A stretch of DNA of 64,000 nt from Verrucomicrobiota bacterium (GTDB lineage: Bacteria; Verrucomicrobiota; Verrucomicrobiia; Chthoniobacterales; UBA10450): contig JAFASN010000006.1 in the NCBI GenBank assembly GCA_019244415.1, positions 34,473-98,472 on the forward strand. The letters are read 5' to 3'. The translations under genes and the position numbers were made by a program. Numbering within the stretch: the first letter of the stretch is position 1; each line of letters begins with the position of its first letter. The notes under the pieces were generated by a model. It searched no databases. It had not been told where the DNA came from and was given only the letters and a program-made list of their open reading frames with translations. Shown piece by piece: positions 1 through 64,000 of the stretch.

Positions 1-762
1 AATGTTACCTTTCGTTACGCCGGTACTTCTGCCGATGCGGTGCGCAATTTGAATCTCCAAATCGACCCGGGCAAAACGTATGCACTCGTAGGGGCAAGCG
101 GCGCCGGTAAAAGTACGATCCTCTCACTCATCTTGCGTCTTTACGATCCCAGCAGCGGTGTCATCCGTTTGGATGGGATCGATCTTCGGACGATCACGCA
201 GGAGTCATTGCGCCAGCAGATCGGCCTGGTGAGCCAGGACACGTTCTTATTCCACGACACGGTTTACAACAACATCCTTTTCGGCCGGTTGGATGCTGAG
301 CGCGAGGAGGTTTACGCCGCCGCGCAAGCCGCTTACGCGCACGATTTCATCATGGCGCAGCCGAATGGTTACGACACCATCGTCGGCGACAAAGGCATGC
401 TGCTCTCCGGCGGACAGCAGCAGCGAATCGCCATCGCGCGCGCCGTGCTGAAAAACGCCCCCATTCTGCTGCTCGACGAAGCCACCTCGGCACTCGACTC
501 CGAATCGGAACAGCAAATCCAGCTCGCTTTGCAGAAACTTGCTGCGGGTAAAACCGTTGTCGCGATTGCGCATCGGCTCTCGACCATTCTATCCTCCGAT
601 CAAATCGTGGTAATGGATCGGGGACTGGTGAAGGAGATCGGCACGCACGGCGAGCTGCTCGCCAAGTCTGGCTATTATCGGCGGCTGTACGACCTGCAAT
701 TCAAGGGCGGTGCCGAACATAAAGATCCGGAACCGGAAGAACTGTTCGAAGTCGTCGGCTAA
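1..762 (+). CDS. ABC exporter ATP-binding domain, C-terminal part (5' truncated by window edge)
   Basis: The frame is open from base 1 (NVTFRYAG...), so the gene starts outside the window; the ORF-track start at 40 is an internal GTG. What remains is a complete nucleotide-binding domain: Walker A GASGAGKST, Q-loop VSQDTFLF, signature LSGGQQQR, Walker B ILLLDEATSALD and H-loop AHRLST. The signature and the DTVYNNILFG segment are typical of MsbA/LipidA-type exporters in which a membrane domain precedes the NBD on the same chain. The likely role is ATP-driven export of a lipid, peptide or drug across the inner membrane. The substrate cannot be told because the membrane half is missing. Confidence 0.93.
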   Translation, partial: NVTFRYAGTSADAVRNLNLQIDPGKTYALVGASGAGKSTILSLILRLYDPSSGVIRLDGIDLRTITQESLRQQIGLVSQDTFLFHDTVYNNILFGRLDAEREEVYAAAQAAYAHDFIMAQPNGYDTIVGDKGMLLSGGQQQRIAIARAVLKNAPILLLDEATSALDSESEQQIQLALQKLAAGKTVVAIAHRLSTILSSDQIVVMDRGLVKEIGTHGELLAKSGYYRRLYDLQFKGGAEHKDPEPEELFEVVG

Positions 763-879
763 CGAGACCTGTACTCAGCCCGAGCGCCAACTCCACCTTT
801 CGGCGCCGGCTAGGCTCATTCAATTCGCCGTACTCAGCAACTGCGACGTCCGCGGCAAAACACGCGCCAGGTGGCGCCG

Positions 880-2049
880 CTAAACCGCCGAGCCGGCGTC
901 TTTTAACAGCGGCAAGCGCAGAGTGAACGTGGTCCCCGCCTCTGGTGTACTATCGACCGTGATTGAGCCCTGATGGTCCTCGATGACCTTCTTGGTGATA
1001 TAAAGCCCGAGGCCAGTTCCACTTTTTCCCTGTTTGGTGGTGAAGTACGGGTCGAAAATTTTTGCCATCAACTCCTGCGGGATGCCGCTTCCGGTATCGG
1101 CGACGACGATATCGATGTAAAAATCCTTCCGCACACACGTCACGGTGACGCTGCCCTTTTTCTCGGCGCAGGCCTGCACCGCATTCACGATCACGTTCTG
1201 CACCGCGCGAGTGAGCTGCGTCGCGTCGCCCAGCACCGTGCACTTGTCATCGCAGATGTCGCAATTGAACTCCACGCCATTCTGCGCCGCCAGTCCCGCC
1301 GCTCCCTTGCAAACGTCGCGCAGAATTTGCGCCATTGAGGTCGGCTTTGGTTTAAATCCGCCGTTGCTGCCGTAGCTCTGCCACATCGTGAGCAGATCGC
1401 GGCAAAGTCGCACGTTTTGCTCGATGATGTTCAGCTCTTTGGGCGTGCTGCCGGTCGCGCCTCTCGCTTTTTCAGCCTGCTCGAGTTTTTTCGCCAGCAT
1501 CTGCACGTAACCCCAGACGATCGTGAGCGGGTTACTCAGGTCGTGCACAAATTCCGCCGATGCCTGCCCCAGTGAGGCCAGACGTTCCTTCTGCGCCAGC
1601 TCGCTCATGAGCCGATTGTTCAGCTCCTGGATGCCGCGCGATGCTTCATCGCTCTGCCGGTGGCAGCGCGTGCGCTCGACGTTGCGGCCGATCACCTCGC
1701 GCATTTGCACGGCGTCGAATGGCTTGTTGATGTAGTCGTTCGCGCCGAGCCGCAACGCCTCCTGCGCCGTCTCCAGCGCACCGAACCCGGTCAGCATGAT
1801 CACCGCGACGTGCGGATCTTTCTCGCGGATTTTCCGCAGCCCTTCAATGCCGTTTGTCCCAGGCATGCGGATGTCGCTGATGACCGCGTCGGGCTGTTTT
1901 TCTTCCAGCAGTTGCAGGCCGGTCTCGACGTTGTCGGCCAGGTGCACTTGATAGTTCGGCTTCAGGAGCATGCGCAAACTTTCGCGTGGCCCAAGCTCGT
2001 CATCGATGATTAGAATTTTGGGCTGCTCAGTCGCGGTGATGGAAGGCAT
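880..2049 (-). CDS. Receiver-histidine kinase hybrid (CheY-like domain followed by HisKA/HATPase)
   Basis: The 389-residue protein has an N-terminal receiver domain (acidic pair IIDDE, phosphoacceptor D59 in VISDIRMPG, K109 in NKPFD). A short coiled linker leads to a HisKA box with H169 in AEFVHDLSNPL, then a HATPase domain with N box (VIVNAVQAC), G1 (DTGSGIP), F box (FDPYFTTK) and G2 (GTGLGLYI). No membrane segment or sensor domain is present, so it is probably cytoplasmic and takes its input as phosphate or a protein contact on the receiver. It is convergent with the ABC gene. No partner output regulator is adjacent. Confidence 0.92.
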   Translation of the reverse strand: MPSITATEQPKILIIDDELGPRESLRMLLKPNYQVHLADNVETGLQLLEEKQPDAVISDIRMPGTNGIEGLRKIREKDPHVAVIMLTGFGALETAQEALRLGANDYINKPFDAVQMREVIGRNVERTRCHRQSDEASRGIQELNNRLMSELAQKERLASLGQASAEFVHDLSNPLTIVWGYVQMLAKKLEQAEKARGATGSTPKELNIIEQNVRLCRDLLTMWQSYGSNGGFKPKPTSMAQILRDVCKGAAGLAAQNGVEFNCDICDDKCTVLGDATQLTRAVQNVIVNAVQACAEKKGSVTVTCVRKDFYIDIVVADTGSGIPQELMAKIFDPYFTTKQGKSGTGLGLYITKKVIEDHQGSITVDSTPEAGTTFTLRLPLLKDAGSAV

Positions 2050-2706
2050 GGGGCTGAGGCGGAATGAAGCTAACTTTGTGCCGTTTACAAAAGAAAGAAC
2101 AGCGACCGATGAATGCTGATCTGATTACTGATTGCTGATTTTTTAATCGCTGGTTCGGGACCGCACTGAAGTTATAGCTGAGTACGAACAAAGCCTGGAT
2201 GTTACTCGCACAGCTGTATCGACGAACTCTGCCGGATTTTTGGTAAACTGACTGGATTGATCTTCGAAGAGCTAGCTCTGTCTCCTGCGCCAACTCCTTC
2301 GCAAACAAACCACTCTGGGGGCGATAACGAGCAGGAAAAAAATGCTCGAGGAAAACTGCCGCCGACGTACCAAATCTCGCCCGTGAACATACCACAAACG
2401 TCCGTACGACGTATCCGCGCTTTTCACCAGCGCGTTCTGTACTTTGCGAGCGGGCCGAATCCGCGCGAAGCTCGTTAGAGCGGACGAGCGGTAGCCTCGC
2501 GGGAAGCAAGTACCGGCGGCGTGTTCGTCTGTCTACTTTGCCACACGCCAAAAACGTCCGTGTTTGGGGTGCGGCCTGCAATAGAAACAAGAAGGAGCTG
2601 CCTCGTCTCGACGGCAGCTCCTTGCAAAATGATTCGGCGAGGGAGAGAACGGTGTGTTCTCTTCCCTCGCCTAAATCAACGATGAGTTCAGTGTCCCGCG
2701 CGAGTC
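2050..2706. other. 657-bp intergenic region without a convincing gene
   Basis: Open frames here, including a 252-residue minus-strand ORF (2027-2785), are basic, low-complexity translations with no recognisable domain, and they overlap both flanking genes. The only structure I can support is the terminator hairpin near 2592-2623. The rest should hold the promoter of the kinase gene that starts at 2049, but I could not pick out clear boxes. Confidence 0.5.
2592..2623 (-). terminator. Rho-independent terminator of the sedolisin gene
   Basis: Perfect 11-bp inverted repeat AAGGAGCTGCC / GGCAGCTCCTT with a 10-nt loop, about 85 nt past the sedolisin stop codon. On the minus strand the stem is followed by a T-rich run (CTTGTTTCTATT), so the hairpin works in the direction of that gene. 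Confidence 0.7.
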
Positions 2707-4863
2707 TTAGTACTTCGCGTGTGCCAGGGCGGAATTGATGAACGCGCTGCCATTGGGCGTACCTAGGCCAGTGACATTGTCCCATCCTGGGCCGGTCGCG
2801 AGCGACGAGTCAGTGCCGAATGTAAACACATCCCACCGGGTCGAAACCGGGCTCTGGTAGAGGGCGCTGATATATTGGTTTTGCGCCGGTGGCTGCGGCT
2901 CTGCCAGCGCGTTAGCACTGTAGTACTGAGGCGGGTTCGGCGGATTATAGATCACGCCCGTGACGTTATGCTGCCGGGCCGAAGCGGGCACGTTCACGTC
3001 GGTGATCGGACCATAACCCATTTGGTACAGGATCGGCGCTGCCTGCCCCAGCAGCGAAACAGCGCCCTTGGCGAGCGCAGCTTGGTTGGCAATTGCCCAC
3101 ACGGCAGAGAACATCGGGCACGACAGGCTTGTGCCGCCAAACACGCTCACCTGCTGCGGATGGCCTGGCACGCTATCAGGAGTAACGATGACTTCGTTGC
3201 CAGTCTGCGGGTCGGCATTCATCGAGATGTCAGGTACTTTGCGATAGGCGCCAGACAAACCGTTTTGGAAGGCCGGCTTGGCAAAATAAACACTGGTACC
3301 GCCGCCCGAGCCTCCTTGGAAGCCGAAGAACAGTGGCGGAATGGTAGGCGGATTCGGGATCGGATTCGCGATGCGCACGAAGTTTAATCCCCAGCCGGTC
3401 TGCAATTTGATTTGGTTTTGGCTGTTCAGGAATGTGCTCGTGCCACCCACGGCCGTGACATAGGGAGAATCGGCCAGCGCGTCCACCGAGGTGAGCGGAA
3501 TGCCGAAGTCAGCAGTATCTAAAGCGAGGTCATCGCCAGCATCGCCGCTGGAGACGTTGAGCGAAATACCGAGCAGCGCCGCGGTTTTGGCGATCTGGTT
3601 CTCCACAACCAGCTGGCTCGGATAGTACTCAACCAGCAGGATCTCCGGAATGCCGAAGCTGTTGGAAATGACGCTGCCGAGCTGGTTCTCGACTGCGTAA
3701 AGGTTCGACAGATCAAGTGACGAGCCGTTATCAGCAGCCTCGACGAGGATGATATTCGCGTCTGGAGCCATGGCATGCGCCCACTCCACGTCCAGCGTCG
3801 TCTCATACTGCCAGTTGCCGCTGATGCAGCCGTTGGTGGCTGTGCAGGTGACCGGGCCAGTGGGCTGGATAATCTGGAAGTTTTTGCCGGGCACCAGCTT
3901 TGGCAGACCATTCAGTTGCGAGAAAAGATTTGCGTCCTGCAAGATGGTGTTCGAGCCGTAGGCATCGACGATCACGATCGTCTGCCCCGCGCCGCGCAAT
4001 CCTTGCTTATAGACTGAGTTCAAGCCGTAGGCAGTCTGCATCTCGGCCGCGTCGTAGCCGCAGGGCGGCAAATTCGGCGGGTTGGTGTTGGTGATATTCG
4101 CACCATAGCGATTGCCTGTATAAGTCGCCTTGGGCGGGCCGCCGTTCGTGGTGAAGGTGACGGTTTGCACGCCGCGCAAACAATCGGCGCTAAAGAAAAG
4201 GCCATTCGGCGCGGATGAAACGGAAACGCCCTTGTAGGGAGTGCCAGTCTCCGGTTCTTTCGGCACGGAAACGTTCGCGCGGTATTGCATCGTACCGAGA
4301 CCCTGCACCGCGGCAACAAGCGCGTCAGTCGGCCCCGCCGGTCTGGGCACCGAGGTCGTCTGCCGATGGATTTGGCCATTGACCAGCACCCGGTTTACGC
4401 GGGTATTAAATGCGCGCTGGGCATCACCGATCTGCCCTTCGGCCATAACGAAGTGGTTATTCGCCTCGACTGATTTCACGTTCAGGTGAAAGCTGGCGAG
4501 ATATTTCTGCACAGCGAGGGCGTCAGCCGCAGTGGGAGCGAACTGTGCTTTGTATTGGGCTTGCGTCAGCCAGTGGTGGTAGTTAGGCGAATTGGCGTCA
4601 TTCATCTGCTGCAACAACGCGTCGGCGGCCGCTTCATTATGCATTTTCAGCCAGACTGTCACTGAGACCGGCGCTGACGCGCTTTCCGGCCCCAGCTCCA
4701 TCCGCGCGTTACTGGCCAGGCCATGCGCGGGAACCGCGATTGCCCCGTAGATAAACATGATAGCTCCCGCGAATAGCGCCGCTGCCACTGTGCCGCGCCA
4801 GACGCGTGATCCCATCACGCTCGCACTCACTTTTTGAACGAATCGAAACAATTTGATGCTCAT
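2707..4863 (-). CDS. Secreted sedolisin-family (S53) serine-carboxyl peptidase with pro-domain
   Basis: 718 residues. The N-terminus has a basic stretch then a hydrophobic segment (about residues 24-50), a signal peptide or anchor. Residues about 60-200 fit the pro-kumamolisin activation domain. The catalytic domain follows. The family's Glu-Asp-Ser set is visible as E354 and D358 in YETTLDVEW and S579 in GGTSLSCP, with the oxyanion Asp D441 in SSGDAGDD. C-terminal Asp-rich stretches (ITDVN, WDNVTGLG) fit the calcium site. Such enzymes are exported as zymogens, self-cleave at acid pH and digest extracellular protein. A terminator follows the gene; it stands alone. Confidence 0.93.
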   Translation of the reverse strand: MSIKLFRFVQKVSASVMGSRVWRGTVAAALFAGAIMFIYGAIAVPAHGLASNARMELGPESASAPVSVTVWLKMHNEAAADALLQQMNDANSPNYHHWLTQAQYKAQFAPTAADALAVQKYLASFHLNVKSVEANNHFVMAEGQIGDAQRAFNTRVNRVLVNGQIHRQTTSVPRPAGPTDALVAAVQGLGTMQYRANVSVPKEPETGTPYKGVSVSSAPNGLFFSADCLRGVQTVTFTTNGGPPKATYTGNRYGANITNTNPPNLPPCGYDAAEMQTAYGLNSVYKQGLRGAGQTIVIVDAYGSNTILQDANLFSQLNGLPKLVPGKNFQIIQPTGPVTCTATNGCISGNWQYETTLDVEWAHAMAPDANIILVEAADNGSSLDLSNLYAVENQLGSVISNSFGIPEILLVEYYPSQLVVENQIAKTAALLGISLNVSSGDAGDDLALDTADFGIPLTSVDALADSPYVTAVGGTSTFLNSQNQIKLQTGWGLNFVRIANPIPNPPTIPPLFFGFQGGSGGGTSVYFAKPAFQNGLSGAYRKVPDISMNADPQTGNEVIVTPDSVPGHPQQVSVFGGTSLSCPMFSAVWAIANQAALAKGAVSLLGQAAPILYQMGYGPITDVNVPASARQHNVTGVIYNPPNPPQYYSANALAEPQPPAQNQYISALYQSPVSTRWDVFTFGTDSSLATGPGWDNVTGLGTPNGSAFINSALAHAKY

Positions 4864-5088
4864 ATGGATTTATGTTTACCAGCCGAAGAGCGAGTCTTTC
4901 CTGGCCACCGCCGCCCATGCCTCAGCGCCAAAAGTAACCGGCCCAATCCGGGTTTGCGCCAGTGTGCTCGGGTTGGCGCTTGAATGTCAATCCTAATTCG
5001 TACGCAGATCGCGAATTTTTTCCCGGAACGCTCTGCCACGCCGGCTGCAAGGCGCGTAGCTTCGAACTTCGGCCAACAATCAGCTGGA

Positions 5089-6522
5089 TCAGATCGCGTA
5101 CTTTTCCGCCAGCTTGTTCGCTGTCTGGCAGATCAGCTCCCAACCCGCGCGAACATGGTTTTCCGTGGTCAAAATATTACCAAGGCCCAGACGAATGGCA
5201 GTGCGGCCGCGCAGCTTTGTTTGCGTCAGGTAAGCGCGGCCGGAATGATTCACCTCTTCTACTAGGCGGGAGTTAAAGTCATCCGGTGCGCGCTTTGCCC
5301 GGAAACAGACCACACCCATGGATACAGGTGCGCTCAACTCCCATCTGCGCGAGGCGCTGACCCAGTCGCCAAACAACCTGGCCAGCCGCATGTGCTCACG
5401 AATCCGCGCCGCGATTCCCTCCCGGCCGAAGGTGCGGAAGACCATCCATGCTTTCAGGGCGCGGAAACGCCGCCCAAGCGGCACGCCGTAATCCATGTAA
5501 TTGCGCTCTGCCTCTTCCGTATCGCCGCGCAAGTACTCCGGCACGAGGGTAAAGACGCGCCGCAGCCGCTCCAGGTCGCGCAGGTAAAGTACGCTGAAAT
5601 CAAACGGCACGAAGAGCATCTTGTGCGGGTTGACGATGAGCGAATCGGCACGCGCCCAGCCTTCGGTGATCGCGCCTTCTTCCGGCAACAATGCCAGGCC
5701 GCCCCCGTAAGCCGCATCAATGTGGAGCCAGATTTTGTACTCATGGCACACGTCGGCGATTGCATTCACCGGATCGACGCTGGCAGTGGAAGTTGTCCCG
5801 CAGGTGGCGACGACGGCGAGCGGCCGCATCCCACCCGAGAGGTCGCGCGCGATCAGCTCGCGCAATTTCTCCACCCGCATCCGAAAGCTCTCATCAGTCG
5901 GCACGCGGACGACGTTTTCTTCGCCAACTCCGATGGCGATGGCAGCTTTTTCCACCGAGCTATGCGCCTGGTCAGAAGTGTAAATGCGCAAAGCCGGTCC
6001 GCCGCTCACGCCGAGCGTGCGGGCGTCGGGCACGGCTTCTTCCCGGGCAGCGCACAGCGCATGCATGATGCCGATCGATGCGGTATCGAACACCACCCCG
6101 CTCCACTCCGCCGGCAGTAGCAGCCATTGCCGCAGCCAGTCGATTACCACCGTTTCCAATTCCGTCGCGGCCGGCGAAGTACGCCAAGTCATGGCGTTCA
6201 CATTGAGCGCAGCCGACGCAATCTCGCCCAGCACGCCAGGCGCCGTGGTGGTGCAACCGAAGTACGCGAGAAATTCCGGATGCGCCCAGTTCAAAAGTCC
6301 GGGAACAATGATGTCCTTGAAATCCGCGAAAATGGCATCGAACGCTTCGCCCTCGTTAGGTGGAACAGAAGGTAATGCCCTGGTGATTTCACCCGGCGTG
6401 ACGGCCGGCGCCACCGGCAACTTCTCGATGTTCGCTCGGTACTCTACAATCCAGTCGGTTAACTGCCGAAGCTGCTGGCGGAATTCCTCGACCGGAACGT
6501 CACCTGATTCTTTCGTACTCAC
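5089..6522 (-). CDS. PLP-dependent group II decarboxylase (aromatic-L-amino-acid decarboxylase-like)
   Basis: 477 residues, the usual length for the family. Seen: WRTSPAATELE near the N-terminus (substrate-side loop typical of aromatic amino acid decarboxylases), HIDAAYGG (PLP-ring aspartate) and NPHKML with the Schiff-base lysine; most homologues read NPHKWL. The family decarboxylates aromatic L-amino acids to amines in the cytoplasm; some members are aldehyde synthases, and which one this is cannot be read from motifs alone. It lies 30 bp upstream-side of tamA on the same strand, so it may be transcribed from the tamBA promoter. Confidence 0.88.
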   Translation of the reverse strand: MSTKESGDVPVEEFRQQLRQLTDWIVEYRANIEKLPVAPAVTPGEITRALPSVPPNEGEAFDAIFADFKDIIVPGLLNWAHPEFLAYFGCTTTAPGVLGEIASAALNVNAMTWRTSPAATELETVVIDWLRQWLLLPAEWSGVVFDTASIGIMHALCAAREEAVPDARTLGVSGGPALRIYTSDQAHSSVEKAAIAIGVGEENVVRVPTDESFRMRVEKLRELIARDLSGGMRPLAVVATCGTTSTASVDPVNAIADVCHEYKIWLHIDAAYGGGLALLPEEGAITEGWARADSLIVNPHKMLFVPFDFSVLYLRDLERLRRVFTLVPEYLRGDTEEAERNYMDYGVPLGRRFRALKAWMVFRTFGREGIAARIREHMRLARLFGDWVSASRRWELSAPVSMGVVCFRAKRAPDDFNSRLVEEVNHSGRAYLTQTKLRGRTAIRLGLGNILTTENHVRAGWELICQTANKLAEKYAI

Positions 6523-6552
6523 CTGCGCCTCCGTTCGACTGGAGCTGGCATC

Positions 6553-8724
6553 TTAGAAGGCAAAGCCGAACGAGAAATGGAAGGCGCCAAAGTCTTCGCC
6601 TGGCCGCGGATCCGGGTTGACTCCGTAATCGACGCGCACGGGTCCGATTGGCAGATCATAACGCAGCCCGGCGCCGATGCCGAAGCGCATATCGCCGAAG
6701 CCGGGCTGGCTGGCGTCAGGGAGCAAATTTCCAGCATCGACAAAAACAGCGCCCTTCAGCTCGCCGTAAAGTGGAAAGGTATATTCCACATTGAAGATGG
6801 TGTAGAACTCACCGCCGATGGGGTTGCCGCCGCGATCGTGCGGGCCGAGCTCGCGCTCACCGAAGCTGCGCACCGTGGTGCTCCCGCCATTGAAGAAGCG
6901 TTCGTCGATCGGTATGGCGAGCGCTTCGGTTGTGCCGTGGTCGTCGAGTGGATAAATCACGCCGCCACGCGCGCCTACGGCCAGGAGACTGCGCTCAAAC
7001 CATTTCCTTAAGGCCGACTTTTCCAGGTTTTCGCCGCCGACAACTGCCACCGGCTCGGGCGCGAACGACACGTAGTAGCTGGCGCGCGCTGTGGTGCGCA
7101 AAAAATCTATGTCGCTGCCAATGGCACTCGAAGCGAAGTCGATGCTGTTGTCGAAAACAAAGCCCCGCGGCGCCACCAACGGGTTCTTGCGCAGGTCAAG
7201 CGTCTGGCTAAACCCGACCGAGCTGACAAAGTACGAGGTCGGGCCGAGCAGGTCCGGCGGGTGAATCGTTGAGCTGGTAATATCGACGTGCCGTTCAGCA
7301 TAGTTAAGCGATACCTCGTATTGCTCCGTGATCTTGCGGCCAAGACTAAGCCGGCCGCCCAGCTCAAATTTTGAGTAACCATCAAAGTCGAAGGTCAAAG
7401 CTGAAAGCCGCGCCCGCAGCGAGTAGTCACTGTCAAATAGATACGGATCTTCGTAAAGAATGTCGCCTTTGTAACCGCGCTCCGAGATTTCTATCGAAGT
7501 AGTTAGTGGCCGCCCATAGCCAAATAAATTCCGGTTGGCGTACTGCACCCCGAAGATGGCGCCTTCGAATGAGCCGTAGCCAATGGAAAAGCCGAACTGC
7601 TGCGGTTTCGCTTCCTCTACATTAATGTCGAGCCGCAGTAGGTTGCCGTCGATGGGCGTGGGATTGATTTGCAAAATATTGAACAAACCGCTGCGCATTA
7701 GCTCACGGAACTTCTTCTCGATGACATCCGGACTGTAAGGCTGGCCGCTTAACTTCCTGAAACGGTTCACCAGGTAACTCGGTCGAAGCTGCTGAGTACC
7801 ACTAACGTGCACACCATCGAAGTAGTAGATGTGACTTGGATCGAGCACGATCCGCACGGGCACACGGCCATTCACGGCCGCGGCGATATCGCTGCTGGCA
7901 TTTACCTTCACGGCATAATAGCCGCGCGCCTTGTAGTAAGCTTGCAGTCTGCGCGGGATATCAGCTACCCGGCCATCGGTGTAAGGCTGGTTGATCAGGT
8001 CGAGAAGCTGTCCGCGCAAAGTTTCCGCGCCGTAAATCGTAGGCCCAACAAACTCGATGGGCCCGAAAAAGTACTGAGGACCCTCATGTACTACCATAAG
8101 TACATAGACGAGGTCAGGTTGAACGAATCGGTATTGCGGCTTCTCCACCGTGCAATCGGCGAACCCTTCGGCGACATAGAACCGTTGTACTAGATCAGCG
8201 CCTTCCTCGACATCGGTACTTACAAAAGGCAGCGAGGCCTGGAGCTTCGAGTAGCGCTGCCGCGTCGGCCCGACAGCGTACTCGAACAGCTTGTCTGCGG
8301 CGATGTTGTTGTTTCCGGAGAACTCGATAGTGCCAAGACGCACCAGCGGCCCTTCATTTACATCAAGCTCCAAGCGATCTCCTCGTACTTCGTAGTGAAC
8401 ATCCACATGAGCATAGCCATGTTTCTTGTAGAAGAGTTCCAGGAAGAAGGCAGCGTCATCTGCGCGCGCGTTTGTCAGGCCATACTGATCGATGGTCGCG
8501 ATCTGCTCCTTCAACTGCGAGCGCAGCTCCTTCTCATCAAAAGCGGTGTTGCCGCGGAACTCGATGTTCGCGTGCTGCGCCACCTTTTCCTGCTGCTTTG
8601 CCACTGCGCGCTGCTCCTGCTGTTTTTGCTTCTGCTGCGGCAACTCGGTTGCGTTTTGCCCGTAGCTGACGCTCAAAGTAGCGCTCAGCAAGAGAGCGAT
8701 TACTCCAGCTCGCCTCATCGTCAC
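6553..8724 (-). CDS. tamA: Omp85-family outer-membrane assembly protein, TamA-like
   Basis: 723 residues beginning with a signal peptide (ALLLSATLSVSYGQ), a Q/K/E-rich linker, then several POTRA-like repeats (IEFRGNTAFDEKELR, IEFSGNNNIAADKL, VHVSGTQQLRPSYL) and a C-terminal surface-antigen beta-barrel ending in FHFSFGFAF, with an aromatic last residue as required for barrel insertion. The start used is GTG, overlapping the TGA of the upstream tamB by 4 bp (GTGA); an ATG lies two codons in. Translational coupling to tamB supports a TAM complex in which TamB bridges the periplasm to this barrel. It could instead be an extra BamA paralogue, but the partner argues for TamA. Confidence 0.88.
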   Translation of the reverse strand: MTMRRAGVIALLLSATLSVSYGQNATELPQQKQKQQEQRAVAKQQEKVAQHANIEFRGNTAFDEKELRSQLKEQIATIDQYGLTNARADDAAFFLELFYKKHGYAHVDVHYEVRGDRLELDVNEGPLVRLGTIEFSGNNNIAADKLFEYAVGPTRQRYSKLQASLPFVSTDVEEGADLVQRFYVAEGFADCTVEKPQYRFVQPDLVYVLMVVHEGPQYFFGPIEFVGPTIYGAETLRGQLLDLINQPYTDGRVADIPRRLQAYYKARGYYAVKVNASSDIAAAVNGRVPVRIVLDPSHIYYFDGVHVSGTQQLRPSYLVNRFRKLSGQPYSPDVIEKKFRELMRSGLFNILQINPTPIDGNLLRLDINVEEAKPQQFGFSIGYGSFEGAIFGVQYANRNLFGYGRPLTTSIEISERGYKGDILYEDPYLFDSDYSLRARLSALTFDFDGYSKFELGGRLSLGRKITEQYEVSLNYAERHVDITSSTIHPPDLLGPTSYFVSSVGFSQTLDLRKNPLVAPRGFVFDNSIDFASSAIGSDIDFLRTTARASYYVSFAPEPVAVVGGENLEKSALRKWFERSLLAVGARGGVIYPLDDHGTTEALAIPIDERFFNGGSTTVRSFGERELGPHDRGGNPIGGEFYTIFNVEYTFPLYGELKGAVFVDAGNLLPDASQPGFGDMRFGIGAGLRYDLPIGPVRVDYGVNPDPRPGEDFGAFHFSFGFAF

Positions 8725-11700
8725 CGGAAGCGGATAAGGTACTTTATCTGGCCGCGGAAATCCCCCGCTACGCCGACGTCGCCCACAAGTACAATATTGT
8801 CCGTAACCTTGAATCGCGCTGTGGCTGTTTGTTCGCTCGTCCGCTGCTCCGATGTGCCAAAGCCTACGTCGAGCCGACTGAAGAACGAGTCATTCTTCGT
8901 AGGTTGACCTTTCTTGAAGAACTTGGCGTAAAGTTGTTTCACCAGTAGCAGCGCGGCGCGGCTGGCCAGCACGTTACCGCTGCCGGTTAATTCTTCCCGC
9001 GTCGTCCCTGTCGCAAGCAGCGAGATAATTTCCTCCTGCGGCAATGGCGGTTCGCTGGTAAAAACGGCCTCCGGCGAATTCGCCGTCCCATAGATATACG
9101 CGTGAATGGTGTAGTCCCGGATGAGTGAAGTACCGTGCAACTCGATGCGCGGATTAAGCGGATCATCTGGTGTGAAATAAAGAAAGCCGTACTGAACGGT
9201 CAGCGTACTGAACGGCAGCGTCGCGTCGAAGTTCTCCAGCCGCACCTGACCCTGCAACCCGGGTTGCAGACCGGTGCCGTTGAGCTTCATGTCGATAATC
9301 GCGTCGCCAGTGGCGAGGTTTCCATTAATTAAAAACGGATCCTTGCTCTTGACGGTGACATCGAATTTCCAATCGCGCAGCGGCGGATCGGGAAAGGAAA
9401 GCATCGGCTGCGAGGCAGGCGGTTCCGGCGCAGGCCGGCCGGGCAGCCCGATCGGAATAATGTCGATGTTCTTCAGGAAATGACTGTTCGTCAGCGCGAC
9501 GTCGCCTTTCACCAGCGCGGCCATGAAGGGACCTGTAACCCTGATGTTCGCGTCGGCGCGCGCCGTCAGCGAATCATTGCGCGCCACGAGCACGCTATCG
9601 GCCCGCAACGTCAGATCGAGGTTCGGCTCGGTCAACTTGGGGAACAGAACGCGACCGCTGAGTACGAACGGGCCGCCGGCAAGATCGCCGGCGAATTTTT
9701 CCAATGTGAGCGCGTTATCGCGAAAGACGAGGCGGCCCTGGTAGCCGGTCAACGCCGGAAGCGTAGGATTACTGAACCGCGCGACGTTGATGTTAATATC
9801 GCCGCTGCCGCTGAAAACCGGACGCGCGATCGTGCCGCCGATTGCCACATCCAGCGCCGCCGTGCCATCGAGCTGCTGGATCGCTGGAACAAACTGCCGC
9901 AGGAAATTCACCGAGCTGCGCGGAAGCCGCACGCCGGCCTGCACTGGCGTGTTCTCATCCAGTGAATGCGTACTCAGCAGTTTGCCAGCATCGAAAGGCA
10001 TCACGGCGGTGATTGCCACCGGCTCGATCTTTGGCTGCTTCAGTTCGCCGGCGATGTTCAATTTACCTTGCGCGGCATCGGCGCTCACCCGCAACGTCGC
10101 TGGATCGAGATTCGCGAACTTGGGATTACGTAGCTCACGCGCGTCGACGTCGAGATGCCCATGCAGATTCGCCAGGCTGCCATCGGCCTGTACTTTCATG
10201 GTGACGAACCCGCTCGCTACCGGAGGCAGGCCGAGGTCATCGGAGATTTTTTTGAGGTCGAGATTTTCCGCCTGGAATGTCGCGGCGACATTGCCATCCG
10301 ACGGAAACACCGGCGCGTCCGTCCCGACATTTTTCCAGATGAATGGAATGCTCACGCTGCCGACCGCGTACTTGGTCGGGCCCTGGTTGAGCTGAATTTT
10401 CGAAATCTCCAGCCGCTCGTTTTTGGCGGAGGCAATCGCCTCGAAGTCCATCCGGTCGCTGCCGATGAAAAATGTGGGCATCTCCAGGCCGGCGGGCGAA
10501 TAGGTCGTGTCGATATTTGCCTGAAGCGCTTTCATGTTTCCAAGCTGACCGTGGGTCCAATTGAGCTTCAACGCTCCGTTTTGGGCGAGCCTTGCCAGTG
10601 AACCGCTCCCTTCCCAATTCAGCGTGAACGCTCCACCGAGCGTGGTATTGTTACTCGTCGCGGCAAGCAGCGGCTTCACTGTACTCAGGTCAGCGATGTT
10701 GACGGCGAGTTTACCGGCGAAGTTCTTCTCGCCGGCAAGATCAAGCGAGCCGTGTGCGTTCACGAAATCGTGCTGGTTCAGGCTCGCTGTGAGATCGTTG
10801 AGAAAAACCCGGCTACGCCAAATGGCGCCTGCCGCACTGAGCTGCGGGACAGTCAAATTCCGCGCCTGCAATCCAGCGCCGTAAACATCGAAGGACCCAT
10901 TCGCCGTCTCGCCGTTCCAGGTGACCTGCGCCCAGCCGGAAAGCGCGCCGGCGACCCTATCTGGTGACGGCTCGCTCCAGAACGCGGCGAGCTCCGGCGC
11001 GTTGATCGTCACGTCGAATTGCGCCGGTTGCCTGGTGAAATCGCTCGTGTTCGCTTGCAGCTCTGCCTTGCCCGTTGCCGAAATCGAGTTAGGGCCGCGG
11101 CTGACGCCGGCGTGCGAAATGGTGACTTTGTTGCCCTTCTGCTCGATTTGCGCGGTCACGTTATCAACTGCGAAAGCGCCCTGGTGCGGAGCAGTGATGA
11201 TCACACCGGCATTCATTTGTACTCCGTCGAACCACGGCAAGTCCCGGCCGCTCGTTCGCAATTCTTTCGTGCACGAAACGGTCGCATCGAGCTTCTCCAA
11301 TCCAGCGTCGCCGCTGCGCAGCGCCCCCGAGGAAATCTTGAGATCGGCCGCGAGTCGATCCTGATGCACATCGATCACGCCGTTCACCTGGGCTTGGCCA
11401 ATCACCGGCTGCGGCATCCCTGCGGTGATCGCCTGCAAATCCAGGTCGTTACTTGTGATCTCAAAATGCGCCGGGCTGCGACCGAGATTACGAGCATCAG
11501 CGGGAAGTTGAATTTCGCCCCGGGCCTGCAATGCGCTGCTGGCGCGCACGAGCTCGACAGGTTGCAGCGCCGCGACGCCATCATGTGCCGAGATCCGCGC
11601 CGCGATGCGATCAAACGTGATGCCGTTCACCTGCAAATCGCGCACGAGTACATCGCCCGCGCTCTTCCATGTCTTGGGCGAGCTGAGCAGACCGGAGAAA

Positions 11701-12584
11701 TCGAGCGCGAGGTTTTCAATCAGCGCGTTTGTGCTCTCCTCGCCGATGCCGAATTGCCGGAGTGATGCGAGCGCCAACTGCTGTACTTTTGTTTGAGCGA
11801 CGACCCGCAGTGAGCGCGCTTCCTCACGCAAGTCGCCCTGCGCATGAACCGCGCCGCCGCTAAGTACAACATCGATGCCGAACCCGAGCCGGTGCGCGCT
11901 GATCTGCGAGGCATCGACATTCAACAACGCAAGCTTGGTCTGCTCATTCAGCGCGACATTCCGCAAGACCAGATTGCGATTTTCATAACTCGTGGTGCCC
12001 GCGATACCCGACCACGATCGCCCCGAGGCCAACTGCACCTGGCCAATCCGCAGCTCGCCCGGCGCACTCGGGTTCAGGTCGAGATTGAGGTCACGAATGA
12101 TCAAGTCCCGTGGCTGATCACGCACGGTTACGTTCACATTCTCGAGACGCGCGCGCTTCGGGAAAATGCCCGGGAGCGACACCTTCTCGTTCGGCGGGGG
12201 CGAAGGTTTTACCGTCGGCTTTGGGTTAATCACGACCGTAGTGTTTCGCACGTCCAGCGCATCGAGTACGTCTGCCTCGCGACCGCGCAATACCGCGAGC
12301 AAGTTGTACTCAGCGCGAACGTAATCTGCGTCCGCCGCTTGCACCGCCGCGTTGGGCTTTAAGGGCGTGACGTGCAGGTTACGAATCGTTAGTGCGTTCC
12401 AGACATTGCCTTCGACCCGGAAATCCACCTTTAAGTCCTGTTTCGCCGCGACTCGTACTCCGACGAAATGGACGGCGCTTAGCAACAGCGGCCGGTGAAA
12501 GACAAAGAGCAGCGCAAGGATGACGCCGATCGATCCGCAAACGACGCGCCTGCGCCTGCTTCTACTGGTGAGTTGTTCCGCCAC
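8721..12584 (-). CDS. tamB: Translocation/assembly module protein TamB-like (AsmA/DUF490)
   Basis: 1287 residues with one N-terminal membrane anchor (VILALLFVFHRPLLLSAVHFVG), a long repetitive beta-rich region (many short hydrophobic strands such as NGSFDVYGAGLQARN) and the C-terminal DUF490 signature region (FDATLPFSTLTVQYGFLYFTPDDPLNPRIELHGTS, then RDYTIHAYIYG and an FDVGFGT-like ending). Proteins of this build form a hydrophobic groove across the periplasm that moves phospholipid or assists outer-membrane proteins. It is the first gene of the tamB-tamA pair, divergent from recQ, with an 88-bp space that must hold both promoters. Confidence 0.9.
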   Translation of the reverse strand: MAEQLTSRSRRRRVVCGSIGVILALLFVFHRPLLLSAVHFVGVRVAAKQDLKVDFRVEGNVWNALTIRNLHVTPLKPNAAVQAADADYVRAEYNLLAVLRGREADVLDALDVRNTTVVINPKPTVKPSPPPNEKVSLPGIFPKRARLENVNVTVRDQPRDLIIRDLNLDLNPSAPGELRIGQVQLASGRSWSGIAGTTSYENRNLVLRNVALNEQTKLALLNVDASQISAHRLGFGIDVVLSGGAVHAQGDLREEARSLRVVAQTKVQQLALASLRQFGIGEESTNALIENLALDFSGLLSSPKTWKSAGDVLVRDLQVNGITFDRIAARISAHDGVAALQPVELVRASSALQARGEIQLPADARNLGRSPAHFEITSNDLDLQAITAGMPQPVIGQAQVNGVIDVHQDRLAADLKISSGALRSGDAGLEKLDATVSCTKELRTSGRDLPWFDGVQMNAGVIITAPHQGAFAVDNVTAQIEQKGNKVTISHAGVSRGPNSISATGKAELQANTSDFTRQPAQFDVTINAPELAAFWSEPSPDRVAGALSGWAQVTWNGETANGSFDVYGAGLQARNLTVPQLSAAGAIWRSRVFLNDLTASLNQHDFVNAHGSLDLAGEKNFAGKLAVNIADLSTVKPLLAATSNNTTLGGAFTLNWEGSGSLARLAQNGALKLNWTHGQLGNMKALQANIDTTYSPAGLEMPTFFIGSDRMDFEAIASAKNERLEISKIQLNQGPTKYAVGSVSIPFIWKNVGTDAPVFPSDGNVAATFQAENLDLKKISDDLGLPPVASGFVTMKVQADGSLANLHGHLDVDARELRNPKFANLDPATLRVSADAAQGKLNIAGELKQPKIEPVAITAVMPFDAGKLLSTHSLDENTPVQAGVRLPRSSVNFLRQFVPAIQQLDGTAALDVAIGGTIARPVFSGSGDININVARFSNPTLPALTGYQGRLVFRDNALTLEKFAGDLAGGPFVLSGRVLFPKLTEPNLDLTLRADSVLVARNDSLTARADANIRVTGPFMAALVKGDVALTNSHFLKNIDIIPIGLPGRPAPEPPASQPMLSFPDPPLRDWKFDVTVKSKDPFLINGNLATGDAIIDMKLNGTGLQPGLQGQVRLENFDATLPFSTLTVQYGFLYFTPDDPLNPRIELHGTSLIRDYTIHAYIYGTANSPEAVFTSEPPLPQEEIISLLATGTTREELTGSGNVLASRAALLLVKQLYAKFFKKGQPTKNDSFFSRLDVGFGTSEQRTSEQTATARFKVTDNIVLVGDVGVAGDFRGQIKYLIRFR

Positions 12585-12672
12585 GAGCGTGTTACCGTAA
12601 GGACGAGCCGCTAAAGAGCAACGCTTAGTCTCAGCTCTTTACGCGTTTCGCTCCTCAAAGTACAACACCGCC

Positions 12673-14640
12673 ATGCTCGATTTGGCCTCGGCCCTTAAGC
12701 AGCACTTCGGTCACGAGCAGTTCCGCCCGCTCCAGCGCGAGATCATTAACGATGCCCTTAACGGACGCGATGTCTTTGCCGTTCTGCCCACTGGCGGCGG
12801 CAAATCGCTTTGCTTTCAATTGCCCGCCCTTTTGCGCGACGGTCTTACCATCGTTGTCTCGCCCTTAATCGCTTTGATGAAAGACCAGGTCGACGCCCTT
12901 CGCACCGCCGGCATCTCCGCTACTTTCCTTAATTCGTCGCTTGATCGCAGCGAAGCAGCAGAACGATTCCGCCTCCTCAACCGTGGCGAATATCGCCTGC
13001 TCTACCTGGCTCCCGAACGCCTCATGCTCGACGGCTTTCTCGACGCGGCGCTGAATTGGAATATCACGCAGTTCGCCATCGATGAAGCGCATTGCATCAG
13101 CGAATGGGGCCACGATTTCCGCCCTGAGTACCGCGATTTGAAGAAGCTTCGAGCGCGATTCCCTGGTGTGCCCATCATGGCGCTTACCGCCACCGCGACC
13201 GAGCGCGTGCGGCACGACATCCTCAAGCAATTAAAGTTGCGCGAGCCGAGCTGTTACGTCGCCAGCTTCAACCGCCCGAATCTTACCTACCGCGTCGCGC
13301 CGAAAACCGCCGCCTACAGACAGACGCTCGAGTTCATTCGCACGCGACCAGGCGAGAGCGGCATTGTTTATTGCGCAAGCAGGAGAACGGCCGAGACGCT
13401 CGCGCAAAAACTGACAAAAGATGGGATCAGCGCGCAGGCTTACCACGCCGGATTGCAGGCGCATGAACGCACCCGCAGCCAGGAAATGTTTCTGCGCGAC
13501 GACGCGCGCGTGGTCACGGCAACGATTGCGTTCGGCATGGGCATTAACAAACCGAACGTCCGTTTCGTTGTTCACTATGATTTGCCGAAGAACATCGAGG
13601 GATATTACCAGGAAACGGGACGCGCCGGCCGCGATGGGCTCCCGGGCGAGTGCCTGCTGCTGTTCAACGCCGGCGACGTCGCCAAGCAGCTTCGTTTTCT
13701 CGATGAAAAGCCGCCGCGCGAGCAGGAAATCGCGCGCGCGCAACTGCGTGAAATGGTGAGCTACGCCGAGACGCGCGACTGCCGCCGCGCCACGCTCCTG
13801 CGGTACTTCGGCGAGGAATTCGGCGCGACCAGCTGCGATAACTGCGACAACTGCCTCGAGCCCCGCGACACGTTTGATGGTACTATTCCCGCGCAAAAAT
13901 TCCTCTCGTGCGTGCATCGGGTGCGGGAAAGAAGCGGGTTCAGCTTCGGCATCAACCACATCATTGCCGTGCTGACCGGCGCTGACACAGAAGCGGTTCG
14001 CCTGCGGGGACACAACGAACTTTCCACTTACCGCATCGGCCGAGAAATCTCCCGCACAGCATGGCAGGCGATTGGGCGCGAGCTAACGAGACTCGGATTG
14101 ATCGCGGTCGATCCCGGTAAATTCAGCACCGTCGAACTAACTCCGGCCGGTCGTGAAGCACTGAAATCGCGCAGGACAATCATGCTCACCAAGCTGGCAG
14201 ACCCTCTGGAAAAACCAGCTCGAGCTCGCGCCGGACAAATCAACTGTGACGAAGAACTATTCGAGCGGCTCCGCGTGCTGCGCCGCCGCCTGGCTGATGA
14301 GCGAGACGTGCCGGCCTACGTCATCTTTTCCGACGTCTCATTGCGCGAGATGGCGCGCAGCTATCCCACGCAAGTTGCTGACTTCGCCAGGATCCCTGGA
14401 GTTGGTCAGCAAAAGCTGAAGCAATTCGGCGAGATCTTTGTGGCCGAGATTACCAGCTTTCTGTCTGATCATCCGCACACCATCGGTAGCCCAGCTGAAT
14501 CCTCGGAACCTCACAATGATACGCCGGCTCCTGGTTTACACCTTACTGCTTCTCGGCGGGATCGTGCTCGCCTGGCCTTTCATCTGGCTCGTTGCCACTT
14601 CGGTGAAAACGGAGCGCGAGTTGTTCGTGGGGCGCAATAG
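12673..14640 (+). CDS. recQ: ATP-dependent DNA helicase RecQ
   Basis: 655 residues. SF2 helicase motifs in order: Q motif (FRPLQREII), I (LPTGGGKSLC), Ia (VVSPLIALMKDQ), II (DEAHCISEWGHDFRPEY, including the RecQ aromatic loop), III (ALTATAT), IV/V (VTATIAFGMGINKP) and VI (YYQETGRAGRDG). Then come the zinc-binding RQC cysteines (C..CDNCDNC), a winged helix, and an HRDC domain (LRRRLADERDVPAYVIFSD). It unwinds forked DNA in recombination repair. The last ~40 residues after the HRDC domain run out of frame over the next gene; the 125-bp overlap is long, so the native stop may have been lost. Confidence 0.95.
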   Translation: MLDLASALKQHFGHEQFRPLQREIINDALNGRDVFAVLPTGGGKSLCFQLPALLRDGLTIVVSPLIALMKDQVDALRTAGISATFLNSSLDRSEAAERFRLLNRGEYRLLYLAPERLMLDGFLDAALNWNITQFAIDEAHCISEWGHDFRPEYRDLKKLRARFPGVPIMALTATATERVRHDILKQLKLREPSCYVASFNRPNLTYRVAPKTAAYRQTLEFIRTRPGESGIVYCASRRTAETLAQKLTKDGISAQAYHAGLQAHERTRSQEMFLRDDARVVTATIAFGMGINKPNVRFVVHYDLPKNIEGYYQETGRAGRDGLPGECLLLFNAGDVAKQLRFLDEKPPREQEIARAQLREMVSYAETRDCRRATLLRYFGEEFGATSCDNCDNCLEPRDTFDGTIPAQKFLSCVHRVRERSGFSFGINHIIAVLTGADTEAVRLRGHNELSTYRIGREISRTAWQAIGRELTRLGLIAVDPGKFSTVELTPAGREALKSRRTIMLTKLADPLEKPARARAGQINCDEELFERLRVLRRRLADERDVPAYVIFSDVSLREMARSYPTQVADFARIPGVGQQKLKQFGEIFVAEITSFLSDHPHTIGSPAESSEPHNDTPAPGLHLTASRRDRARLAFHLARCHFGENGARVVRGAQ

Positions 14641-15895
14641 TCTGTTGCCGCAACTGCCTCATCCCAGGCTTAAATCACCTTACGCTGTCACCGCCCGGGG
14701 AGAACTACAGCGTGCCCTTCGTCTTGGGCAGCTTCGCGCCGACTCAACTGATCTTCAAACCGATCAGCTTCTATCGGGTGATGCTGCGGCCACAGGTTGG
14801 ACGATCACTGGCCCAGGCCAGCTTGTGCGGCAGGCAGATTTCGCGGAGCTACAGTACAATTTCCAGTCGGCTGCCACGGTAACACTATCGCGATCGTTCA
14901 TGACTACTTTCCCGCTGGAACGGCTGCGGCGAATCCAGCTGTACTTTCAGCCGGATGATACCTGGCATCGGTTGACTGTAAGGTTGGAAAAGCTCGGCCG
15001 AAGCTTCAAGGCGGAGCAACCGGTCTATCTTGCCGACTACAACTGGCAAATGGAAACGTGGGAGCAACAGCCGCCGAGTAGTCCAACCAGCATCAAGACC
15101 TGGATAATGTTAAAGCCTGACGGTACTTCAGACATACGCGGGCCTAACGAGCTAAAGATCACGGTCGAGCTACACCGTAGCAGCTTCGTGCGCGCGTGTC
15201 TGGCGAAGGTCTGGCGCAACTATCAACTTACTCTCGATTACATTCCGTTTTGGCGATATGTCGGGACCAGCTTGTTTCTGGTCATCCTTAACCTGGCGGG
15301 CGCTCTTTTTAGCTGTTCATTCGCGGCTTACGCGTTTGCGCGCCTGCAATGGCCTGGCCGATCGGTCGCATTCGCCGCGCTGCTCGCGACCATGATGCTC
15401 CCGGTGCAGGTAACAATGATCCCGCAGTTCCTGATCATGCAGAAGCTCGGATGGTATAACACGCTTAAGCCACTCTGGGTACTCAGCTTCTTTGGCTCAG
15501 GGTTCAGCATCTTCCTACTCCGGCAATTTCTGAAAGGCGGCCCGCGTGATTTGGAGGACGCGGCGCGCCTGGATGGCTGCGGCTACCTCCGTATCTACTG
15601 GTACGTTATCCTGCCCCTGGTCCGCCCTGCTCTGGCTGTGGTAGCTATCTTTACCTTTCTCGCCACCTGGAACGAATTCATGATGCCGCTTATCTACTTA
15701 AACGACCAGCGGCTTTATCCCCTTTCCTTTGGCCTCTACGCGTTTCAGGTGCAATCGCTCCAGCCGGGCACGACGGCGGGCATTGGTATGCTGATGGCCG
15801 GCTCTCTCTTGATGATGTTCCCGGTCATAGCCATCTTCTTCTTCGCGCAACGCTACTTCCTGCAAGGCATCACTTTGACCGGCATAAAAGGCTAA
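14516..15895 (+). CDS. MalG-type carbohydrate ABC permease with a large periplasmic insertion
   Basis: The start is placed at ATG 14516 because translation from there gives the usual N-terminal helix (RLLVYTLLLLGGIVLAWPFIW); the ORF track's start at 14438 lies deep inside recQ. The 460 residues hold TM1, then about 190 residues of soluble sequence before TM2, then five further helices and the EAA loop (EDAARLDGCGYLRIYWYVILPL) that contacts the ATPase. MalG-like permeases are usually near 280 residues, so the insertion roughly doubles the periplasmic side. No binding protein, MalF-type partner or ATPase gene is in the window. It overlaps the recQ end by 125 bp and converges on recO with overlapping stops. 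Confidence 0.87.
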   Translation: MIRRLLVYTLLLLGGIVLAWPFIWLVATSVKTERELFVGRNSLLPQLPHPRLKSPYAVTARGELQRALRLGQLRADSTDLQTDQLLSGDAAATGWTITGPGQLVRQADFAELQYNFQSAATVTLSRSFMTTFPLERLRRIQLYFQPDDTWHRLTVRLEKLGRSFKAEQPVYLADYNWQMETWEQQPPSSPTSIKTWIMLKPDGTSDIRGPNELKITVELHRSSFVRACLAKVWRNYQLTLDYIPFWRYVGTSLFLVILNLAGALFSCSFAAYAFARLQWPGRSVAFAALLATMMLPVQVTMIPQFLIMQKLGWYNTLKPLWVLSFFGSGFSIFLLRQFLKGGPRDLEDAARLDGCGYLRIYWYVILPLVRPALAVVAIFTFLATWNEFMMPLIYLNDQRLYPLSFGLYAFQVQSLQPGTTAGIGMLMAGSLLMMFPVIAIFFFAQRYFLQGITLTGIKG

Positions 15896-16431
15896 CGACA
15901 CTCAAGTAGCTTAATTAAGGACGCGCGGCTGAGCGGCAGCTTGCCAAACAGATTGCCGAGCGCGCTCGCCGCATTCCCAACTCCTGGGTGGCCGACGCCC
16001 GTGATGCGCGCAAGCTCGTTCTCGAAGTACGTGATCGCGCGCACATCAGGTTCCGAGCGGTCGAGAAAACCGAAGGCGCGCTGAAGTAAGGCGAAGATTT
16101 CCGGCTCGTGGTGTTCCCTCTCGGTGCAAAGCTCGATGAGCTCGACGAAATAGGCTGCCGCTTGTGTCCGCACATGGCTGCTCCGGATTCCGGCGAACGG
16201 GTTGGCGACAATGACTTCGCGCAAAGTGTGCAGGGGCGACTTCCTGCTCAGTGCGATCGAAATCTCCGCCTCGAAGAACAGGTCGAGCCGGCCTCGGAAT
16301 GGGCTGTTCGCACGGCGCGCACCGCGCGCGACCGTCTGAATGACGCCCAGCGACTCGGTGCACCACGAGATGATTGAGCTCGTGTCGCTCAGCCGCCGTT
16401 TGCGCAACAGAATGCCGCGCGTGGTTTCCAC
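15892..16431 (-). CDS. recO: DNA repair protein RecO (short form)
   Basis: The N-terminus METTRGILLRKRRLSDTSSI is the OB-fold start typical of RecO, and GVIQTVARGARR matches the conserved loop; a helical domain follows. At 179 residues it is shorter than the usual 230-250, lacking most of the C-terminal region with the zinc site. RecO helps load RecA onto SSB-coated gaps together with RecR/RecF. Its stop codon overlaps that of the permease by 4 bp (convergent). Either it is a naturally short lineage variant or its 3' end was cut when the neighbours were joined. Confidence 0.8.
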   Translation of the reverse strand: METTRGILLRKRRLSDTSSIISWCTESLGVIQTVARGARRANSPFRGRLDLFFEAEISIALSRKSPLHTLREVIVANPFAGIRSSHVRTQAAAYFVELIELCTEREHHEPEIFALLQRAFGFLDRSEPDVRAITYFENELARITGVGHPGVGNAASALGNLFGKLPLSRASLIKLLECR

Positions 16432-16494
16432 CGCGAAACGTAATTCGGCCGCGCCGCAGTTGCAGTTCTTTTTTCGCCGTCGCAGCTTCGCGAG

Positions 16495-17418
16495 ATGAAA
16501 ACGCGCAGAATCGGGTCGCTGGCAGTTTCGGTAGTCGGGTTGGGTTGCAATAATTTTGGGTGGCGCATCGACGCGAGCGCAACGGAAGCTGTCATCGACG
16601 CAGCGATTGCAGCCGGGGTAAACTTTCTCGATACCGCTGATCGTTACGGGAAGGGACTGAGCGAAGAATTCCTCGGACGCGCGCTGAAAGGCCGGCGTGA
16701 TGAAGTACTCATTGCCACGAAGTTCGGCATGGAAGTGGGACCGGGCCAGAGCGGGGCGTCACCGAAGTACGTGCGCGAGGCGATCGAGGCCAGCTTGCGA
16801 CGTCTCCGAACGGACCGCATCGACCTTTACCAGATTCATCAGCCTGACCCGCACACACCGATTGGCGAGACGCTTGGCGCGCTGGACGAGCTCGTCCGCG
16901 CCGGCAAAGTACGCGAGATCGGTTGCTCGAATTTCTCCCCCGCGCAATTGCGCGAAGCGGAATCAGTAGCGAAGAGCGGCACGCGTTTCGTCAGCGTGCA
17001 AAACGAGTTCAGTTTGTTTCATCGCGCACCGGAAACCGATGGTGTACTCAAGGAGTGCGAATCGCGCCGGATCGCATTTCTGCCGTACTTCCCGCTCGCG
17101 AACGGCCTGCTCACGGGAAAGTACCGGCCCGGGAAAGGCATCCCGAACGGAAGCCGGGCCGCTGAAGGATTCGGCCCAAAAGTGTTCACCCAGGAAAATC
17201 TCGAGACAGTCGCTGCGCTCAACCATTTCGCCGAGGGACAAGGCCACACCCTCCTTGAGCTTGCCTTTGCCTGGTTGCTGGCGCATCAGCCGGTCGCTTC
17301 CGTCATCGCCGGAGCAAGTAAGCCGGAGCAAATCCGCGCCAATGCAGCCGCTGCTGACTGGCAGCTTACGCGCGATGATCTGGCGGAAATCGACAGCATC
17401 ATGCAAGCGGAGCGCTGA
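16495..17418 (+). CDS. Aldo/keto reductase
   Basis: 307 residues forming the (beta/alpha)8 reductase. Catalytic residues visible: D and Y in LDTADRYGKG, K in ATKFGMEV, H in YQIHQPDPH; the NADPH site is in the C-terminal SVIAGASKPEQI stretch. It uses NADPH to reduce an aldehyde or ketone in the cytoplasm; the sequence is close to the general stress/AKR11-13-like type rather than a sugar-specific enzyme. It is divergent from recO and 27 bp upstream of the MFS exporter, with which it may be cotranscribed. Confidence 0.92.
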   Translation: MKTRRIGSLAVSVVGLGCNNFGWRIDASATEAVIDAAIAAGVNFLDTADRYGKGLSEEFLGRALKGRRDEVLIATKFGMEVGPGQSGASPKYVREAIEASLRRLRTDRIDLYQIHQPDPHTPIGETLGALDELVRAGKVREIGCSNFSPAQLREAESVAKSGTRFVSVQNEFSLFHRAPETDGVLKECESRRIAFLPYFPLANGLLTGKYRPGKGIPNGSRAAEGFGPKVFTQENLETVAALNHFAEGQGHTLLELAFAWLLAHQPVASVIAGASKPEQIRANAAAADWQLTRDDLAEIDSIMQAER

Positions 17419-17445
17419 ACGCCAGATCTGTCCGCACTGCCCGTC

Positions 17446-18744
17446 ATGTCCACCACTCAGACCGCGCGGATTCCAGAAGACGTCAGTGGCCGTCCGCGGC
17501 GACAGCCGGTAGGAGACGTTAGCTGGCGGCGAACCTTTCGCGCGCTGCGGCACCGCAATTACCGGCTTTTCTTTTACGGCCAGCTGATCTCGCTGATCGG
17601 CACCTGGATGCAAACCACCGCGCTGAGCTGGTTCGTTTATCAAACCACCGGATCAAAAATCCTTCTCGGTCTCGTCTCCGCCGCCGGTTCCGCGCCGATG
17701 ATGTTGTTCTCCATCTGGGCCGGCTCGCTCGCCGATATTCACCCAAAACGCACCATCCTTGTCTTCACCCAAGCAGGGCAAATGCTCTGCGCGTTCATCC
17801 TCTCCATCGCTGTCTGGGAACATTTCGCCACGCCGAACTTCATCCTGCTCGTGAGCGCGCTTAATGGAATCGCCATGGGCTTCGACATGCCCGCGCGGCA
17901 GGCATTCACCGTCGAGATGACCAGCCGCGACGATTTACTCAATGCCATTTCGCTCAACAGCTCCATCTTCCACGGCGCGCGCGTACTCGGTCCCGCGCTG
18001 GCAGGGTTTTTGGTCGCGGCGATTGGAGTTGCGCTTTGTTTGTTTTTAAACGCCGTAAGTTTTATCGCAGTGATCGCCGGTCTTCTCATGATGCGATTGC
18101 CCGCGCATCAACGGCCGCACGAAGAAGTGTCCGTGACCGAGCACGCCTGGAGCGGCATTCGTTATTGCACGACAAACGCGCGCGTTCGCTTGATCCTGCT
18201 TCTGTTTTTGGCGGTCGGCGTTTTCGGCTGGTCGTACTCAGTGTTGATGCCGGCTTTTGCCCATGACATCCTCCGCGCCGGCCCAAACGGCTACGGTGTG
18301 CTGATGGCCGCCGGCGGCGCGGGGGCGTTTGTTGGCGCACTCATTGTGGCGACATGGGGCCACGCAGTCGCGCCGCGCAAGCTTGCTCTCGGCGGAGTGT
18401 ACTTATTTTCGTTAGCTCTGCTCGTATTCGCCTTTAGCCGAAGCTTCTATTTCAGCCTTGTGCCGCTTTTCCTCGCCGGCTTCGGCATGCTTCTCTTCTT
18501 TTCCACGTCCAATACCGCAGTGCAGACGATTGTCCCGGATGAGATGCGCGGACGTGTGATGGGTGTCTGGTCGCTCTTTTTCGGCGCAATGATCCCGCTC
18601 GGGAGCATCGAAGCTGGCGCGCTGGCGCATTGGCTCGGCACGCCGATCACCCTCGCCACCGGAGCGATCGTGTGCGCCGCGGCGGCGATCATCGCCCGCC
18701 TCGTTATCAGCCGGCGCGAGAGGACCACCGGAAAAGTAGCATGA
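17446..18744 (+). CDS. MFS transporter, EntS/MFS_3-like exporter
   Basis: 432 residues with about twelve hydrophobic helices. The N-terminal RALRHRNYRLFFYGQLISLIGTWMQTTALSWFVYQTTGS pattern is the hallmark of the MFS_3 (enterobactin-exporter-like) group, and SLADIHPKRTILV fits the loop 2-3 motif. Such proteins export siderophores or small drugs by proton antiport; the substrate is unknown. Start ATG at 17446, shortly after the reductase stop. The next gene follows after 22 bp on the same strand, so a three-gene transcript with 16495 and 18767 is plausible. Confidence 0.88.
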   Translation: MSTTQTARIPEDVSGRPRRQPVGDVSWRRTFRALRHRNYRLFFYGQLISLIGTWMQTTALSWFVYQTTGSKILLGLVSAAGSAPMMLFSIWAGSLADIHPKRTILVFTQAGQMLCAFILSIAVWEHFATPNFILLVSALNGIAMGFDMPARQAFTVEMTSRDDLLNAISLNSSIFHGARVLGPALAGFLVAAIGVALCLFLNAVSFIAVIAGLLMMRLPAHQRPHEEVSVTEHAWSGIRYCTTNARVRLILLLFLAVGVFGWSYSVLMPAFAHDILRAGPNGYGVLMAAGGAGAFVGALIVATWGHAVAPRKLALGGVYLFSLALLVFAFSRSFYFSLVPLFLAGFGMLLFFSTSNTAVQTIVPDEMRGRVMGVWSLFFGAMIPLGSIEAGALAHWLGTPITLATGAIVCAAAAIIARLVISRRERTTGKVA

Positions 18745-18766
18745 GTCAGCCGAGTACCTACAGACC

Positions 18767-19696
18767 GTGATCGAGAAGATTAGCTACCTCGGCCTTCCGA
18801 ATTGCTACCGGCTTTCGAACGGTAATGTAGAACTTGTGGTCTCGACTGATGTCGGTCCGCGTGTTTTGCGCTATGCCTTTGCCGCGTCAGACAATATCTT
18901 CGGCGAAGTACCGCAGCTAAGGACGCCGACAAGTCTGGGAGACTGGAAACCATGGGCGGGACATCGCTTGTGGGTGGCACCGGAAGAGATGCCGCGCAGC
19001 TATGCGCCGGATAATAGCGCAATCGGTTTCGAGATAATCGACGAGTACCGCATCACGTTACGCCAGCCGAAAGATCTCGCCGGCTTCGCCAAAGAAATGA
19101 CGGTTGAGCTAGCGAGAAATGGGTCGCAGGTGAGAGTGCATCATCGCATTGTGAACGAAACGGGAGCACCGGTGTGCATCGCACCATGGGCGATCACGAT
19201 CACGCGCGGCGGGGGTGTCACCATTATTCCCCAGGAGCCTTTTCGCTCCCATGATGAATGTTTAGTTCCGGCGCGCTCACTGGTACTCTGGTACTTTACC
19301 GATTTGACTGATCCGCGGATTGTACTCGGCCGGAAATACATTCAACTATGGACGGATGCCTCGCGGCCCGAGCCGCAAAAGGTCGGCGCAGCTAACCAGC
19401 AAGGCTGGTCGATCTATTATCATCCTGGGCTCGAAACAGTGTTCGCAAAGCAGGTTGAGTACGACTTTGCAGCAAGATACCCGGACTTCGGCGCGAATAC
19501 CGAGACGTATTCGGCGGGAGATTACATGGAGGTGGAGACACTTGGGCCGCTCAAGCTACTCGAGCCAGGGGCCGCAGTATTACATGAAGAACGTTGGCAG
19601 CTATTTCAAGGCGTGAAGTTCGGCATCTCCGAAGGCGAAATCGATGCCGCGCTCACTCCGCTTCTGCCTCGGCTCGACGCTGCCGGGCGAAGCTAA
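18767..19696 (+). CDS. DUF4380-like beta-sandwich protein (aldose-epimerase fold), unknown role
   Basis: 309 residues from a GTG start. The opening (NGNVELVVSTDVGPRVLRYAF), GHRLWVAPEE and the regular beta pattern resemble DUF4380 proteins, which share the galactose-mutarotase supersandwich. No signal peptide. A function in carbohydrate binding or epimerisation is only inference from fold. It is the last gene of a plus-strand run and its stop overlaps the lpdA stop by 4 bp. Confidence 0.7.
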   Translation: MIEKISYLGLPNCYRLSNGNVELVVSTDVGPRVLRYAFAASDNIFGEVPQLRTPTSLGDWKPWAGHRLWVAPEEMPRSYAPDNSAIGFEIIDEYRITLRQPKDLAGFAKEMTVELARNGSQVRVHHRIVNETGAPVCIAPWAITITRGGGVTIIPQEPFRSHDECLVPARSLVLWYFTDLTDPRIVLGRKYIQLWTDASRPEPQKVGAANQQGWSIYYHPGLETVFAKQVEYDFAARYPDFGANTETYSAGDYMEVETLGPLKLLEPGAAVLHEERWQLFQGVKFGISEGEIDAALTPLLPRLDAAGRS

Positions 19697-21099
19697 CGAT
19701 TCACGATGTGAATCGCCCGCTTCTCTACCGCGAGTGCCGCCTCTTTCACAGCTTCACTCAAGGTAGGATGGGCGTGGCAAGTCCGACCTAAGTCTTCGCT
19801 GCTGCCGCCAAACTCGATTACCGAAGTAGCTTCGGCGATTAGCTCCGATGCGGCATGCTGCAACACGTGCGCCCCGAGGATCCGATCCGTCTCGGCGTCA
19901 GCCACGAACTTAACCAGTCCTTCAGCATCTTCATTAGCCAGGGCGCGGCCGTTCGCCCGGAAAGGGAACTTGCCGATGCGTACATTCATCCCCTTCTCCT
20001 TCGCCTGGTCTTCAGTCAATCCGACCCCAGCGAGTTCCGGGTTCGTGTAAATGATACCCGGAATCGCGTCGTAGTTCACGTGCCCTGCCTTGCCCGCGAT
20101 GTTCTCGATACAGGCGATACCCTCTTCTTCCGCCTTGTGGGCAAGCATCGGGCCGGCGATCACGTCGCCGATGGCATAGATATGTTCCACATTAGTTTGA
20201 AAATGCCTGTCCACTTTCACTCGCTTGCGATCATCCAGCTCAACGCCTACCCCCTGGCCAATTACTCCGTCCGCGAAAGCGCGCCGGCCCACCGCGACCA
20301 GCACCTTATCGGCTTCGAACGTCAGCGCTTCGCCGCCTTTAGTAGCAGAGACTACGGCGTGACCATTCTCCGCCTTTACGCCCGTAACTTTAGTCTCGAG
20401 ATGGAACTTCATACCTTGGGCGGTGAGGGCACGCTGGAGCAGGTTCGACAATTCGAGATCAAATCCCACAGCTATTCGGGGCAGAAACTCAAGTACAGTC
20501 ACTTCTGATCCAAGCCGGTTCCACACTGAACCTAGCTCGAGGCCAATCGCGCCCGCCCCGATGACCAGGAGCTTCGCCGGAGGTTCGGCAAAGGACAACG
20601 CTTCCGTGCTGCTAACAATTGTCGTGCCATCGAACCTGGCGAACGGCAGCTCGGCCGGTACGCTACCGGTGGCGATAATTATGTTCTCGCTTTCCAGTTC
20701 CTGAGTTTCGCCGTTGCCCGTTTTAACGGACACTTTGCCCGGCGCGTTGATCATGGCGGTGCCTTCAAAGAGAGCGACTTTGTTTGACTTCATCAGCTGA
20801 CGTACTCCGCCGGTAAGCGCCTTAACTACTTTATCCTTGCGGGAAAGCATTGCGGGAAGGTCAACGCGAGAGTTCTCGACTAGTATTCCATGTTTGGCAG
20901 CTTCCTTGCTGATGAAGTGGAAATGGTCGCTCGAAGTAAGGAGCGCCTTGCTCGGAATACAGCCGATGCGCAAACAGGTGCCGCCAAGTTCCTTCTCTTT
21001 ATCGATGATCGCGGTCTTGAGCCCAAGCTGCGCCGCCCTAATCGCTGCTACATAACCTCCCGGGCCAGCGCCGATAATTACTACATCGAATTTGTCCAT
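19693..21099 (-). CDS. lpdA: Dihydrolipoyl dehydrogenase (E3)
   Basis: 468 residues. FAD-binding GAGPGGYVAAIRAAQLG at the N-terminus, redox-active disulfide GGTCLRIGCIPSKA, NAD site VIGAGAIGLELGSVW, second FAD motif YAIGDV, and the C-terminal HAHPTLSEAVKEAAL carrying the catalytic His-Glu. It reoxidises dihydrolipoamide on the E2 core using NAD+. It lies 84 bp downstream of sucB on the same strand, so it is most likely the E3 of the 2-oxoglutarate dehydrogenase complex and possibly shared with other lipoyl complexes. Confidence 0.96.
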   Translation of the reverse strand: MDKFDVVIIGAGPGGYVAAIRAAQLGLKTAIIDKEKELGGTCLRIGCIPSKALLTSSDHFHFISKEAAKHGILVENSRVDLPAMLSRKDKVVKALTGGVRQLMKSNKVALFEGTAMINAPGKVSVKTGNGETQELESENIIIATGSVPAELPFARFDGTTIVSSTEALSFAEPPAKLLVIGAGAIGLELGSVWNRLGSEVTVLEFLPRIAVGFDLELSNLLQRALTAQGMKFHLETKVTGVKAENGHAVVSATKGGEALTFEADKVLVAVGRRAFADGVIGQGVGVELDDRKRVKVDRHFQTNVEHIYAIGDVIAGPMLAHKAEEEGIACIENIAGKAGHVNYDAIPGIIYTNPELAGVGLTEDQAKEKGMNVRIGKFPFRANGRALANEDAEGLVKFVADAETDRILGAHVLQHAASELIAEATSVIEFGGSSEDLGRTCHAHPTLSEAVKEAALAVEKRAIHIVNR

Positions 21100-21183
21100 A
21101 CTATTTCGTTGGTGCGAACGCGATCGAACACGGCAACGTAACCTTCGCCGTTACTCGATTTGCAGCACTCCGCTGCGGTAACA

Positions 21184-22374
21184 TTAGAAATCGATTGGCA
21201 GCGTCTTTGGTTGCTCGATTCCTTCTTTTACTTTAATCAGGAAAGTCACTGCTTCCCTGCCATCGACTGCGCGGTGATCATAGCTGAGCGCGAGGTACAT
21301 CATGGGCCGGACAACAACCGCGCCATTGACCGCAATCGGCCGTTCCATGATCTTGTGCATGCCGAGAATTCCGCTTTGTGGCGGATTCAGGATCGGCGTA
21401 CTCAGGAGCGAACCGTAGATGCCGCCATTCGAGATCGTGAATGTGCCGCCCTGAAGCTCTTCGATCTTGAGCTTTCCCTCGCGCGCCTTCCGGGCGAACT
21501 CAGCGATGTCGCGCTCGAGATCGGCGAATGATTTTCTATCTGCATCACGCACGACCGGCACGACCAGACCGCGCTCCGTGCCGACGGCGACACCGATATC
21601 GTAGTAGTTATTTTGCACGAAATCATCGCCTTCGATGCGGCCATTGATCGACGGCACAGCTTTTAGTGCCGCTACCGTTGCCTTAATGAAGAACGACATG
21701 AAGCCCAGCTTAATGCCGTACTTTTGAGTGAATCCTTCCTGCGCATGAGCGCGCAATGCCTGTACTTCGCTCATGTCGCATTCATTGAACGTGGTTAGAA
21801 TGGCCGCCGTTTGCTGCGCCATGACAAGCTGCTGCGCAATTTTGCGACGAAGCGGCGACATGCGTTTGCGCGTGACGCGGGCGTCGCTCTCAGCCGGAGG
21901 TAATGACGCTTCCTCGCGTTCTGCCTGTTCGTCCGTCGGCGGCGCCTCCGTGGGTTTTTGCTCGCGCTGTTCTACCGCGGCGAGCGCATCGCCTTTGGTC
22001 ACGCGACTGCCTTTACCCGAGCCTTTGAGTTGTGAGACATCGAGCTTTTCCTCCTTGGCAATGCGACGAACCGCGGGCGAAAGCGGCGTTTTCTGCTCGG
22101 TCGATTTCGCGGCCGGCGCGGGGACTTCCGCAGCTGCTTTGGATTGATCGATTTCAGCCACGATTTCCCCGATTTTTACTTCCTGCCCTTCCGGTACTTT
22201 CGTCTCGAGCACACCGTCGGTATCGGCCACGATCTCGGTGGAAACCTTGTCTGTCTCGAGGGTGAAAAGCGGCTCGCCTTTACGCACGCGCTCGCCGGAT
22301 TTTTTATGCCAGACGGAAACGACACCGCTGGTGATTGACTCGCCGACCGCTGGGATTTTCACCTGGAGGCTCAT
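21184..22374 (-). CDS. sucB: 2-oxoglutarate dehydrogenase E2, dihydrolipoyl succinyltransferase
   Basis: 396 residues: one N-terminal lipoyl domain (lipoylated K in LETDKVSTE), an Ala/Pro linker, a peripheral subunit-binding domain ([22 protein letters not shown]), a second linker, and the acyltransferase domain ending in [15 protein letters not shown] with the catalytic His. The KVSTE-type lipoyl motif, the single lipoyl domain and nearby sucA favour succinyl over acetyl transfer. First gene of sucB-lpdA, divergent by 80 bp from a plus-strand kinase gene. sucA is some 2.6 kb away, separated by unrelated genes. Confidence 0.95.
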
Positions 22375-22454
22375 GGCCGGGTAACTAAGCGCAAGTCAAA
22401 GGCGCGGTCGACAAGATTAAGGGTGCGCCAACAGCGTGCAAGCGAGGCGCAATC

Positions 22455-23585
22455 ATGACGTGGCGAGAGAACTGCTTCACTCGGTGGAAAGCCGTGCCCA
22501 TGAGCTTCACCCAACGTTTCGAGCGCCAGTCGCCAATTGCCATCGCCATCGAGATGGTGCTGCTGGTTTCAATTGTCGGATTCATCGATTACATCACGGG
22601 CTACGAGCTGAGCTTGTTCCTGTTTTACGGGCCACCGATTTATTTCACCGCCTGGTTTTGCGACAAAAAGACGGCGTTGCTGGTGGCGCTGCTGGCGGGA
22701 ATCACATGGTGGTGGGCTGATTTCGCGGCGGGCCATCCCTACATGGCGAACTGGTACGAAGGATGGGAAGTGATGATGCGGCTCGGGTTCTTTATCTTTG
22801 TCGCCATCGGCAGCTCAGCGCTTCGGGCGCGCCGCGACATCGCGGAGGCGCGTCTCGCCTTGCTGGAGCATTCGCGCCGCTTAGAGAAAGAGATTGTCAC
22901 AATCAGCGAGCGCGAACGGCAGCGCGTCGGTCAGGATCTGCACGATGGCCTTTGCCAGTACCTGGCGGCGCTCGGGTACGCAGCGGCTGCGTTGCAGGAA
23001 GACCTCGAGCGATTGCTGCTGCCGGCCGAAGCAGCGCGTGCGGCGGAACTCACCACTCTTCTTCAGGACGCGGTCATGCAAACGCGGAATCTCGCCCGCG
23101 GGCTTGTGCCGGTAGAAACGAGCGCCAATGGTCTTGCTTCAGCGCTGGAAGAACTGGCTGACTCCGTTGCCAGGTTGACGCGGATCGACTGCCGGTTTCA
23201 ACAGGATGACGAGATCGTGATCGCTGATGAAGCGACTGCGACGCATCTTTTCCGGATCGCGCAGGAGGCGATCAACAACGCGCTCAAGCATGCGGGCGCT
23301 CAGCAGATCAGAATTAACTTAAGCGCTGAGCAGGATGGCTGCGTTGTCCTGGAAGTTGCCGATAACGGTGTTGGCATCGGCAACGCGAAGGGCGGGAGCG
23401 GCGGCATTGGCCTGAATATTCTGCAATACCGCGCGAACTGCATCGGAGGCAATCTGCGCATCAGCCAACTACCGGAAGGCGGAACAAGTGTGCGGTGCAG
23501 TGTTCCGCAGAAACGGGAAGCCACTGCCATGATCGAAGCGGAGCCAGTTCCGCCGCTGGCGATGGTAGCTGAAGCTGCTGCATGA
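22455..23585 (+). CDS. Membrane-bound NarL-type sensor histidine kinase
   Basis: 376 residues. Residues about 28-122 hold four hydrophobic helices (MVLLVSIVGFIDYI, LVALLAGITWW, FFIFVAIGSSALRARR) forming a membrane sensor module with almost no periplasmic domain. A coiled segment leads to the HisKA_3 box, H163 in ERQRVGQDLHDGLCQYL, and a HATPase with ADNGVGIG and GGIGLNILQYR. ATG 22455 and ATG 22500 are both possible; the second gives a more typical short N-terminus. Its TGA overlaps the ATG of the regulator at 23582, so the two form a translationally coupled two-component pair. Confidence 0.92.
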   Translation: MTWRENCFTRWKAVPMSFTQRFERQSPIAIAIEMVLLVSIVGFIDYITGYELSLFLFYGPPIYFTAWFCDKKTALLVALLAGITWWWADFAAGHPYMANWYEGWEVMMRLGFFIFVAIGSSALRARRDIAEARLALLEHSRRLEKEIVTISERERQRVGQDLHDGLCQYLAALGYAAAALQEDLERLLLPAEAARAAELTTLLQDAVMQTRNLARGLVPVETSANGLASALEELADSVARLTRIDCRFQQDDEIVIADEATATHLFRIAQEAINNALKHAGAQQIRINLSAEQDGCVVLEVADNGVGIGNAKGGSGGIGLNILQYRANCIGGNLRISQLPEGGTSVRCSVPQKREATAMIEAEPVPPLAMVAEAAA

Positions 23586-24235
23586 CGATGAACACGCGCG
23601 TTGTTGTCGTTGATGATCATCCCATGTTCCGCGAACGCTTAGTACAGCTGATCGAGAAGGAACCCGAAATGGAAGTCTGCGCCGAGGCCGACAACGTGCC
23701 TGATGCACTCGCCCGCATTCGCGAGAACAAACCGGAGGTGGCCATTCTCGATATCACGCTGAAAGGGTCAAACGGCCTCGAGTTGTTGAAGGATTTGCGC
23801 GCGCATGGACTCAATGTGCCGGTGCTCGTACTTTCGATGCACGAAGAGTCGCTCTATGCTGAACGCGCGCTGCGGGCAGGCGCTCGCGGGTACATCACCA
23901 AGTACGAACCTTCCTCACGTGTGCTGGGGGCATTGCGCGAAGTTTTGCGCGGTGAAATTTATCTCGATGCAAAGGTTATGGCCCGGATCGTCAAGCGTGC
24001 GGTCGGAAAGCGGAAGGATGATCAGCTTAACCCGATCGAGCGTCTGAGTGATCGCGAGCTCGAAGTGTTCGACCTGCTCGGCCGTGGGCGAACAACGCGC
24101 GAGATTGGCGCACGGCTACACGTGGGGCTCACCACGGTGGACACTTATCGGGCGCGGATTAAAGAGAAACTCCGATTAGAAAACGGCGCGCGACTTTTCG
24201 CCGAAGCAAGCCGGTGGGTACAATCACGCGAATAG
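23582..24235 (+). CDS. NarL/FixJ-family response regulator
   Basis: 217 residues: receiver domain with DDHPMFRERL, phosphoacceptor D57 in AILDITLKG and K in ITKYEPSS, then a LuxR-type helix-turn-helix (LSDRELEVFDLLGRGRTTREIGARLHVGLTTVDTYRARIKEKL). It should bind DNA after phosphorylation by the kinase encoded immediately upstream (4-bp ATGA overlap). Targets are unknown; the pseudopilin gene 138 bp downstream on the same strand is one candidate. Confidence 0.95.
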   Translation: MTMNTRVVVVDDHPMFRERLVQLIEKEPEMEVCAEADNVPDALARIRENKPEVAILDITLKGSNGLELLKDLRAHGLNVPVLVLSMHEESLYAERALRAGARGYITKYEPSSRVLGALREVLRGEIYLDAKVMARIVKRAVGKRKDDQLNPIERLSDRELEVFDLLGRGRTTREIGARLHVGLTTVDTYRARIKEKLRLENGARLFAEASRWVQSRE

Positions 24236-24373
24236 CGCCGCGCCTGAGCAGCCTCTTAGTTCGCACGAGAAACCAACCGGCTGTACTGCGTTCTGCTACA
24301 AAAAATGAGTGGCAGGTGTAGCGCGCTTTCGGTGCTTCGCCTGCTCTTACCAGTGGGAACAACCTGACCCTTC

Positions 24374-24787
24374 ATGCTGACGAACCGCGCTTCCCGCCAA
24401 AGACACAAAAGTATCGTAGCCTTCACCCTGGTCGAGATCATGATCGTCGTCGCGATCATTGCACTGCTCGCATCCATCGCCGTGCCTGGATTCACGCGGG
24501 CGCGCAAACGCGCCCAGGCCACCCGCGTTCTCAATGATCTGCGCCTCATCGATGCGGCGCTCGACTTATACGCGATCGAAACAAACAAATCATCTGGGAT
24601 GAACCCAGTCTGGAGTGACTTAAGAAGCTACCTCAAGAAAAACAGTTTACTCTACAACACTGGCGTCGATGTGCTCGGCAATACTTACGGGCCGTTCACA
24701 GTCGATAAGCTTCCGTCAGTGCCAAGCGCGTCAAAAACCGCGTTCTCGGATGTAGTGGACCCGAGTTTCTGGTCACCATATCAATGA
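24374..24787 (+). CDS. Type IV pilin-like pseudopilin (GspG/PilE-like)
   Basis: 137 residues with a short basic leader then AFTLVEIMIVVAIIALLASIAVPGF, the prepilin peptidase site and N-terminal helix. Cleavage would fall between A and F; Ala in place of the usual Gly at -1 is common in Verrucomicrobiota pseudopilins. The C-terminal part is short and lacks cysteines. It could be a minor pseudopilin of a type II secretion or pilus system; no assembly genes are nearby. The start ATG 24374 is supported by the leader length. Confidence 0.88.
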   Translation: MLTNRASRQRHKSIVAFTLVEIMIVVAIIALLASIAVPGFTRARKRAQATRVLNDLRLIDAALDLYAIETNKSSGMNPVWSDLRSYLKKNSLLYNTGVDVLGNTYGPFTVDKLPSVPSASKTAFSDVVDPSFWSPYQ

Positions 24788-24949
24788 GCAATCCGGTGCG
24801 GCTTGGGTTTGCGTGTTGCGAGTGATTGGTAGCAGGTACTCGTGGCCGAATGTTATGTCTGAGTTCCAGTTGTACTCAGACTCGTAATCACTGAGGCATT
24901 GCGAACCGGAGTCGCGATTTTCAACTAACGAGAAGTTTGTTCAGCGGCG

Positions 24950-27694
24950 CTACCCTGCGAAGGCGTCACTGATAAGCTTCGCCAGCTCTTTTTTGTGTCG
25001 GGCCAGGGCACCGACGGCCGGGCTGGCACTGGCGTTGCGGCCCGCGTATTGTACTTCGCGTCCAAAGATGGTACGCAATCGCGGCTCGATGAATGTCCAT
25101 GCGCCCATGTTCCGCGGCTCTTCCTGGCACCAGACCAGCCGCGCCGTCTCCGGAAAAGCGAGCACGGCCGCACGCAACTGATTTTCATCGAGCGGATAAA
25201 GCTGCTCGACGCGTACGATGGCAGCATTTGTGATCCCCTGCTTCTCGCGATACGCACGCAGATCGTAAAAGACTTTGCCTGAGCAAAGGATCACACGCTG
25301 CACCTCCTCAAGCGCCGCGGTTTCCCCAATGATCTCGCGGAATCGGCCGCTGGTGAATTCCTCCGCGGGCGACGATGCAAACTCCGCGCGCAGCAGGCTC
25401 TTCGGCGTCATGATGACGAGCGGCTTGATGAAGTCGCGCTTCATTTGGCGGCGCAGCACATGAAAGTACTGCCCCGAGGTGGTCACATTGCAGACTTGGA
25501 TGTTATCTTCGGCGCAAAGCTGAAGGAAACGCTCGAGCCGAGCGCTGGAATGTTCCGGCCCCTGGCCTTCATAGCCGTGCGGCAAAAGCAGCACGATCCC
25601 GCTGGGCCGCTGCCACTTTGATTCGGCCGAGACAATGAACTGATCGATGATCGTCTGCGCGCCGTTGGCGAAGTCGCCAAACTGCGCTTCCCACAAGCAA
25701 AGCATCGCCGGGTAATCGAGCGAGTAGCCGTAATCAAAACCGAGTACGGCTGCTTCCGAGAGAAGGCTGTTGTAAATGCAAATGCGCGCCTGCTTTTCCG
25801 CCAGGTGCATCAGCGGCACATAAGGCGCGCCGCTCTTGCCATCGTATAAAACCGCGTGGCGCGTGCTGAAAGTACCACGCGCGCTGTCCTGGCCGGACAA
25901 ACGCACCGGCGTTCCCTCCAGCAGCAGCGAACCAAACGCGAGCGCCTCGGCGTAATGCCATTCGTACGGGCCGCCGTTCTCAAACACTTTGCGCCGATGA
26001 TCAATCACGATCCGCTTGATCTTAGGCTGCACAAAAAAATCTTCCGGCAGGCGCGTCAGTCCGGCGACAATCGTCTTTAGCATCTCCGGGCTGATCGCCG
26101 TTTCCACCGATGAGCACGTGTATTGCGGTTGAAAGACGGCGGTGGATTCGCGGAACCTGGCCTTCTCTCCCGCGTCTTGTTTCTCGATTGCCTTCACGTT
26201 TTCCAGCGCCACTTCGAGCCGTAGCTGGAATTCTGTCTCGAGCGATGCCGCGTCATCCGTACTCAGCGTGCCGGCTTCGAGCAGCTCGTGTTTGTAGATC
26301 TGCGCGGTGGACGGGTGCTTGTCGATGCGCGCGTAAAGGTCGGGCTGGGTGAACGCCGGCTCGTCGCCTTCGTTGTGGCCGTAGCGCCGATAGCAATACA
26401 TGTCCACGATGACGTCGCGCCCAAATTCCTGGCGAAAATCAAGCGCCAGCTGGCTGACAAACATGCAGGCCAGCGGATCATCGCCATTCACGTGGAAAAC
26501 TGGTACTTCGATCATCTTGGCGATGTCGGTCGCGTACATTGATGAGCGCGCATCTTCCGGCAGTGTGGTGAAACCAATCTGATTGTTAACGACCACGTGC
26601 ACCGTGCCACCCGTGCCGTAGCCTTCCAGCTGCGACATGTTCAGAGTTTCCATGACGATGCCCTGGCCGGCGAAGGCAGCGTCGCCATGCACCAGCAAGG
26701 GCAAGACCTTCCGCCGATGCTCCGTGTCACCACGAATGCGCTGCCGCGCCCGCGCGGTCCCTTCCACCACCGGATCGACCGCTTCCAGATGGCTCGGATT
26801 TGCCGCGAGCCGGATCTCGATCTTATCGCCCGAAGCGAGCTTGCGAATCGTGCGGTAGCCGAGGTGGTACTTCACATCGCCGTCGCCCGCCACTAGATCG
26901 GGGATGTAATTCTCGGTGAACTCAGTAAAGATAACTTTCAGCGATTTGCGCAGGAAACTCGCCAGCACGTTGAGCCGGCCACGGTGCGCCATTCCCATGC
27001 AGATTTCCTCGATGCCGACTCGCGGGCAATCGTGCAGAATTGTATCCAGAATTACCATTAACGACTCCGCCCCCTGGAGCGAGAAACGCTTCTGCCCCAC
27101 GTAGCTCGTGTGCAGGAAAACCTCGAACGACTCGGCCTCCATCAACGCGCGCAAAAGTGCGACCTGCACCCGCGCGGGCGTCGAGCGGGCTTCCGGCCGC
27201 GATTCCAGCCGATGCCGCACCCAGTTACGAATGCGCGGGTTCTGGATGTGCATGAACTCGGCTCCGATGGAGCCGGCGTAAATCTTCGAGAGCCGCGCGA
27301 TCATCTCGCGCAACGTCATCACTCGCCCGTCCTCGAAGAATTTTGAGGAAACACGCAGGTCGAGGTCCTTGTCGCTAAAGCCCAACTCCCGCAGGGATAA
27401 CAGCGGATTTTCCGGCCGCTTGTCTGCCAGCGGATTCACCCGGGCAATCGTGTGGCCGAGCGTGCGATAGGCGTAAACCAGTCCATCAACACGCGTTTGC
27501 AGCGAGGTCTCACGCGAGCCGCTCGCGGCCGGCGCATGCGATGCCGCGCCATTCGCCTGCGGCAAATTCCCCAGCTCAAAGCCTTCAAAAAACGCCGCCC
27601 ATCCCGGATCAACGCTCTCCGGATGCTGCTGCCACCGGTGATAATTTTCCTCGATTAGCTCCAGATTTGCCCGGGCAGAGATCGACGTAGGCAT
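24950..27694 (-). CDS. sucA: 2-oxoglutarate dehydrogenase E1 component
   Basis: The ORF is open to 27826, but the conserved N-terminus ARANLELIEENYHRWQQHPESVDPGWAAFFEGF places the start at ATG 27694, giving 914 residues. Thiamine diphosphate and active-site stretches visible include GMAHRGRLNVLA, GDAAFAGQGIVMETLNM and YGHNEGDEP, and the C-terminal HGYEGQGPEHSSARLERFLQL. It decarboxylates 2-oxoglutarate and passes the succinyl group to the SucB lipoyl arm. Unlike in many genomes it is not contiguous with sucB-lpdA; four plus-strand features lie between them. The 111 bp upstream of 27694 hold its promoter and that of the divergent regulator. Confidence 0.95.
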   Translation of the reverse strand: MPTSISARANLELIEENYHRWQQHPESVDPGWAAFFEGFELGNLPQANGAASHAPAASGSRETSLQTRVDGLVYAYRTLGHTIARVNPLADKRPENPLLSLRELGFSDKDLDLRVSSKFFEDGRVMTLREMIARLSKIYAGSIGAEFMHIQNPRIRNWVRHRLESRPEARSTPARVQVALLRALMEAESFEVFLHTSYVGQKRFSLQGAESLMVILDTILHDCPRVGIEEICMGMAHRGRLNVLASFLRKSLKVIFTEFTENYIPDLVAGDGDVKYHLGYRTIRKLASGDKIEIRLAANPSHLEAVDPVVEGTARARQRIRGDTEHRRKVLPLLVHGDAAFAGQGIVMETLNMSQLEGYGTGGTVHVVVNNQIGFTTLPEDARSSMYATDIAKMIEVPVFHVNGDDPLACMFVSQLALDFRQEFGRDVIVDMYCYRRYGHNEGDEPAFTQPDLYARIDKHPSTAQIYKHELLEAGTLSTDDAASLETEFQLRLEVALENVKAIEKQDAGEKARFRESTAVFQPQYTCSSVETAISPEMLKTIVAGLTRLPEDFFVQPKIKRIVIDHRRKVFENGGPYEWHYAEALAFGSLLLEGTPVRLSGQDSARGTFSTRHAVLYDGKSGAPYVPLMHLAEKQARICIYNSLLSEAAVLGFDYGYSLDYPAMLCLWEAQFGDFANGAQTIIDQFIVSAESKWQRPSGIVLLLPHGYEGQGPEHSSARLERFLQLCAEDNIQVCNVTTSGQYFHVLRRQMKRDFIKPLVIMTPKSLLRAEFASSPAEEFTSGRFREIIGETAALEEVQRVILCSGKVFYDLRAYREKQGITNAAIVRVEQLYPLDENQLRAAVLAFPETARLVWCQEEPRNMGAWTFIEPRLRTIFGREVQYAGRNASASPAVGALARHKKELAKLISDAFAG

Positions 27695-27859
27695 GGCTAA
27701 ATCCAATCTGTCATCGATACGCAGGGGAGCAAGGAGACCAGTCGCGGCGCAGGAGTTGCTAAGTACATCAACGATTCTCCTCGGCTCGTACTCAACCGTT
27801 GCGCTGTGACTGCACCAACCCCCCAATCTACTGACGCCTGTTCAGTCTTGAGCGGGCTG

Positions 27860-28303
27860 ATGAGCTTTCACGATTCCGTGCCGCGTGACGAGTTCCGCGT
27901 CATCGTGGCTGATGACGATGATCTGCTGCGCGAAGTCGTTTGCGCGCCGCTGCGTCAATGGGGGTTCACCGTGGTCGAAGCCTCCAATGGGCGCCAGGCG
28001 CTCGACGCCGCACTTGCTCACAGCGGCCCCGTACTTGTGATTCTCGATTGGATAATGCCGGGCCTGGACGGGCTGGAGGTTTGTCGCCGCGTTCGCGCCA
28101 GTGATAAGCTCGCCTACATCCTCCTGCTCACTTCCCGCGCCGAAACCCGGAGCATGGCTGAAGGATTGAAGGCCGGCGCCGACGACTACCTGGTGAAACG
28201 CATGAACCGCGAAGAGCTTTGTATTCGCCTGAGCCTCGGGCTGCGCATGCTCAGCTTGCAGTCGCAGCTCTTAGTACAGGCGGGAGAAAACGTCAGCGCC
28301 TAA
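27860..28303 (+). CDS. Single-domain response regulator
   Basis: A GTG at 27806 would give 165 residues, but the ATG at 27860 (MSFHDSVPRDEFRVIV) gives the usual short N-terminus, so I use it. Receiver features: ADDDD acidic cluster, phosphoacceptor D63 in VILDWIMPG, T/S in LLTSRAE, and K in DDYLVKRMN. No output domain follows beyond a short helical tail (LSLGLRMLSLQSQLL). It probably acts by protein contact or as a phosphorelay step. It is divergent from sucA; no kinase is adjacent. Confidence 0.88.
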   Translation: MSFHDSVPRDEFRVIVADDDDLLREVVCAPLRQWGFTVVEASNGRQALDAALAHSGPVLVILDWIMPGLDGLEVCRRVRASDKLAYILLLTSRAETRSMAEGLKAGADDYLVKRMNREELCIRLSLGLRMLSLQSQLLVQAGENVSA

Positions 28304-28633
28304 GACGCGGCAGCGTTCGAGCTGCTGAGGCGGGGCGGGTTCGTTCGTCGCGCCAGCTCCGACGCGCCGCTTGCGGCTGGCATCCTCCGCTCGCGCTGAG
28401 TGGAAAGGAATGACTCTGCGTTCTTTCGAAGGCGCGATGATCATCCTTCGCTCGGCCCCATTCCGCTCACGAATTCTAATCTCAGCCGGGACGGAAAGGC
28501 ATTGCTGCTTCGCGAAATGGATTGCCTGCTCCTTCAGTGCAAACACCCTATCTGCTCCTGACAACTGGGTGCAGCTCCAGCCGTAGTTCTGCTGCTTGAT
28601 CAAAATGGTGGACTGGGTGGTCATGAGAAACAT
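28271..28633 (-). CDS. Small DUF2188-like protein
   Basis: 120 residues. The first ~70 (TILIKQQNYGWSCTQ, then KEQAIHFAKQQ, then IRIRERNGAERRMII) follow the beta-alpha-beta spacing seen in DUF2188 and similar small domains; the remainder is basic and of uncertain reality. The start could be 28633 or 28624 (MTTQST). The 3' end overlaps the convergent regulator by 33 bp. Function unknown; the call rests on pattern only. Confidence 0.45.
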   Translation of the reverse strand: MFLMTTQSTILIKQQNYGWSCTQLSGADRVFALKEQAIHFAKQQCLSVPAEIRIRERNGAERRMIIAPSKERRVIPFHSARAEDASRKRRVGAGATNEPAPPQQLERCRVLGADVFSRLY

Positions 28634-28782
28634 GACTCTGCCATATCCGTTTCGCGCCCGTCTATTTTTTTCTCGTTAGTTTTTTCGCGATCTTGCCCAA
28701 TTGTCGTCAACGGCCGACCGGACTGAGCAGGAAAGGTAGTTGAGCCTGCGTTCTGCTCGTCGGATATGTCTTTGCGCAAATC
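28634..28782. other. Short intergenic region upstream of the RidA-like gene
   Basis: No gene is seen here. The 666-bp minus-strand ORF across it (28621-29286) is a shadow of the deaminase gene. It must carry the start signals for both flanking genes, which are divergent. Confidence 0.4.
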
Positions 28783-29214
28783 ATGAGCAGCACCTACGAG
28801 AGCGATCGCGCCCCGGAGCCAGTAGGCGCGTTCCCGCACGCGAAACGCGCGGGCAATTTCCTCTTCCTTTCCGGGATCGGCCCCCGTACGCGTGGCACCA
28901 CGGAGATTCCCGGCGTTAAGCTTGGCAGCGACGGAGCCGTCGTTAGCTACGACATCGAGACGCAATGCCGGGCCGTGTTTGAGAACGTTCGCCTTGTCCT
29001 GGAAGACGCCGGCGCAAAATGGAACGACATTATCGATGTCACAGTCTTTCTTACTGACATCAAAAAAGATTTTCCCGCTTACAATCGTCTTTACGCCGAG
29101 TATTTCGCCGGTCCGAATAACCCCAACCCAACCCGCACCACGATCGAAGTACGCGCGTTGCCCACTCCAATCGCGATTGAGCTCAAAGTCATCGCTGCCG
29201 TTCCCGGGACGTAG
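28783..29214 (+). CDS. RidA/YjgF-family deaminase, 2-aminomuconate deaminase-like
   Basis: 143 residues with the trimeric RidA fold: FLFLSGIGPRTRG, then the helix YDIETQCRAVFENVRLVLEDAGAKW, the strand DIIDVTVFLTDIKKDFPAYN and the conserved PTRTTIEVRALP containing the active-site arginine. The opening PHAKRAGNFLFLSG and the acidic insert resemble 2-aminomuconate deaminases more than plain RidA imine deaminases. No catabolic neighbours support an aromatic pathway, so imine hydrolysis is the safer statement. Confidence 0.87.
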   Translation: MSSTYESDRAPEPVGAFPHAKRAGNFLFLSGIGPRTRGTTEIPGVKLGSDGAVVSYDIETQCRAVFENVRLVLEDAGAKWNDIIDVTVFLTDIKKDFPAYNRLYAEYFAGPNNPNPTRTTIEVRALPTPIAIELKVIAAVPGT

Positions 29215-29391
29215 CGCGAGCAGACGCGTATTCGCGCCAGTTACGATCACATGGCATCGCCTCCAGGAATCCTCGCCGCCGATCATGGTGAGCAGGATCG
29301 CTACTCACCAATCAATGTGCGGTAAAAAAAGCCGCGTTTCTCGCACAACGTACGTGCCACATCTGAGCCTCACGTGTAAGATGCTGCTCGG

Positions 29392-31410
29392 ATGTTAACC
29401 CTCACCCCGGTGTGCATCGTCTACTCGCAGGACGCTGACCTCGTCCGGCGGGTGAAGGCGTACGCGCGGAGCATGGCGCAGGTGCGCCACGTGGCTGAGC
29501 CGGACCGGCTCGAAGCCGTCCTCGAGCAAAGCGCGCCGGCCGTGGTCTTGATGGACCTGCGCGCACGTGAATGCCGCGACCTCATGGAACAGCTGGAGCG
29601 CGACTGGCCGGACTCGCTCCAGATCGCCCTCGGCACACCGCGTTCGGAGCCGTTGCGGGACGCGGAGAATTCGCCGGGCATTTACGCCGCGGAGGATTTG
29701 CAGCTCGAACGCCGGCCATTCCAGGCACTCATCGGTCGCGCCTTCGATTACCTGAAACTGATGCGGCAAAATCGGGATCTCCAGGAAGCAGCGATGACCA
29801 TCACTCCCGCACCGCTCGCGCCGTCAACCTCTGCTGCGGCGACGGAATCTCGTGCACATTCCTCAACACTGCCCCTGCTCCGTCTCCCCCGCGTGTTCCG
29901 AAAGCTGGAGAATGCCGAGACGTTGCTCGCAGGGCTAGTGGAAAATGTCGCGGACGCTGCCGGCGTGACGCGGGTGGGGATTTTTTCGCGGATTCGCCAG
30001 GGAGATAAGTACCGGCTGCGCGCCGGGCTGCATTGCCTGCCGGAGACGCACGAGATTGAGTACAGCGGGCGTGATCCGTTCGTGCGCTGGTTTGAAACCC
30101 ACGCGCACCTGATCTGGCGGCCAAATTTGCCGCACATTACTGATATGACGCAACGCGCGCTTCTGCGCCGCGCGCTCGATAGCTTCGGCGCGGAAGTGAT
30201 CGTGCCTTTGTACGGACGTACGCGAATCATCGGCTGGATTTTCTTTGGCTACGGAATCACCGGGGTGCCATTCGATCAGGGGCAGCTCGAGCGGCTGATG
30301 ATCCTGGCCGAGCATGTCGCAACGATGGTGGAGAACGCGCTCTTGTACGAAGAAATCACGCTGCAAAAAACGATGGCGGAAACGTTGCTCAAAAATATCC
30401 CGCCGGCGATCGTGGCGATTGACGATCAAGGAATGATCCGCTGGTTTAACGCGTCCGCCGAGACGATCCTCGGCGTGCGCGCGGCCGACGCATTGGGCCA
30501 TGCCGCCGAAGCTGCGGGACACCGAGTGGCGATGATGCTGCGCGACGCACTCGACTCGACTGAGAACGCTGACGCGCAGCAATGGATCGATCCGCGCACG
30601 CGGCGTTCTCTTTCTGTCGAAGTACGGCGGCTGGGCGACCCGCGCGCATCGCTCGGCGCAGTGGCCGTCATTCACGACGTGACCATGGAAGAGAATTTGC
30701 GCCAGAAACAGGAGTTGGTCGATCGTGCGGCGTTCTGGACTGATCTCGCCGCGAGCATGTCGCACGAAATCCGTAATCCCCTGGTCGCGATCAAAACCTT
30801 TGCCCAGTTGCTTCCGGAACGGTTCGATGACGCTGATTTCCGCAAGAGCTTCAGCGACGTGGTGGTGAACGAGGTCGAGCGGCTCGATAAAATTGTCTCG
30901 CAAATCAACACCTTTGCCCATCCTGGTGAACTGAAGATGCAGCCACTGGATATTCGTGAGCCGGTGCGGCGCGGTGTCGAGCTGGCGCGGAGCCGATTGA
31001 GCGGCAATGGCGAGGTGACGATCGAAGCCCAGCTGCCTCCGCACTTGCCGAAAGTCGTTGGGGACGAAAACGCGTTGGCGGAAGCGTTCGCCCATCTTGT
31101 CACTAACGCGGCCGAAGCGGCGCGCGCCGAGAAGAAACCGAAGGTGATGTTAACGGCGAAACAGATTCGCGAAGGCACACGCGATAGTGCGGTGCTCGTG
31201 ACCGTGCAGGACAACGGCCGCGGCATTGCGCCGGAAATGAAAGATAAAATGTTTTCTCCGTTCGCGACCACGAAACCGCGCGGTATGGGTCTCGGCCTGC
31301 CCATCGTCAAGCGAACCGTATTTGATCACAATGGGAGCGTTGACATTGAAAGTACCGGCCACGGCACGGCAGTAAACGTCGCTTTGCCCGTGAGCGAGAA
31401 CGGCGGCTGA
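29392..31410 (+). CDS. Cytoplasmic sensor histidine kinase with receiver-like, GAF and PAS domains
   Basis: 672 residues. The N-terminal ~120 resemble a receiver fold (VVLMDLRARE) but lack the usual acidic pair, so it may be a pseudo-receiver. A Pro/Ala linker is followed by a GAF domain (about 180-315), a PAS domain (about 325-430; IPPAIVAIDDQGMIRWFNASAE), HisKA with H458 in SMSHEIRNPL, and HATPase (VTNAAEAARAEKK, DNGRGIAPEM, GMGLGLPIVKR). It resembles NtrB/AtoS-type kinases that work with sigma-54 activators, but no such regulator is in the window. No transmembrane helix is seen. Confidence 0.92.
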   Translation: MLTLTPVCIVYSQDADLVRRVKAYARSMAQVRHVAEPDRLEAVLEQSAPAVVLMDLRARECRDLMEQLERDWPDSLQIALGTPRSEPLRDAENSPGIYAAEDLQLERRPFQALIGRAFDYLKLMRQNRDLQEAAMTITPAPLAPSTSAAATESRAHSSTLPLLRLPRVFRKLENAETLLAGLVENVADAAGVTRVGIFSRIRQGDKYRLRAGLHCLPETHEIEYSGRDPFVRWFETHAHLIWRPNLPHITDMTQRALLRRALDSFGAEVIVPLYGRTRIIGWIFFGYGITGVPFDQGQLERLMILAEHVATMVENALLYEEITLQKTMAETLLKNIPPAIVAIDDQGMIRWFNASAETILGVRAADALGHAAEAAGHRVAMMLRDALDSTENADAQQWIDPRTRRSLSVEVRRLGDPRASLGAVAVIHDVTMEENLRQKQELVDRAAFWTDLAASMSHEIRNPLVAIKTFAQLLPERFDDADFRKSFSDVVVNEVERLDKIVSQINTFAHPGELKMQPLDIREPVRRGVELARSRLSGNGEVTIEAQLPPHLPKVVGDENALAEAFAHLVTNAAEAARAEKKPKVMLTAKQIREGTRDSAVLVTVQDNGRGIAPEMKDKMFSPFATTKPRGMGLGLPIVKRTVFDHNGSVDIESTGHGTAVNVALPVSENGG

Positions 31411-31502
31411 CTGGTGATTACTTATGGTCGAATCGCCACGCGCAGCTACCTGCACCATTCAGCATTCACTGATCACGATCACCAGCGGCGCAGCCGCATT
31501 TC

Positions 31503-31985
31503 CTACTCTTCCGCTTCGCCTTCCGGATCAATCTCCGGCTTGAGCCCTTCCTCTTCCATCTTGCGCAGGACGTCGCTCATGTCTTCTACCTCGTCCCAGA
31601 CTTCCTGGCTCACGTAAATCGGCGCCTTTTGCTGCGTCGCCATGGCAATGCAATCACTTGGCCGCGCATCAAGTTCGATAATCTTTTTCTGCTGTAACTC
31701 GTTGGCGGCGGCGATAATCATCCGGGCATAGTACGTGGCATTCTTCAGGTCGTTAATAATCACGCGCTCCACGTGCGCGCCCACCGCTGTCATCAGGTGT
31801 GCCATCAGGTCATGCGTCAACGGCCGCTCCTTGCTGATCTCGCGCATGAACATCGTGATCGCGCTACCCACCGTCTGGTCCACGTAAATGATGAACACCT
31901 TTTCCGTGTTCCCGATGAACACCGCGCAACCGCCGCTCGTCGGTAACACCGCGCGCACATGCACCTCAATGACCGTCTTGTTCAC
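31503..31985 (-). CDS. Bifunctional nuclease family protein (DUF151)
   Basis: 160 residues matching the DUF151/BFN layout: VFIGNTEKVFIIYVDQTVGSAI, DLMAHLMTAVGAHVERVIINDL, FYA-like YYARMII, and LDARPSDCIAMA, the best conserved motif of the family, then an acidic tail. Family members cleave RNA and DNA in vitro or act as UvrC-like helpers; the true role in bacteria is unclear. It stands alone, convergent with the kinase gene. Confidence 0.9.
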   Translation of the reverse strand: MNKTVIEVHVRAVLPTSGGCAVFIGNTEKVFIIYVDQTVGSAITMFMREISKERPLTHDLMAHLMTAVGAHVERVIINDLKNATYYARMIIAAANELQQKKIIELDARPSDCIAMATQQKAPIYVSQEVWDEVEDMSDVLRKMEEEGLKPEIDPEGEAEE

Positions 31986-32171
31986 TGACGAACGGTACTA
32001 ATGCGCGAGAGAAATACAAGCTGCCGGCGCGTGTGTCCCCTCATCTGGAGATCGCGCGCGACAGCGGTCGGTTCGAATTCGTCGCTGCTGCCGCACGCCG
32101 CACATTTTTTTCAATCGCTCTTGCATGTGACACGCGATGCATAACTGTCCGCTACACCGCCCGCTGACGAA

Positions 32172-34130
32172 ATGACGAAGACCGATTGGGACCTCGAAGC
32201 GGCGAACGCGACTTACAACGTCGAAGGCTGGGGCTCAGGCTATTTTGCCATCAACGACAAAGGCAACGTTGTCGCACGGCCCTTGAAAGAGAACGGCGGG
32301 GAAATCGACATCCTCGAAGTCGTGCGGGAAGCGCGCAGGCGCGGACTCGCTTTCCCGCTTGTCATCCGGTTTCAGGATTTGCTGCGCCACCGCGTGGAAT
32401 CGGTGAACCGCGCCTTTGAGAACGCGATGCGCGAGTTCAATTACGGCAACAGCTATCGCGGCGTATTTCCCATCAAGGTCAACCAGCTCCGGGAAGTCAT
32501 CGAGGAGATCGTGGATGCCGGGTTGCCATTCCACTTCGGCCTGGAAGCCGGGAGCAAACCGGAGCTGGTAGCGGCGCTCGCGATGCACAAGGATCCCGAG
32601 AGCCTCATCATCTGCAACGGCTACAAGGATGCCTCTTTCGTGCGAATCGCGCTGCTTGGCCGCAAACTGGGCAAACCAGTCATCATCGTCGTCGAAAAGC
32701 TGGAGGAGCTGGAGCAAACCATTCGAGCATCCAAGGAGGTGGGCGTCGAACCGATGATCGGCATCCGTGTTCGGCTGAAGGCAAAAGGTGCAGGGAAATG
32801 GACGACGAGCGGAGGTGAAAACGCGAAGTTTGGTTTGGACACTGTCGGGCTCGTCACGGCCAGCGAGATGCTCCGGAGCCAGGGTTTGGCTCATTGTCTT
32901 AAACTGGTCCACTTCCACGTCGGCTCACAGGTGCCGGACATTTCCACTATTAAGCGAGCTGTGCGTGAAGCAGCTCGCTATTACTCAAAGATTGCCAAGC
33001 TCGGTCATGAGCTCGGTTACCTCGATGTCGGCGGCGGACTCGGAGTAGATTATGATGGTTCACGTTCTACCTTCGATAGTTCCACCAACTACTCGCTTCA
33101 GGAGTACGCGAACGACGTCGTCTGGAACATCATGGACGTATGCGACTCAGAAGCTGTGCCCCATCCCACTATCGTCAGCGAAGGTGGTCGGGCCATCGTC
33201 GCCCACCACTCCGTGCTCGTCATGGAAGCATTCAGTTCGATCGAAAAGTCAGCCGGAAAAGCGAAGGTCACTGCGACAGAGACAGATCATAAGCTGGTGC
33301 ATGACATTCTCGAGGTAAAACATCGTCTGAAACGGGGTAATCGTCTCGAGAGCCTGCACGACATTCAGCAGATCAAGGATGAAGCGCAACAAACCTTCGA
33401 CCTGGGGCTTCTGGATCTTGAGTCGAAGGCCAAGATCGACAGCCTTTACTGGCAGTTAGCTGCCCAGATCGTCGGGATGCATCGCGGCCTGCGATTTGTC
33501 CCTGATGAGATCAAGGAACTCGAGACTACGCTGGCCGATCAGTATATCTGTAACTTCTCTGTCTTTCAGTCACTGCTGGACCACTGGGCACTTGGACAGC
33601 TATTCCCCATCATTCCTATTCATCGGCTCGGCGAAGCGCCGGAGCGCAATGGAACCATCGTCGATATTACCTGCGACTCCGATGGCAAAGTGTGCAAGTT
33701 CATCGACCTGCAAGACGTTCGCGATACGGTACCGCTGCATAGAATAACTCCGGGCGAGCTGTACTATCTGGGCGTGTTTCTGGTCGGGGCGTACCAGGAC
33801 ATCATGGGTGACTTGCATAACCTTTTCGGCCGAGTCACCGAAGTTCACGTTTTTCTCGATCCCGATGAAGAATCGGGATGGTACATCGAGGAGGTAATTC
33901 AAGGCAGCACCATCGGCGAAGTGCTTTCAATGACGCAATGGGACAAGGTGGAGCTGATGCGCCTGCTTAAGTCGCAAGTAGATGCTTCGATCAAGAGCGA
34001 CAGACTGAAGCCCAGTGATGCGATGAAGCTGCTCTCGGATTACGAGCGGCTGCTTCAGGAATATACCTACCTTTCCTTGAGCGGGATCAAGCCGTTGCCG
34101 CCGCCGGGCAATTGGCTGCCACTAAGCTAA
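32172..34130 (+). CDS. speA: Biosynthetic arginine decarboxylase
   Basis: 652 residues, the expected length. The start YNVEGWGSGYFAINDKGNVVARP is typical of SpeA. The PLP lysine lies in FPIKVNQLREVIEEI; the substrate-site stretch GLEAGSKPEL and VGSQVPDI, the glycine loop DVGGGLGVDYDGS, and the C-terminal CNFSVFQSLLDHWALGQLFPI are all present. It makes agmatine from arginine, the first step to putrescine. asnS follows after 58 bp in the same direction. Confidence 0.96.
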   Translation: MTKTDWDLEAANATYNVEGWGSGYFAINDKGNVVARPLKENGGEIDILEVVREARRRGLAFPLVIRFQDLLRHRVESVNRAFENAMREFNYGNSYRGVFPIKVNQLREVIEEIVDAGLPFHFGLEAGSKPELVAALAMHKDPESLIICNGYKDASFVRIALLGRKLGKPVIIVVEKLEELEQTIRASKEVGVEPMIGIRVRLKAKGAGKWTTSGGENAKFGLDTVGLVTASEMLRSQGLAHCLKLVHFHVGSQVPDISTIKRAVREAARYYSKIAKLGHELGYLDVGGGLGVDYDGSRSTFDSSTNYSLQEYANDVVWNIMDVCDSEAVPHPTIVSEGGRAIVAHHSVLVMEAFSSIEKSAGKAKVTATETDHKLVHDILEVKHRLKRGNRLESLHDIQQIKDEAQQTFDLGLLDLESKAKIDSLYWQLAAQIVGMHRGLRFVPDEIKELETTLADQYICNFSVFQSLLDHWALGQLFPIIPIHRLGEAPERNGTIVDITCDSDGKVCKFIDLQDVRDTVPLHRITPGELYYLGVFLVGAYQDIMGDLHNLFGRVTEVHVFLDPDEESGWYIEEVIQGSTIGEVLSMTQWDKVELMRLLKSQVDASIKSDRLKPSDAMKLLSDYERLLQEYTYLSLSGIKPLPPPGNWLPLS

Positions 34131-34139
34131 CGGAGCCTT

Positions 34140-34186
34140 TGCTCCATCTCTGCTTGTCATTTTGAGCGAAGTCGAGGAACCTCGTA
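34140..34186 (+). repeat. Short dispersed-repeat-like sequence upstream of asnS
   Basis: The text TTGTCATTTTGAGCGAAGTC is very like a word found scattered in intergenic DNA of several bacterial phyla (TGTCATTTCGAGCGnAGTCGAG). It forms the gap between speA and asnS and provides an in-frame TTG that lengthens the asnS ORF spuriously. Only one copy is seen here, so repeat status rests on memory of other genomes. Confidence 0.35.
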
Positions 34187-34188
34187 CT

Positions 34189-35565
34189 ATGACCATGCCG
34201 GCGACAATTAAAAATGTTTTGCAGAGAACAAGGCCCGTCGCTGACCTGCAAGTACAAGGCTGGGTGCGCACGCGCCGGGATTCGAAGGACTTTTCTTTCA
34301 TCGAGCTAAATGACGGGTCATCGCTGAAAAATCTCCAGGTCATCGCGAAAAGCACGCTGCCTGAGTACTCAGAGGTGCTGCGCCTGATGACGGGAGCATC
34401 TATTCGCGTGCATGGTGATCTTGTCGCGTCGCAAGGAAAGGGACAGGCTTGGGAATTAGTAGCTGACAGGATCGAAGTAATCGGCCAATCGGACGACAGC
34501 TATCCGCTACAGAAGAAGGGACACACGCCTGAATTTCTTCGCGAGATCGCGCACCTGCGGCCGCGTTCCAATCTGTTTGGGGCAGTGTTTCGGGTTCGCA
34601 GCAAACTGGCTTTTGCCATCCATCGGTTTTTCCAGGAACGCGGATTTGTTTATGTGCACACGCCGGTGATTACCGGAAGTGATTGCGAAGGCGCCGGTGA
34701 GTTATTCCGGGTGAGTACAACGACTTCAGCAAAAAACCCACAAAACGACGATGCTCCGGCAGAGTTCTTTGGTCGGCCTACTTTCCTGAGCGTGAGTGGC
34801 CAGCTCGAGGCAGAAGCTTTCGCCTGCGCCTTCTCGAAAGTTTACACTTTCGGCCCCACCTTTCGCGCGGAGAACTCGAATACTTCAAGACATGCCAGCG
34901 AGTTCTGGATGATTGAGCCGGAGATGGCGTTTTGCGATCTCGCCTGCAACATGGATCTCGCGGAAGAATTGGTGAAGTATCTTGTGCGCAGGACGCGCGA
35001 GGAGTGCGCTGAAGACTTGGAGTTGTTCGCCAGGTTTGTTGACAAGGAACTACTCACACGGCTGGACTTCGTACTCGCCCGGCCATTTCACCGAATTACG
35101 TACTCGGAAGCCATCGAACTACTCTCTGCCAGCGCGGAGAACTTTTCCTTTCCTGTAAAGTACGGCCTAAACCTGCAATCAGAACACGAACGGTGGCTAA
35201 CTGAAAAGCACTTCAAGTCGCCGGTAACTATTTTTAACTACCCGCGGGAAATCAAGCCGTTCTACATGCGAGCGAATGATGACGGGAAAACCGTGGCAGC
35301 GATGGACCTTCTAGTACCTGGGATCGGTGAAATCGTGGGCGGGAGTCAACGCGAGGAGCGGCTGGAAGTCCTGCGGCAAAACATGCGGCAGCACCAGATG
35401 AATGAAGCTGAGTACAAGTGGTATCTGGACCTGCGGCGGTACGGTACTGTCCCCCACTCCGGATTTGGTCTCGGTTTCGAGCGCATGCTCATGTTTGTCA
35501 CCGGAGTGCCGAACATTCGGGATGTCATCCCATTCGCACGGACGCCGGGCAATGCTGAGTTTTAG
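34189..35565 (+). CDS. asnS: Asparaginyl-tRNA synthetase
   Basis: From ATG 34189 the protein has 458 residues: OB-fold anticodon-binding domain ([23 protein letters not shown]), then class II catalytic motifs: motif 1 region [16 protein letters not shown], motif 2 [21 protein letters not shown], and motif 3 [15 protein letters not shown]. The [14 protein letters not shown] form and the overall length mark AsnRS rather than AspRS. The ORF-track TTG start at 34162 lies in repeat-like sequence and adds no conserved residue. Its stop overlaps the convergent hydrolase stop by 4 bp. Confidence 0.95.
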
Positions 35566-36152
35566 CAGACTTCCCGGACAAAAGCGCGCACAGCTTCGAG
35601 CGTCTGCTGGTCAACTTCGGCCTGTGTCTCACCGCGTCCGATTAGCTCGCGTTTTCGGACGGCGAGGGAATGATCGCCCCCTTCTACCACGTGAAGGAAA
35701 TTGCGCGCCTTCATCTCGCCACGGATCCTCTGCAATAGATCGAGCGGGCAAAGCGGATCACGCGTACCCTGGAGGAAGAGAATAGGTGTTTGTATTTGTC
35801 GCAGTACTCCATCGCGCAAGCGGGAGATATCACCGCCGCCGCAGAGCGGATAACCCATGCAGATCAGCCCCTTGACCTGCTCTTGCAGCGCCACATGACA
35901 ACCAATGCGGCCGCCCATGCTTTTACCTATCAGAACTACAGGCTCGCCGCTTTCTCGCGCAGCGGCGAGAGCGCGCCGGTGGCAGGCGATTAGCTGCGGC
36001 AGGCCATCTGGCCGTCGCCGGCGTTGCGCAGCATAATCGTAGTCAAATAGCTGCACGCGACCAAGCGCTTCCAGCTGCGCGGCCCACCGCTGCATCCAGT
36101 GGTGGGAGGAAGGCGCGCCTGCACCTGGCGCGAAAAGCAGGAGAGGTGTCAT
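35562..36152 (-). CDS. Alpha/beta hydrolase of the KANL3/Tex30 (dienelactone-hydrolase-like) group
   Basis: 196 residues. Nucleophile elbow GKSMGGR with the catalytic Ser, acid in LQGTRDPLCP and His in EGGDHSL; the opening LLLFAPGAGAPSSHHWM is characteristic of the small KANL3/Tex30 hydrolases. Substrate unknown. The ATG overlaps the Nudix stop by 4 bp, and the Nudix gene in turn sits 1 bp after the DoxX-like gene, so the three form one minus-strand operon. Confidence 0.87.
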   Translation of the reverse strand: MTPLLLFAPGAGAPSSHHWMQRWAAQLEALGRVQLFDYDYAAQRRRRPDGLPQLIACHRRALAAARESGEPVVLIGKSMGGRIGCHVALQEQVKGLICMGYPLCGGGDISRLRDGVLRQIQTPILFLQGTRDPLCPLDLLQRIRGEMKARNFLHVVEGGDHSLAVRKRELIGRGETQAEVDQQTLEAVRAFVREVC

Positions 36153-36610
36153 TCCGATTCAACGATCGTCGATAAGCGATCCAGAAACGCCACTTGCGCT
36201 GGATTAATCTTCGCGCGTGCGATTTCCAGTGGGAAGAACTCAGCGCGATCGATCTCCGGAAACGTGGTGAACTTACCCGACCTAGGCGGCCACTCCAGAG
36301 TAAAGGTGTTAGAGTCTAGCTCGAAGTTATCTTCCAAGTCACCCGCAAAGGCCCACGCGTAAACAATCTTGCCACCTTTTTGTTTCACCGAGCCAAGCTC
36401 AATCCAGTTTCCCTTGGGCCTGACACCGAGCTCTTCTTCAAACTCAATCTGCGCGCGCGAGAGCAGGTCTTCGTTCTCTCCCACTTCTCCTTTGGGAATA
36501 CTCCACGCTCCCAGGTCCTTATTGCGAAAGAACGGACCACCTGGATGCACCAGTAATACTTCCAGGCAATTACGGCGGCGGAACATGAGTAAGCCGCCGC
36601 TCAGTTTCAC
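36149..36610 (-). CDS. Nudix hydrolase
   Basis: 153 residues. The Nudix box is present as GEVGENEDLLSRAQIEFEEELGV: the glycine, first Glu and the EEELG metal-binding core fit, but the consensus Arg before the core (REx2EE) is replaced by Ile, a deviation that may change activity. The opening SGGLLMFRR and WSIPKGEV match the DUF-like NUDIX group that acts on nucleoside diphosphate derivatives. Translationally coupled to the hydrolase downstream (ATGA). Confidence 0.88.
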   Translation of the reverse strand: MKLSGGLLMFRRRNCLEVLLVHPGGPFFRNKDLGAWSIPKGEVGENEDLLSRAQIEFEEELGVRPKGNWIELGSVKQKGGKIVYAWAFAGDLEDNFELDSNTFTLEWPPRSGKFTTFPEIDRAEFFPLEIARAKINPAQVAFLDRLSTIVESE

Positions 36611-36611
36611 G

Positions 36612-37025
36612 CTAGTACGCCAGCAGGTAGATCGCTGCGACAGTCAGGATAAAGTACGGAACTAACACCGCCGCTCCGGCATACTCCTTTGCCATTCGTT
36701 GTCCAAAGAAAAGAGCGAGGAGCGCAATCGCGGAAACGACTGCCCCGTAAAACGAAATGGTCGAGCTGTGGCCGGTAAGCAGAACAAGGAAACCGATCGC
36801 GGTAAGTACACCAGCAGCAAGCTCGAGTACCGTGATCACCAGAAGCAGGAGCGGCACGCTGCCGCGCAACGCGCTTTTCGCGAAGTGGCCGGTGAGCCAT
36901 TGCAAGTTGCCAGCGCGGTCCAGCACCTTGTCGATGCCTGATTGCAGAAAAAGGATGGCAAGGAATGCGGAGGCGAGCAGTTGCAAGACCCAGACGGCTC
37001 CCCCGGGCGTATGCAGGTTCCACAT
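36612..37025 (-). CDS. DoxX-like four-helix membrane protein
   Basis: 137 residues with four hydrophobic helices (LLASAFLAILFLQSGIDKVL, LLLLVITVLELAAGVL, ISFYGAVVSAIALLALFF, LVPYFILTVAAIYLLAY); the first-helix FLQSGIDKVL pattern is DoxX-like. Such proteins are poorly understood; some take part in quinone or redox homeostasis. First gene of the DoxX-Nudix-hydrolase run. Confidence 0.75.
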   Translation of the reverse strand: MWNLHTPGGAVWVLQLLASAFLAILFLQSGIDKVLDRAGNLQWLTGHFAKSALRGSVPLLLLVITVLELAAGVLTAIGFLVLLTGHSSTISFYGAVVSAIALLALFFGQRMAKEYAGAAVLVPYFILTVAAIYLLAY

Positions 37026-37124
37026 GGCCGCAGCTTAACACCAACTCCACTCCGGATGGCAAGCGCGAGCAGTGCGAAGTTCATGGCTGAGGCAGCCGTT
37101 AGGCGATCGCAGGATGGGGCGAGT

Positions 37125-37664
37125 CTAAACAGTCCGCAGGCGCTGATGTTTCACTAATCGCTGGCGGACGCCGACAGCATAGACCAGATAATAGCCGATG
37201 ACCGCGGCTGCGACAGCGAGCGAAATGGCAGTCCCCGGGAGATTCAGCCACGTGTGGTGCTGTGCACTGGTCGTGTGCAAGCCACGCGACCATGCATACA
37301 CCAGGCGCCCAGCGATCGCGCCCACAATGAGAAAAGCCATCCACCTGCTCGGTGTATAGTACAGCCGTTCGCCGCGCGCTTCCCACCGTGTGAACGAAAG
37401 CCCGAGAATGCCGATCATCCCGCCAGCGGCAATTCCCAGAACCGCGCACACAAATGCCTGGTGGACCCAGATCGATGTGCAGGCTGCCGCGATAAGAAAA
37501 AATGTCGCGGCCAGCGCGGTCGTCCACACGTTTACCGTCGCGATCCAGCGGCGCCCTTCCCGCCGCGCGGTGCCGGCGCGATAACGTGAAACGATCGAGA
37601 GCGCGATCCCGACGATCAATGTTAATAGTACGACAAAAAGCAGCGCCAGTATCAGGAATGGCAT
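37125..37664 (-). CDS. Unknown membrane protein (CcdC/DUF1453-like)
   Basis: The ORF starts at 37688, but MPFLILALLFVVLL from 37664 begins directly with the first helix and is preferred. About five hydrophobic helices over 179 residues; a conserved-looking loop RWEARGERLYYTPSRWMAFLIVG resembles CcdC/DUF1453 proteins. No function can be given. A 99-bp gap separates it from the DoxX-like gene downstream. Confidence 0.6.
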   Translation of the reverse strand: MPFLILALLFVVLLTLIVGIALSIVSRYRAGTARREGRRWIATVNVWTTALAATFFLIAAACTSIWVHQAFVCAVLGIAAGGMIGILGLSFTRWEARGERLYYTPSRWMAFLIVGAIAGRLVYAWSRGLHTTSAQHHTWLNLPGTAISLAVAAAVIGYYLVYAVGVRQRLVKHQRLRTV

Positions 37665-37827
37665 CCCGCAATTTAGCGGGGTTCGCAATTCGGCAATCGC
37701 GGCCGGGAAATCAGTCCCGGAATCGGTTCAGCTGAATCCCAATACCGGCACAGCAGCGGCGTTGCGGCATTCTTCGTTGCGGTGGTAAGTACGGCTGCCG
37801 GCGCGGCTTATGATTTCGAGCTTGTCT

Positions 37828-37845
37828 TTGGCACGGCCGTTGCAT
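37828..37845 (+). promoter_or_regulatory. Sigma-54 (RpoN) -24/-12 promoter
   Basis: TTGGCACG GCCG TTGCAT matches the RpoN consensus TGGCACG-N4-TTGCW at every conserved position, with the correct 12-nt step between the -24 GG and -12 GC. Transcription would begin near 37856, about 22 nt before the start of the LolA-fold-like gene at 37878, and probably continue into the large BNR protein gene 2 bp after it. Confidence 0.7.
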
Positions 37846-37877
37846 AACCCTCGACGCGCACGTATTCCGCTGCTCTT

Positions 37878-38633
37878 ATGAACAAATGCATCGTCCCTGG
37901 TCTCCTCGCGCTCGTCACTGCATCCACGCTTCTCGCCCAATCCAAGCCGCAGCTCAGCGTGGATGAGCTGGTGGCGAAAAATATCGAGGCGAAAGGAGGC
38001 GCTGCGGCGCTGAACGCCCTTCAGTCACTCAAGCTCACCGGGAAACTCATCGTCAACTTCGGTACTTCCATCGAACTTACTTATACTGAAATCAAAAAGC
38101 GGCCCGATCAGATACGCACCGAAGCGAGCTTGCAGGGAATGACGGCGATCGAGGCTTTCGACGGCAAAGAAGGATGGCGCATCCAGCCATTCCAAGGCCG
38201 GAAAGATCCCGAGAAAATGTCAGCCGACGACACCAAGTCGCTGGTTGAAGATGCGAAAATCGACGGTCCGCTGGTGGACTGGAAAGAGAAGGGCAGCACG
38301 GTGGAGTACCTCGGCACTGAAGACGTGGATGGGACCGAGGCGCACAAACTTAAGGTGACCCGGAAGAACGGCGACGTCACTTTTGTTTACCTCGATCCAG
38401 ACGCCTTCCTTGAGATTCGTACTGTCAGTCAGCGCATCGAACACGGTGCGCAGATCGAAGTCGTAACCGACATCGGCGACTACGAAAAAGTGGGCGGCGC
38501 TTTCATTCCCTTCTCGCGTGAGAGCGGCTCTCGAGGTTCATCTGAAAAAGAGAAGGTGGTCATCGAGAAGGGCGAACCGAACGCCGCAATCGATGACGCT
38601 ATCTTTCATTTCCCTTCTACAGCACAAAAATAA
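37878..38633 (+). CDS. Exported LolA-fold-like protein (outer-membrane lipoprotein-sorting type)
   Basis: 251 residues: signal peptide (CIVPGLLALVTASTLLAQ), then VDELVAKNIEAKGGAAALNALQSLKLTGKL, the usual opening of periplasmic LolA-like sorting proteins, and a run of beta strands with DGKEGWRIQP. Probably periplasmic, binding a hydrophobic ligand; true LolA activity is not implied. It sits behind a sigma-54 promoter and 2 bp before the BNR protein gene, suggesting joint expression. Confidence 0.75.
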   Translation: MNKCIVPGLLALVTASTLLAQSKPQLSVDELVAKNIEAKGGAAALNALQSLKLTGKLIVNFGTSIELTYTEIKKRPDQIRTEASLQGMTAIEAFDGKEGWRIQPFQGRKDPEKMSADDTKSLVEDAKIDGPLVDWKEKGSTVEYLGTEDVDGTEAHKLKVTRKNGDVTFVYLDPDAFLEIRTVSQRIEHGAQIEVVTDIGDYEKVGGAFIPFSRESGSRGSSEKEKVVIEKGEPNAAIDDAIFHFPSTAQK

Positions 38634-38635
38634 CC

Positions 38636-41600
38636 ATGCGTACTTTCCAACTGTATCTCGTTAGCACACTTGGCCTCGCTCTCTCCAGCTTCGGCCAGCA
38701 AACTGAATTCAGCTCCGCTACCATTTCCGGCCTGGGAGCGCGCAACATCGGCTCTGCCACGATGAGCGGCCGTATCTCAGCGCTTGCCGGAACGAAAGAG
38801 CCCTCGGGAAAATCCACGCTTTTCGTCGGCTCAGCCAGCGGCGGGGTGTGGAAGTCCGACGATAGCGGCACGCGTTACCGGCCGGTATTTGATGAGCAGC
38901 CAGTGCAATCGATCGGCGCCATCGCCATTGATCCGAAGAACTCGAAAAACGTCTGGGTCGGCACCGGTGAATCCTGGACGCGCAACAGTGTCTCCATCGG
39001 TGACGGCATCTATAAATCAGTCGATGGCGGAGAGACGTGGACGAAGGCCGGACTTCCGAAATCGGAGCGCATCGCCCAGATCGCCATCAGCCCAAAGAGC
39101 AGTGACACGGTTTTTGCGGCTGTGCCCGGTCCGCTCTGGAGCGATTCGAACGACCGAGGCCTGTATCGCACGGATGACGGAGGCAAAACGTGGGAGTTGA
39201 TTCTTAAAGGCAGCAATCCTTCCACCGGCTGCTCGACCGTTGTCATCGATCCTAACGACTCGAACGTGATGTTTGCCGGGCTGTGGGATTTCCGGCGCAA
39301 AGGCTGGACTTTTCGATCCGGCGGCGATGGTCCCGACGCGCCCTCCGGCAGCGGTTTATTCCGCTCTGCGGATGGCGGCGCGACCTGGACCGAGATCACC
39401 CCGGAGAACAACAAAGGTTTTCCCAAAAAACCTTACGGCCGTATCGCCGTCGCCATCGCGCCTACGAATTCGAAGCGCATCTACGCTGCGGTCGAAGCTG
39501 TCGATAGCGCGCTCTATGTCTCCGATGACGGCGGCGCGACCTGGGACAAACGCGACAAGAGCCAGTGGATGGTCTGGCGGCCGTTCTACTTCGCCAACTT
39601 GATCGTGGACCCGAAGAATCCCGATCGTGTGTTCAAGACCGATGGCGCCATGATTGTTAGCGATGATGCGGGCAAGAGCTTCGCCACTGTAGGCGGGTTC
39701 GGCGGGATGCATGGCGACGTCCATTGCGTCTGGATTGATCCAACAAATCCGCAAACCGTCTTCTCCGGCGACGACGGCGGAATGTGGTACTCGTACAATA
39801 GCGGGAGCAAATGGTGGAAAGGCGAGAACCTTCCCGTCTCACAGTTTTACCACGTGAGCCTTGATGACAATGATCCATACCATGTTTACGGCGGGCTCCA
39901 GGATAATAGTTGCTGGATTGGTGACTCTGAGTACCCGGGCGGCATCGCCAACGCGCAGTGGGAGAATATGTACAACGGCGACGGCTTTTTCATGTTCGCC
40001 GATCCGGCTGACCCTGACTACCTCTATGCTGAGTCGCAGGGCGGTTACATTGGCCGGGTAAATCGCCTCACCCATGAAGCTCGGGACATCCAGCCAAAGC
40101 CGAACTACAAGGAGAAGCTGCGCTGGAATTGGAACACGCCCATCGCTCTTTCCCCGACGGAGAAGGGAACTATCTACATCGGCGCGCAGTTTCTTTTCCG
40201 TTCGCGCGATCATGGCCAGAGCTGGCAACGCATTTCGCCAGACCTGAGTACAAACGATCCGGACAAACAAAAGCAGGAACAGTCCGGCGGCATCACCGTG
40301 GACAACTCGGCCGCCGAGATGCACACGACCATTTACTCGATTAGCGAATCGCCAAAGAACAAGAACGTCATCTGGATAGGTACTGATGACGGTAACGTGC
40401 AGGTCACTCGCGACGCAGGTAAGACATGGGAGAACGTGGTGAAGAATATCCCTGGCTTGCCGCCGAATTCATGGGTGAGCTGGGTCCAGGCAAGTAACTT
40501 CGATCCAGCGACAGCCTACGCGACCTTTGACCGCCATACATTTGGCGACATGGAGCCGTACTGCTTCAAGACGACCGACTACGGCAAGACATGGCAGCCG
40601 CTCATCACGCCACAGGAGACAAAAGGTATTAGCGGCTACGCGCACGTGGTTAAGGAGGATCTCGTTAAACCGAACCTTCTTTTTGTCGGCACAGAGTTCG
40701 GGCTTTGGGTTTCGATCGATAGCGGGCAGACATGGGCGCAGTTCAAAGGGAACCATTTCCCCGAGGTGGCTGTGCGTGATCTCGCCATTCATCCGCGCAC
40801 AAACGATCTTGTACTCGCGACGCATGGCCGCGGTATCTGGATCGTGGACGATATTACACCGTGGCGCGCGCTCACACCCGAGCTTCTGCCGCAGGAAGCA
40901 GCTTTCGTTTCGGCACGTCCGGTACAGCAGCGCATTGAAGGTAATGGCGGCTGGGCGAGTGGCGATGCTGTTTTCATCGGTGAAAATCCTCCTGAAGGAG
41001 TAATTACTTACTACCAGCACAGCCGACACCTGTTCGGTAAGATCAAGCTCGAGGTACTTGATAGCTCAGGCAATCTTGTTGACGAGTTGCCGGCAAGTTT
41101 GCGTCCGGGATTGAATCGCGTCGTTTGGAACATGCGGACAAAGCCGCCGCGTGTTCCGCCGGCTGCCCAGGTGGCATTTAACGGCGTGCGTGGACCGCGT
41201 GTACTTCCGGGCACTTATACCGTTCGGCTAACGAAAAACGGCAAATCGATTGAGACAAAGCTCAATGTAGAGCTGGATCGGCGCGATAAGTTTAGTCTGG
41301 CCGATCGCAAAGCGCAGTTTGATGCCGCCATGCGCGTCCATGCCTTGTTTGGCGACGAAAGTGCACTCATGGATCGAATCATGTTCTTGCGCGGCGAACT
41401 CGCCAAAGCTGCCGCTGGCTTGGCTGCCTCAGATCCCCTGAAGAAAGACATCGGTGACTTCGACAACAAGGTGGATGCAGTACGGAAAGAGATTGTTGCT
41501 ACGAAAGAGGGCGGAGCCATTACCGGTGAAGAACGCCTGCGCGAACATACGGATCAACTCTACGGCGCGCTCTTGAGCTACGAAGGTAAGCCTGCCGATT

Positions 41601-41851
41601 ATCAGCTGGCCTACATCGACGCGCTGACGAAAGAACTGGGGGATGCGGTGAACGATTTCTCGAATGTACTCAGCAAAAACCTGCCGCAGCTTAACGACGA
41701 CTTGAAAGCGAAAGGCAAGCCACCGATTGCTCCGCCGCCGGAAAAGATGGCGCAAACCGAAGATGACGGCGCGTTTATCGCCTCCACTGCTTCCGGCGAG
41801 TCAGAGGAGAGTTCAGGTCAATTGCCAGCAAATCTGCGTCTCCACTTTTAG
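38636..41851 (+). CDS. Large exported BNR-repeat/VPS10-like beta-propeller protein
   Basis: 1071 residues with a signal peptide (LYLVSTLGLALSSFGQ). Many Asp-box repeats (SxDxGxTW): VDGGETWTKAG, DDGGKTWELI, ADGGATWTEI, DDGGATWDKR, RDHGQSWQRI, RDAGKTWENV, IDSGQTWAQF. These build one or two large propellers over about residues 20-750; a FlgD-like beta domain (about 800-860) and a helical C-terminus follow. Annotated relatives are called glycosyl hydrolase or sortilin-like, but no catalytic set is evident. Probably periplasmic or surface; ligand unknown. Cotranscribed with 37878. Confidence 0.85.
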   Translation: MRTFQLYLVSTLGLALSSFGQQTEFSSATISGLGARNIGSATMSGRISALAGTKEPSGKSTLFVGSASGGVWKSDDSGTRYRPVFDEQPVQSIGAIAIDPKNSKNVWVGTGESWTRNSVSIGDGIYKSVDGGETWTKAGLPKSERIAQIAISPKSSDTVFAAVPGPLWSDSNDRGLYRTDDGGKTWELILKGSNPSTGCSTVVIDPNDSNVMFAGLWDFRRKGWTFRSGGDGPDAPSGSGLFRSADGGATWTEITPENNKGFPKKPYGRIAVAIAPTNSKRIYAAVEAVDSALYVSDDGGATWDKRDKSQWMVWRPFYFANLIVDPKNPDRVFKTDGAMIVSDDAGKSFATVGGFGGMHGDVHCVWIDPTNPQTVFSGDDGGMWYSYNSGSKWWKGENLPVSQFYHVSLDDNDPYHVYGGLQDNSCWIGDSEYPGGIANAQWENMYNGDGFFMFADPADPDYLYAESQGGYIGRVNRLTHEARDIQPKPNYKEKLRWNWNTPIALSPTEKGTIYIGAQFLFRSRDHGQSWQRISPDLSTNDPDKQKQEQSGGITVDNSAAEMHTTIYSISESPKNKNVIWIGTDDGNVQVTRDAGKTWENVVKNIPGLPPNSWVSWVQASNFDPATAYATFDRHTFGDMEPYCFKTTDYGKTWQPLITPQETKGISGYAHVVKEDLVKPNLLFVGTEFGLWVSIDSGQTWAQFKGNHFPEVAVRDLAIHPRTNDLVLATHGRGIWIVDDITPWRALTPELLPQEAAFVSARPVQQRIEGNGGWASGDAVFIGENPPEGVITYYQHSRHLFGKIKLEVLDSSGNLVDELPASLRPGLNRVVWNMRTKPPRVPPAAQVAFNGVRGPRVLPGTYTVRLTKNGKSIETKLNVELDRRDKFSLADRKAQFDAAMRVHALFGDESALMDRIMFLRGELAKAAAGLAASDPLKKDIGDFDNKVDAVRKEIVATKEGGAITGEERLREHTDQLYGALLSYEGKPADYQLAYIDALTKELGDAVNDFSNVLSKNLPQLNDDLKAKGKPPIAPPPEKMAQTEDDGAFIASTASGESEESSGQLPANLRLHF

Positions 41852-41885
41852 GCTGATCCAGCGGCGACCGCTTAGTTTCCCGCAC

Positions 41886-43082
41886 CTACATCGCAGCGGC
41901 GCCGAACGCCAGGCCGAGCCCGTAGGTGACGACCGCTTCGATGACGCCGACCAGCGTCATTTCAAAACCGGAAGCCCACCACGAGCGGATAGTGATGAGC
42001 GATTTCACCGCGCCCACTGCGAAATGTGCCACGATGCTAATGATGAACGCGGTGATTACCGCGGGGAAGCCGGTCATGAAAAAGAAAGGAATGATCGGGA
42101 CGAAGGCGCCGATTGCGGTGGAGAGTGAAGCTGAGGCCGCCGATTTCCAGGGATTTGGAAAACGGTGTTCAGAAAGGCCGAGCTCGCTCTGGGCCATGGC
42201 TTGCACAAGCTGTTCCGGATCCTCAGCCAGGCGTTCGGCCATTCGCTGCGACTCTTCGGCGCTGAATCCCTGGAGCTGATAAAACAGCGCCATCTCCTCG
42301 ATTTCCTCCTCCGGGTTTTCCTCAACCTCGGCCTTTTCGCGCGCGATCTCCGCCTCGTAAACTTCGCCCTCGCTTTTCACCGCGAGGTAAGCGCCGGCTC
42401 CCATGGAGAGCGCGGAGGCAAGCATCCCGGCCAGACCGGAAATGAGTACGTAATGCTGCTGGTTATTAGTCGCGCCGGCAACACCTGAGACGATGCCAAA
42501 AACGGCGCCCAACCCATCGTTCACGCCATAAATCGCATCCGCCACCCAGCTGCCGCCGCGACCGTGCCAGCGCTCGCGTTTGAGAATGTTGTCGAGCAGC
42601 GCTTTCGGCGTTTGCGTTGGCGGTCCGGCCATCGCGTTCAGCGCGCGCGCGTGCGCCTTTTCTTCGAGCGCGCTGGTGCGCAGGAACTCCTGCACATCGT
42701 GTTCATTCGCCAGGGCGCGGTCGCGCTGCGCGTTGAATTCACGTTCGTGTTTTTCTTCGGCCGCTTCCATGCGGCGAATGGCGACGTCAGTTCCCAACGA
42801 GCGGGTGAACTTGCGCTGCAATCGTGTCCAGAAATTATCCGGTAACGTCGGGATCGGCTGGCCCATGTCGCGCAGCTTCTGCTCCCAGCGTTGGGCGTGG
42901 CGTTCCTCCGCTTCGGCCATGCGGATGAGAATGCCCTTGCGTTTTTCGTCCGGCTCCCGCTCGGCCAAATCTCGATAAACGCGCGCGGTCTCGACTTCAG
43001 CGCGCCAGTTTTTCTGGACAACCTCGATGGCCTCCTTGCGCGGTACAGCGGCGTTCGTCTGCTTATTGGCCATCGCGGTCAT
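41886..43082 (-). CDS. mbfA: Ferritin-like/VIT1 fusion iron exporter (MbfA-like)
   Basis: The ORF runs to 43148; ATG 43082 (MTAMANKQ) or 43073 are more natural starts. N-terminal ~165 residues form a rubrerythrin-like four-helix domain with iron-ligand patterns ETARVYRDLAERE, EAEERHAQRW, AAEEKHEREF and EEKAHARAL. The C-terminal half is a VIT1/CCC1 transporter: GVNDGLGAVFGIVSGVAGA, the cytosolic E-rich metal-binding hairpin (EEEIEEMALFYQLQGF) and three more helices. In rhizobial MbfA this build exports iron from the cytoplasm, protecting against peroxide. Expect iron-responsive control; no Fur/Irr box was identified. Confidence 0.88.
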   Translation of the reverse strand: MTAMANKQTNAAVPRKEAIEVVQKNWRAEVETARVYRDLAEREPDEKRKGILIRMAEAEERHAQRWEQKLRDMGQPIPTLPDNFWTRLQRKFTRSLGTDVAIRRMEAAEEKHEREFNAQRDRALANEHDVQEFLRTSALEEKAHARALNAMAGPPTQTPKALLDNILKRERWHGRGGSWVADAIYGVNDGLGAVFGIVSGVAGATNNQQHYVLISGLAGMLASALSMGAGAYLAVKSEGEVYEAEIAREKAEVEENPEEEIEEMALFYQLQGFSAEESQRMAERLAEDPEQLVQAMAQSELGLSEHRFPNPWKSAASASLSTAIGAFVPIIPFFFMTGFPAVITAFIISIVAHFAVGAVKSLITIRSWWASGFEMTLVGVIEAVVTYGLGLAFGAAAM

Positions 43083-43199
43083 ACTAGAGAAGAGGTCGCA
43101 AATGCCAAGCGCGCTAGCGGCATCGTTCTTTCGCAGGCCGTGCCTCATTAACCTGGACGCGGCAATACCCAGAGGCGCGAGCGCGTTGCCGCGCCGAAA

Positions 43200-43976
43200 T
43201 CACGAGCGCTTTACGTCCCCGACCATGCCGGCAGCTCCTGCAATCAGGAAATTGAGGGCGAACTCAGACCAATTTCCGTGTTCGCCCGGTTGAGTAACGA
43301 GCTTCGGCACCCAGACTAAAAGGCCGAAAAGTACCAGCATCAGAGTCATCAGCTCTATGGCAAGCCCGGCGTGGCGGTTTGCAAGAATCGCTATCGCGGC
43401 GAGTGCAAATGCGACCGTTGTAAGTACCGCCCAAAAATTCTGATCAGGAGGAATCCACGTCGGAACAAGCCTGGCTGTCACCCCGAAATAGAAGATTTGC
43501 GCCAATGTGAATGAGACCGCGCATAGTCCCAGGCCGATGCGCGCAACGACCGTCAGCGTTTGCGCGCGTGCTGCGTTCCGTTTCGTCGCGGCGTAGCCGG
43601 CGATCGCACCGCAAACGAGGCTAAGTTGTTCAAATAACCCGACATATGGGCCATAAACAGTCGGTGTGGCTCTGATATCAGGAATGCTCGCCAGGCAAAA
43701 AACTGTGTAAACGATGCCGAGAACGATGAATCCGGTGCGAGCAAATGGCGGATAGATAATGGCGATCGCCCCGATCACTTGCGCCAGCAACAAGCAGATT
43801 CCGGCGATCCTTCCAACCGGCGTGTGTAAGAGGTGATGCAGGTTTTGCCACGTGGCAGCGTCGCGCCAGATCAGTGCGACCGCCGCGAATAGCAGGGCAG
43901 AGGCGGCAAAAACGAACCGTGGCCATTCTCGCGCCTGTTTGCTTTCTCGTTTTCTGGTTTTCAAAGATGTTCTCAC
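43200..43976 (-). CDS. Eight-helix membrane protein of unknown function
   Basis: 258 residues; a basic N-terminus then about eight hydrophobic helices (FVFAASALLFAAVALIW, IAGICLLLAQVIGAIAIIY, FIVLGIVYTVFCLA, LVCGAIAGYA, IGLGLCAVSFTLAQIFYFG, VLTTVAFALAAIAILA, LMTLMLVLFGLLVWVP). The motif LARLVPTWIPPDQNFW-like segment between helices recurs in DoxX-related proteins, but I would not name it. Stands alone between the iron exporter and the DMT permease. Confidence 0.7.
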   Translation of the reverse strand: MRTSLKTRKRESKQAREWPRFVFAASALLFAAVALIWRDAATWQNLHHLLHTPVGRIAGICLLLAQVIGAIAIIYPPFARTGFIVLGIVYTVFCLASIPDIRATPTVYGPYVGLFEQLSLVCGAIAGYAATKRNAARAQTLTVVARIGLGLCAVSFTLAQIFYFGVTARLVPTWIPPDQNFWAVLTTVAFALAAIAILANRHAGLAIELMTLMLVLFGLLVWVPKLVTQPGEHGNWSEFALNFLIAGAAGMVGDVKRS

Positions 43977-44106
43977 TTCTCAGGATCAATTGGCGATACG
44001 CTTCCGTAGAGCTGCCGATTGCACTTCTGCCCATCGAATTACGTACTCAGGAGTAACAGGAAAAGTACAAACTTATTTCATCGCCGCGCCTCCGACTTAA
44101 CGGCCG

Positions 44107-45060
44107 TCAATCCGCTTCGGCGAGAGCGGGAGGTGAAAACGGCGTCTTACGGCCGAATTGTTGCGCGGTGATGACAATTGCCACCGAGCCGATGATCAAG
44201 GTCGCGGCTGCGATCGCACGGGGGCTCAACGTTTCGCCCGCGAAAAGGGCGCCGAGGACCACGGCGACGATCGGATTGACATACGCATACGTGGCGACTT
44301 TGGCCGGATCACAGTGGCGCAACAAGTAGATGTAGGCGCTGAAACCGATGATCGCCCCGATGAGTACGAGATAAATCCAGGAGCAGATGGAAAGCGTACT
44401 CACATCGCGCCAGTTCATCCGCTCGCGAGTGACAAGCCCGGTGAGCAACAGCAAAGCGCCGCCGCAAATCATTTGCTGCCCTGCGGCCAGGAACGGCGAC
44501 TCGGCGCTTTTCGCATGCCGGGAGTAGAGCGAACCGGCCGACCAGACGAAGGACGAGCAGAGTAAAATGATCATGCCGATTCCCGGCTGGCGCGTCTGGT
44601 CTGCGGCGAAATGCAGAGAGGGCACCATGAGAATGCCTACGCCGACAAATCCGCCGGCGAGGCCCAGCATGACGGGCGCACTCGGTCGCGCGGCGATACC
44701 GGTGCCCCATGACAGCAGGACGATGTAGATCGGAACGGTCGCGACCATCACTGCGGCGAGGCCGCTATCGAGGAATTTTTCTGAAAACGTGACGCCGCCA
44801 TTACCCGCCAGCAGCAGGCAGGCGCCGGTAATCGCGGCCGGACGCCAGGTTTCGCGGGGAGGCCGTGCGGCGCCCCGCGCTCGGGCGATCGCGTAAAGTA
44901 CCAACCCGGCAGTGAGGTAGCGCGAACCCGCCATGAGGAATGGCGGGATGGTTTGTATGGCGAAAAGGATGCCGAGATAGGTCGATCCCCAGATAAGGTA
45001 AAGTGCGGCGAAAAACGCAACTAAAACGAGCCGCGTGGGACGCATCGAGTACCAGCGCAT
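44107..45060 (-). CDS. EamA-domain (DMT superfamily) permease, YedA-like
   Basis: 317 residues with ten helices in two EamA repeats. AALYLIWGSTYLGILFAI and PPFLMAGSRYLTAGLVLY in the first repeat, and SAGSLYSRHAK and YAYVNPIVAVVLGALFAGETLS in the second, are characteristic of YedA/RhaT-type drug/metabolite exporters. ATG 45060 or MRPTR at 45045 may be the start. Substrate unknown. Divergent from the haloperoxidase gene. Confidence 0.9.
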   Translation of the reverse strand: MRWYSMRPTRLVLVAFFAALYLIWGSTYLGILFAIQTIPPFLMAGSRYLTAGLVLYAIARARGAARPPRETWRPAAITGACLLLAGNGGVTFSEKFLDSGLAAVMVATVPIYIVLLSWGTGIAARPSAPVMLGLAGGFVGVGILMVPSLHFAADQTRQPGIGMIILLCSSFVWSAGSLYSRHAKSAESPFLAAGQQMICGGALLLLTGLVTRERMNWRDVSTLSICSWIYLVLIGAIIGFSAYIYLLRHCDPAKVATYAYVNPIVAVVLGALFAGETLSPRAIAAATLIIGSVAIVITAQQFGRKTPFSPPALAEAD

Positions 45061-45183
45061 CGCGCCGATAAGGGCGCAACCGGATTTCCGCTTGCGTCGG
45101 CTGCTTTTCTGCGCAGGAACAGAGGGCGGTTTTCTTTACGAACCAAAAAAACTGGAGGTGAAACAAATAACCCGAATCAAAGC

Positions 45184-46719
45184 ATGACACTAAGAGTTAC
45201 CATAACGACAGCGATAACGGTGTGCGGCCTGGCTGGAACAGCCCTCGCGCAAACGAAACCAGGGACCGGATTTCAGGACCTCAACCAGGTATGGGGGCGG
45301 CATTACCAATCAAATGCTGACCAACACCAATGGCCGGGCTGGCTTTCCCAGCAGGCAAGCGCAGCCGAGCGCCTCCGCCATTGGAACAAGGTCGCCATCG
45401 ATGCCAGCGGCTTGGATCACACGCCGCCGCCACCGGGCGACCATCGGATCTGGGGCGAACAACTTGGGCCCACACGCGCCAGCCGAGCCATGGCGATCGT
45501 CCACATCGCCATGTTCGATTCCGTGAATGCGGTGGCGCATCGCTACCAAACTTACACAGGCGTCCAGGGCCAAAATGGCGCGTCGATGAGCGCAGCCATC
45601 GCCGAATCGGCTGCGGAAACACTCACCGCGCTTTTTCCAGCCCAGACTACGTCATTCAACAATTATCTTGCTGACGATCTCAGCCAGCTGAGCCCATCGG
45701 CCCAAAAGCAAGCGGGCATTCAGCTTGGTCATGAAGCAGCCGCCGCCATTCTGCGGATGCGCGAGAATGATGGATCGGCGCGGCCCGAGCCGCGGGTGGG
45801 CGTTGAGTTCGTCTGCAGTAAAGAGCCGGGGAAATGGCGGCAGGACCCGATCAGCCATCATCCGCTCGCCTTCGGTGCGTACTGGGGCGAAGTGAAACCG
45901 TTTGTCATGCGGTCGTCGGCGCAATTCCGCCCACCGGCGCCGCCGGCTTTGACCAGCGCTGAGTACACCGCCGCCTACAATAACGTAAAGGCGCTCGGTG
46001 GCGACGGTACCGTGACACCAACAACCCGCACGCCCGAGCAGACGATCATTGGCACATACTGGGCATACGATGGAACGCCCAGCCTGTGCGCTCCGCCGCG
46101 CCTTTACAACGAGCTGATCGTGCACATCGCGGACCAGCTCGGCACGAGCAAAGATCCGGTGGAATTCTCCCGCTTGCTCGCCCTGGCCAACGTAGCGATG
46201 GCAGATGTCGCGATCTCGGTCTGGGAAGCGAAATACTTTTATCAGTTCTGGCGGCCGATTACCGGAATCCGCGAATCTGACCCCGGCACCGGCCAGACAG
46301 GGCGCGGCGACGGCAACCCGTCAACGATCGGCGACCCTAAGTACACGCCACTCGGCGCTCCCGCGAGTAATCTGACCGGGCCGAATTTCACGCCCCCATT
46401 CCCTTCCTATCCATCCGGCCACGGCGGATTCGGGGGCGCGTTGTTCGAGGTGTTGCGGCGCTTTTATGGCACGGATCACATCGCCTTCTCTTTCATCTCG
46501 GATGAATTCAACGGTAAGACGCGCAACGACAACGGCAGCGTGCGGCCGGTGGTCTCGCGCAGTTTTTCGTCGCTGTCGCAGGCCGAAGAAGAGAACGGCC
46601 AGAGCCGCATTTACCTCGGCATTCACTGGACGTTCGACAAAACCGCGGCGCTATCTGAAGGCGAGCGAGTGGCAGACTTCGTGTTTGCGCACGCGTTCGG
46701 GCCGGCGGAGCGCCGCTGA
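45184..46719 (+). CDS. Exported vanadium-dependent haloperoxidase-like (PAP2) enzyme
   Basis: 511 residues; signal peptide ending TALAQ. Core PAP2/VHPO motifs: KFW-R-like region WEAKYFYQFWRPITGIRESD, then PPFPSYPSGHGGFGGALFEVL (P-S-G-H with the catalytic His) and SRIYLGIHWTFDK (R...H, the vanadate-ligating His). The family oxidises halides with peroxide or, in phosphatase relatives, hydrolyses phosphomonoesters; motifs alone do not separate these. Likely periplasmic or secreted. Preceded by a good ribosome site (GGAGGTG) about 30 nt upstream of the ATG, which is rather far. Confidence 0.85.
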   Translation: MTLRVTITTAITVCGLAGTALAQTKPGTGFQDLNQVWGRHYQSNADQHQWPGWLSQQASAAERLRHWNKVAIDASGLDHTPPPPGDHRIWGEQLGPTRASRAMAIVHIAMFDSVNAVAHRYQTYTGVQGQNGASMSAAIAESAAETLTALFPAQTTSFNNYLADDLSQLSPSAQKQAGIQLGHEAAAAILRMRENDGSARPEPRVGVEFVCSKEPGKWRQDPISHHPLAFGAYWGEVKPFVMRSSAQFRPPAPPALTSAEYTAAYNNVKALGGDGTVTPTTRTPEQTIIGTYWAYDGTPSLCAPPRLYNELIVHIADQLGTSKDPVEFSRLLALANVAMADVAISVWEAKYFYQFWRPITGIRESDPGTGQTGRGDGNPSTIGDPKYTPLGAPASNLTGPNFTPPFPSYPSGHGGFGGALFEVLRRFYGTDHIAFSFISDEFNGKTRNDNGSVRPVVSRSFSSLSQAEEENGQSRIYLGIHWTFDKTAALSEGERVADFVFAHAFGPAERR

Positions 46720-46874
46720 GTACAGATGAAACAGCTCGCGATGAGAAGCCACTAACCGAAAAAGTGAGCCCACGACACAGCCGCTACCCTCGAATCATAC
46801 GATTCAACAGCCAGCGTGAGCTGCTCTTTCCAGCGGCCCCACCAGCCGCAGCCCAGCTGCGCCCCTGTTAAGCA

Positions 46875-48791
46875 GTGCCTGATTCTAACAAACCGAAACT
46901 CGATACCAAGCTCCTCCAGTCGCTCATCGAAAATGTGACTGATTACGCCGTCGCGCTCCTCGATGCGCAAGGGCGGATTACCAGTTGCAACGCTGGCGCG
47001 CGGCAACTGCATCGCTGCCGCGACGACGAGCTCGTCGGTCACCATTTCTCGCGCTTCCATTCGGACGAAGACAAAGCTGCGGGAAAGGCGGAGTCGCTGC
47101 TCGACCAGGCGCGCTCCACTGGGCGCGCGGCCGGGGAGGCGTGGCGTCAGCGCGCGGATGGCTCGCGTTTTTGGGCATCGTTCCTCATCACGCCTCTCAG
47201 GAATGAGGCCGGCGAAGTCGCTGGGTTCGGCGAAATCGTGTGCGACCTGAGTGATCACAAGCTCAGGGAAGAGAAGCTGCGCGCGGGCGCGGAGCAGTTC
47301 CGGATGCTGGTGGACAGCGTGGATGAGTACGCCATCTACATGCTCGACGCCGACGGCTATGTCACCACCTGGAACTCGGGCGCGCAACAGATGAAAGGCT
47401 ACAGCGCGGCTGACATCATCGGGAAAAATTTTTCCTGTTTCTACACGCCCGAAGAAAAGGCCGCCGGCAAACCGCAATATAATCTCGGTTACGCGCGCCA
47501 GCACGGAGCCTGTCACGACCGCGGTCTGCGGGTGCGAAAAGATGGATCGACCTTCCATGCCGACGTACTCATCACCGCCCTGCGCGACAAAACCGGCGCG
47601 ATCCGCGGTTACTCCAAGGTTACTCGCGATGTAACCGATCAAATCCGCACCCGTGAGATCGAGGCCGCGCGCATTGCCGCCGAGAAGGCGAACAAGGCGA
47701 AGGACCAATTTCTCGCTGCTCTCAGCCACGAGCTGCGCACGCCGCTCACGCCCGCACTCGCCGCCGCCGGTTTTCTGGCCGAGCGCGCGAGCAGCATCGC
47801 GCCTGAGTACATCGAAGAGCTGGAGATCATCCGGCGCAACATTCAACTCGAAGCGCGGCTGATCGATGATCTGCTCGATGTCACCCGCATCACGCGCGGC
47901 ATGCTCCAGCTCCAACGCACACGCGTGGACGCTCATCTCGTAGTACAAAATGCGCTCGACGTCGCCGCCGCCGCCATCAACGAAAAAGCCCTGCTCGTCA
48001 TGACCGATTTTGCCGCCGGCGAGCATCATCTCTGGGCCGATCCGGTGCGCTTGCAGCAGGTCTTTTGGAACCTGATCAACAACGCCGTGAAGTTCACCGG
48101 CGAAGGCGGCTCGATTAAGATTTCCACCCAGACAGTCGATGGCTGGTGGCAGTTTGCCATCGCTGACACCGGCATCGGCGTTGAACCCGACCGACAGGGC
48201 GCGCTCTTCCGCGCTTTCGAGCAGGCGGGTCCTGCCGCGCGCAACTTCGGTGGCCTCGGTCTCGGGCTGGCGATTTCGAAAAACCTCGTCGAGCTGCACG
48301 GCGGCAAAATCGCCATGGAGAGCGCTGGCAAAGACCAGGGCAGCGTCTTCACCGTCACGATGCCGATCGCGCGCTTCGAGGAGCCGCACCCGGCGGAATC
48401 ATCTCGGAGCAGGAATGCGCGCGCAAAAGCCCTGCGCATTTTGCTCGTCGAAGATCACGGTGACACGCGCCGCACGTTATCAAGTCTGCTGCGCCACTTC
48501 GGCCACACCATTTCTATCGCCGATTGCGTCCAGGCCGCGCTCGATGCGGTCAAGTCTGAGGAATTCGACGCCGTACTCAGCGACATCGGCCTGCCGGATG
48601 GCACCGGCTACGACATCATCGCTCGCGCGAAAAAGAAGCAGTCGCTCAAAGGTGTGGCGCTCACCGGGTTCGGCATGGAAGAAGATGTCCGCCGCAGCCA
48701 GGAAGCGGGATTCGATTACCACCTGACGAAACCGATCGATTTCGCCGAGCTGCGCAAAGTACTGGCCGAGCTTTCTGCAAAGAAGACGTAG
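46875..48791 (+). CDS. PAS-PAS hybrid histidine kinase with C-terminal receiver
   Basis: 638 residues from a GTG start. Two PAS domains (about 15-130 and 140-260; YAVALLDAQGRITSCN, YAIYMLDADGYVTTWN, each followed by a PAC segment), HisKA with H285 in ALSHELRTPLTP, HATPase (WNLINNAVKFTG, ADTGIGVEP, GLGLGLAISK) and a receiver (LLVEDHGDTRR, VLSDIGLPDG, TKPIDF). Cytoplasmic; the repeated PAS form suggests light, redox or ligand sensing like many soil orthologues. A 545-residue antisense ORF over most of it is a codon-bias shadow. Confidence 0.92.
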   Translation: MPDSNKPKLDTKLLQSLIENVTDYAVALLDAQGRITSCNAGARQLHRCRDDELVGHHFSRFHSDEDKAAGKAESLLDQARSTGRAAGEAWRQRADGSRFWASFLITPLRNEAGEVAGFGEIVCDLSDHKLREEKLRAGAEQFRMLVDSVDEYAIYMLDADGYVTTWNSGAQQMKGYSAADIIGKNFSCFYTPEEKAAGKPQYNLGYARQHGACHDRGLRVRKDGSTFHADVLITALRDKTGAIRGYSKVTRDVTDQIRTREIEAARIAAEKANKAKDQFLAALSHELRTPLTPALAAAGFLAERASSIAPEYIEELEIIRRNIQLEARLIDDLLDVTRITRGMLQLQRTRVDAHLVVQNALDVAAAAINEKALLVMTDFAAGEHHLWADPVRLQQVFWNLINNAVKFTGEGGSIKISTQTVDGWWQFAIADTGIGVEPDRQGALFRAFEQAGPAARNFGGLGLGLAISKNLVELHGGKIAMESAGKDQGSVFTVTMPIARFEEPHPAESSRSRNARAKALRILLVEDHGDTRRTLSSLLRHFGHTISIADCVQAALDAVKSEEFDAVLSDIGLPDGTGYDIIARAKKKQSLKGVALTGFGMEEDVRRSQEAGFDYHLTKPIDFAELRKVLAELSAKKT

Positions 48792-48893
48792 CGGAATTTA
48801 GAGAATTATTTCGTCTTTTTTGCGCGCCGTCGGCTCTGCGCCGATTCTCGACTTTGCTGGCTGTCGCCCGATAGGGAGCAGGTTCTTTTGTAG

Positions 48894-48913
48894 GCCAACC
48901 ATTCCTGGTTGGC
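48894..48913 (+). terminator. Possible terminator hairpin after the hybrid kinase
   Basis: Seven-base-pair stem GCCAACC / GGTTGGC with a 6-nt loop about 100 nt past the kinase stop, followed by GGTTT only. The short T run makes a working intrinsic terminator uncertain. Confidence 0.3.
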
Positions 48914-49047
48914 GGTTTACCTATGGCAACGGGGAATTGTTGGCCGTCACCTGCCGCATACTCCATACGCTAACCTTTGCTCTTGACGCGGATCGGATGG
49001 GTCTTCGCGTCGAAAGAAAAGCTTCGGCGCGCACCTTCACGATCGCG

Positions 49048-49713
49048 CTACTCCTCCCTTGTGGCTGCAATCAATGGCGCCAAGGTCGCGAAGAACCTCG
49101 TCACGTACCAGAGATAAACAACGAAACCCGCCGCTTGGGCCGCGCAGAGGTAATAATGAGCCCCGCGGTTTAAGAACAAAACAGGCCTTAAGTAGATGGC
49201 GATCAGGCAGGCAAGATTGAACGCGAATAGCGCCGGAATCAGCAGCCTGATGTTTAGCCATTGGTCCGCTGTCGCTGCCCCATACAGGCGTAGCTCCGCA
49301 TCCGTACACGCTTCGCGGGCGCGAGTTCGCAGCAGACGCAAGTCGTACAGGAAAAGTAACCAGACAACCGCGGCATACGCCGTACTCAGGCCGAACCAGG
49401 CCTTCGGGCGGCCGATGCAGGTGAATAACACCGACTCGCCGAGTGTGCAGGCGATGTAGAAGAAGTTGTGCCCGAACTCGAGTGGCCACGCGATTAGCGT
49501 CAGCGTGTGGATGATCGAGCGCGACCAAAAGATAAAGATCACGCAGAGTCCGGCCGCCACGTACGCCGTGCTGCGAAGGTCGCGTAACGCAACCACATTC
49601 CGGGCATTATCGATCAGAAAGTAGAGCGCGACACCCTGGATAATGCTGGCGAGCGTGAGCTCGATGTTGAGTACTGTTGTGTCGAGTTCCCGGCGGGCAG
49701 AAGAACGGCGCAC
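49048..49713 (-). CDS. Six-helix membrane protein of unknown function
   Basis: The ORF track fuses this to remnants of the upstream oxidoreductase. The GTG at 49713 gives 221 residues starting just before the first helix (IELTLASIIQGVALYFLI). About six hydrophobic helices follow (VAAGLCVIFIFWSR, GHNFFYIACTLGESVLF, LSTAYAAVVWLLFLYDL, LLIPALFAFNLACLIAIYL, YYLCAAQAAGFVVYLWYV). No family recognised. It lies at the left flank of the integron array and has no attC at its 3' side, so it is probably chromosomal. Confidence 0.6.
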   Translation of the reverse strand: MRRSSARRELDTTVLNIELTLASIIQGVALYFLIDNARNVVALRDLRSTAYVAAGLCVIFIFWSRSIIHTLTLIAWPLEFGHNFFYIACTLGESVLFTCIGRPKAWFGLSTAYAAVVWLLFLYDLRLLRTRAREACTDAELRLYGAATADQWLNIRLLIPALFAFNLACLIAIYLRPVLFLNRGAHYYLCAAQAAGFVVYLWYVTRFFATLAPLIAATREE

Positions 49714-49914
49714 CAGCGCAAACTTAGCCAGGCTCTGCCGCCGGTTCAACGACCGGGAACAAATCGGCACAATCTCCAGCCGAACGGACTCCCTGCTCGT
49801 CAGTGGGTCGTTCGCAGCAGCGAATCCGATGCAGAAGATGCCGTAGCGGAAAACCGTGGGTGCAAACTCGTGACGATGTGGAGGAGGCTTGATGCTCCAC
49901 ATGATGCCAGGTGT

Positions 49915-50779
49915 TGGTTGGTGAGCCGCATCTCCTAACAGAAAGATTCGCCCGCGCCGGAATGAATCTGCCACGCGATGATGCACACGATAAGTCGAGA
50001 ACCAATTGACCTTCGTCACAGCTATCTTTAAATGCTCGACCGCCTGGTCCTTCACGTCGTCAAACGTCGGCTGACGGTCCTTCTCCTCCTCGATTGGACC
50101 AACGAGTCGAATGCGTCCTTTTTTCTTTTAATGGGAAGACCAACGCGAAGTCCGCACCTTCCAGGTCGGCATGCAGTTGATCATCCGTCGCGGGGCCCCT
50201 CGCTTCTACATCGGCGACATAAAACCGGCCGCTGTAGGTCCCTCTTGGGAAACCGATTCCCGATATTTCACGCACGCTTGACGAAGCACCATCGCAGCCA
50301 AAGAGGAAAGGTGTTGCCACAATCTCTTGCGATCCGTTAGGCAGCTTGAGCCTCGCTTCGACTCCTTTTTCATCCGAACGAAAATCCAGCAACTCTGTTT
50401 GCCGCTCTACGCGCACACCTAGCTCGACCAAATGCTTGATTAACAACCTCTCATGCGCGTCCTGCGGGAACACCAGGACAAACGAAAACGGACTCAAGCC
50501 TTGTCCTATATCCTCCAGCGAGACGCGGGCGGCGATCCTGCCCCGCACCCACAAGTTGAGATTGCTTATCTTTACCCCACCCGCGACCACCTCCTGGTCG
50601 ATACCCAACTGTCGATAGAACTCCAGCGTCCGGGCTTGCACCGCTAAGGCCCGCGAAGTCGTCCCAGCCTCCACTGTCTTATCAATGAGGCGGACCGCCA
50701 CGCCGCATCGTGTCAACCAGAGGGCCAAGACAAGCCCGGTCGGTCCTGCACCGACGATGAGAACAGGTGTTTCGCTCAT
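49915..50779 (-). pseudogene. Frameshifted and truncated FAD-dependent monooxygenase (PheA/TfdB family)
   Basis: The first frame (50779-50060) codes for the FAD-binding start VLIVGAGPTGLVLALWL, the mid-domain FGCDGASSSVREISGIGFP and breaks in FPLKEKR. The second frame resumes the same protein (RLVGPIEEEKDRQPTFDD ... RRGRIFLLGDAAH). Removing one T from the T6 run at 50119-50124 joins them exactly. After GDAAHQPTPG the family's GGQGMNTG segment is missing, so the C-terminal third is lost as well. Its start lies 34 bp beyond attC 1, making it the last, decaying gene next to the array. Confidence 0.8.
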
Positions 50780-50813
50780 CCGCGTCGGACGGCACTTTGG
50801 ATAGCATAGCTTA

Positions 50814-50936
50814 ATCTAACGAGACACAAGATCAGCTACCGCGCCCAACAGCGCGCATGGCTGCAGGTTGAAGGTTGTAGCTACTCTAAGGGGGGGAGCA
50901 GAGCGGGGCGCCATTAGCTGCATCGCGGGGTTAGAC
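50814..50936 (-). repeat. attC 1 (variant family, left end of array)
   Basis: ATCTAAC ... GTTAGAC boxes. Arms of the GATCAGCTACCGC type (family II), shared with attC 11 and 18. The stem has mismatches near its tip. The GTTAGAC box supplies the stop codon of the CPBP gene. Confidence 0.85.
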
Positions 50937-51659
50937 CTTCTCGGCGAAAGAGGCCCTGGTTTCCGCTACTTGCTCCCGCAAAACAAGCCATGCAATCAAG
51001 CCCGATCCAATGTCGATCAAGGCGTGTAGTAAAATCGCCGGCCAGAGCGAGTTCGAAATCGCGAAGACCAACGTCATGACAGCGCCCAGAATCGCAGTCC
51101 GCACGATGCCGCTCACGCCTTGGTAGGAATGTCCAAGGGCGAATACAATCATCGCGATCGCTGCAGCTCCCCACCAGCTCGCCCATGGCTGGAGCGCCCA
51201 GATAAGGTAGCCGCGGAAGATGAACTCTTCACAGAACCCAGCCGTTAGCGATAAGGCAAAGAACCAGTACAATTCAGTGCGCGTGTGGGGAAGGATAACG
51301 ACCAGCTTGGCGAATGTCTCACGCAGCTTTTCGCGGGCGCGAGGCTTGCGCGCGACTTGGTAGGCGCCCCGACCTTGAATCCCCACAAAGGCAATGTTCA
51401 GGCCAATCGCCACGCAAAATCCCCAGCCGGGCGAGAAAGCGAATCCCAGCGCGCGCCAGGCGCGACCGTTTGCGATCCAGAGCACCGCTCCGCCCGCGAC
51501 TAACGCCCACATCAACGTCATCCAGATCAACCAATAGCGGAGCCGTGCGGGACCTGGATCGATACCGACCCACCGAAGGAAGATGCGCCACAGAACAAAT
51601 TGATCGAAAAGAAGTGCGAAGGCGACTAATCCTAAATACAGGATATCAGGTGTTGTCAT
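50931..51659 (-). CDS. CPBP-family intramembrane (CAAX-like) protease cassette gene
   Basis: The ORF runs up to 51716, but that part is translation of attC 2; ATG 51659 (MTTPDILYLGL) gives 242 residues. About seven helices with the Abi/CPBP motifs: EE-R in GFCEEFIFRGYL, the FALGHSYQG His, and LLHALIDIGSG. Family members are intramembrane glutamic proteases; bacterial ones are linked to bacteriocin self-immunity or prenyl protein processing. The stop codon is formed by the attC 1 core. Confidence 0.87.
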   Translation of the reverse strand: MTTPDILYLGLVAFALLFDQFVLWRIFLRWVGIDPGPARLRYWLIWMTLMWALVAGGAVLWIANGRAWRALGFAFSPGWGFCVAIGLNIAFVGIQGRGAYQVARKPRAREKLRETFAKLVVILPHTRTELYWFFALSLTAGFCEEFIFRGYLIWALQPWASWWGAAAIAMIVFALGHSYQGVSGIVRTAILGAVMTLVFAISNSLWPAILLHALIDIGSGLIAWLVLREQVAETRASFAEKV

Positions 51660-51664
51660 AGCTG

Positions 51665-51787
51665 GCCTAACAAGACAAAGCTCAGCCGCGACTACCCGAG
51701 ACGGCTCGCCGCTCACTGAGTATTTTAATCACGAATCGTCACAATTAACAAACCGGGCAGCCGTCGGCTGCAGCACCTGGGTAAGCC
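51665..51787 (-). repeat. attC 2 (degenerate core)
   Basis: GCCTAAC opening box; closing box GTAAGCC departs from GTTRRRY. Arms CTCAGCCGCGACTACC / GGCAGCCGTCGGCTGC are still recognisable. Recombination at this site is probably weakened. Confidence 0.8.
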
Positions 51788-51880
51788 TTTAGCACTGCAA
51801 GGTGTGAAACTTCCGGATAATAAAAAAGCAGAAAGCTTTCCTTTCATGCAATGTTCTTGAGGCCCCTTTTGTCTGACCTG
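51788..51880. other. Untranslated 3' part of cassette 2
   Basis: Ninety-three bases between the DUF-like gene stop and attC 2; A/T-richer than the rest, no gene seen. Confidence 0.4.
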
Positions 51881-52480
51881 CTAGTAGCGCCGGTGTTCTT
51901 CGGGTTGGAGTTGGGTGAGAAGCTCCCCGGCAGCGGTAGCATAATCGGTAAAGAACTTCGCGACTACATCGAGAGCGTGCGGATAGGCGGCGAAACGTTT
52001 GCGCAGTTGCTTAGTCACCGGATCGTAAAAGAAGGTAATGTCCTGGTCGAGATTTGGCACGATGAGTTCATCGCTTAGTTTTTGAAAGTGGTTGATGTCG
52101 TTTAGCCCGGCACGCGCAACGCTTTCTAGTTTGCGCAGGGTCACGACTGTCTTTACATCCAGTAACTGGTATCCTCCGGATTCTAGTAGGGCAGCGACGT
52201 CGCTAGGGCTATAATCAGTAGTAAACGAGAACGCACCTAAGCGAGGCATCTCGCCAGCATCGAGAGCACGCTTGAATCTCGCTGCCGCGTCGGTCTGCTG
52301 GGCGACTTGGGCTCGGGCGGCCTCGATTGATGCCCGCACATCTTGCTCCAAGGCGCCGATGATCTGATCGCGCCGACGAAGCTCTTCACGATGTTGCTGG
52401 TAATTGTTTAGCCAGAAAGCCGCATACACACCCACAAAGACCAGAACGAGTTCGGCAATCCAGTGACGAAGTGCACGCAT
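51881..52480 (-). CDS. Single-pass membrane protein with coiled segment, unknown (cassette)
   Basis: ATG 52480 chosen over an upstream TTG (52489). 199 residues: an N-terminal helix WIAELVLVFVGVYAAFWLNNYQQ followed by a charged coiled region (REELRRRDQIIGALEQDVRASIEAARAQV) and a helical soluble part. The opening resembles DUF6090-type proteins, whose function is unknown. It begins 16 bp from attC 3. Confidence 0.72.
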   Translation of the reverse strand: MRALRHWIAELVLVFVGVYAAFWLNNYQQHREELRRRDQIIGALEQDVRASIEAARAQVAQQTDAAARFKRALDAGEMPRLGAFSFTTDYSPSDVAALLESGGYQLLDVKTVVTLRKLESVARAGLNDINHFQKLSDELIVPNLDQDITFFYDPVTKQLRKRFAAYPHALDVVAKFFTDYATAAGELLTQLQPEEHRRY

Positions 52481-52495
52481 AACGGACAAGGTAAG

Positions 52496-52620
52496 ATCTA
52501 ACGAGACAAAAGCTCAGCTGCGGCTACCGGATAGCGCCCCTTCGCTGCTCGACGTTATTCTAATCACGTATCCCCAAGTTAACAAGCCGGGTAGCCGTCG
52601 CCTGCATCGCCTGGTTAAAC
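52496..52620 (-). repeat. attC 3
   Basis: ATCTAAC ... GTTAAAC boxes, family I arms (GCTCAGCTGCGGCTACC / GGTAGCCGTCGCCTGC). Confidence 0.9.
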
Positions 52621-52624
52621 GTTC

Positions 52625-52969
52625 TCACCTGTCGTGGTGGACATGAAACTGGTGTCCATCAGGATCTCTCACGGTAAACTGCCGCATTCCCCACGGCTTC
52701 ACTGAAAGTGGTTCAACGATCATCGCTCCCGCCATCTGCATCTCTGCAAATGTGCCATCCAGATCCTCCGCATAAATCCAATGACTCTGCGGAGTGATGG
52801 GTAGAGACGATAATCGGAAAAAGATAGCCGCGTCTCCGTTGCGTGATACTGCCGCAATTTCAGGAAGAGCCCAGGCCTTATTAAAACCGAGCTTGTCACA
52901 GTAATAACTTCTAGCTATCTCCAAGTCACTAACCGGTAATTCTCGTACTAAGTGACCTATCTTAGTCAT
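52625..52969 (-). CDS. VOC (glyoxalase/dioxygenase fold) protein, cassette gene
   Basis: 114 residues: GHLVRELPVSDLEIARSYYCDKLGF at the start and WGMRQFTVRDPDGHQFHVHHDR at the end are the two paired beta-alpha-beta modules of the VOC fold. Metal-ligand His/Glu positions are partly present, so it may be a resistance-type or enzymatic VOC protein; no substrate can be named. Starts 28 bp from attC 4 and ends 4 bp before attC 3: a compact one-gene cassette. Confidence 0.88.
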   Translation of the reverse strand: MTKIGHLVRELPVSDLEIARSYYCDKLGFNKAWALPEIAAVSRNGDAAIFFRLSSLPITPQSHWIYAEDLDGTFAEMQMAGAMIVEPLSVKPWGMRQFTVRDPDGHQFHVHHDR

Positions 52970-52996
52970 AGTTATACCTTCCGAATAAGTGTGTAC

Positions 52997-53120
52997 GTCT
53001 AACGAGACACAAGCTCAACCGCGGCTGCCGAGACCGAGCTTGCCTGCAAGTGTGACGGTGGAAGTCACGATAAGCAAGGAAACAAACCGGGCAGGTGTTG
53101 GCTGCAGCGCCTGGTTAGAA
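52997..53120 (-). repeat. attC 4
   Basis: GTCTAAC ... GTTAGAA (last base departs from Y). Arms GCTCAACCGCGGCTGCCG / GGCAGGTGTTGGCTGC. The end box supplies the TAA of the next gene. Confidence 0.87.
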
Positions 53121-53585
53121 CTCTTTCGTGCCATGACGCTCCGCATAATCCTGGAATATACGTCTGACACCGCGCAGAAGAAAGGCAGCAACGATGATAC
53201 TGACGAGCGTGCCTGCCGCGGCATGTGCGATGAACCATGTGAAAAGCTGGAGCACGACAACGATGACAAGCATGGCAACAACGGCGAAACGACTTTGACG
53301 GAAGATGAAGAATGCAAGCACGCCAGAGATAGCTGCGATAATAAGGCTGAACGCAAGAGAAATCGCGGTCAGAAACGGCGTATGCTGAAGATACTGCTGC
53401 GAAGCAAACTCATGGCCGAGAACGCCGCCTGTGCTCGGCCGATGGTAGATGAAGTACTGAATAAGGGCTAGGACGCCCGTGAACAGGCTAATAGCGGCAT
53501 AGACGATTGCCGCATAGCCGGCGTGCTGCACGCTCTTGTCTGAGTAGTCGTAGAGCGACGAACTTTGGTCTTTCGCGTAGTCCAT
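53115..53585 (-). CDS. Four-helix membrane protein of unknown function (cassette)
   Basis: 156 residues. Hydrophilic start (MDYAKDQSSSLYDYSDKS), then four helices: AAIVYAAISLFTGVLALIQYF, FLTAISLAFSLIIAAISGVLAFFIF, FAVVAMLVIVVVLQLFTWFI and LVSIIVAAFLLRGVRRIF. No family recognised. ATG 16 bp from attC 5; stop in the attC 4 core. Confidence 0.78.
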   Translation of the reverse strand: MDYAKDQSSSLYDYSDKSVQHAGYAAIVYAAISLFTGVLALIQYFIYHRPSTGGVLGHEFASQQYLQHTPFLTAISLAFSLIIAAISGVLAFFIFRQSRFAVVAMLVIVVVLQLFTWFIAHAAAGTLVSIIVAAFLLRGVRRIFQDYAERHGTKEF

Positions 53586-53600
53586 GCGCGGGGCGTTAAG

Positions 53601-53725
53601 GTCTAACGAGACAAAGCTCAGCCGCGGCTACTTTGGAGCGCGGCTTCGCTGCTCAACGCGTATTCTAATCACGTTTGGTCAAGTTAACAAACCGGGTAGC
53701 CGTCGGCTGCAGCGCCTGGTTAGAT
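53601..53725 (-). repeat. attC 5
   Basis: GTCTAAC ... GTTAGAT, family I, arms GCTCAGCCGCGGCTAC / GTAGCCGTCGGCTGC. Confidence 0.93.
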
Positions 53726-53732
53726 GTTGCGG

Positions 53733-53996
53733 TCACCTGCGGTAAACGTCACGCCGATGTCTGACCCGCTGAATCTCGATGACTCCGCTACCACGCAGTA
53801 GCTCATAGACAACGCGGTAATCGCCGAGCCGAATGCGATAAGTGTGCTCCGACCCGGTAAGCTTCTCCGAGCCGTGTGGCAGCGGCTCGTGTCCGAGCGT
53901 GGCGACGGCGTCGAGAATACGCGTGACCTCCTGCTGGGCGATGCGCCGCAAATCCTTCTTCGTCGACGCGCGCCAGCGGATCTCAAACGATGCCAT
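53733..53996 (-). CDS. RelE/ParE-family toxin (cassette toxin-antitoxin module)
   Basis: 87 residues of the type II toxin fold: FEIRWRASTKKDLRRI, HEPLPHGSEKLTGSEHTYRIRLGDYRVVYEL and the C-terminal VRHRRDVYRR with the basic and aromatic residues expected of an mRNA interferase of the RelE group. The start overlaps the antitoxin gene by 14 bp, the normal arrangement (antitoxin first). It ends 8 bp before attC 5. Confidence 0.9.
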   Translation of the reverse strand: MASFEIRWRASTKKDLRRIAQQEVTRILDAVATLGHEPLPHGSEKLTGSEHTYRIRLGDYRVVYELLRGSGVIEIQRVRHRRDVYRR

Positions 53997-54171
53997 CTCG
54001 CTTGAGCTCCGAAACGAACTGCTCGTGCGGGATGGTCGGCTCGTCGCGACGCTCCGCCGCGACTGCTAAATCGTCCAAATCCTCGAGGAGCTTCTCGTAC
54101 GCGGAAATCGGCAGCAGCACTGCCGTGCGCTCGCCCTGCTCGTCGGTGAGATACTGGACCGAATCGCTCAT
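53983..54171 (-). CDS. Phd/YefM-type antitoxin (cassette)
   Basis: From ATG 54171 (GTG 54180 also possible) 62 residues: VQYLTDEQGERTAVLLPISAYEKLLEDLDDL is the Phd/YefM-like DNA-binding core, followed by an acidic/helical tail (EQFVSELKRDGI) that would wrap the toxin. Expected to repress its own promoter together with the toxin, so this cassette should be expressed without help from the integron promoter. Confidence 0.88.
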   Translation of the reverse strand: MSDSVQYLTDEQGERTAVLLPISAYEKLLEDLDDLAVAAERRDEPTIPHEQFVSELKRDGIV

Positions 54172-54219
54172 CGGCAACACTGTAATCTGAAACGCCGCGC
54201 ATGTCGAGATGCGAGCAAC

Positions 54220-54344
54220 ATCTAACGAGACAAAGCTCAGCCGCGGCTACCTGACAGCGCGACTTCGCTACTCTGAGACTATTCTAATCACGTTTAGGCA
54301 AGTTAACAAACCGGGTAGCCGTCGGCTGCAGCGCCTGGTTAGAT
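54220..54344 (-). repeat. attC 6
   Basis: ATCTAAC ... GTTAGAT, family I. Supplies the TAA of the next gene. Confidence 0.93.
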
Positions 54345-54740
54345 GACTTGGCGTCGCTCGTCCACAGCGTGCGTGGCAAAAAAGAGCAGGAATGCCGATG
54401 ACGCGATGCAAAATAGAACGATGAGAACGGCTGGGGGACGCGCGATAGCGGGGTCAGTCGTGAAGCCGTATACGAGCCACAGAACGTGGAACGCGACGAC
54501 CAAGGGGGACGTGACCAGCCACAGAGTTCGCGCCCAGCGGCAATGCAGCAAAAGCCCAATGCCAGACGCGGCGACGATAAAGCCAAGTGGCAGTATGATG
54601 GCAAACGAGCCGAGTAAGGGATGTGAGAATGCCGCCGTGCCAATCGAGTGGACCACTATCGCCGCTAGTGCGCCGCAGATGCAGTAGTAAAGCCCGAGCG
54701 CAGTGATGAAGGCTCCAAAGACGATGCGCAGCGTAGTCAT
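54339..54740 (-). CDS. Four-helix membrane protein of unknown function (cassette)
   Basis: 133 residues with four helices (VFGAFITALGLYYCICGALAAIVV, FAIILPLGFIVAASGIGLLLH, LWLVTSPLVVAFHVLWLVYGF, VLIVLFCIASSAFLLFFATHAV). No recognised family. ATG overlaps the attC 7 opening box; the stop is in attC 6, so cassette and gene are nearly the same length. Confidence 0.78.
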   Translation of the reverse strand: MTTLRIVFGAFITALGLYYCICGALAAIVVHSIGTAAFSHPLLGSFAIILPLGFIVAASGIGLLLHCRWARTLWLVTSPLVVAFHVLWLVYGFTTDPAIARPPAVLIVLFCIASSAFLLFFATHAVDERRQVI

Positions 54741-54863
54741 CTAACGAGACAAAGCTCAGCCGCGGCTACCTGAGAGCGCGGCTTCGCTGCTTTGGAGGCA
54801 TTCTAATCACGAAAGTACCAGGAAACAAACCGGGTAGGCGTCGGCTGCAGCGCATGGTTAGAT
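54739..54863 (-). repeat. attC 7
   Basis: ATCTAAC ... GTTAGAT, family I with the GAAAGTACCAGG loop type. Confidence 0.93.
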
Positions 54864-54876
54864 GTAGCGGTCAGCA

Positions 54877-55206
54877 TCACATATTCTTTAACAACGGCTT
54901 TTCTCGGCTGTGGATGAGATCAAGCCGGACCGTGGGCGACTCGCCTATCCGTGAGAATGTAACTTCTGTCACAAAGTCAGAATAGCCATTACTGGCGATA
55001 GCGCTCCAGTGCCATCGACCGTTCTTCAAGGTAGGGTCGGCAGATGACGCATCAAAAGGACTGCAGCCGAATTTCCATTTGCAATGGGCGTTTGCGATCT
55101 CTGCAGCGAACCGGCTCGCTTGGTCGGCGGACAATGCAGGGCGGTCACCCGCATTTGTGGTGCAGGCGAGTGCAACGAACAGAAACGCGGCGAATACTCG
55201 CGGCAT
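54877..55206 (-). CDS. Exported protein of unknown function (cassette)
   Basis: ATG 55206 chosen because the eight upstream residues (MSSLDVVP) are attC translation. 109 residues: signal peptide MPRVFAAFLFVALACTTNAG, then a small mixed domain with two cysteines' spacing (C...C in HCKWKFGCSPF) and a beta-rich end (SDFVTEVTFSRIG). Unrecognised. Confidence 0.72.
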   Translation of the reverse strand: MPRVFAAFLFVALACTTNAGDRPALSADQASRFAAEIANAHCKWKFGCSPFDASSADPTLKNGRWHWSAIASNGYSDFVTEVTFSRIGESPTVRLDLIHSREKPLLKNM

Positions 55207-55215
55207 CGGAACTAC

Positions 55216-55339
55216 ATCTAACGAGCTCAAGCTCAGCCGCGGCTACCAGAGAGCGCGGCTTCGCTGCTCACTGAGTACACTACTGAGGAATGGCCAAGTA
55301 ACAAGCCGGGTAGCCGTCGGCTGCAGCGCCTGGTTAGGT
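55216..55339 (-). repeat. attC 8
   Basis: ATCTAAC ... GTTAGGT, family I. Confidence 0.93.
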
Positions 55340-55341
55340 CT

Positions 55342-55674
55342 TTAGTACGACACGCCTTTCGCTGTGTACGTAATTGATTCGGTCACTACTCGGCTCTTTC
55401 CAGGCGAGAACCGCCAACTACGAAATGCCGCGCTTGCCGCCCGGTCAAGGACGTTCTGGCCAGTGCTCTTCACGACGTACACCGAGGTGACGGTGCCGCT
55501 CGGTGCAACATGCAACGCGAAAACGCCTGCACCCGTAAGGTGGCGCTGCCTTGCCTCGACTGGGTACTCGGGTCGCGGAACCGAGATGGGAATGTCGTGA
55601 TGCGCGGGCGGCTCAGCAAACGAGAACCACGGAAGAGCTGCGGACAATACGGCAATTAGCGCGACGCGTATCAT
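55342..55674 (-). CDS. TonB C-terminal-domain protein, exported (cassette)
   Basis: 110 residues: signal peptide (IAVLSAALPWFSFAE), then a complete TonB_C domain (PEYPVEARQRHLTGAGVFALHVAPSGTVTSVYVVKSTGQNVLDRAASAAFRSWRFSPG). There is no membrane anchor or Pro-rich arm, so it is not an energy transducer but a stand-alone periplasmic TonB-C module. Stop 2 bp from the attC 8 core. Confidence 0.88.
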   Translation of the reverse strand: MIRVALIAVLSAALPWFSFAEPPAHHDIPISVPRPEYPVEARQRHLTGAGVFALHVAPSGTVTSVYVVKSTGQNVLDRAASAAFRSWRFSPGKSRVVTESITYTAKGVSY

Positions 55675-55677
55675 AAG

Positions 55678-55801
55678 ACCTAACGAGACAAAGCTCAGCC
55701 GCGGCTACCTGGGAGCGCGGCTTCGCTCCTCTGAGCGTATTCTAATCAGGAATGGCCAAGTAACAAACCGGGTAGCCGTCGGCTGCAGCGCCTGGTTAGA
55801 T
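55678..55801 (-). repeat. attC 9
   Basis: ACCTAAC ... GTTAGAT, family I. Confidence 0.93.
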
Positions 55802-55816
55802 GCGCGGCGTCGCAAG

Positions 55817-56026
55817 TTATGGGACGATTGACAAAGAGAGAGACACTGGGGCGAATGGCTCAAGCGGAAAGTGCGCCTCGGCCAAGAGCTCGCGCTGGCG
55901 GGTAGAAGATGTGCGAAAGAGGTAGAACTGATCTTCGAGTGGATCACTCATGACGTGCTGCGTCTCGAAATTGCCCGGCCGATCCGGGTCTCCGCGCTTG
56001 CTTTCACCGGCAGATGCAGAAGTCAC
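55817..56026 (-). CDS. Possible small cassette ORF, unknown
   Basis: 69 residues (ending FPLEPFAPVSLSLSIVP), no family. It fills the cassette between attC 10 and attC 9 and begins in the 5' segment shared with two other cassettes, so it may not be the functional element. Confidence 0.35.
   Translation of the reverse strand: MTSASAGESKRGDPDRPGNFETQHVMSDPLEDQFYLFRTSSTRQRELLAEAHFPLEPFAPVSLSLSIVP
55996..56024 (-). repeat. Shared cassette head, copy 1
   Basis: On the minus strand the attC 10 core is followed by GACTTCTGCATCTGCCGGTG. The same head follows attC 26 (identical over about 41 nt with the box) and, diverged, attC 22. Confidence 0.7.
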
Positions 56027-56148
56027 CTAACGAGACAAGCTCAGCCGCGGCTACTAGAGAGCGCGACTTCGCTGCTCTAAGTGTATTCTAATCAGGAATG
56101 GCCAAGTTAACAAACCGGGTAGCCGTCGGCTGTAGCGCCTGGTTAGAC
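56025..56148 (-). repeat. attC 10
   Basis: ACCTAAC ... GTTAGAC, family I; closing arm has GGCTGTAGC instead of GGCTGCAGC. Confidence 0.92.
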
Positions 56149-56343
56149 CGCGACTTGTTCGAACGAGACGTGTGGAATGTCTTCGATCCTCTCCTGAGCG
56201 TGCTCAACCGTAATGCCGCAAATCTTGCCTTCGGCGTCAAGGTCGAGAAGCGTGTTCTCGTCCAGATCGCGTGTCTCTGCCACGTTCCCGCTGCGAAACT
56301 CGATGTAAAGCGTGTCAGTGTCTTTGAAGTACTGGATCTTCAC
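56143..56343 (-). CDS. DUF2283 protein (putative antitoxin partner, cassette)
   Basis: 66 residues from GTG: IQYFKDTDTLYIEFRSGNVAETRDLDENTLLDLDAEGKICGITVEHA is a full DUF2283 domain. Overlaps the upstream gene by 4 bp (GTGA). DUF2283 genes are often paired with a small DUF4258-like gene in candidate toxin-antitoxin modules; neither has a well established activity. The stop lies in the attC 10 core. Confidence 0.87.
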   Translation of the reverse strand: MKIQYFKDTDTLYIEFRSGNVAETRDLDENTLLDLDAEGKICGITVEHAQERIEDIPHVSFEQVAV

Positions 56344-56594
56344 GGGTGAAATGATCGATCGAAGAATGCGTTATGCACGGTCTCACCGTCAGGCAGAAGT
56401 ATAACGCGCAAATAGCGCCCGTCCATCTCTGGAATGGCTGCCCAGCGGCGAATGCGGCCGTCCTGCTGAATCTGCTCACGAGCCGGATCAGCTACAACGC
56501 GTTCGATCCATTCGAGGCGGATGAACGCGCGATCCGGCCGCTGCCGGATGTGCTGAAAGTAACGGGTGAACCGCACACCGGGAAAATAGCGCAA
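56340..56594 (-). CDS. DUF4258-like small protein paired with DUF2283 (cassette)
   Basis: 84 residues from TTG 56594, or 78 from GTG 56576; no ATG is available in frame after the upstream stop. The pattern FTRYFQHIRQRPDRAFIRLEWIERVV, then RRWAAIPEMDGRYLRVILL and DGETVHNAFFDR, has the helix-helix-beta layout of RelE-like DUF4258 proteins. Translationally coupled to the DUF2283 gene. A toxin role is inference from pairing and size. Confidence 0.72.
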   Translation of the reverse strand: MRYFPGVRFTRYFQHIRQRPDRAFIRLEWIERVVADPAREQIQQDGRIRRWAAIPEMDGRYLRVILLPDGETVHNAFFDRSFHP

Positions 56595-56620
56595 GCGTTG
56601 CTAACACGAAAGGCGAAGCG

Positions 56621-56744
56621 GTCTAACGAAACACAAGATTAGCTACCGCGCCCGAGAGCGCGCATGGCTGCAAGTTGAAGGTTATAGCTACTCATAAGCG
56701 GGGGAACAGAACGGGGCGCGGTTAGCTGCATCGCCTGGTTAGAT
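56621..56744 (-). repeat. attC 11 (variant family)
   Basis: GTCTAAC ... GTTAGAT with family II arms (GATTAGCTACCGCGCCC / GGCGCGGTTAGCTGC). Confidence 0.9.
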
Positions 56745-56763
56745 GGTTCGCGTGGCTGCACAA

Positions 56764-57081
56764 TCAGCGTGAATGTAGGCCTGCTAAGACTGCTAGCAAA
56801 ATGCCAGAAACCGCAGCAACGCCGATGGAAACAGCGCCCACACGAATGACGCGCCGCTGCCAACGCTGAATCTGCGAAAGCACTGGTGGGAAAGCGCCTC
56901 GATCGCGGAGCTCGCGTAACTCCGCGAAAGCGCCAAATGGATCGAATGACTCGCTGCCGCGATAAACGTCGTATCCAAACTCGATGATGGTGGCGAAGCC
57001 GGCGAGCCAAGCTAAGACAAACGTAGCGAGCGCCAAAGCGAGGACTGTCTTCAGCAGGAACGCTACGACTGCGTCTACCAT
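56764..57081 (-). CDS. Two-helix membrane protein of unknown function (cassette)
   Basis: 105 residues: long first helix (VVAFLLKTVLALALATFVLAWLAGFATII), a soluble part rich in charged residues (FAELRELRDRGAFPPVL) and a second helix (VGAVSIGVAAVSGILLAVLAG). The ATG overlaps the attC 12 box. No family recognised. Confidence 0.75.
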   Translation of the reverse strand: MVDAVVAFLLKTVLALALATFVLAWLAGFATIIEFGYDVYRGSESFDPFGAFAELRELRDRGAFPPVLSQIQRWQRRVIRVGAVSIGVAAVSGILLAVLAGLHSR

Positions 57082-57204
57082 CTAACGAGCTCAAGCTCAG
57101 CCGCGGCTACCTGAGAGCGCGGCTTCGCTGCTCTGGAACCATTCTAATCACGAAAGTACGAGGAAACAAACCGGGTAGCCGTCGGCTGCAGCGCCTGGTT
57201 AGGT
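57080..57204 (-). repeat. attC 12
   Basis: ATCTAAC ... GTTAGGT, family I. Its core supplies the next stop codon. Confidence 0.93.
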
Positions 57205-57675
57205 CTTTGGTGGCCACTCGAACCCATCTGGAATAAACTCTAATGAGGCGTTACGAGGCAAGCCGTAAAGCTCCACGATAATGCTGGTGCCGAGCTGCTC
57301 AATGCCAGCTCCCTCAGCTCTGAGGTAGTGCACATTGTTCATGACGTGCTCTGACATGGGCTGACCAAGCTCTGCCGCGAAGGCAGAAACCTTTTCTCGG
57401 TCAGCGATGTTGGAGGGACTCAGCAGCACCCAGTCTAGGCCAACTGTGCCGTGCTCCACTGAATACTGCAGGTTGATGGGATCTGCTTCCGGTGAAAGCG
57501 GCGATCTGAACATGGACACCGCGAAGGAGTGGTCTTTTGCAGTGGCAAGGCGGGAAAGGATCGCGGGAATGTCGCTGACAGTTACGAAGCGTCGAGGTAC
57601 TACGCGGCTGCGCAGAAACAGCACGACGGCGACAACTGCTGCGATGACGACGGCGGTAACGAGTAGTGCTCTCAA
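57199..57675 (-). CDS. N-terminally anchored protein of unknown function (cassette)
   Basis: 158 residues from TTG. One helix (LLVTAVVIAAVVAVVLFL), then a soluble domain (RRFVTVSDIPAILSRLATAKDHSFAVSMF ... LGTSIIVELYGLPRNASLEFIPDGFEW). The TTG start is forced by the attC 13 boundary. Unrecognised. Confidence 0.72.
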   Translation of the reverse strand: MRALLVTAVVIAAVVAVVLFLRSRVVPRRFVTVSDIPAILSRLATAKDHSFAVSMFRSPLSPEADPINLQYSVEHGTVGLDWVLLSPSNIADREKVSAFAAELGQPMSEHVMNNVHYLRAEGAGIEQLGTSIIVELYGLPRNASLEFIPDGFEWPPKT

Positions 57676-57676
57676 G

Positions 57677-57801
57677 ACCTAACGAGCTCAAGCTCAGCCG
57701 CGGCTACCGGAGAGCGCGGCTTCGCTGCTCTAAACGTATTCTAATCAGGAATGGCCAAGTTAACAGGCCGGGTAGCCGTCGGCTGCAGCGCTTGGTTAGA
57801 C
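57677..57801 (-). repeat. attC 13
   Basis: ACCTAAC ... GTTAGAC, family I. Confidence 0.93.
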
Positions 57802-57804
57802 CTT

Positions 57805-58233
57805 TTATGGCGCCTCACGAGAGAGCTTCCGAACAGCCTCTTTGGTATCGAACATGTCAAACTCGATCAGATACTCGTGCGCCCACAGCCGATCGGAAGC
57901 GCGCGTGGACTTCTCGTACTCGTGGAGAAGCTTGGCTGCTTCGGCTCGTGGGAGCAGGTCAATAAGCGGCACGAAAATGAGGCCCGTCTCGCTCTCAATC
58001 GGCCAAGCGCGTCCTCGAAGAAGGACAGCGTGGATGATGCCGGCACCGGCTCGATCTGCCACTCGCTTAGACTTGCGCCAGAATCGCTCATCGCTGAAGC
58101 AGGCGGTGGCGTAGCAGAGTTGTTGGAGATGCTCGGCTTCGTAACGTGCCATGTCGCGCCCCGGCGGCATAGCAGGTTGTCCCAATGCGGCTGTCGATAT
58201 AAATGCGACGCGCGCAATGATAAGCGGCTTCAA
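57805..58233 (-). CDS. Exported protein of unknown function (cassette)
   Basis: 142 residues from TTG: probable signal peptide (LIIARVAFISTAALGQ), then a helical domain (EAEHLQQLCYATACFSDERFWRKSKRVADRA ... AKLLHEYEKSTRASDRLW). Not recognised. Confidence 0.68.
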   Translation of the reverse strand: MKPLIIARVAFISTAALGQPAMPPGRDMARYEAEHLQQLCYATACFSDERFWRKSKRVADRAGAGIIHAVLLRGRAWPIESETGLIFVPLIDLLPRAEAAKLLHEYEKSTRASDRLWAHEYLIEFDMFDTKEAVRKLSREAP

Positions 58234-58234
58234 G

Positions 58235-58350
58235 GTCTAACGAGCTCAAGCTCAGCCGCGGCTACCTACCTCGCTGCTCACTGCGTTTTGTAATCAGGAA
58301 GAGCCAAGTTAACAAGCCGGGTAGCCGTCGGCTGCAGCGCCTGGTTAGAT
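58235..58350 (-). repeat. attC 14 (short)
   Basis: GTCTAAC ... GTTAGAT; at 116 bp about 8 bp shorter than its neighbours through loss of part of the terminal loop. Confidence 0.92.
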
Positions 58351-58353
58351 GCT

Positions 58354-58569
58354 TCACCGTGCCTCCACAAAGTCTTGCACTGAAACACCTGCTTGCCGAA
58401 GAGCACCCGCAAGCGTGCCGACCTTAAGCTCACGATGCGCTGGAATAACGCATCCTGCTGCACCACGCCGAAGCACAATGTGACTACCGCGCTGGCGAAC
58501 CACCCTGAAGCCAAGTCGCTCAAGCCGACGCACTGCTTCAGCGCTGGAAACGCACGGGAGCTTAGGCAC
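58354..58569 (-). CDS. hicA: HicA-family toxin (cassette)
   Basis: 71 residues from GTG: SSAEAVRRLERLGFRVVRQRGSHIVLRRG with the catalytic His in GSH, then VIPAHRELKVGTLAGALRQAGVSVQDF, the full YcfA/HicA double-stranded-RNA-binding fold. It degrades mRNA when free. Overlaps the HicB gene by 8 bp; here the antitoxin is first, the reverse of the common hicA-hicB order. Confidence 0.93.
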   Translation of the reverse strand: MPKLPCVSSAEAVRRLERLGFRVVRQRGSHIVLRRGAAGCVIPAHRELKVGTLAGALRQAGVSVQDFVEAR

Positions 58570-58771
58570 GACCGCCTGCTACCTCGAAGGTCGTGACCAA
58601 CGGCTGACCGGCTGGCTGCAACGGGAACTCCTCGAGATACAGTTCCGTCGCCTCGCGCAGGTTGGCGATGGCTTCCGGCACGCTTTCGCCTTGCGTGGTT
58701 GAACCGGTCTCCGGGTTCAGCGCGACGTAGCCGCCTTCTTCGGCGGGAATGAGTACGGCTGTCAGCAACAT
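58562..58771 (-). CDS. hicB: HicB-family antitoxin (cassette)
   Basis: 69 residues: LTAVLIPAEEGGYVALNPETGSTTQGESVPEAIANLREATELYLEEF is the partial RNase H-like HicB domain. No C-terminal DNA-binding domain is present, so autoregulation would need another factor or the whole complex. Its start lies 56 bp from attC 15, leaving room for a promoter. Confidence 0.9.
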   Translation of the reverse strand: MLLTAVLIPAEEGGYVALNPETGSTTQGESVPEAIANLREATELYLEEFPLQPAGQPLVTTFEVAGGRA

Positions 58772-58826
58772 CCAGTAATGTCGCTGTTTTCACGCCTCGG
58801 GTCAACAACGCCCTGACGCGCTCAGC

Positions 58827-58950
58827 ATCTAACGAGCTCAAGCTCAGCCGCGGCTACCTGAGAGCGCGATTTCGCTGCTTAGTCCTATTGTAATCACGAA
58901 AGTACCAGGAAACAAGCCGGGTAGCCGTCGGCTGCAGCGCCTGGTTAGGC
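58827..58950 (-). repeat. attC 15
   Basis: ATCTAAC ... GTTAGGC, family I, GAAAGTACCAGG loop type. Confidence 0.93.
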
Positions 58951-59403
58951 CTAATCACTTGCTCTGCTCGACAACTCCTGAACGCCGAGTCCGAGCGGGT
59001 CCTCCTGGCCGGCGACTGGCGCAAAACGGCCGTCGGACTCGTGCACCAGGAACAACAAATACCGCGGATGCTCAGCCGGATCGAAGAAGGCGAAAGCCGG
59101 CGCATCGATCAAAGGAATATTCGGGTCGGACATGCGATAATGGTGCAGAGTGAAATGCGCGCGTCGGCGACCTTTGAGTACGAGCAGCGTGCGAAACTCT
59201 GTAGCGACTCCGACTACCGGCTGACCGAGAATGACGCTCCGCTCCGGGGTATCGCGCGTGCGTACGATCGGCTGCGCAATGATGACAAGCTCTGCCGCAG
59301 CGAACAGCTGCCGATACGACCACGTCTGCATCAAGCGGCCTGACGCGGGATATGTGCATGCCGTCAGTATCGCGACAATCGCAATGATCGAACGACGCTG
59401 CAT
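58951..59403 (-). CDS. Exported protein (possible lipoprotein) of unknown function (cassette)
   Basis: 150 residues: signal-like start (IIAIVAILTACTYPASG; the LTAC could be a lipobox), then a beta-rich domain (AELVIIAQPIVRTRDTPERSVILGQPVVGVATEFRTLLVLKG, HFTLHHYRMSD, RYLLFLVHESDGRFAPVAGQ). ATG 3 bp from attC 16, stop at attC 15. The pattern resembles small immunoglobulin-like secreted domains but is not named. Confidence 0.75.
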   Translation of the reverse strand: MQRRSIIAIVAILTACTYPASGRLMQTWSYRQLFAAAELVIIAQPIVRTRDTPERSVILGQPVVGVATEFRTLLVLKGRRRAHFTLHHYRMSDPNIPLIDAPAFAFFDPAEHPRYLLFLVHESDGRFAPVAGQEDPLGLGVQELSSRASD

Positions 59404-59405
59404 AG

Positions 59406-59530
59406 GTCTAACGAGGCAAAGCTCAGCCGCGGCTACCTGAGAGCGTGGCTTCGCTGCTCAGCGAGTACTCTAATCATGTTTGGCCAAGTTAACAAACCGG
59501 GTAGCCGTCGGCTGCAGCGCCTGGTTAGGT
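59406..59530 (-). repeat. attC 16
   Basis: GTCTAAC ... GTTAGGT, family I. Partly translated by the gene that overlaps it. Confidence 0.92.
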
Positions 59531-59898
59531 CTTGGGGGCGTGAGTATGAAAATCACATCTGCAGCGAAAACGCCGTTCTCGAGAGCTTCGGCCGGCGGCT
59601 TAAGCCCATTCGCCCGTCGAACGCATTCGAGCGCGAACTTGGCGGCGCGCTTACCTGACGTGTTAGAAACGATCTTTACCTGCTCGACGTTGCCTGTGGC
59701 AGAGACCAAGAACTTAATGTGAGTCGTGCCGGGGTGCGCCCCTTTGCAGCGCGTTTCGACTTGTGCGAACCACGCATGCCCAATACGATTCCACAGCGCC
59801 TTAGCGAAAGCTTTGGTCGCAGGAGTTGCTTGCGGCGTAGTCGCAGTAGCGAGCGTTGCGAAGAAACTCACGAGCACAAATAAGCTTATGCGCTTCAT
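59470..59898 (-). CDS. Exported TonB-C/TolA-like protein whose C-terminus is coded by attC
   Basis: 142 residues: signal peptide (LFVLVSFFATLATA), then AKALWNRIGHAWFAQVETRCKGAHPGTTHIKFLVSATGNVEQVKIVSNTSG, like the periplasmic TonB/TolA C-terminal fold. No stop occurs at the cassette end; the frame runs into attC 16 and ends PNQALQPTATRFVNLAKHD. The natural domain probably ends near VIFILTPP, so the tail is an attC-derived extension. Confidence 0.75.
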   Translation of the reverse strand: MKRISLFVLVSFFATLATATTPQATPATKAFAKALWNRIGHAWFAQVETRCKGAHPGTTHIKFLVSATGNVEQVKIVSNTSGKRAAKFALECVRRANGLKPPAEALENGVFAADVIFILTPPRPNQALQPTATRFVNLAKHD

Positions 59899-59901
59899 AA
59901 G

Positions 59902-60026
59902 ACCTAACGAGACGAAGCTCAGCCGCGGCTACCTGAGAGCGCGGCTTCGCTGCTCTGAAAGTATTTTAATCACGAAAGTACCAGGAAACAAACCGGGTAA
60001 CCGTCGGCTGCAGCGCCTGGTTAGAC
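59902..60026 (-). repeat. attC 17
   Basis: ACCTAAC ... GTTAGAC, family I. Confidence 0.93.
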
Positions 60027-60524
60027 CTTCGGTAGCTTGTCCCAAAGCTGTCCCAACTCAAAGCGCAGGAGCACGGGATCTTCGGGTGCTTCCAAGCCAT
60101 GCTCAAATGTGTTGCCGATCAGGATGACTGTGTGTGGAGGCTGGAAAAACATGTCTGCGCTGACAAATGGTGTCTTTTCTGGCTCCTCCAGCGCGCGAAG
60201 CTCACGCGCCTTCAGCGAAAAGACGTAAACATGATAATGCCACGGCTGGTGCCCGGCGCCGTTGAGAGCGGTGATAACAAGGAAATTGCTGTCGTGCGTC
60301 CATTCGGCGTTGCATGCGACATCACGGCTTAGCTCATGTTCGAACAACGTGTTGTGCTCGCGATCCTTGATCGCGAGCATTGTGCCTTCGGACTTTGTGT
60401 CGTGGAACGTGGTTTTCGTGAAGATCGCATTGAGTCGGCCGTCGCGAGTGCTTACGGGGTAGTCGAATGGCCGCTCGGCGGCGGCGCTACAAGCGATAAT
60501 CACCACGAGTGCGGCTACGCGCAT
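60021..60524 (-). CDS. Exported protein of unknown function (cassette)
   Basis: 167 residues: signal peptide (AALVVIIACSAAAE), then a beta-strand-rich domain (YPVSTRDGRLNAIF, NTLFEHELSRDVACNAEWTHDSNFLVITA, YHVYVFSLKARELRALEE), suggestive of a few propeller-like blades but too short for a full propeller. The stop lies in the attC 17 core. Unrecognised. Confidence 0.74.
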   Translation of the reverse strand: MRVAALVVIIACSAAAERPFDYPVSTRDGRLNAIFTKTTFHDTKSEGTMLAIKDREHNTLFEHELSRDVACNAEWTHDSNFLVITALNGAGHQPWHYHVYVFSLKARELRALEEPEKTPFVSADMFFQPPHTVILIGNTFEHGLEAPEDPVLLRFELGQLWDKLPKV

Positions 60525-60527
60525 GAG

Positions 60528-60650
60528 GTCTAACGAGACACAAGATCAGCTACCGCTGGCGAGAGCGAGCGTCGCAGCGGGTTGCCGTTGCAGTTGCGGC
60601 GGATGTGGAACACACAGCGGCCAGCGGTTAGCTGCATCGCCTGGTTAGGC
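60528..60650 (-). repeat. attC 18 (variant family)
   Basis: GTCTAAC ... GTTAGGC, family II arms GATCAGCTACCGCTGG / CCAGCGGTTAGCTGCATC; long internal part differs from the others. Confidence 0.9.
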
Positions 60651-60894
60651 GTTAACGTCGGTTTGCGTAGAGGCGTGGCACGTGAACGCTGCACAATGCG
60701 CATACTAGCTACGGCAAGCTGACCAACACCAGGAAAAAATCACTGAAAGCGTGGCCGCTAATCCTAGGGGCGCCCACATCGAGCTCCCGCGTCGTGCGGC
60801 AGCACTGACGAGTGGCGGCTCGGCAGCAGAATCGGCGCACGAGCAATTTCGTGAAGCAAGGCATCACCAACGTTGCTCGCGAGCGGCTATAAGC
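60651..60894. other. Cassette without a convincing gene
   Basis: About 244 bp between attC 19 and attC 18. The only long frame is a 63-residue, cysteine- and arginine-rich minus-strand ORF (60709-60900) that I do not trust. It may carry a regulatory or RNA element or a decayed gene. Confidence 0.4.
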
Positions 60895-61019
60895 GCCCAA
60901 CGAGACAAAGCTCAGCCGCGGCTACCTGAGAGCGCGGCTTCGCTGCTCTGAGCGTATTCTAATCACGTTTGGCCAAGTTAACAAACCGGGTAGCCGTCGG
61001 CTGCAGCGCCTGGTTAGGT
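60895..61019 (-). repeat. attC 19
   Basis: GCCCAAC ... GTTAGGT, family I. Confidence 0.92.
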
Positions 61020-61033
61020 CTCATTCGGCTCGG

Positions 61034-61354
61034 CTAGTAGGTAATGATCGTTCTTTCTGCAGTAGCTTCGATCGGTGAATTTTCATCGGTGCGCCAGGTG
61101 CCCCTGCGTCGCATAGCGTAGAACGTGCTGCCTGTTGAGTCGGACTCGCTACAGCAACGCTCGTCCACGTGCACGCGATCACGCCCAATAGCCTCAAGCT
61201 TAATCGTGGTGCGGCCAATATGAGGTGTGCTCGCGGCCAAACGCTTGATCTGGCCTACGTCCTCAGCAGACAAGGCGGTCGCGTAAGGCCCGACCAGCTC
61301 TATGTGAGTACTGCAGGCGCTCAGCAGAAACGCCAAAACGAGCTGCGGTCGCAT
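61034..61354 (-). CDS. Putative lipoprotein of unknown function (cassette)
   Basis: 106 residues: LVLAFLLSACSTHIE has a lipobox (LSAC), then a small domain (DVGQIKRLAASTPHIGRTTIKLEAIGRDRVHVDERC ... STFYAMRRRGTW). ATG 3 bp from attC 20. Not recognised; exported to the inner or outer membrane if the lipobox is used. Confidence 0.75.
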   Translation of the reverse strand: MRPQLVLAFLLSACSTHIELVGPYATALSAEDVGQIKRLAASTPHIGRTTIKLEAIGRDRVHVDERCCSESDSTGSTFYAMRRRGTWRTDENSPIEATAERTIITY

Positions 61355-61356
61355 AG

Positions 61357-61480
61357 ACCTAACGGCTCAAGCTCAGCCGCGGCTACCTGAGAGCGCGGCT
61401 TCGCTGCTTATTAAGCATTTTAATCACGAAATTACCAGGAAACAAACCGGGTAGCCGTCGGCTGCAGCGCCTGGTTAGGC
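61357..61480 (-). repeat. attC 20
   Basis: ACCTAAC ... GTTAGGC; opening spacer shortened (TAACGGCTCAAG). Confidence 0.92.
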
Positions 61481-61846
61481 CTTTCGCGTGCGAACATACT
61501 CCTCGATCTTCTTCAGTACGAGCTGACGTAACTCAACGGGCAAGTCGAGGGCGCGACGCTGAAACTCGGCGACAACGGTCTCGGCGGGAAATGCACCATC
61601 GGGAATGAGAATGGGCGTCGCATTCCCCCATGCGCTGTGCTCGCCGTCATCGACTTGCATGTGCGAGAAACCCCGGCCCGAACGCCACGTCAAGGCGCGC
61701 TCCCACCGCGGCTTACCATAGCAAAGCTGGAAACCGTGAATCACGCCGCTGGGTAGATGCCACACGATGAGATCGAAGTAGTCGTCGCTCAGCCATGTGC
61801 GGTCGTAATCGCCCGGCACGGCTTTCTTGGGCACGCGCTCTAGCAT
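61475..61846 (-). CDS. Unknown cytoplasmic protein (cassette)
   Basis: 123 residues, no signal or membrane segment: YDRTWLSDDYFDLIVWHLPSGVIHGFQLCYGKPRWERALTWRSGRGFSHMQVDDGE, then a helical C-terminus (ELRQLVLKKIEEYVRTRKA). The pattern is coherent coding sequence without a family I can name. The stop is in the attC 20 core. Confidence 0.75.
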   Translation of the reverse strand: MLERVPKKAVPGDYDRTWLSDDYFDLIVWHLPSGVIHGFQLCYGKPRWERALTWRSGRGFSHMQVDDGEHSAWGNATPILIPDGAFPAETVVAEFQRRALDLPVELRQLVLKKIEEYVRTRKA

Positions 61847-61856
61847 GCTGGTGAAG

Positions 61857-61981
61857 GCCTAACGAACTCAAGCTCAGCCGCGGCTACCTGGGAGCGCGGC
61901 TTCGCTGCTCTTGAAGCATTTTAATCACGAAAGTACCAGGAAACAAACCGGGTAGCCGTCGGCTGGAGCGCTTCGTTAGGT
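61857..61981 (-). repeat. attC 21
   Basis: GCCTAAC ... GTTAGGT; closing arm GGCTGGAGCGCTTCGTTAGG departs at two bases. Confidence 0.9.
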
Positions 61982-62343
61982 GCCGGCGCTCCCAAAGTAC
62001 GACCGGCGTCCCACCTCCTGCTTCTTCGGTCTCCTCGGCGCGTTCGCGGCGGAACTTCTGCAGCGGTGGGCGTACGCTGGCCACGAACGTCTCCTGCGCG
62101 TGAACTGGTGATTGAGAGTCAATACTCACGGCGCGTTCTCTCCCAATGGGCACGCTTTCGCCGCGGAACGCTCACGAACTAGAGGGAATGTCAACCGCGC
62201 TTTGCTGGCGCGTCGCGCGTACTCTGCGCGTCCTCTCACCTGAGAAGGCGTGACTGCTCAAAAGTACAGCCTAAGTACGAGAGGGCATAGCCTCACCACG
62301 TAGTACCACGAAGCGCTTCGCTTGAGCGGCAGATGCAGAAGTC
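61982..62343. other. Non-coding-like cassette, copy A
   Basis: About 360 bp with no conserved reading frame. Much of it matches 63627-63989, including CAATCACCAGTTCACGCGCAG read on the minus strand, CTGCGCGTCCTCTC and the block AAGTACAGCCTAAGTACGAG. Single-base indels between the copies break every candidate frame (for example the 89-residue ORF 61884-62153). It also carries the cassette head shared with copy 1 and copy B. Confidence 0.6.
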
Positions 62344-62468
62344 ATCTAACGAGACAAAGCTCAGCCGCGGCTACCCGAGAGCGCGACTTCGCTGCGCTGG
62401 AAGCATTCTAATCACGAAAGTACAAGGAAACAAACCGGGTAGCCGTCGGCTGCAGCGCCTGGTTAGAT
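62344..62468 (-). repeat. attC 22
   Basis: ATCTAAC ... GTTAGAT, family I. Confidence 0.93.
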
Positions 62469-62505
62469 GGTGAACGTTGCTGCACGCAAGGCGGCGCACA
62501 ATGGA

Positions 62506-62763
62506 TTACATCGGTGCGATGGCGAACGAAATAGCAAGAACGACAACAGCGATGCCAAAGACGAGGTACAACCAAGCTACAAGGTAGTAGCGGGCGCGAA
62601 GGAGACGTGCCGCAGCTGCTGCCAAAAGTGCTCCGAATATGCTGAGAATGATCCACGTGCGTTGTGAGCCGACAGTCACGATGCCGATGAGTGCTGCGTA
62701 TGGGCCAAGTAGTGTAAGAAGATCGGCGGGAAAGTGACCCGATTTTGTTGTCCTCTCGCTCAC
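62506..62763 (-). CDS. Three-helix membrane protein of unknown function (cassette)
   Basis: 85 residues from GTG: hydrophilic start, then helices LLGPYAALIGIVTVG, WIILSIFGALLAAAAARLL and YYLVAWLYLVFGIAVVVLAISFAIA. Not recognised. It begins 10 bp from attC 23. Confidence 0.72.
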   Translation of the reverse strand: MSERTTKSGHFPADLLTLLGPYAALIGIVTVGSQRTWIILSIFGALLAAAAARLLRARYYLVAWLYLVFGIAVVVLAISFAIAPM

Positions 62764-62772
62764 GGCACAACC

Positions 62773-62896
62773 ATCTAACGAGACAAAGCTCAGCCGTGGC
62801 GAGAGGGAGCGCGGCCTCGCTGCTCTTGAACCATGTTAATCAGGAGTGGCCAAGTTAACAAACCGTCTCGCCATCGGCTGCAGCGCTTGGTTAGGT
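62773..62896 (-). repeat. attC 23 (covarying arms)
   Basis: ATCTAAC ... GTTAGGT; arms CAGCCGTGGCGAGA / TCTCGCCATCGGCTG differ from family I on both sides in a compensating way. Confidence 0.92.
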
Positions 62897-62967
62897 GCTC
62901 GTGTGCCATTCCCTTGTCGTGCGGCGCTACGCTTGCGCAAAGCGCGTCGGCTGCGGCCATTCCTGCT

Positions 62968-63141
62968 TCATAGTTCAGTTGAAACGTTGCCGGTCGTGTC
63001 TGCTCCTGCAAAGCTCGGTTGAGTGAGCGGTGTCGCATGTGGCAGTCGAATGCGTGTTAGTGCTCGAAGCGTGTCATGCGGCAGCGTCACAATGGCCATT
63101 CCTGCAATGGCGACGAGTAGCATAGTATGCGAGCGCTTCAT
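62968..63141 (-). CDS. Small exported or anchored peptide, unknown (cassette)
   Basis: ATG 63141 (MKRSHTMLLVAIAGMAIVTLP) gives 57 residues: a single N-terminal hydrophobic segment and a short Pro/Thr-rich tail. Upstream ORF-track residues are attC translation. No family. Confidence 0.55.
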   Translation of the reverse strand: MKRSHTMLLVAIAGMAIVTLPHDTLRALTRIRLPHATPLTQPSFAGADTTGNVSTEL

Positions 63142-63144
63142 GTC

Positions 63145-63269
63145 ACCTAACGAGCTCAAGCTCACTCGCGGCGAGCGGGAGCGAGGGAACTAAAACAGTA
63201 TGAAGAAACAAACTACCAAAGCGGTGGGAAACAAACCGGCTCGCCGTCGAGTGCAGCGCCTGGTTAGGT
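63145..63269 (-). repeat. attC 24 (covarying arms)
   Basis: ACCTAAC ... GTTAGGT; arms CTCACTCGCGGCGAGC / GCTCGCCGTCGAGTGC, again changed on both sides. The terminal loop is A-rich and contains an ATG read by the plus-strand ORF. Confidence 0.92.
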
Positions 63270-63271
63270 CT

Positions 63272-63751
63272 TTGCGCCCGCACGAAGAAGAAGTGCTGAA
63301 CTACCTGCAATGGTTTGCCGAGAACCGTCCGCAGAAGTGGGTTCGACCGATGGATGTCGGCGGCTCCGATGGGTCTCACCATAGCGGCACGCTGGCAAAG
63401 CTGGTCAAGCTTGGATATGCCGAATCCCGTCGGCGCTGTGCGTCGATAGTCGGTGCGCTCGGCTCGAATCGGGCTGGAAAAGAGTATCGCGCGCTCAATA
63501 GACCTAACGAGCTCAAGCTCAGCCGCGGCTACCTGAGAGCGCGACTTCGCTGGTGTGAGAGTACTTTAATCACGAAAGTACGAGGAAACAAACCGGGTAG
63601 CCGTCGGCTGCAGCGCCTGGTTAGGTGTAAGGGTGGCGAAGGAACGAGCGGCTTTCGCCGTGTACTTGCTTCTTCTGTCTGCCTGAGGACATGGCGTGCG
63701 GGACTTCTGCATCGGTGGGCGAACGCTGGCAACGAACGTCTCTGCGCGTGA
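63272..63751 (+). CDS. Possible winged-helix protein encoded against the array direction (cassette)
   Basis: The only convincing frame in this cassette is on the plus strand: PHEEEVLNYLQWFAENRPQKW, then HHSGTLAKLVKLGYAESRRR, a helix-turn-helix/winged-helix pattern. The start could be TTG 63272 or ATG 63200 inside attC 24. No stop occurs before attC 25, so the frame runs through it (RPNELKLSRGYLRAR) to 63751; the true domain probably ends near KEYRAL (about 63498). It may be a regulator; its expression would need its own promoter. Confidence 0.5.
   Translation: MRPHEEEVLNYLQWFAENRPQKWVRPMDVGGSDGSHHSGTLAKLVKLGYAESRRRCASIVGALGSNRAGKEYRALNRPNELKLSRGYLRARLRWCESTLITKVRGNKPGSRRLQRLVRCKGGEGTSGFRRVLASSVCLRTWRAGLLHRWANAGNERLCA
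63502..63626 (-). repeat. attC 25
   Basis: ACCTAAC ... GTTAGGT, family I, GAAAGTACGAGG loop type. Confidence 0.93.
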
Positions 63752-63989
63752 ACTGGTGATTGCGTCAGTACTCAGGGCGGTTCTCTCTCGATGGCCACGC
63801 TTTCGCTGGGCAACGCTTACGAGCCAGAGGCCATGTCAAGGACGCTTTGCTGGCGTCTGGAGCGTACTCTGCGCGTCCTCTCTGCGGAGCCAAGGCGTGA
63901 CTGCTCAAAGTACGACCTAAGTACGAGGCGGTGTAGCCTCATCACGTAAAACGAGGAACCGCTTGCTTTCACCGGCAGATGCAGAAGTC
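63627..63989. other. Non-coding-like cassette, copy B
   Basis: Diverged second copy of 61982-62343 (shared blocks include CTCTGCGCGTGAACTGGTG, TACTCTGCGCGTCCTCTC, GGCGTGACTGCTCAAA and AAGTACGACCTAAGTACGAG), ending in the head shared with 55996-56024. Frames are not kept between copies. Confidence 0.6.
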
Positions 63990-64000
63990 ACCTAACGAGA
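63990..64000 (-). repeat. attC 26 (partial, cut by window end)
   Basis: ACCTAACGAGA, the opening box and first spacer bases of a further attC site. It shows the array continues to the right. Confidence 0.8.

Follow-up and report, generated by a model that had tools for sequence, protein, structure and literature searches.

The window, the whole stretch of 64,000 nucleotides analysed here (C118:34473-98472), ends where its contig ends, inside an integron cassette array that fills its right-hand part (Table 1). The units of the array stand in tandem, with one attC per short open reading frame and complementary cassette ends, as gene cassettes do. Most of the cassette open reading frames lie on the minus strand, and some begin directly after an attC. 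The integrase-proximal end of the array is its right-hand end; C118, which stops within the array, carries no IntI gene, and a join to C76 or C78, the contigs that bear the genome's two other arrays, is not present in the assembly. Both of these contigs contain a match above cut-off to TIGR02249 (integron integrase), in each case adjoining attCs of the same family. Because the integrase gene and the attC pattern share a strand on C76 and on C78, the plus strand of the window corresponds to the attC bottom strand. The C78 integrase is intact at 350 amino acids, with approximately 20 additional residues before the RHH motif relative to 2A3V, its relative in the PDB. The C76 gene (L018:9516-10539) is broken into two frames of 61 and 298 amino acids. 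The nearest integrases are found in Candidatus Udaeobacter and in metagenome-assembled genomes of the Chthoniobacterales, at 72% identity and below. It is from them that this uncultured, soil-type genome is assigned to the Verrucomicrobiota, since the Verru_Chthon protein marker TIGR02600 gave no more than a weak match, under its cut-off.

Table 1. The cassette array and the attC sites discussed in the text, in window positions; bulged bases are bracketed.
Feature	Position	Strand	Remarks
Integron cassette array	50814..64000	+	25 attC sites in full; a 26th, cut by the contig end, is present as its first R box
attC 1-4, distal array end	50814..53120	+	two broken inner-stem pairs each, bulges retained
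attC 18, whole site	60528..60650	+	outside the interval given in the sequence-only reading
attC 18 left arm GAT-CAGCTA-CCGCTGGC	60544..60560	+	
attC 18 right arm GCCAGCGG[T]TAGCTG[C]ATC	60620..60638	+	bulges T 60628, C 60635
attC 23, whole site	62773..62896	+	
attC 23 left arm GCT-CAGCCG-TGGCGAGA	62788..62804	+	
attC 23 right arm TCTCGCCA[T]CGGCTG[C]AGC	62866..62884	+	bulges T 62874, C 62881
attC 24, whole site	63145..63269	+	
attC 24 left arm GCT-CACTCG-CGGCGAGC	63160..63176	+	
attC 24 right arm GCTCGCCG[T]CGAGTG[C]AGC	63239..63257	+	bulges T 63247, C 63254

The cassettes themselves yielded few matches. An Rfam scan of 44-64 kb returned a single weak and irrelevant hit. One minus-strand cassette open reading frame (59470-59898) has a weak, sub-threshold match to the TonB C-terminal domain, and no Pfam match was found in the other seven cassette frames tested. 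One cassette family that seems to lack a long open reading frame turns up repeatedly in the arrays, with copies that are 81% identical at 61980-62344 and 63625-63993; its ends read ACTTCTGCATCTGC beside the R box, a sequence that also occurs at the cassette ends at 55995-56035 and in L018. Elsewhere in the genome, a further attC-like cluster lies at C100:9800-13171 (L186) and single attC-like sites lie on C1, C14, C16, C50 and C62, all without an integrase match nearby; several of these sites are low-scoring and degenerate.

The sites of the array have the anatomy of attC. We compared the 37 sites of the genome's three arrays (the home sites) with a wider set of 233 sites from this genome and its relatives, and in both the R'' and R' boxes at the site ends (RYYYAAC and GTTRRRY) contain a near-invariant CTAAC and GTTAG. 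Each site is an imperfect palindrome in which the L''/L' stem is kept by pairing with little conservation of sequence, the central spacer between R and L boxes is unpaired, and extrahelical bases (EHBs) are restricted to the R''-L'' arm. EHB1 is T in 37/37 home sites, and EHB2 is C in 35 of them, with T in site 10 and G in site 21. In the wider set, which was gathered with a covariance model and would therefore somewhat under-sample bulge-less sites, T occupies EHB1 in 231/233 sites and C occupies EHB2 in 209/233. The bulge columns are low in entropy and near-fixed in position, whereas neighbouring stem columns vary freely, by up to 1.5 bits. The prospect that bulge positions might vary freely among sites, which would have told against the sequence-only reading, is thus not borne out at home or among the relatives. 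A scanner blind to base identity, whose sole requirement was a right arm bearing two single-base bulges between R boxes, recovered 21 window sites on the plus strand; searches for left-arm bulges, of the minus strand and of shuffled sequence each gave no site.

A separate observation concerns the facing spacer columns L14-R24, which seem to change in a way that avoids pairing across 232 sites, with 19 pairs observed against 51 expected. The facing bases are A with C or G with A, and rarely G with C. This is a weak signal (tree-null p=0.015, three joint changes on the tree) on which we base no claim.

The three variant sites of the sequence-only reading, attC 23, 24 and 18, follow the common plan, with T and C bulged on the R''-L'' arm six pairs apart. 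Their arms pair as the sequence-only reading had quoted them, and in each case both arms differ jointly from the main family. Its description of two extra unpaired bases on the same arm, one A/T and one G/C, resolves to T then C. The two strands fold about equally well, with mean fold energies of -26.5 and -25.0 kcal/mol, and in the minimum-energy folds of the home sites EHB1 is unpaired in 35/37 and EHB2 in 32/37. Since both strands fold to a similar stability, it is not fold stability that chooses the strand; it is marked by the bulges. Covariation alone does not pick a strand either, but the asymmetry of the bulges does. In the V. cholerae repeats, it is the L-box bulge that chooses the strand, and exchanging it for C costs 2.7-fold; more generally, attC sites recombine via their bottom strand, with EHBs setting the strand choice (PMC2727003).

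The home sites were scored on a named structure of 24 pairs. Paired cells amount to 96.2% against 91.4% after shuffling, and 14 pairs are altered on both sides against 4.1 in shuffles. Within the inner stem, 12/17 pairs have changes on both sides, and sliding the partner columns abolishes the pairing signal. Covariation was then assessed with our own script in the manner of R-scape, using a tree-based null. Among the 37 home sites none of the individual pairs reaches significance (best E=0.06), but the average over the 17-pair inner helix is 7.4 against 0.07, with a null maximum of 4.8. The suggestion that the window itself holds direct evidence of selection therefore fails at the level of single pairs and stands at that of the helix average. 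With relatives included (232 distinct arm pairs, with the arms aligned separately and blind to structure, under tree-based and rate-preserving nulls), E falls below 0.05 under both nulls for eight stem pairs, the top eight column pairs by score are all predicted stem pairs, and the helix mean reaches 122.7 against -0.7. We regard it as highly improbable that relatedness among the sites, or an alignment fitted to the structure, produced this covariation artificially. The sites are indeed related by duplication and single home pairs fail the tree-based null, yet eight pairs survive an alignment in which the structure played no part, under both nulls, and the signal does not outlast the sliding of partner columns.

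How the arms came to change together is a separate matter. Template switching within a quasi-palindrome, in which one arm is copied from the other, would generate joint changes by mutation, with no selection on the fold. Swaps of C-G to G-C, which pass through no wobble intermediate, are frequent from one stem family to another, and attC 23 is overall nearest to family I yet has had its inner stem replaced; both would fit a copying mechanism. We nevertheless consider it unlikely. Among 46 independent close pairs of sites, with loops at least 85% alike, stem differences fall into 32 single breaks, 24 single changes after which the bases still pair, and 7 compensated doubles; most are thus single-sided, wobble intermediates are present, compensated doubles are in excess, and no swap of a multi-pair block was seen. 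Copying of an arm would also tend to erase the bulges, and EHB1 is retained almost throughout. Stepwise mutation with selection fits better than template switching, because intermediates exist and blocks do not jump. A further possibility, to which we give about even odds, is that the variant stems belong to cassettes imported from related bacteria with co-adapted attC lineages, so that little of the compensatory change took place in this genome. Alternative stems are widespread across the family, and two sites of the array are nearest to sites of relatives: attC 11 (0.90 identity, against 0.87 at home) and attC 18 (0.84, against 0.76 at home). These two are probably imported cassettes whose stems pre-existed, judging from sequence similarity, and not the products of change in place. 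By contrast, the nearest sites to attC 23 lie in its own array (0.84), and attC 24 is equally close to home sites and to those of relatives (0.78). As attC 11 and 18 sit closest to relatives and attC 23 to its own array, the joint arm changes do not share one in-place history, and the description of both arms as changed relative to family I, correct in that the arms differ jointly, is misleading for attC 18 and 11. Import would in any case merely shift the compensatory changes to other lineages, without removing them.

The distal end of the array departs from this pattern of maintained pairing. Broken pairs number two in each of attC 1-4, as against one each in 2 of the other 21 sites (Fisher p=0.0012, with groups chosen post hoc), and their number follows position along the array (Spearman p=0.0013). 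These are presumably the oldest sites, and their broken pairs fit relaxed selection at the old end of the array. Within this group attC 4 (52997-53120), which has its two broken pairs, looks chimeric: its left arm is like that of the main family, and the right arm is identical to the one in L018 site c04 (GGCAGGTGTTGGCTG).

The outermost part of the stem behaves differently from the inner helix. Variable R-box pairs show no covariation within an attC, either in the home sites or among relatives. When the two ends of the same cassette are compared instead, positions 6-10 outward match in 84/92/97/79/63% of cases, against 59/43/41/41/32% within the same attC. Across 143 cassettes of relatives the corresponding values for positions 6-11 are 92/91/87/74/48/43% and 62/55/44/29/32/30%. 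Covariation of the outer stem therefore emerges only if the site is considered in the form it takes in the excised circle, which points to the excised cassette as the unit within which ends are matched. That complementarity in gene cassettes extends past the R boxes of 7 nt and reaches 9-11 nt was already known (PMC2727003). Since the complementarity of the outer 10-11 bp links the two ends of a single cassette, and these meet only in the circle, selection would act largely on the excised form.

We are now able to propose, with high confidence, that these are attC sites of a sedentary chromosomal integron, in which the L stem changes freely, the bulges are kept as a strand mark and selection falls largely on the excised or recombining form. 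According to this model the plus strand of the window, once single-stranded, would form a hairpin, and IntI would bind it at the R boxes and the L stem. Any base of the L stem could be exchanged provided that the arms still pair, while the bulges on the R''-L'' arm (T, six pairs, C) would be kept because they show IntI the strand to recombine and thereby set the orientation. Binding by IntI and recombination of the bottom strand are predicted, and the array may still be active today. The covariation in 232 sites, the compensated doubles and the near-invariant bulge columns support the proposal of the sequence-only reading that selection acts on the fold and the bulges, with the statistical part holding for the whole helix at home and for eight individual pairs once relatives are added. 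The model in which stem letters are free and pairing and bulge position are not, so far based mostly on mutagenesis of few sites, here receives statistical and evolutionary support.

The covariance model built from the home sites was also used to search 83 genomes of the family and 236 genomes of the class. Sites resembling attC occur in 82/83 genomes and 14/14 genera of the family and in 72/236 genomes of the class; a prevalence of 82/83 is unusually high for integron parts. Curated integron-integrase matches above cut-off were found in 33/83 family genomes, many of whose assemblies are fragmented. The L-box bulge of attC has been described as 'almost exclusively' G (PMC2727003), a consensus that is not strictly defining and from which the C of these sites departs. 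In integrase-anchored verrucomicrobial loci the bulge is C in 13/13 sites, as against 5/27 T-N6 sites at integrase-anchored loci of other groups, which mostly have G (Fisher p=7e-7). Loci across the class agree on C, although they were fetched with a C-bearing model. It seems probable, on balance, that a clade of soil Verrucomicrobiota, with attC in nearly all genomes of one family, has fixed C for G at the strand-selecting bulge. If so, this is a natural, clade-wide experiment, implying either that the strand signal lies in bulge position and not in the base, or that the integrases of this clade differ in the base they prefer. With a large clade that breaks the 'G' rule, natural pairs of enzyme and site become available for testing whether position or base matters. 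Residues of the integrase were considered as a cause of the C bulge and rejected. Aligned to 2A3V, the C78 enzyme has K, R, K, Y and W at the EHB2 contacts and P, H and H at the EHB1 contacts, as IntI1 has (contacts as named in PMC3053210), and so offers no explanation.

Integrons have been listed for Verrucomicrobiota in a review (PMC8618304), and the set of taxon models in Ghaly et al. 2021 leaves this phylum out (PMC8352920). The literature searched, which mostly did not extend to subscription papers, yielded no structural description of these verrucomicrobial attCs. The clade-wide C at the strand-selecting bulge is a new detail in sites whose function and mechanism are otherwise those of ordinary attC. 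Their closest general parallel is the VCR of the V. cholerae sedentary chromosomal integron, with which they share the R''-L''-loop-L'-R' layout and the unpaired central spacer, together with two or more bulges on the R''-L'' arm, a bottom strand that lies on the intI coding strand and R-box pairing that reaches 9-11 nt (PMC2727003). They differ from VCR-type attCs in having C and not G at the L-box bulge, and a loop sequence that forms a family of its own. In bulge bases and spacing they match the T-N6-C sites of the blaVIM-2 cassette and of engineered attCdfrA1 mutants (Larouche and Roy 2011, PMC3053210). IntI1 excises T-N6-C about as well as T-N6-G, and IntI3, IntI2*179E and SonIntIA excise it better (PMC3053210). 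Elsewhere, however, T-N6-C is an exception, with blaVIM-2 cited as the sole such cassette, or a construct, whereas here it is the rule of a whole bacterial group.
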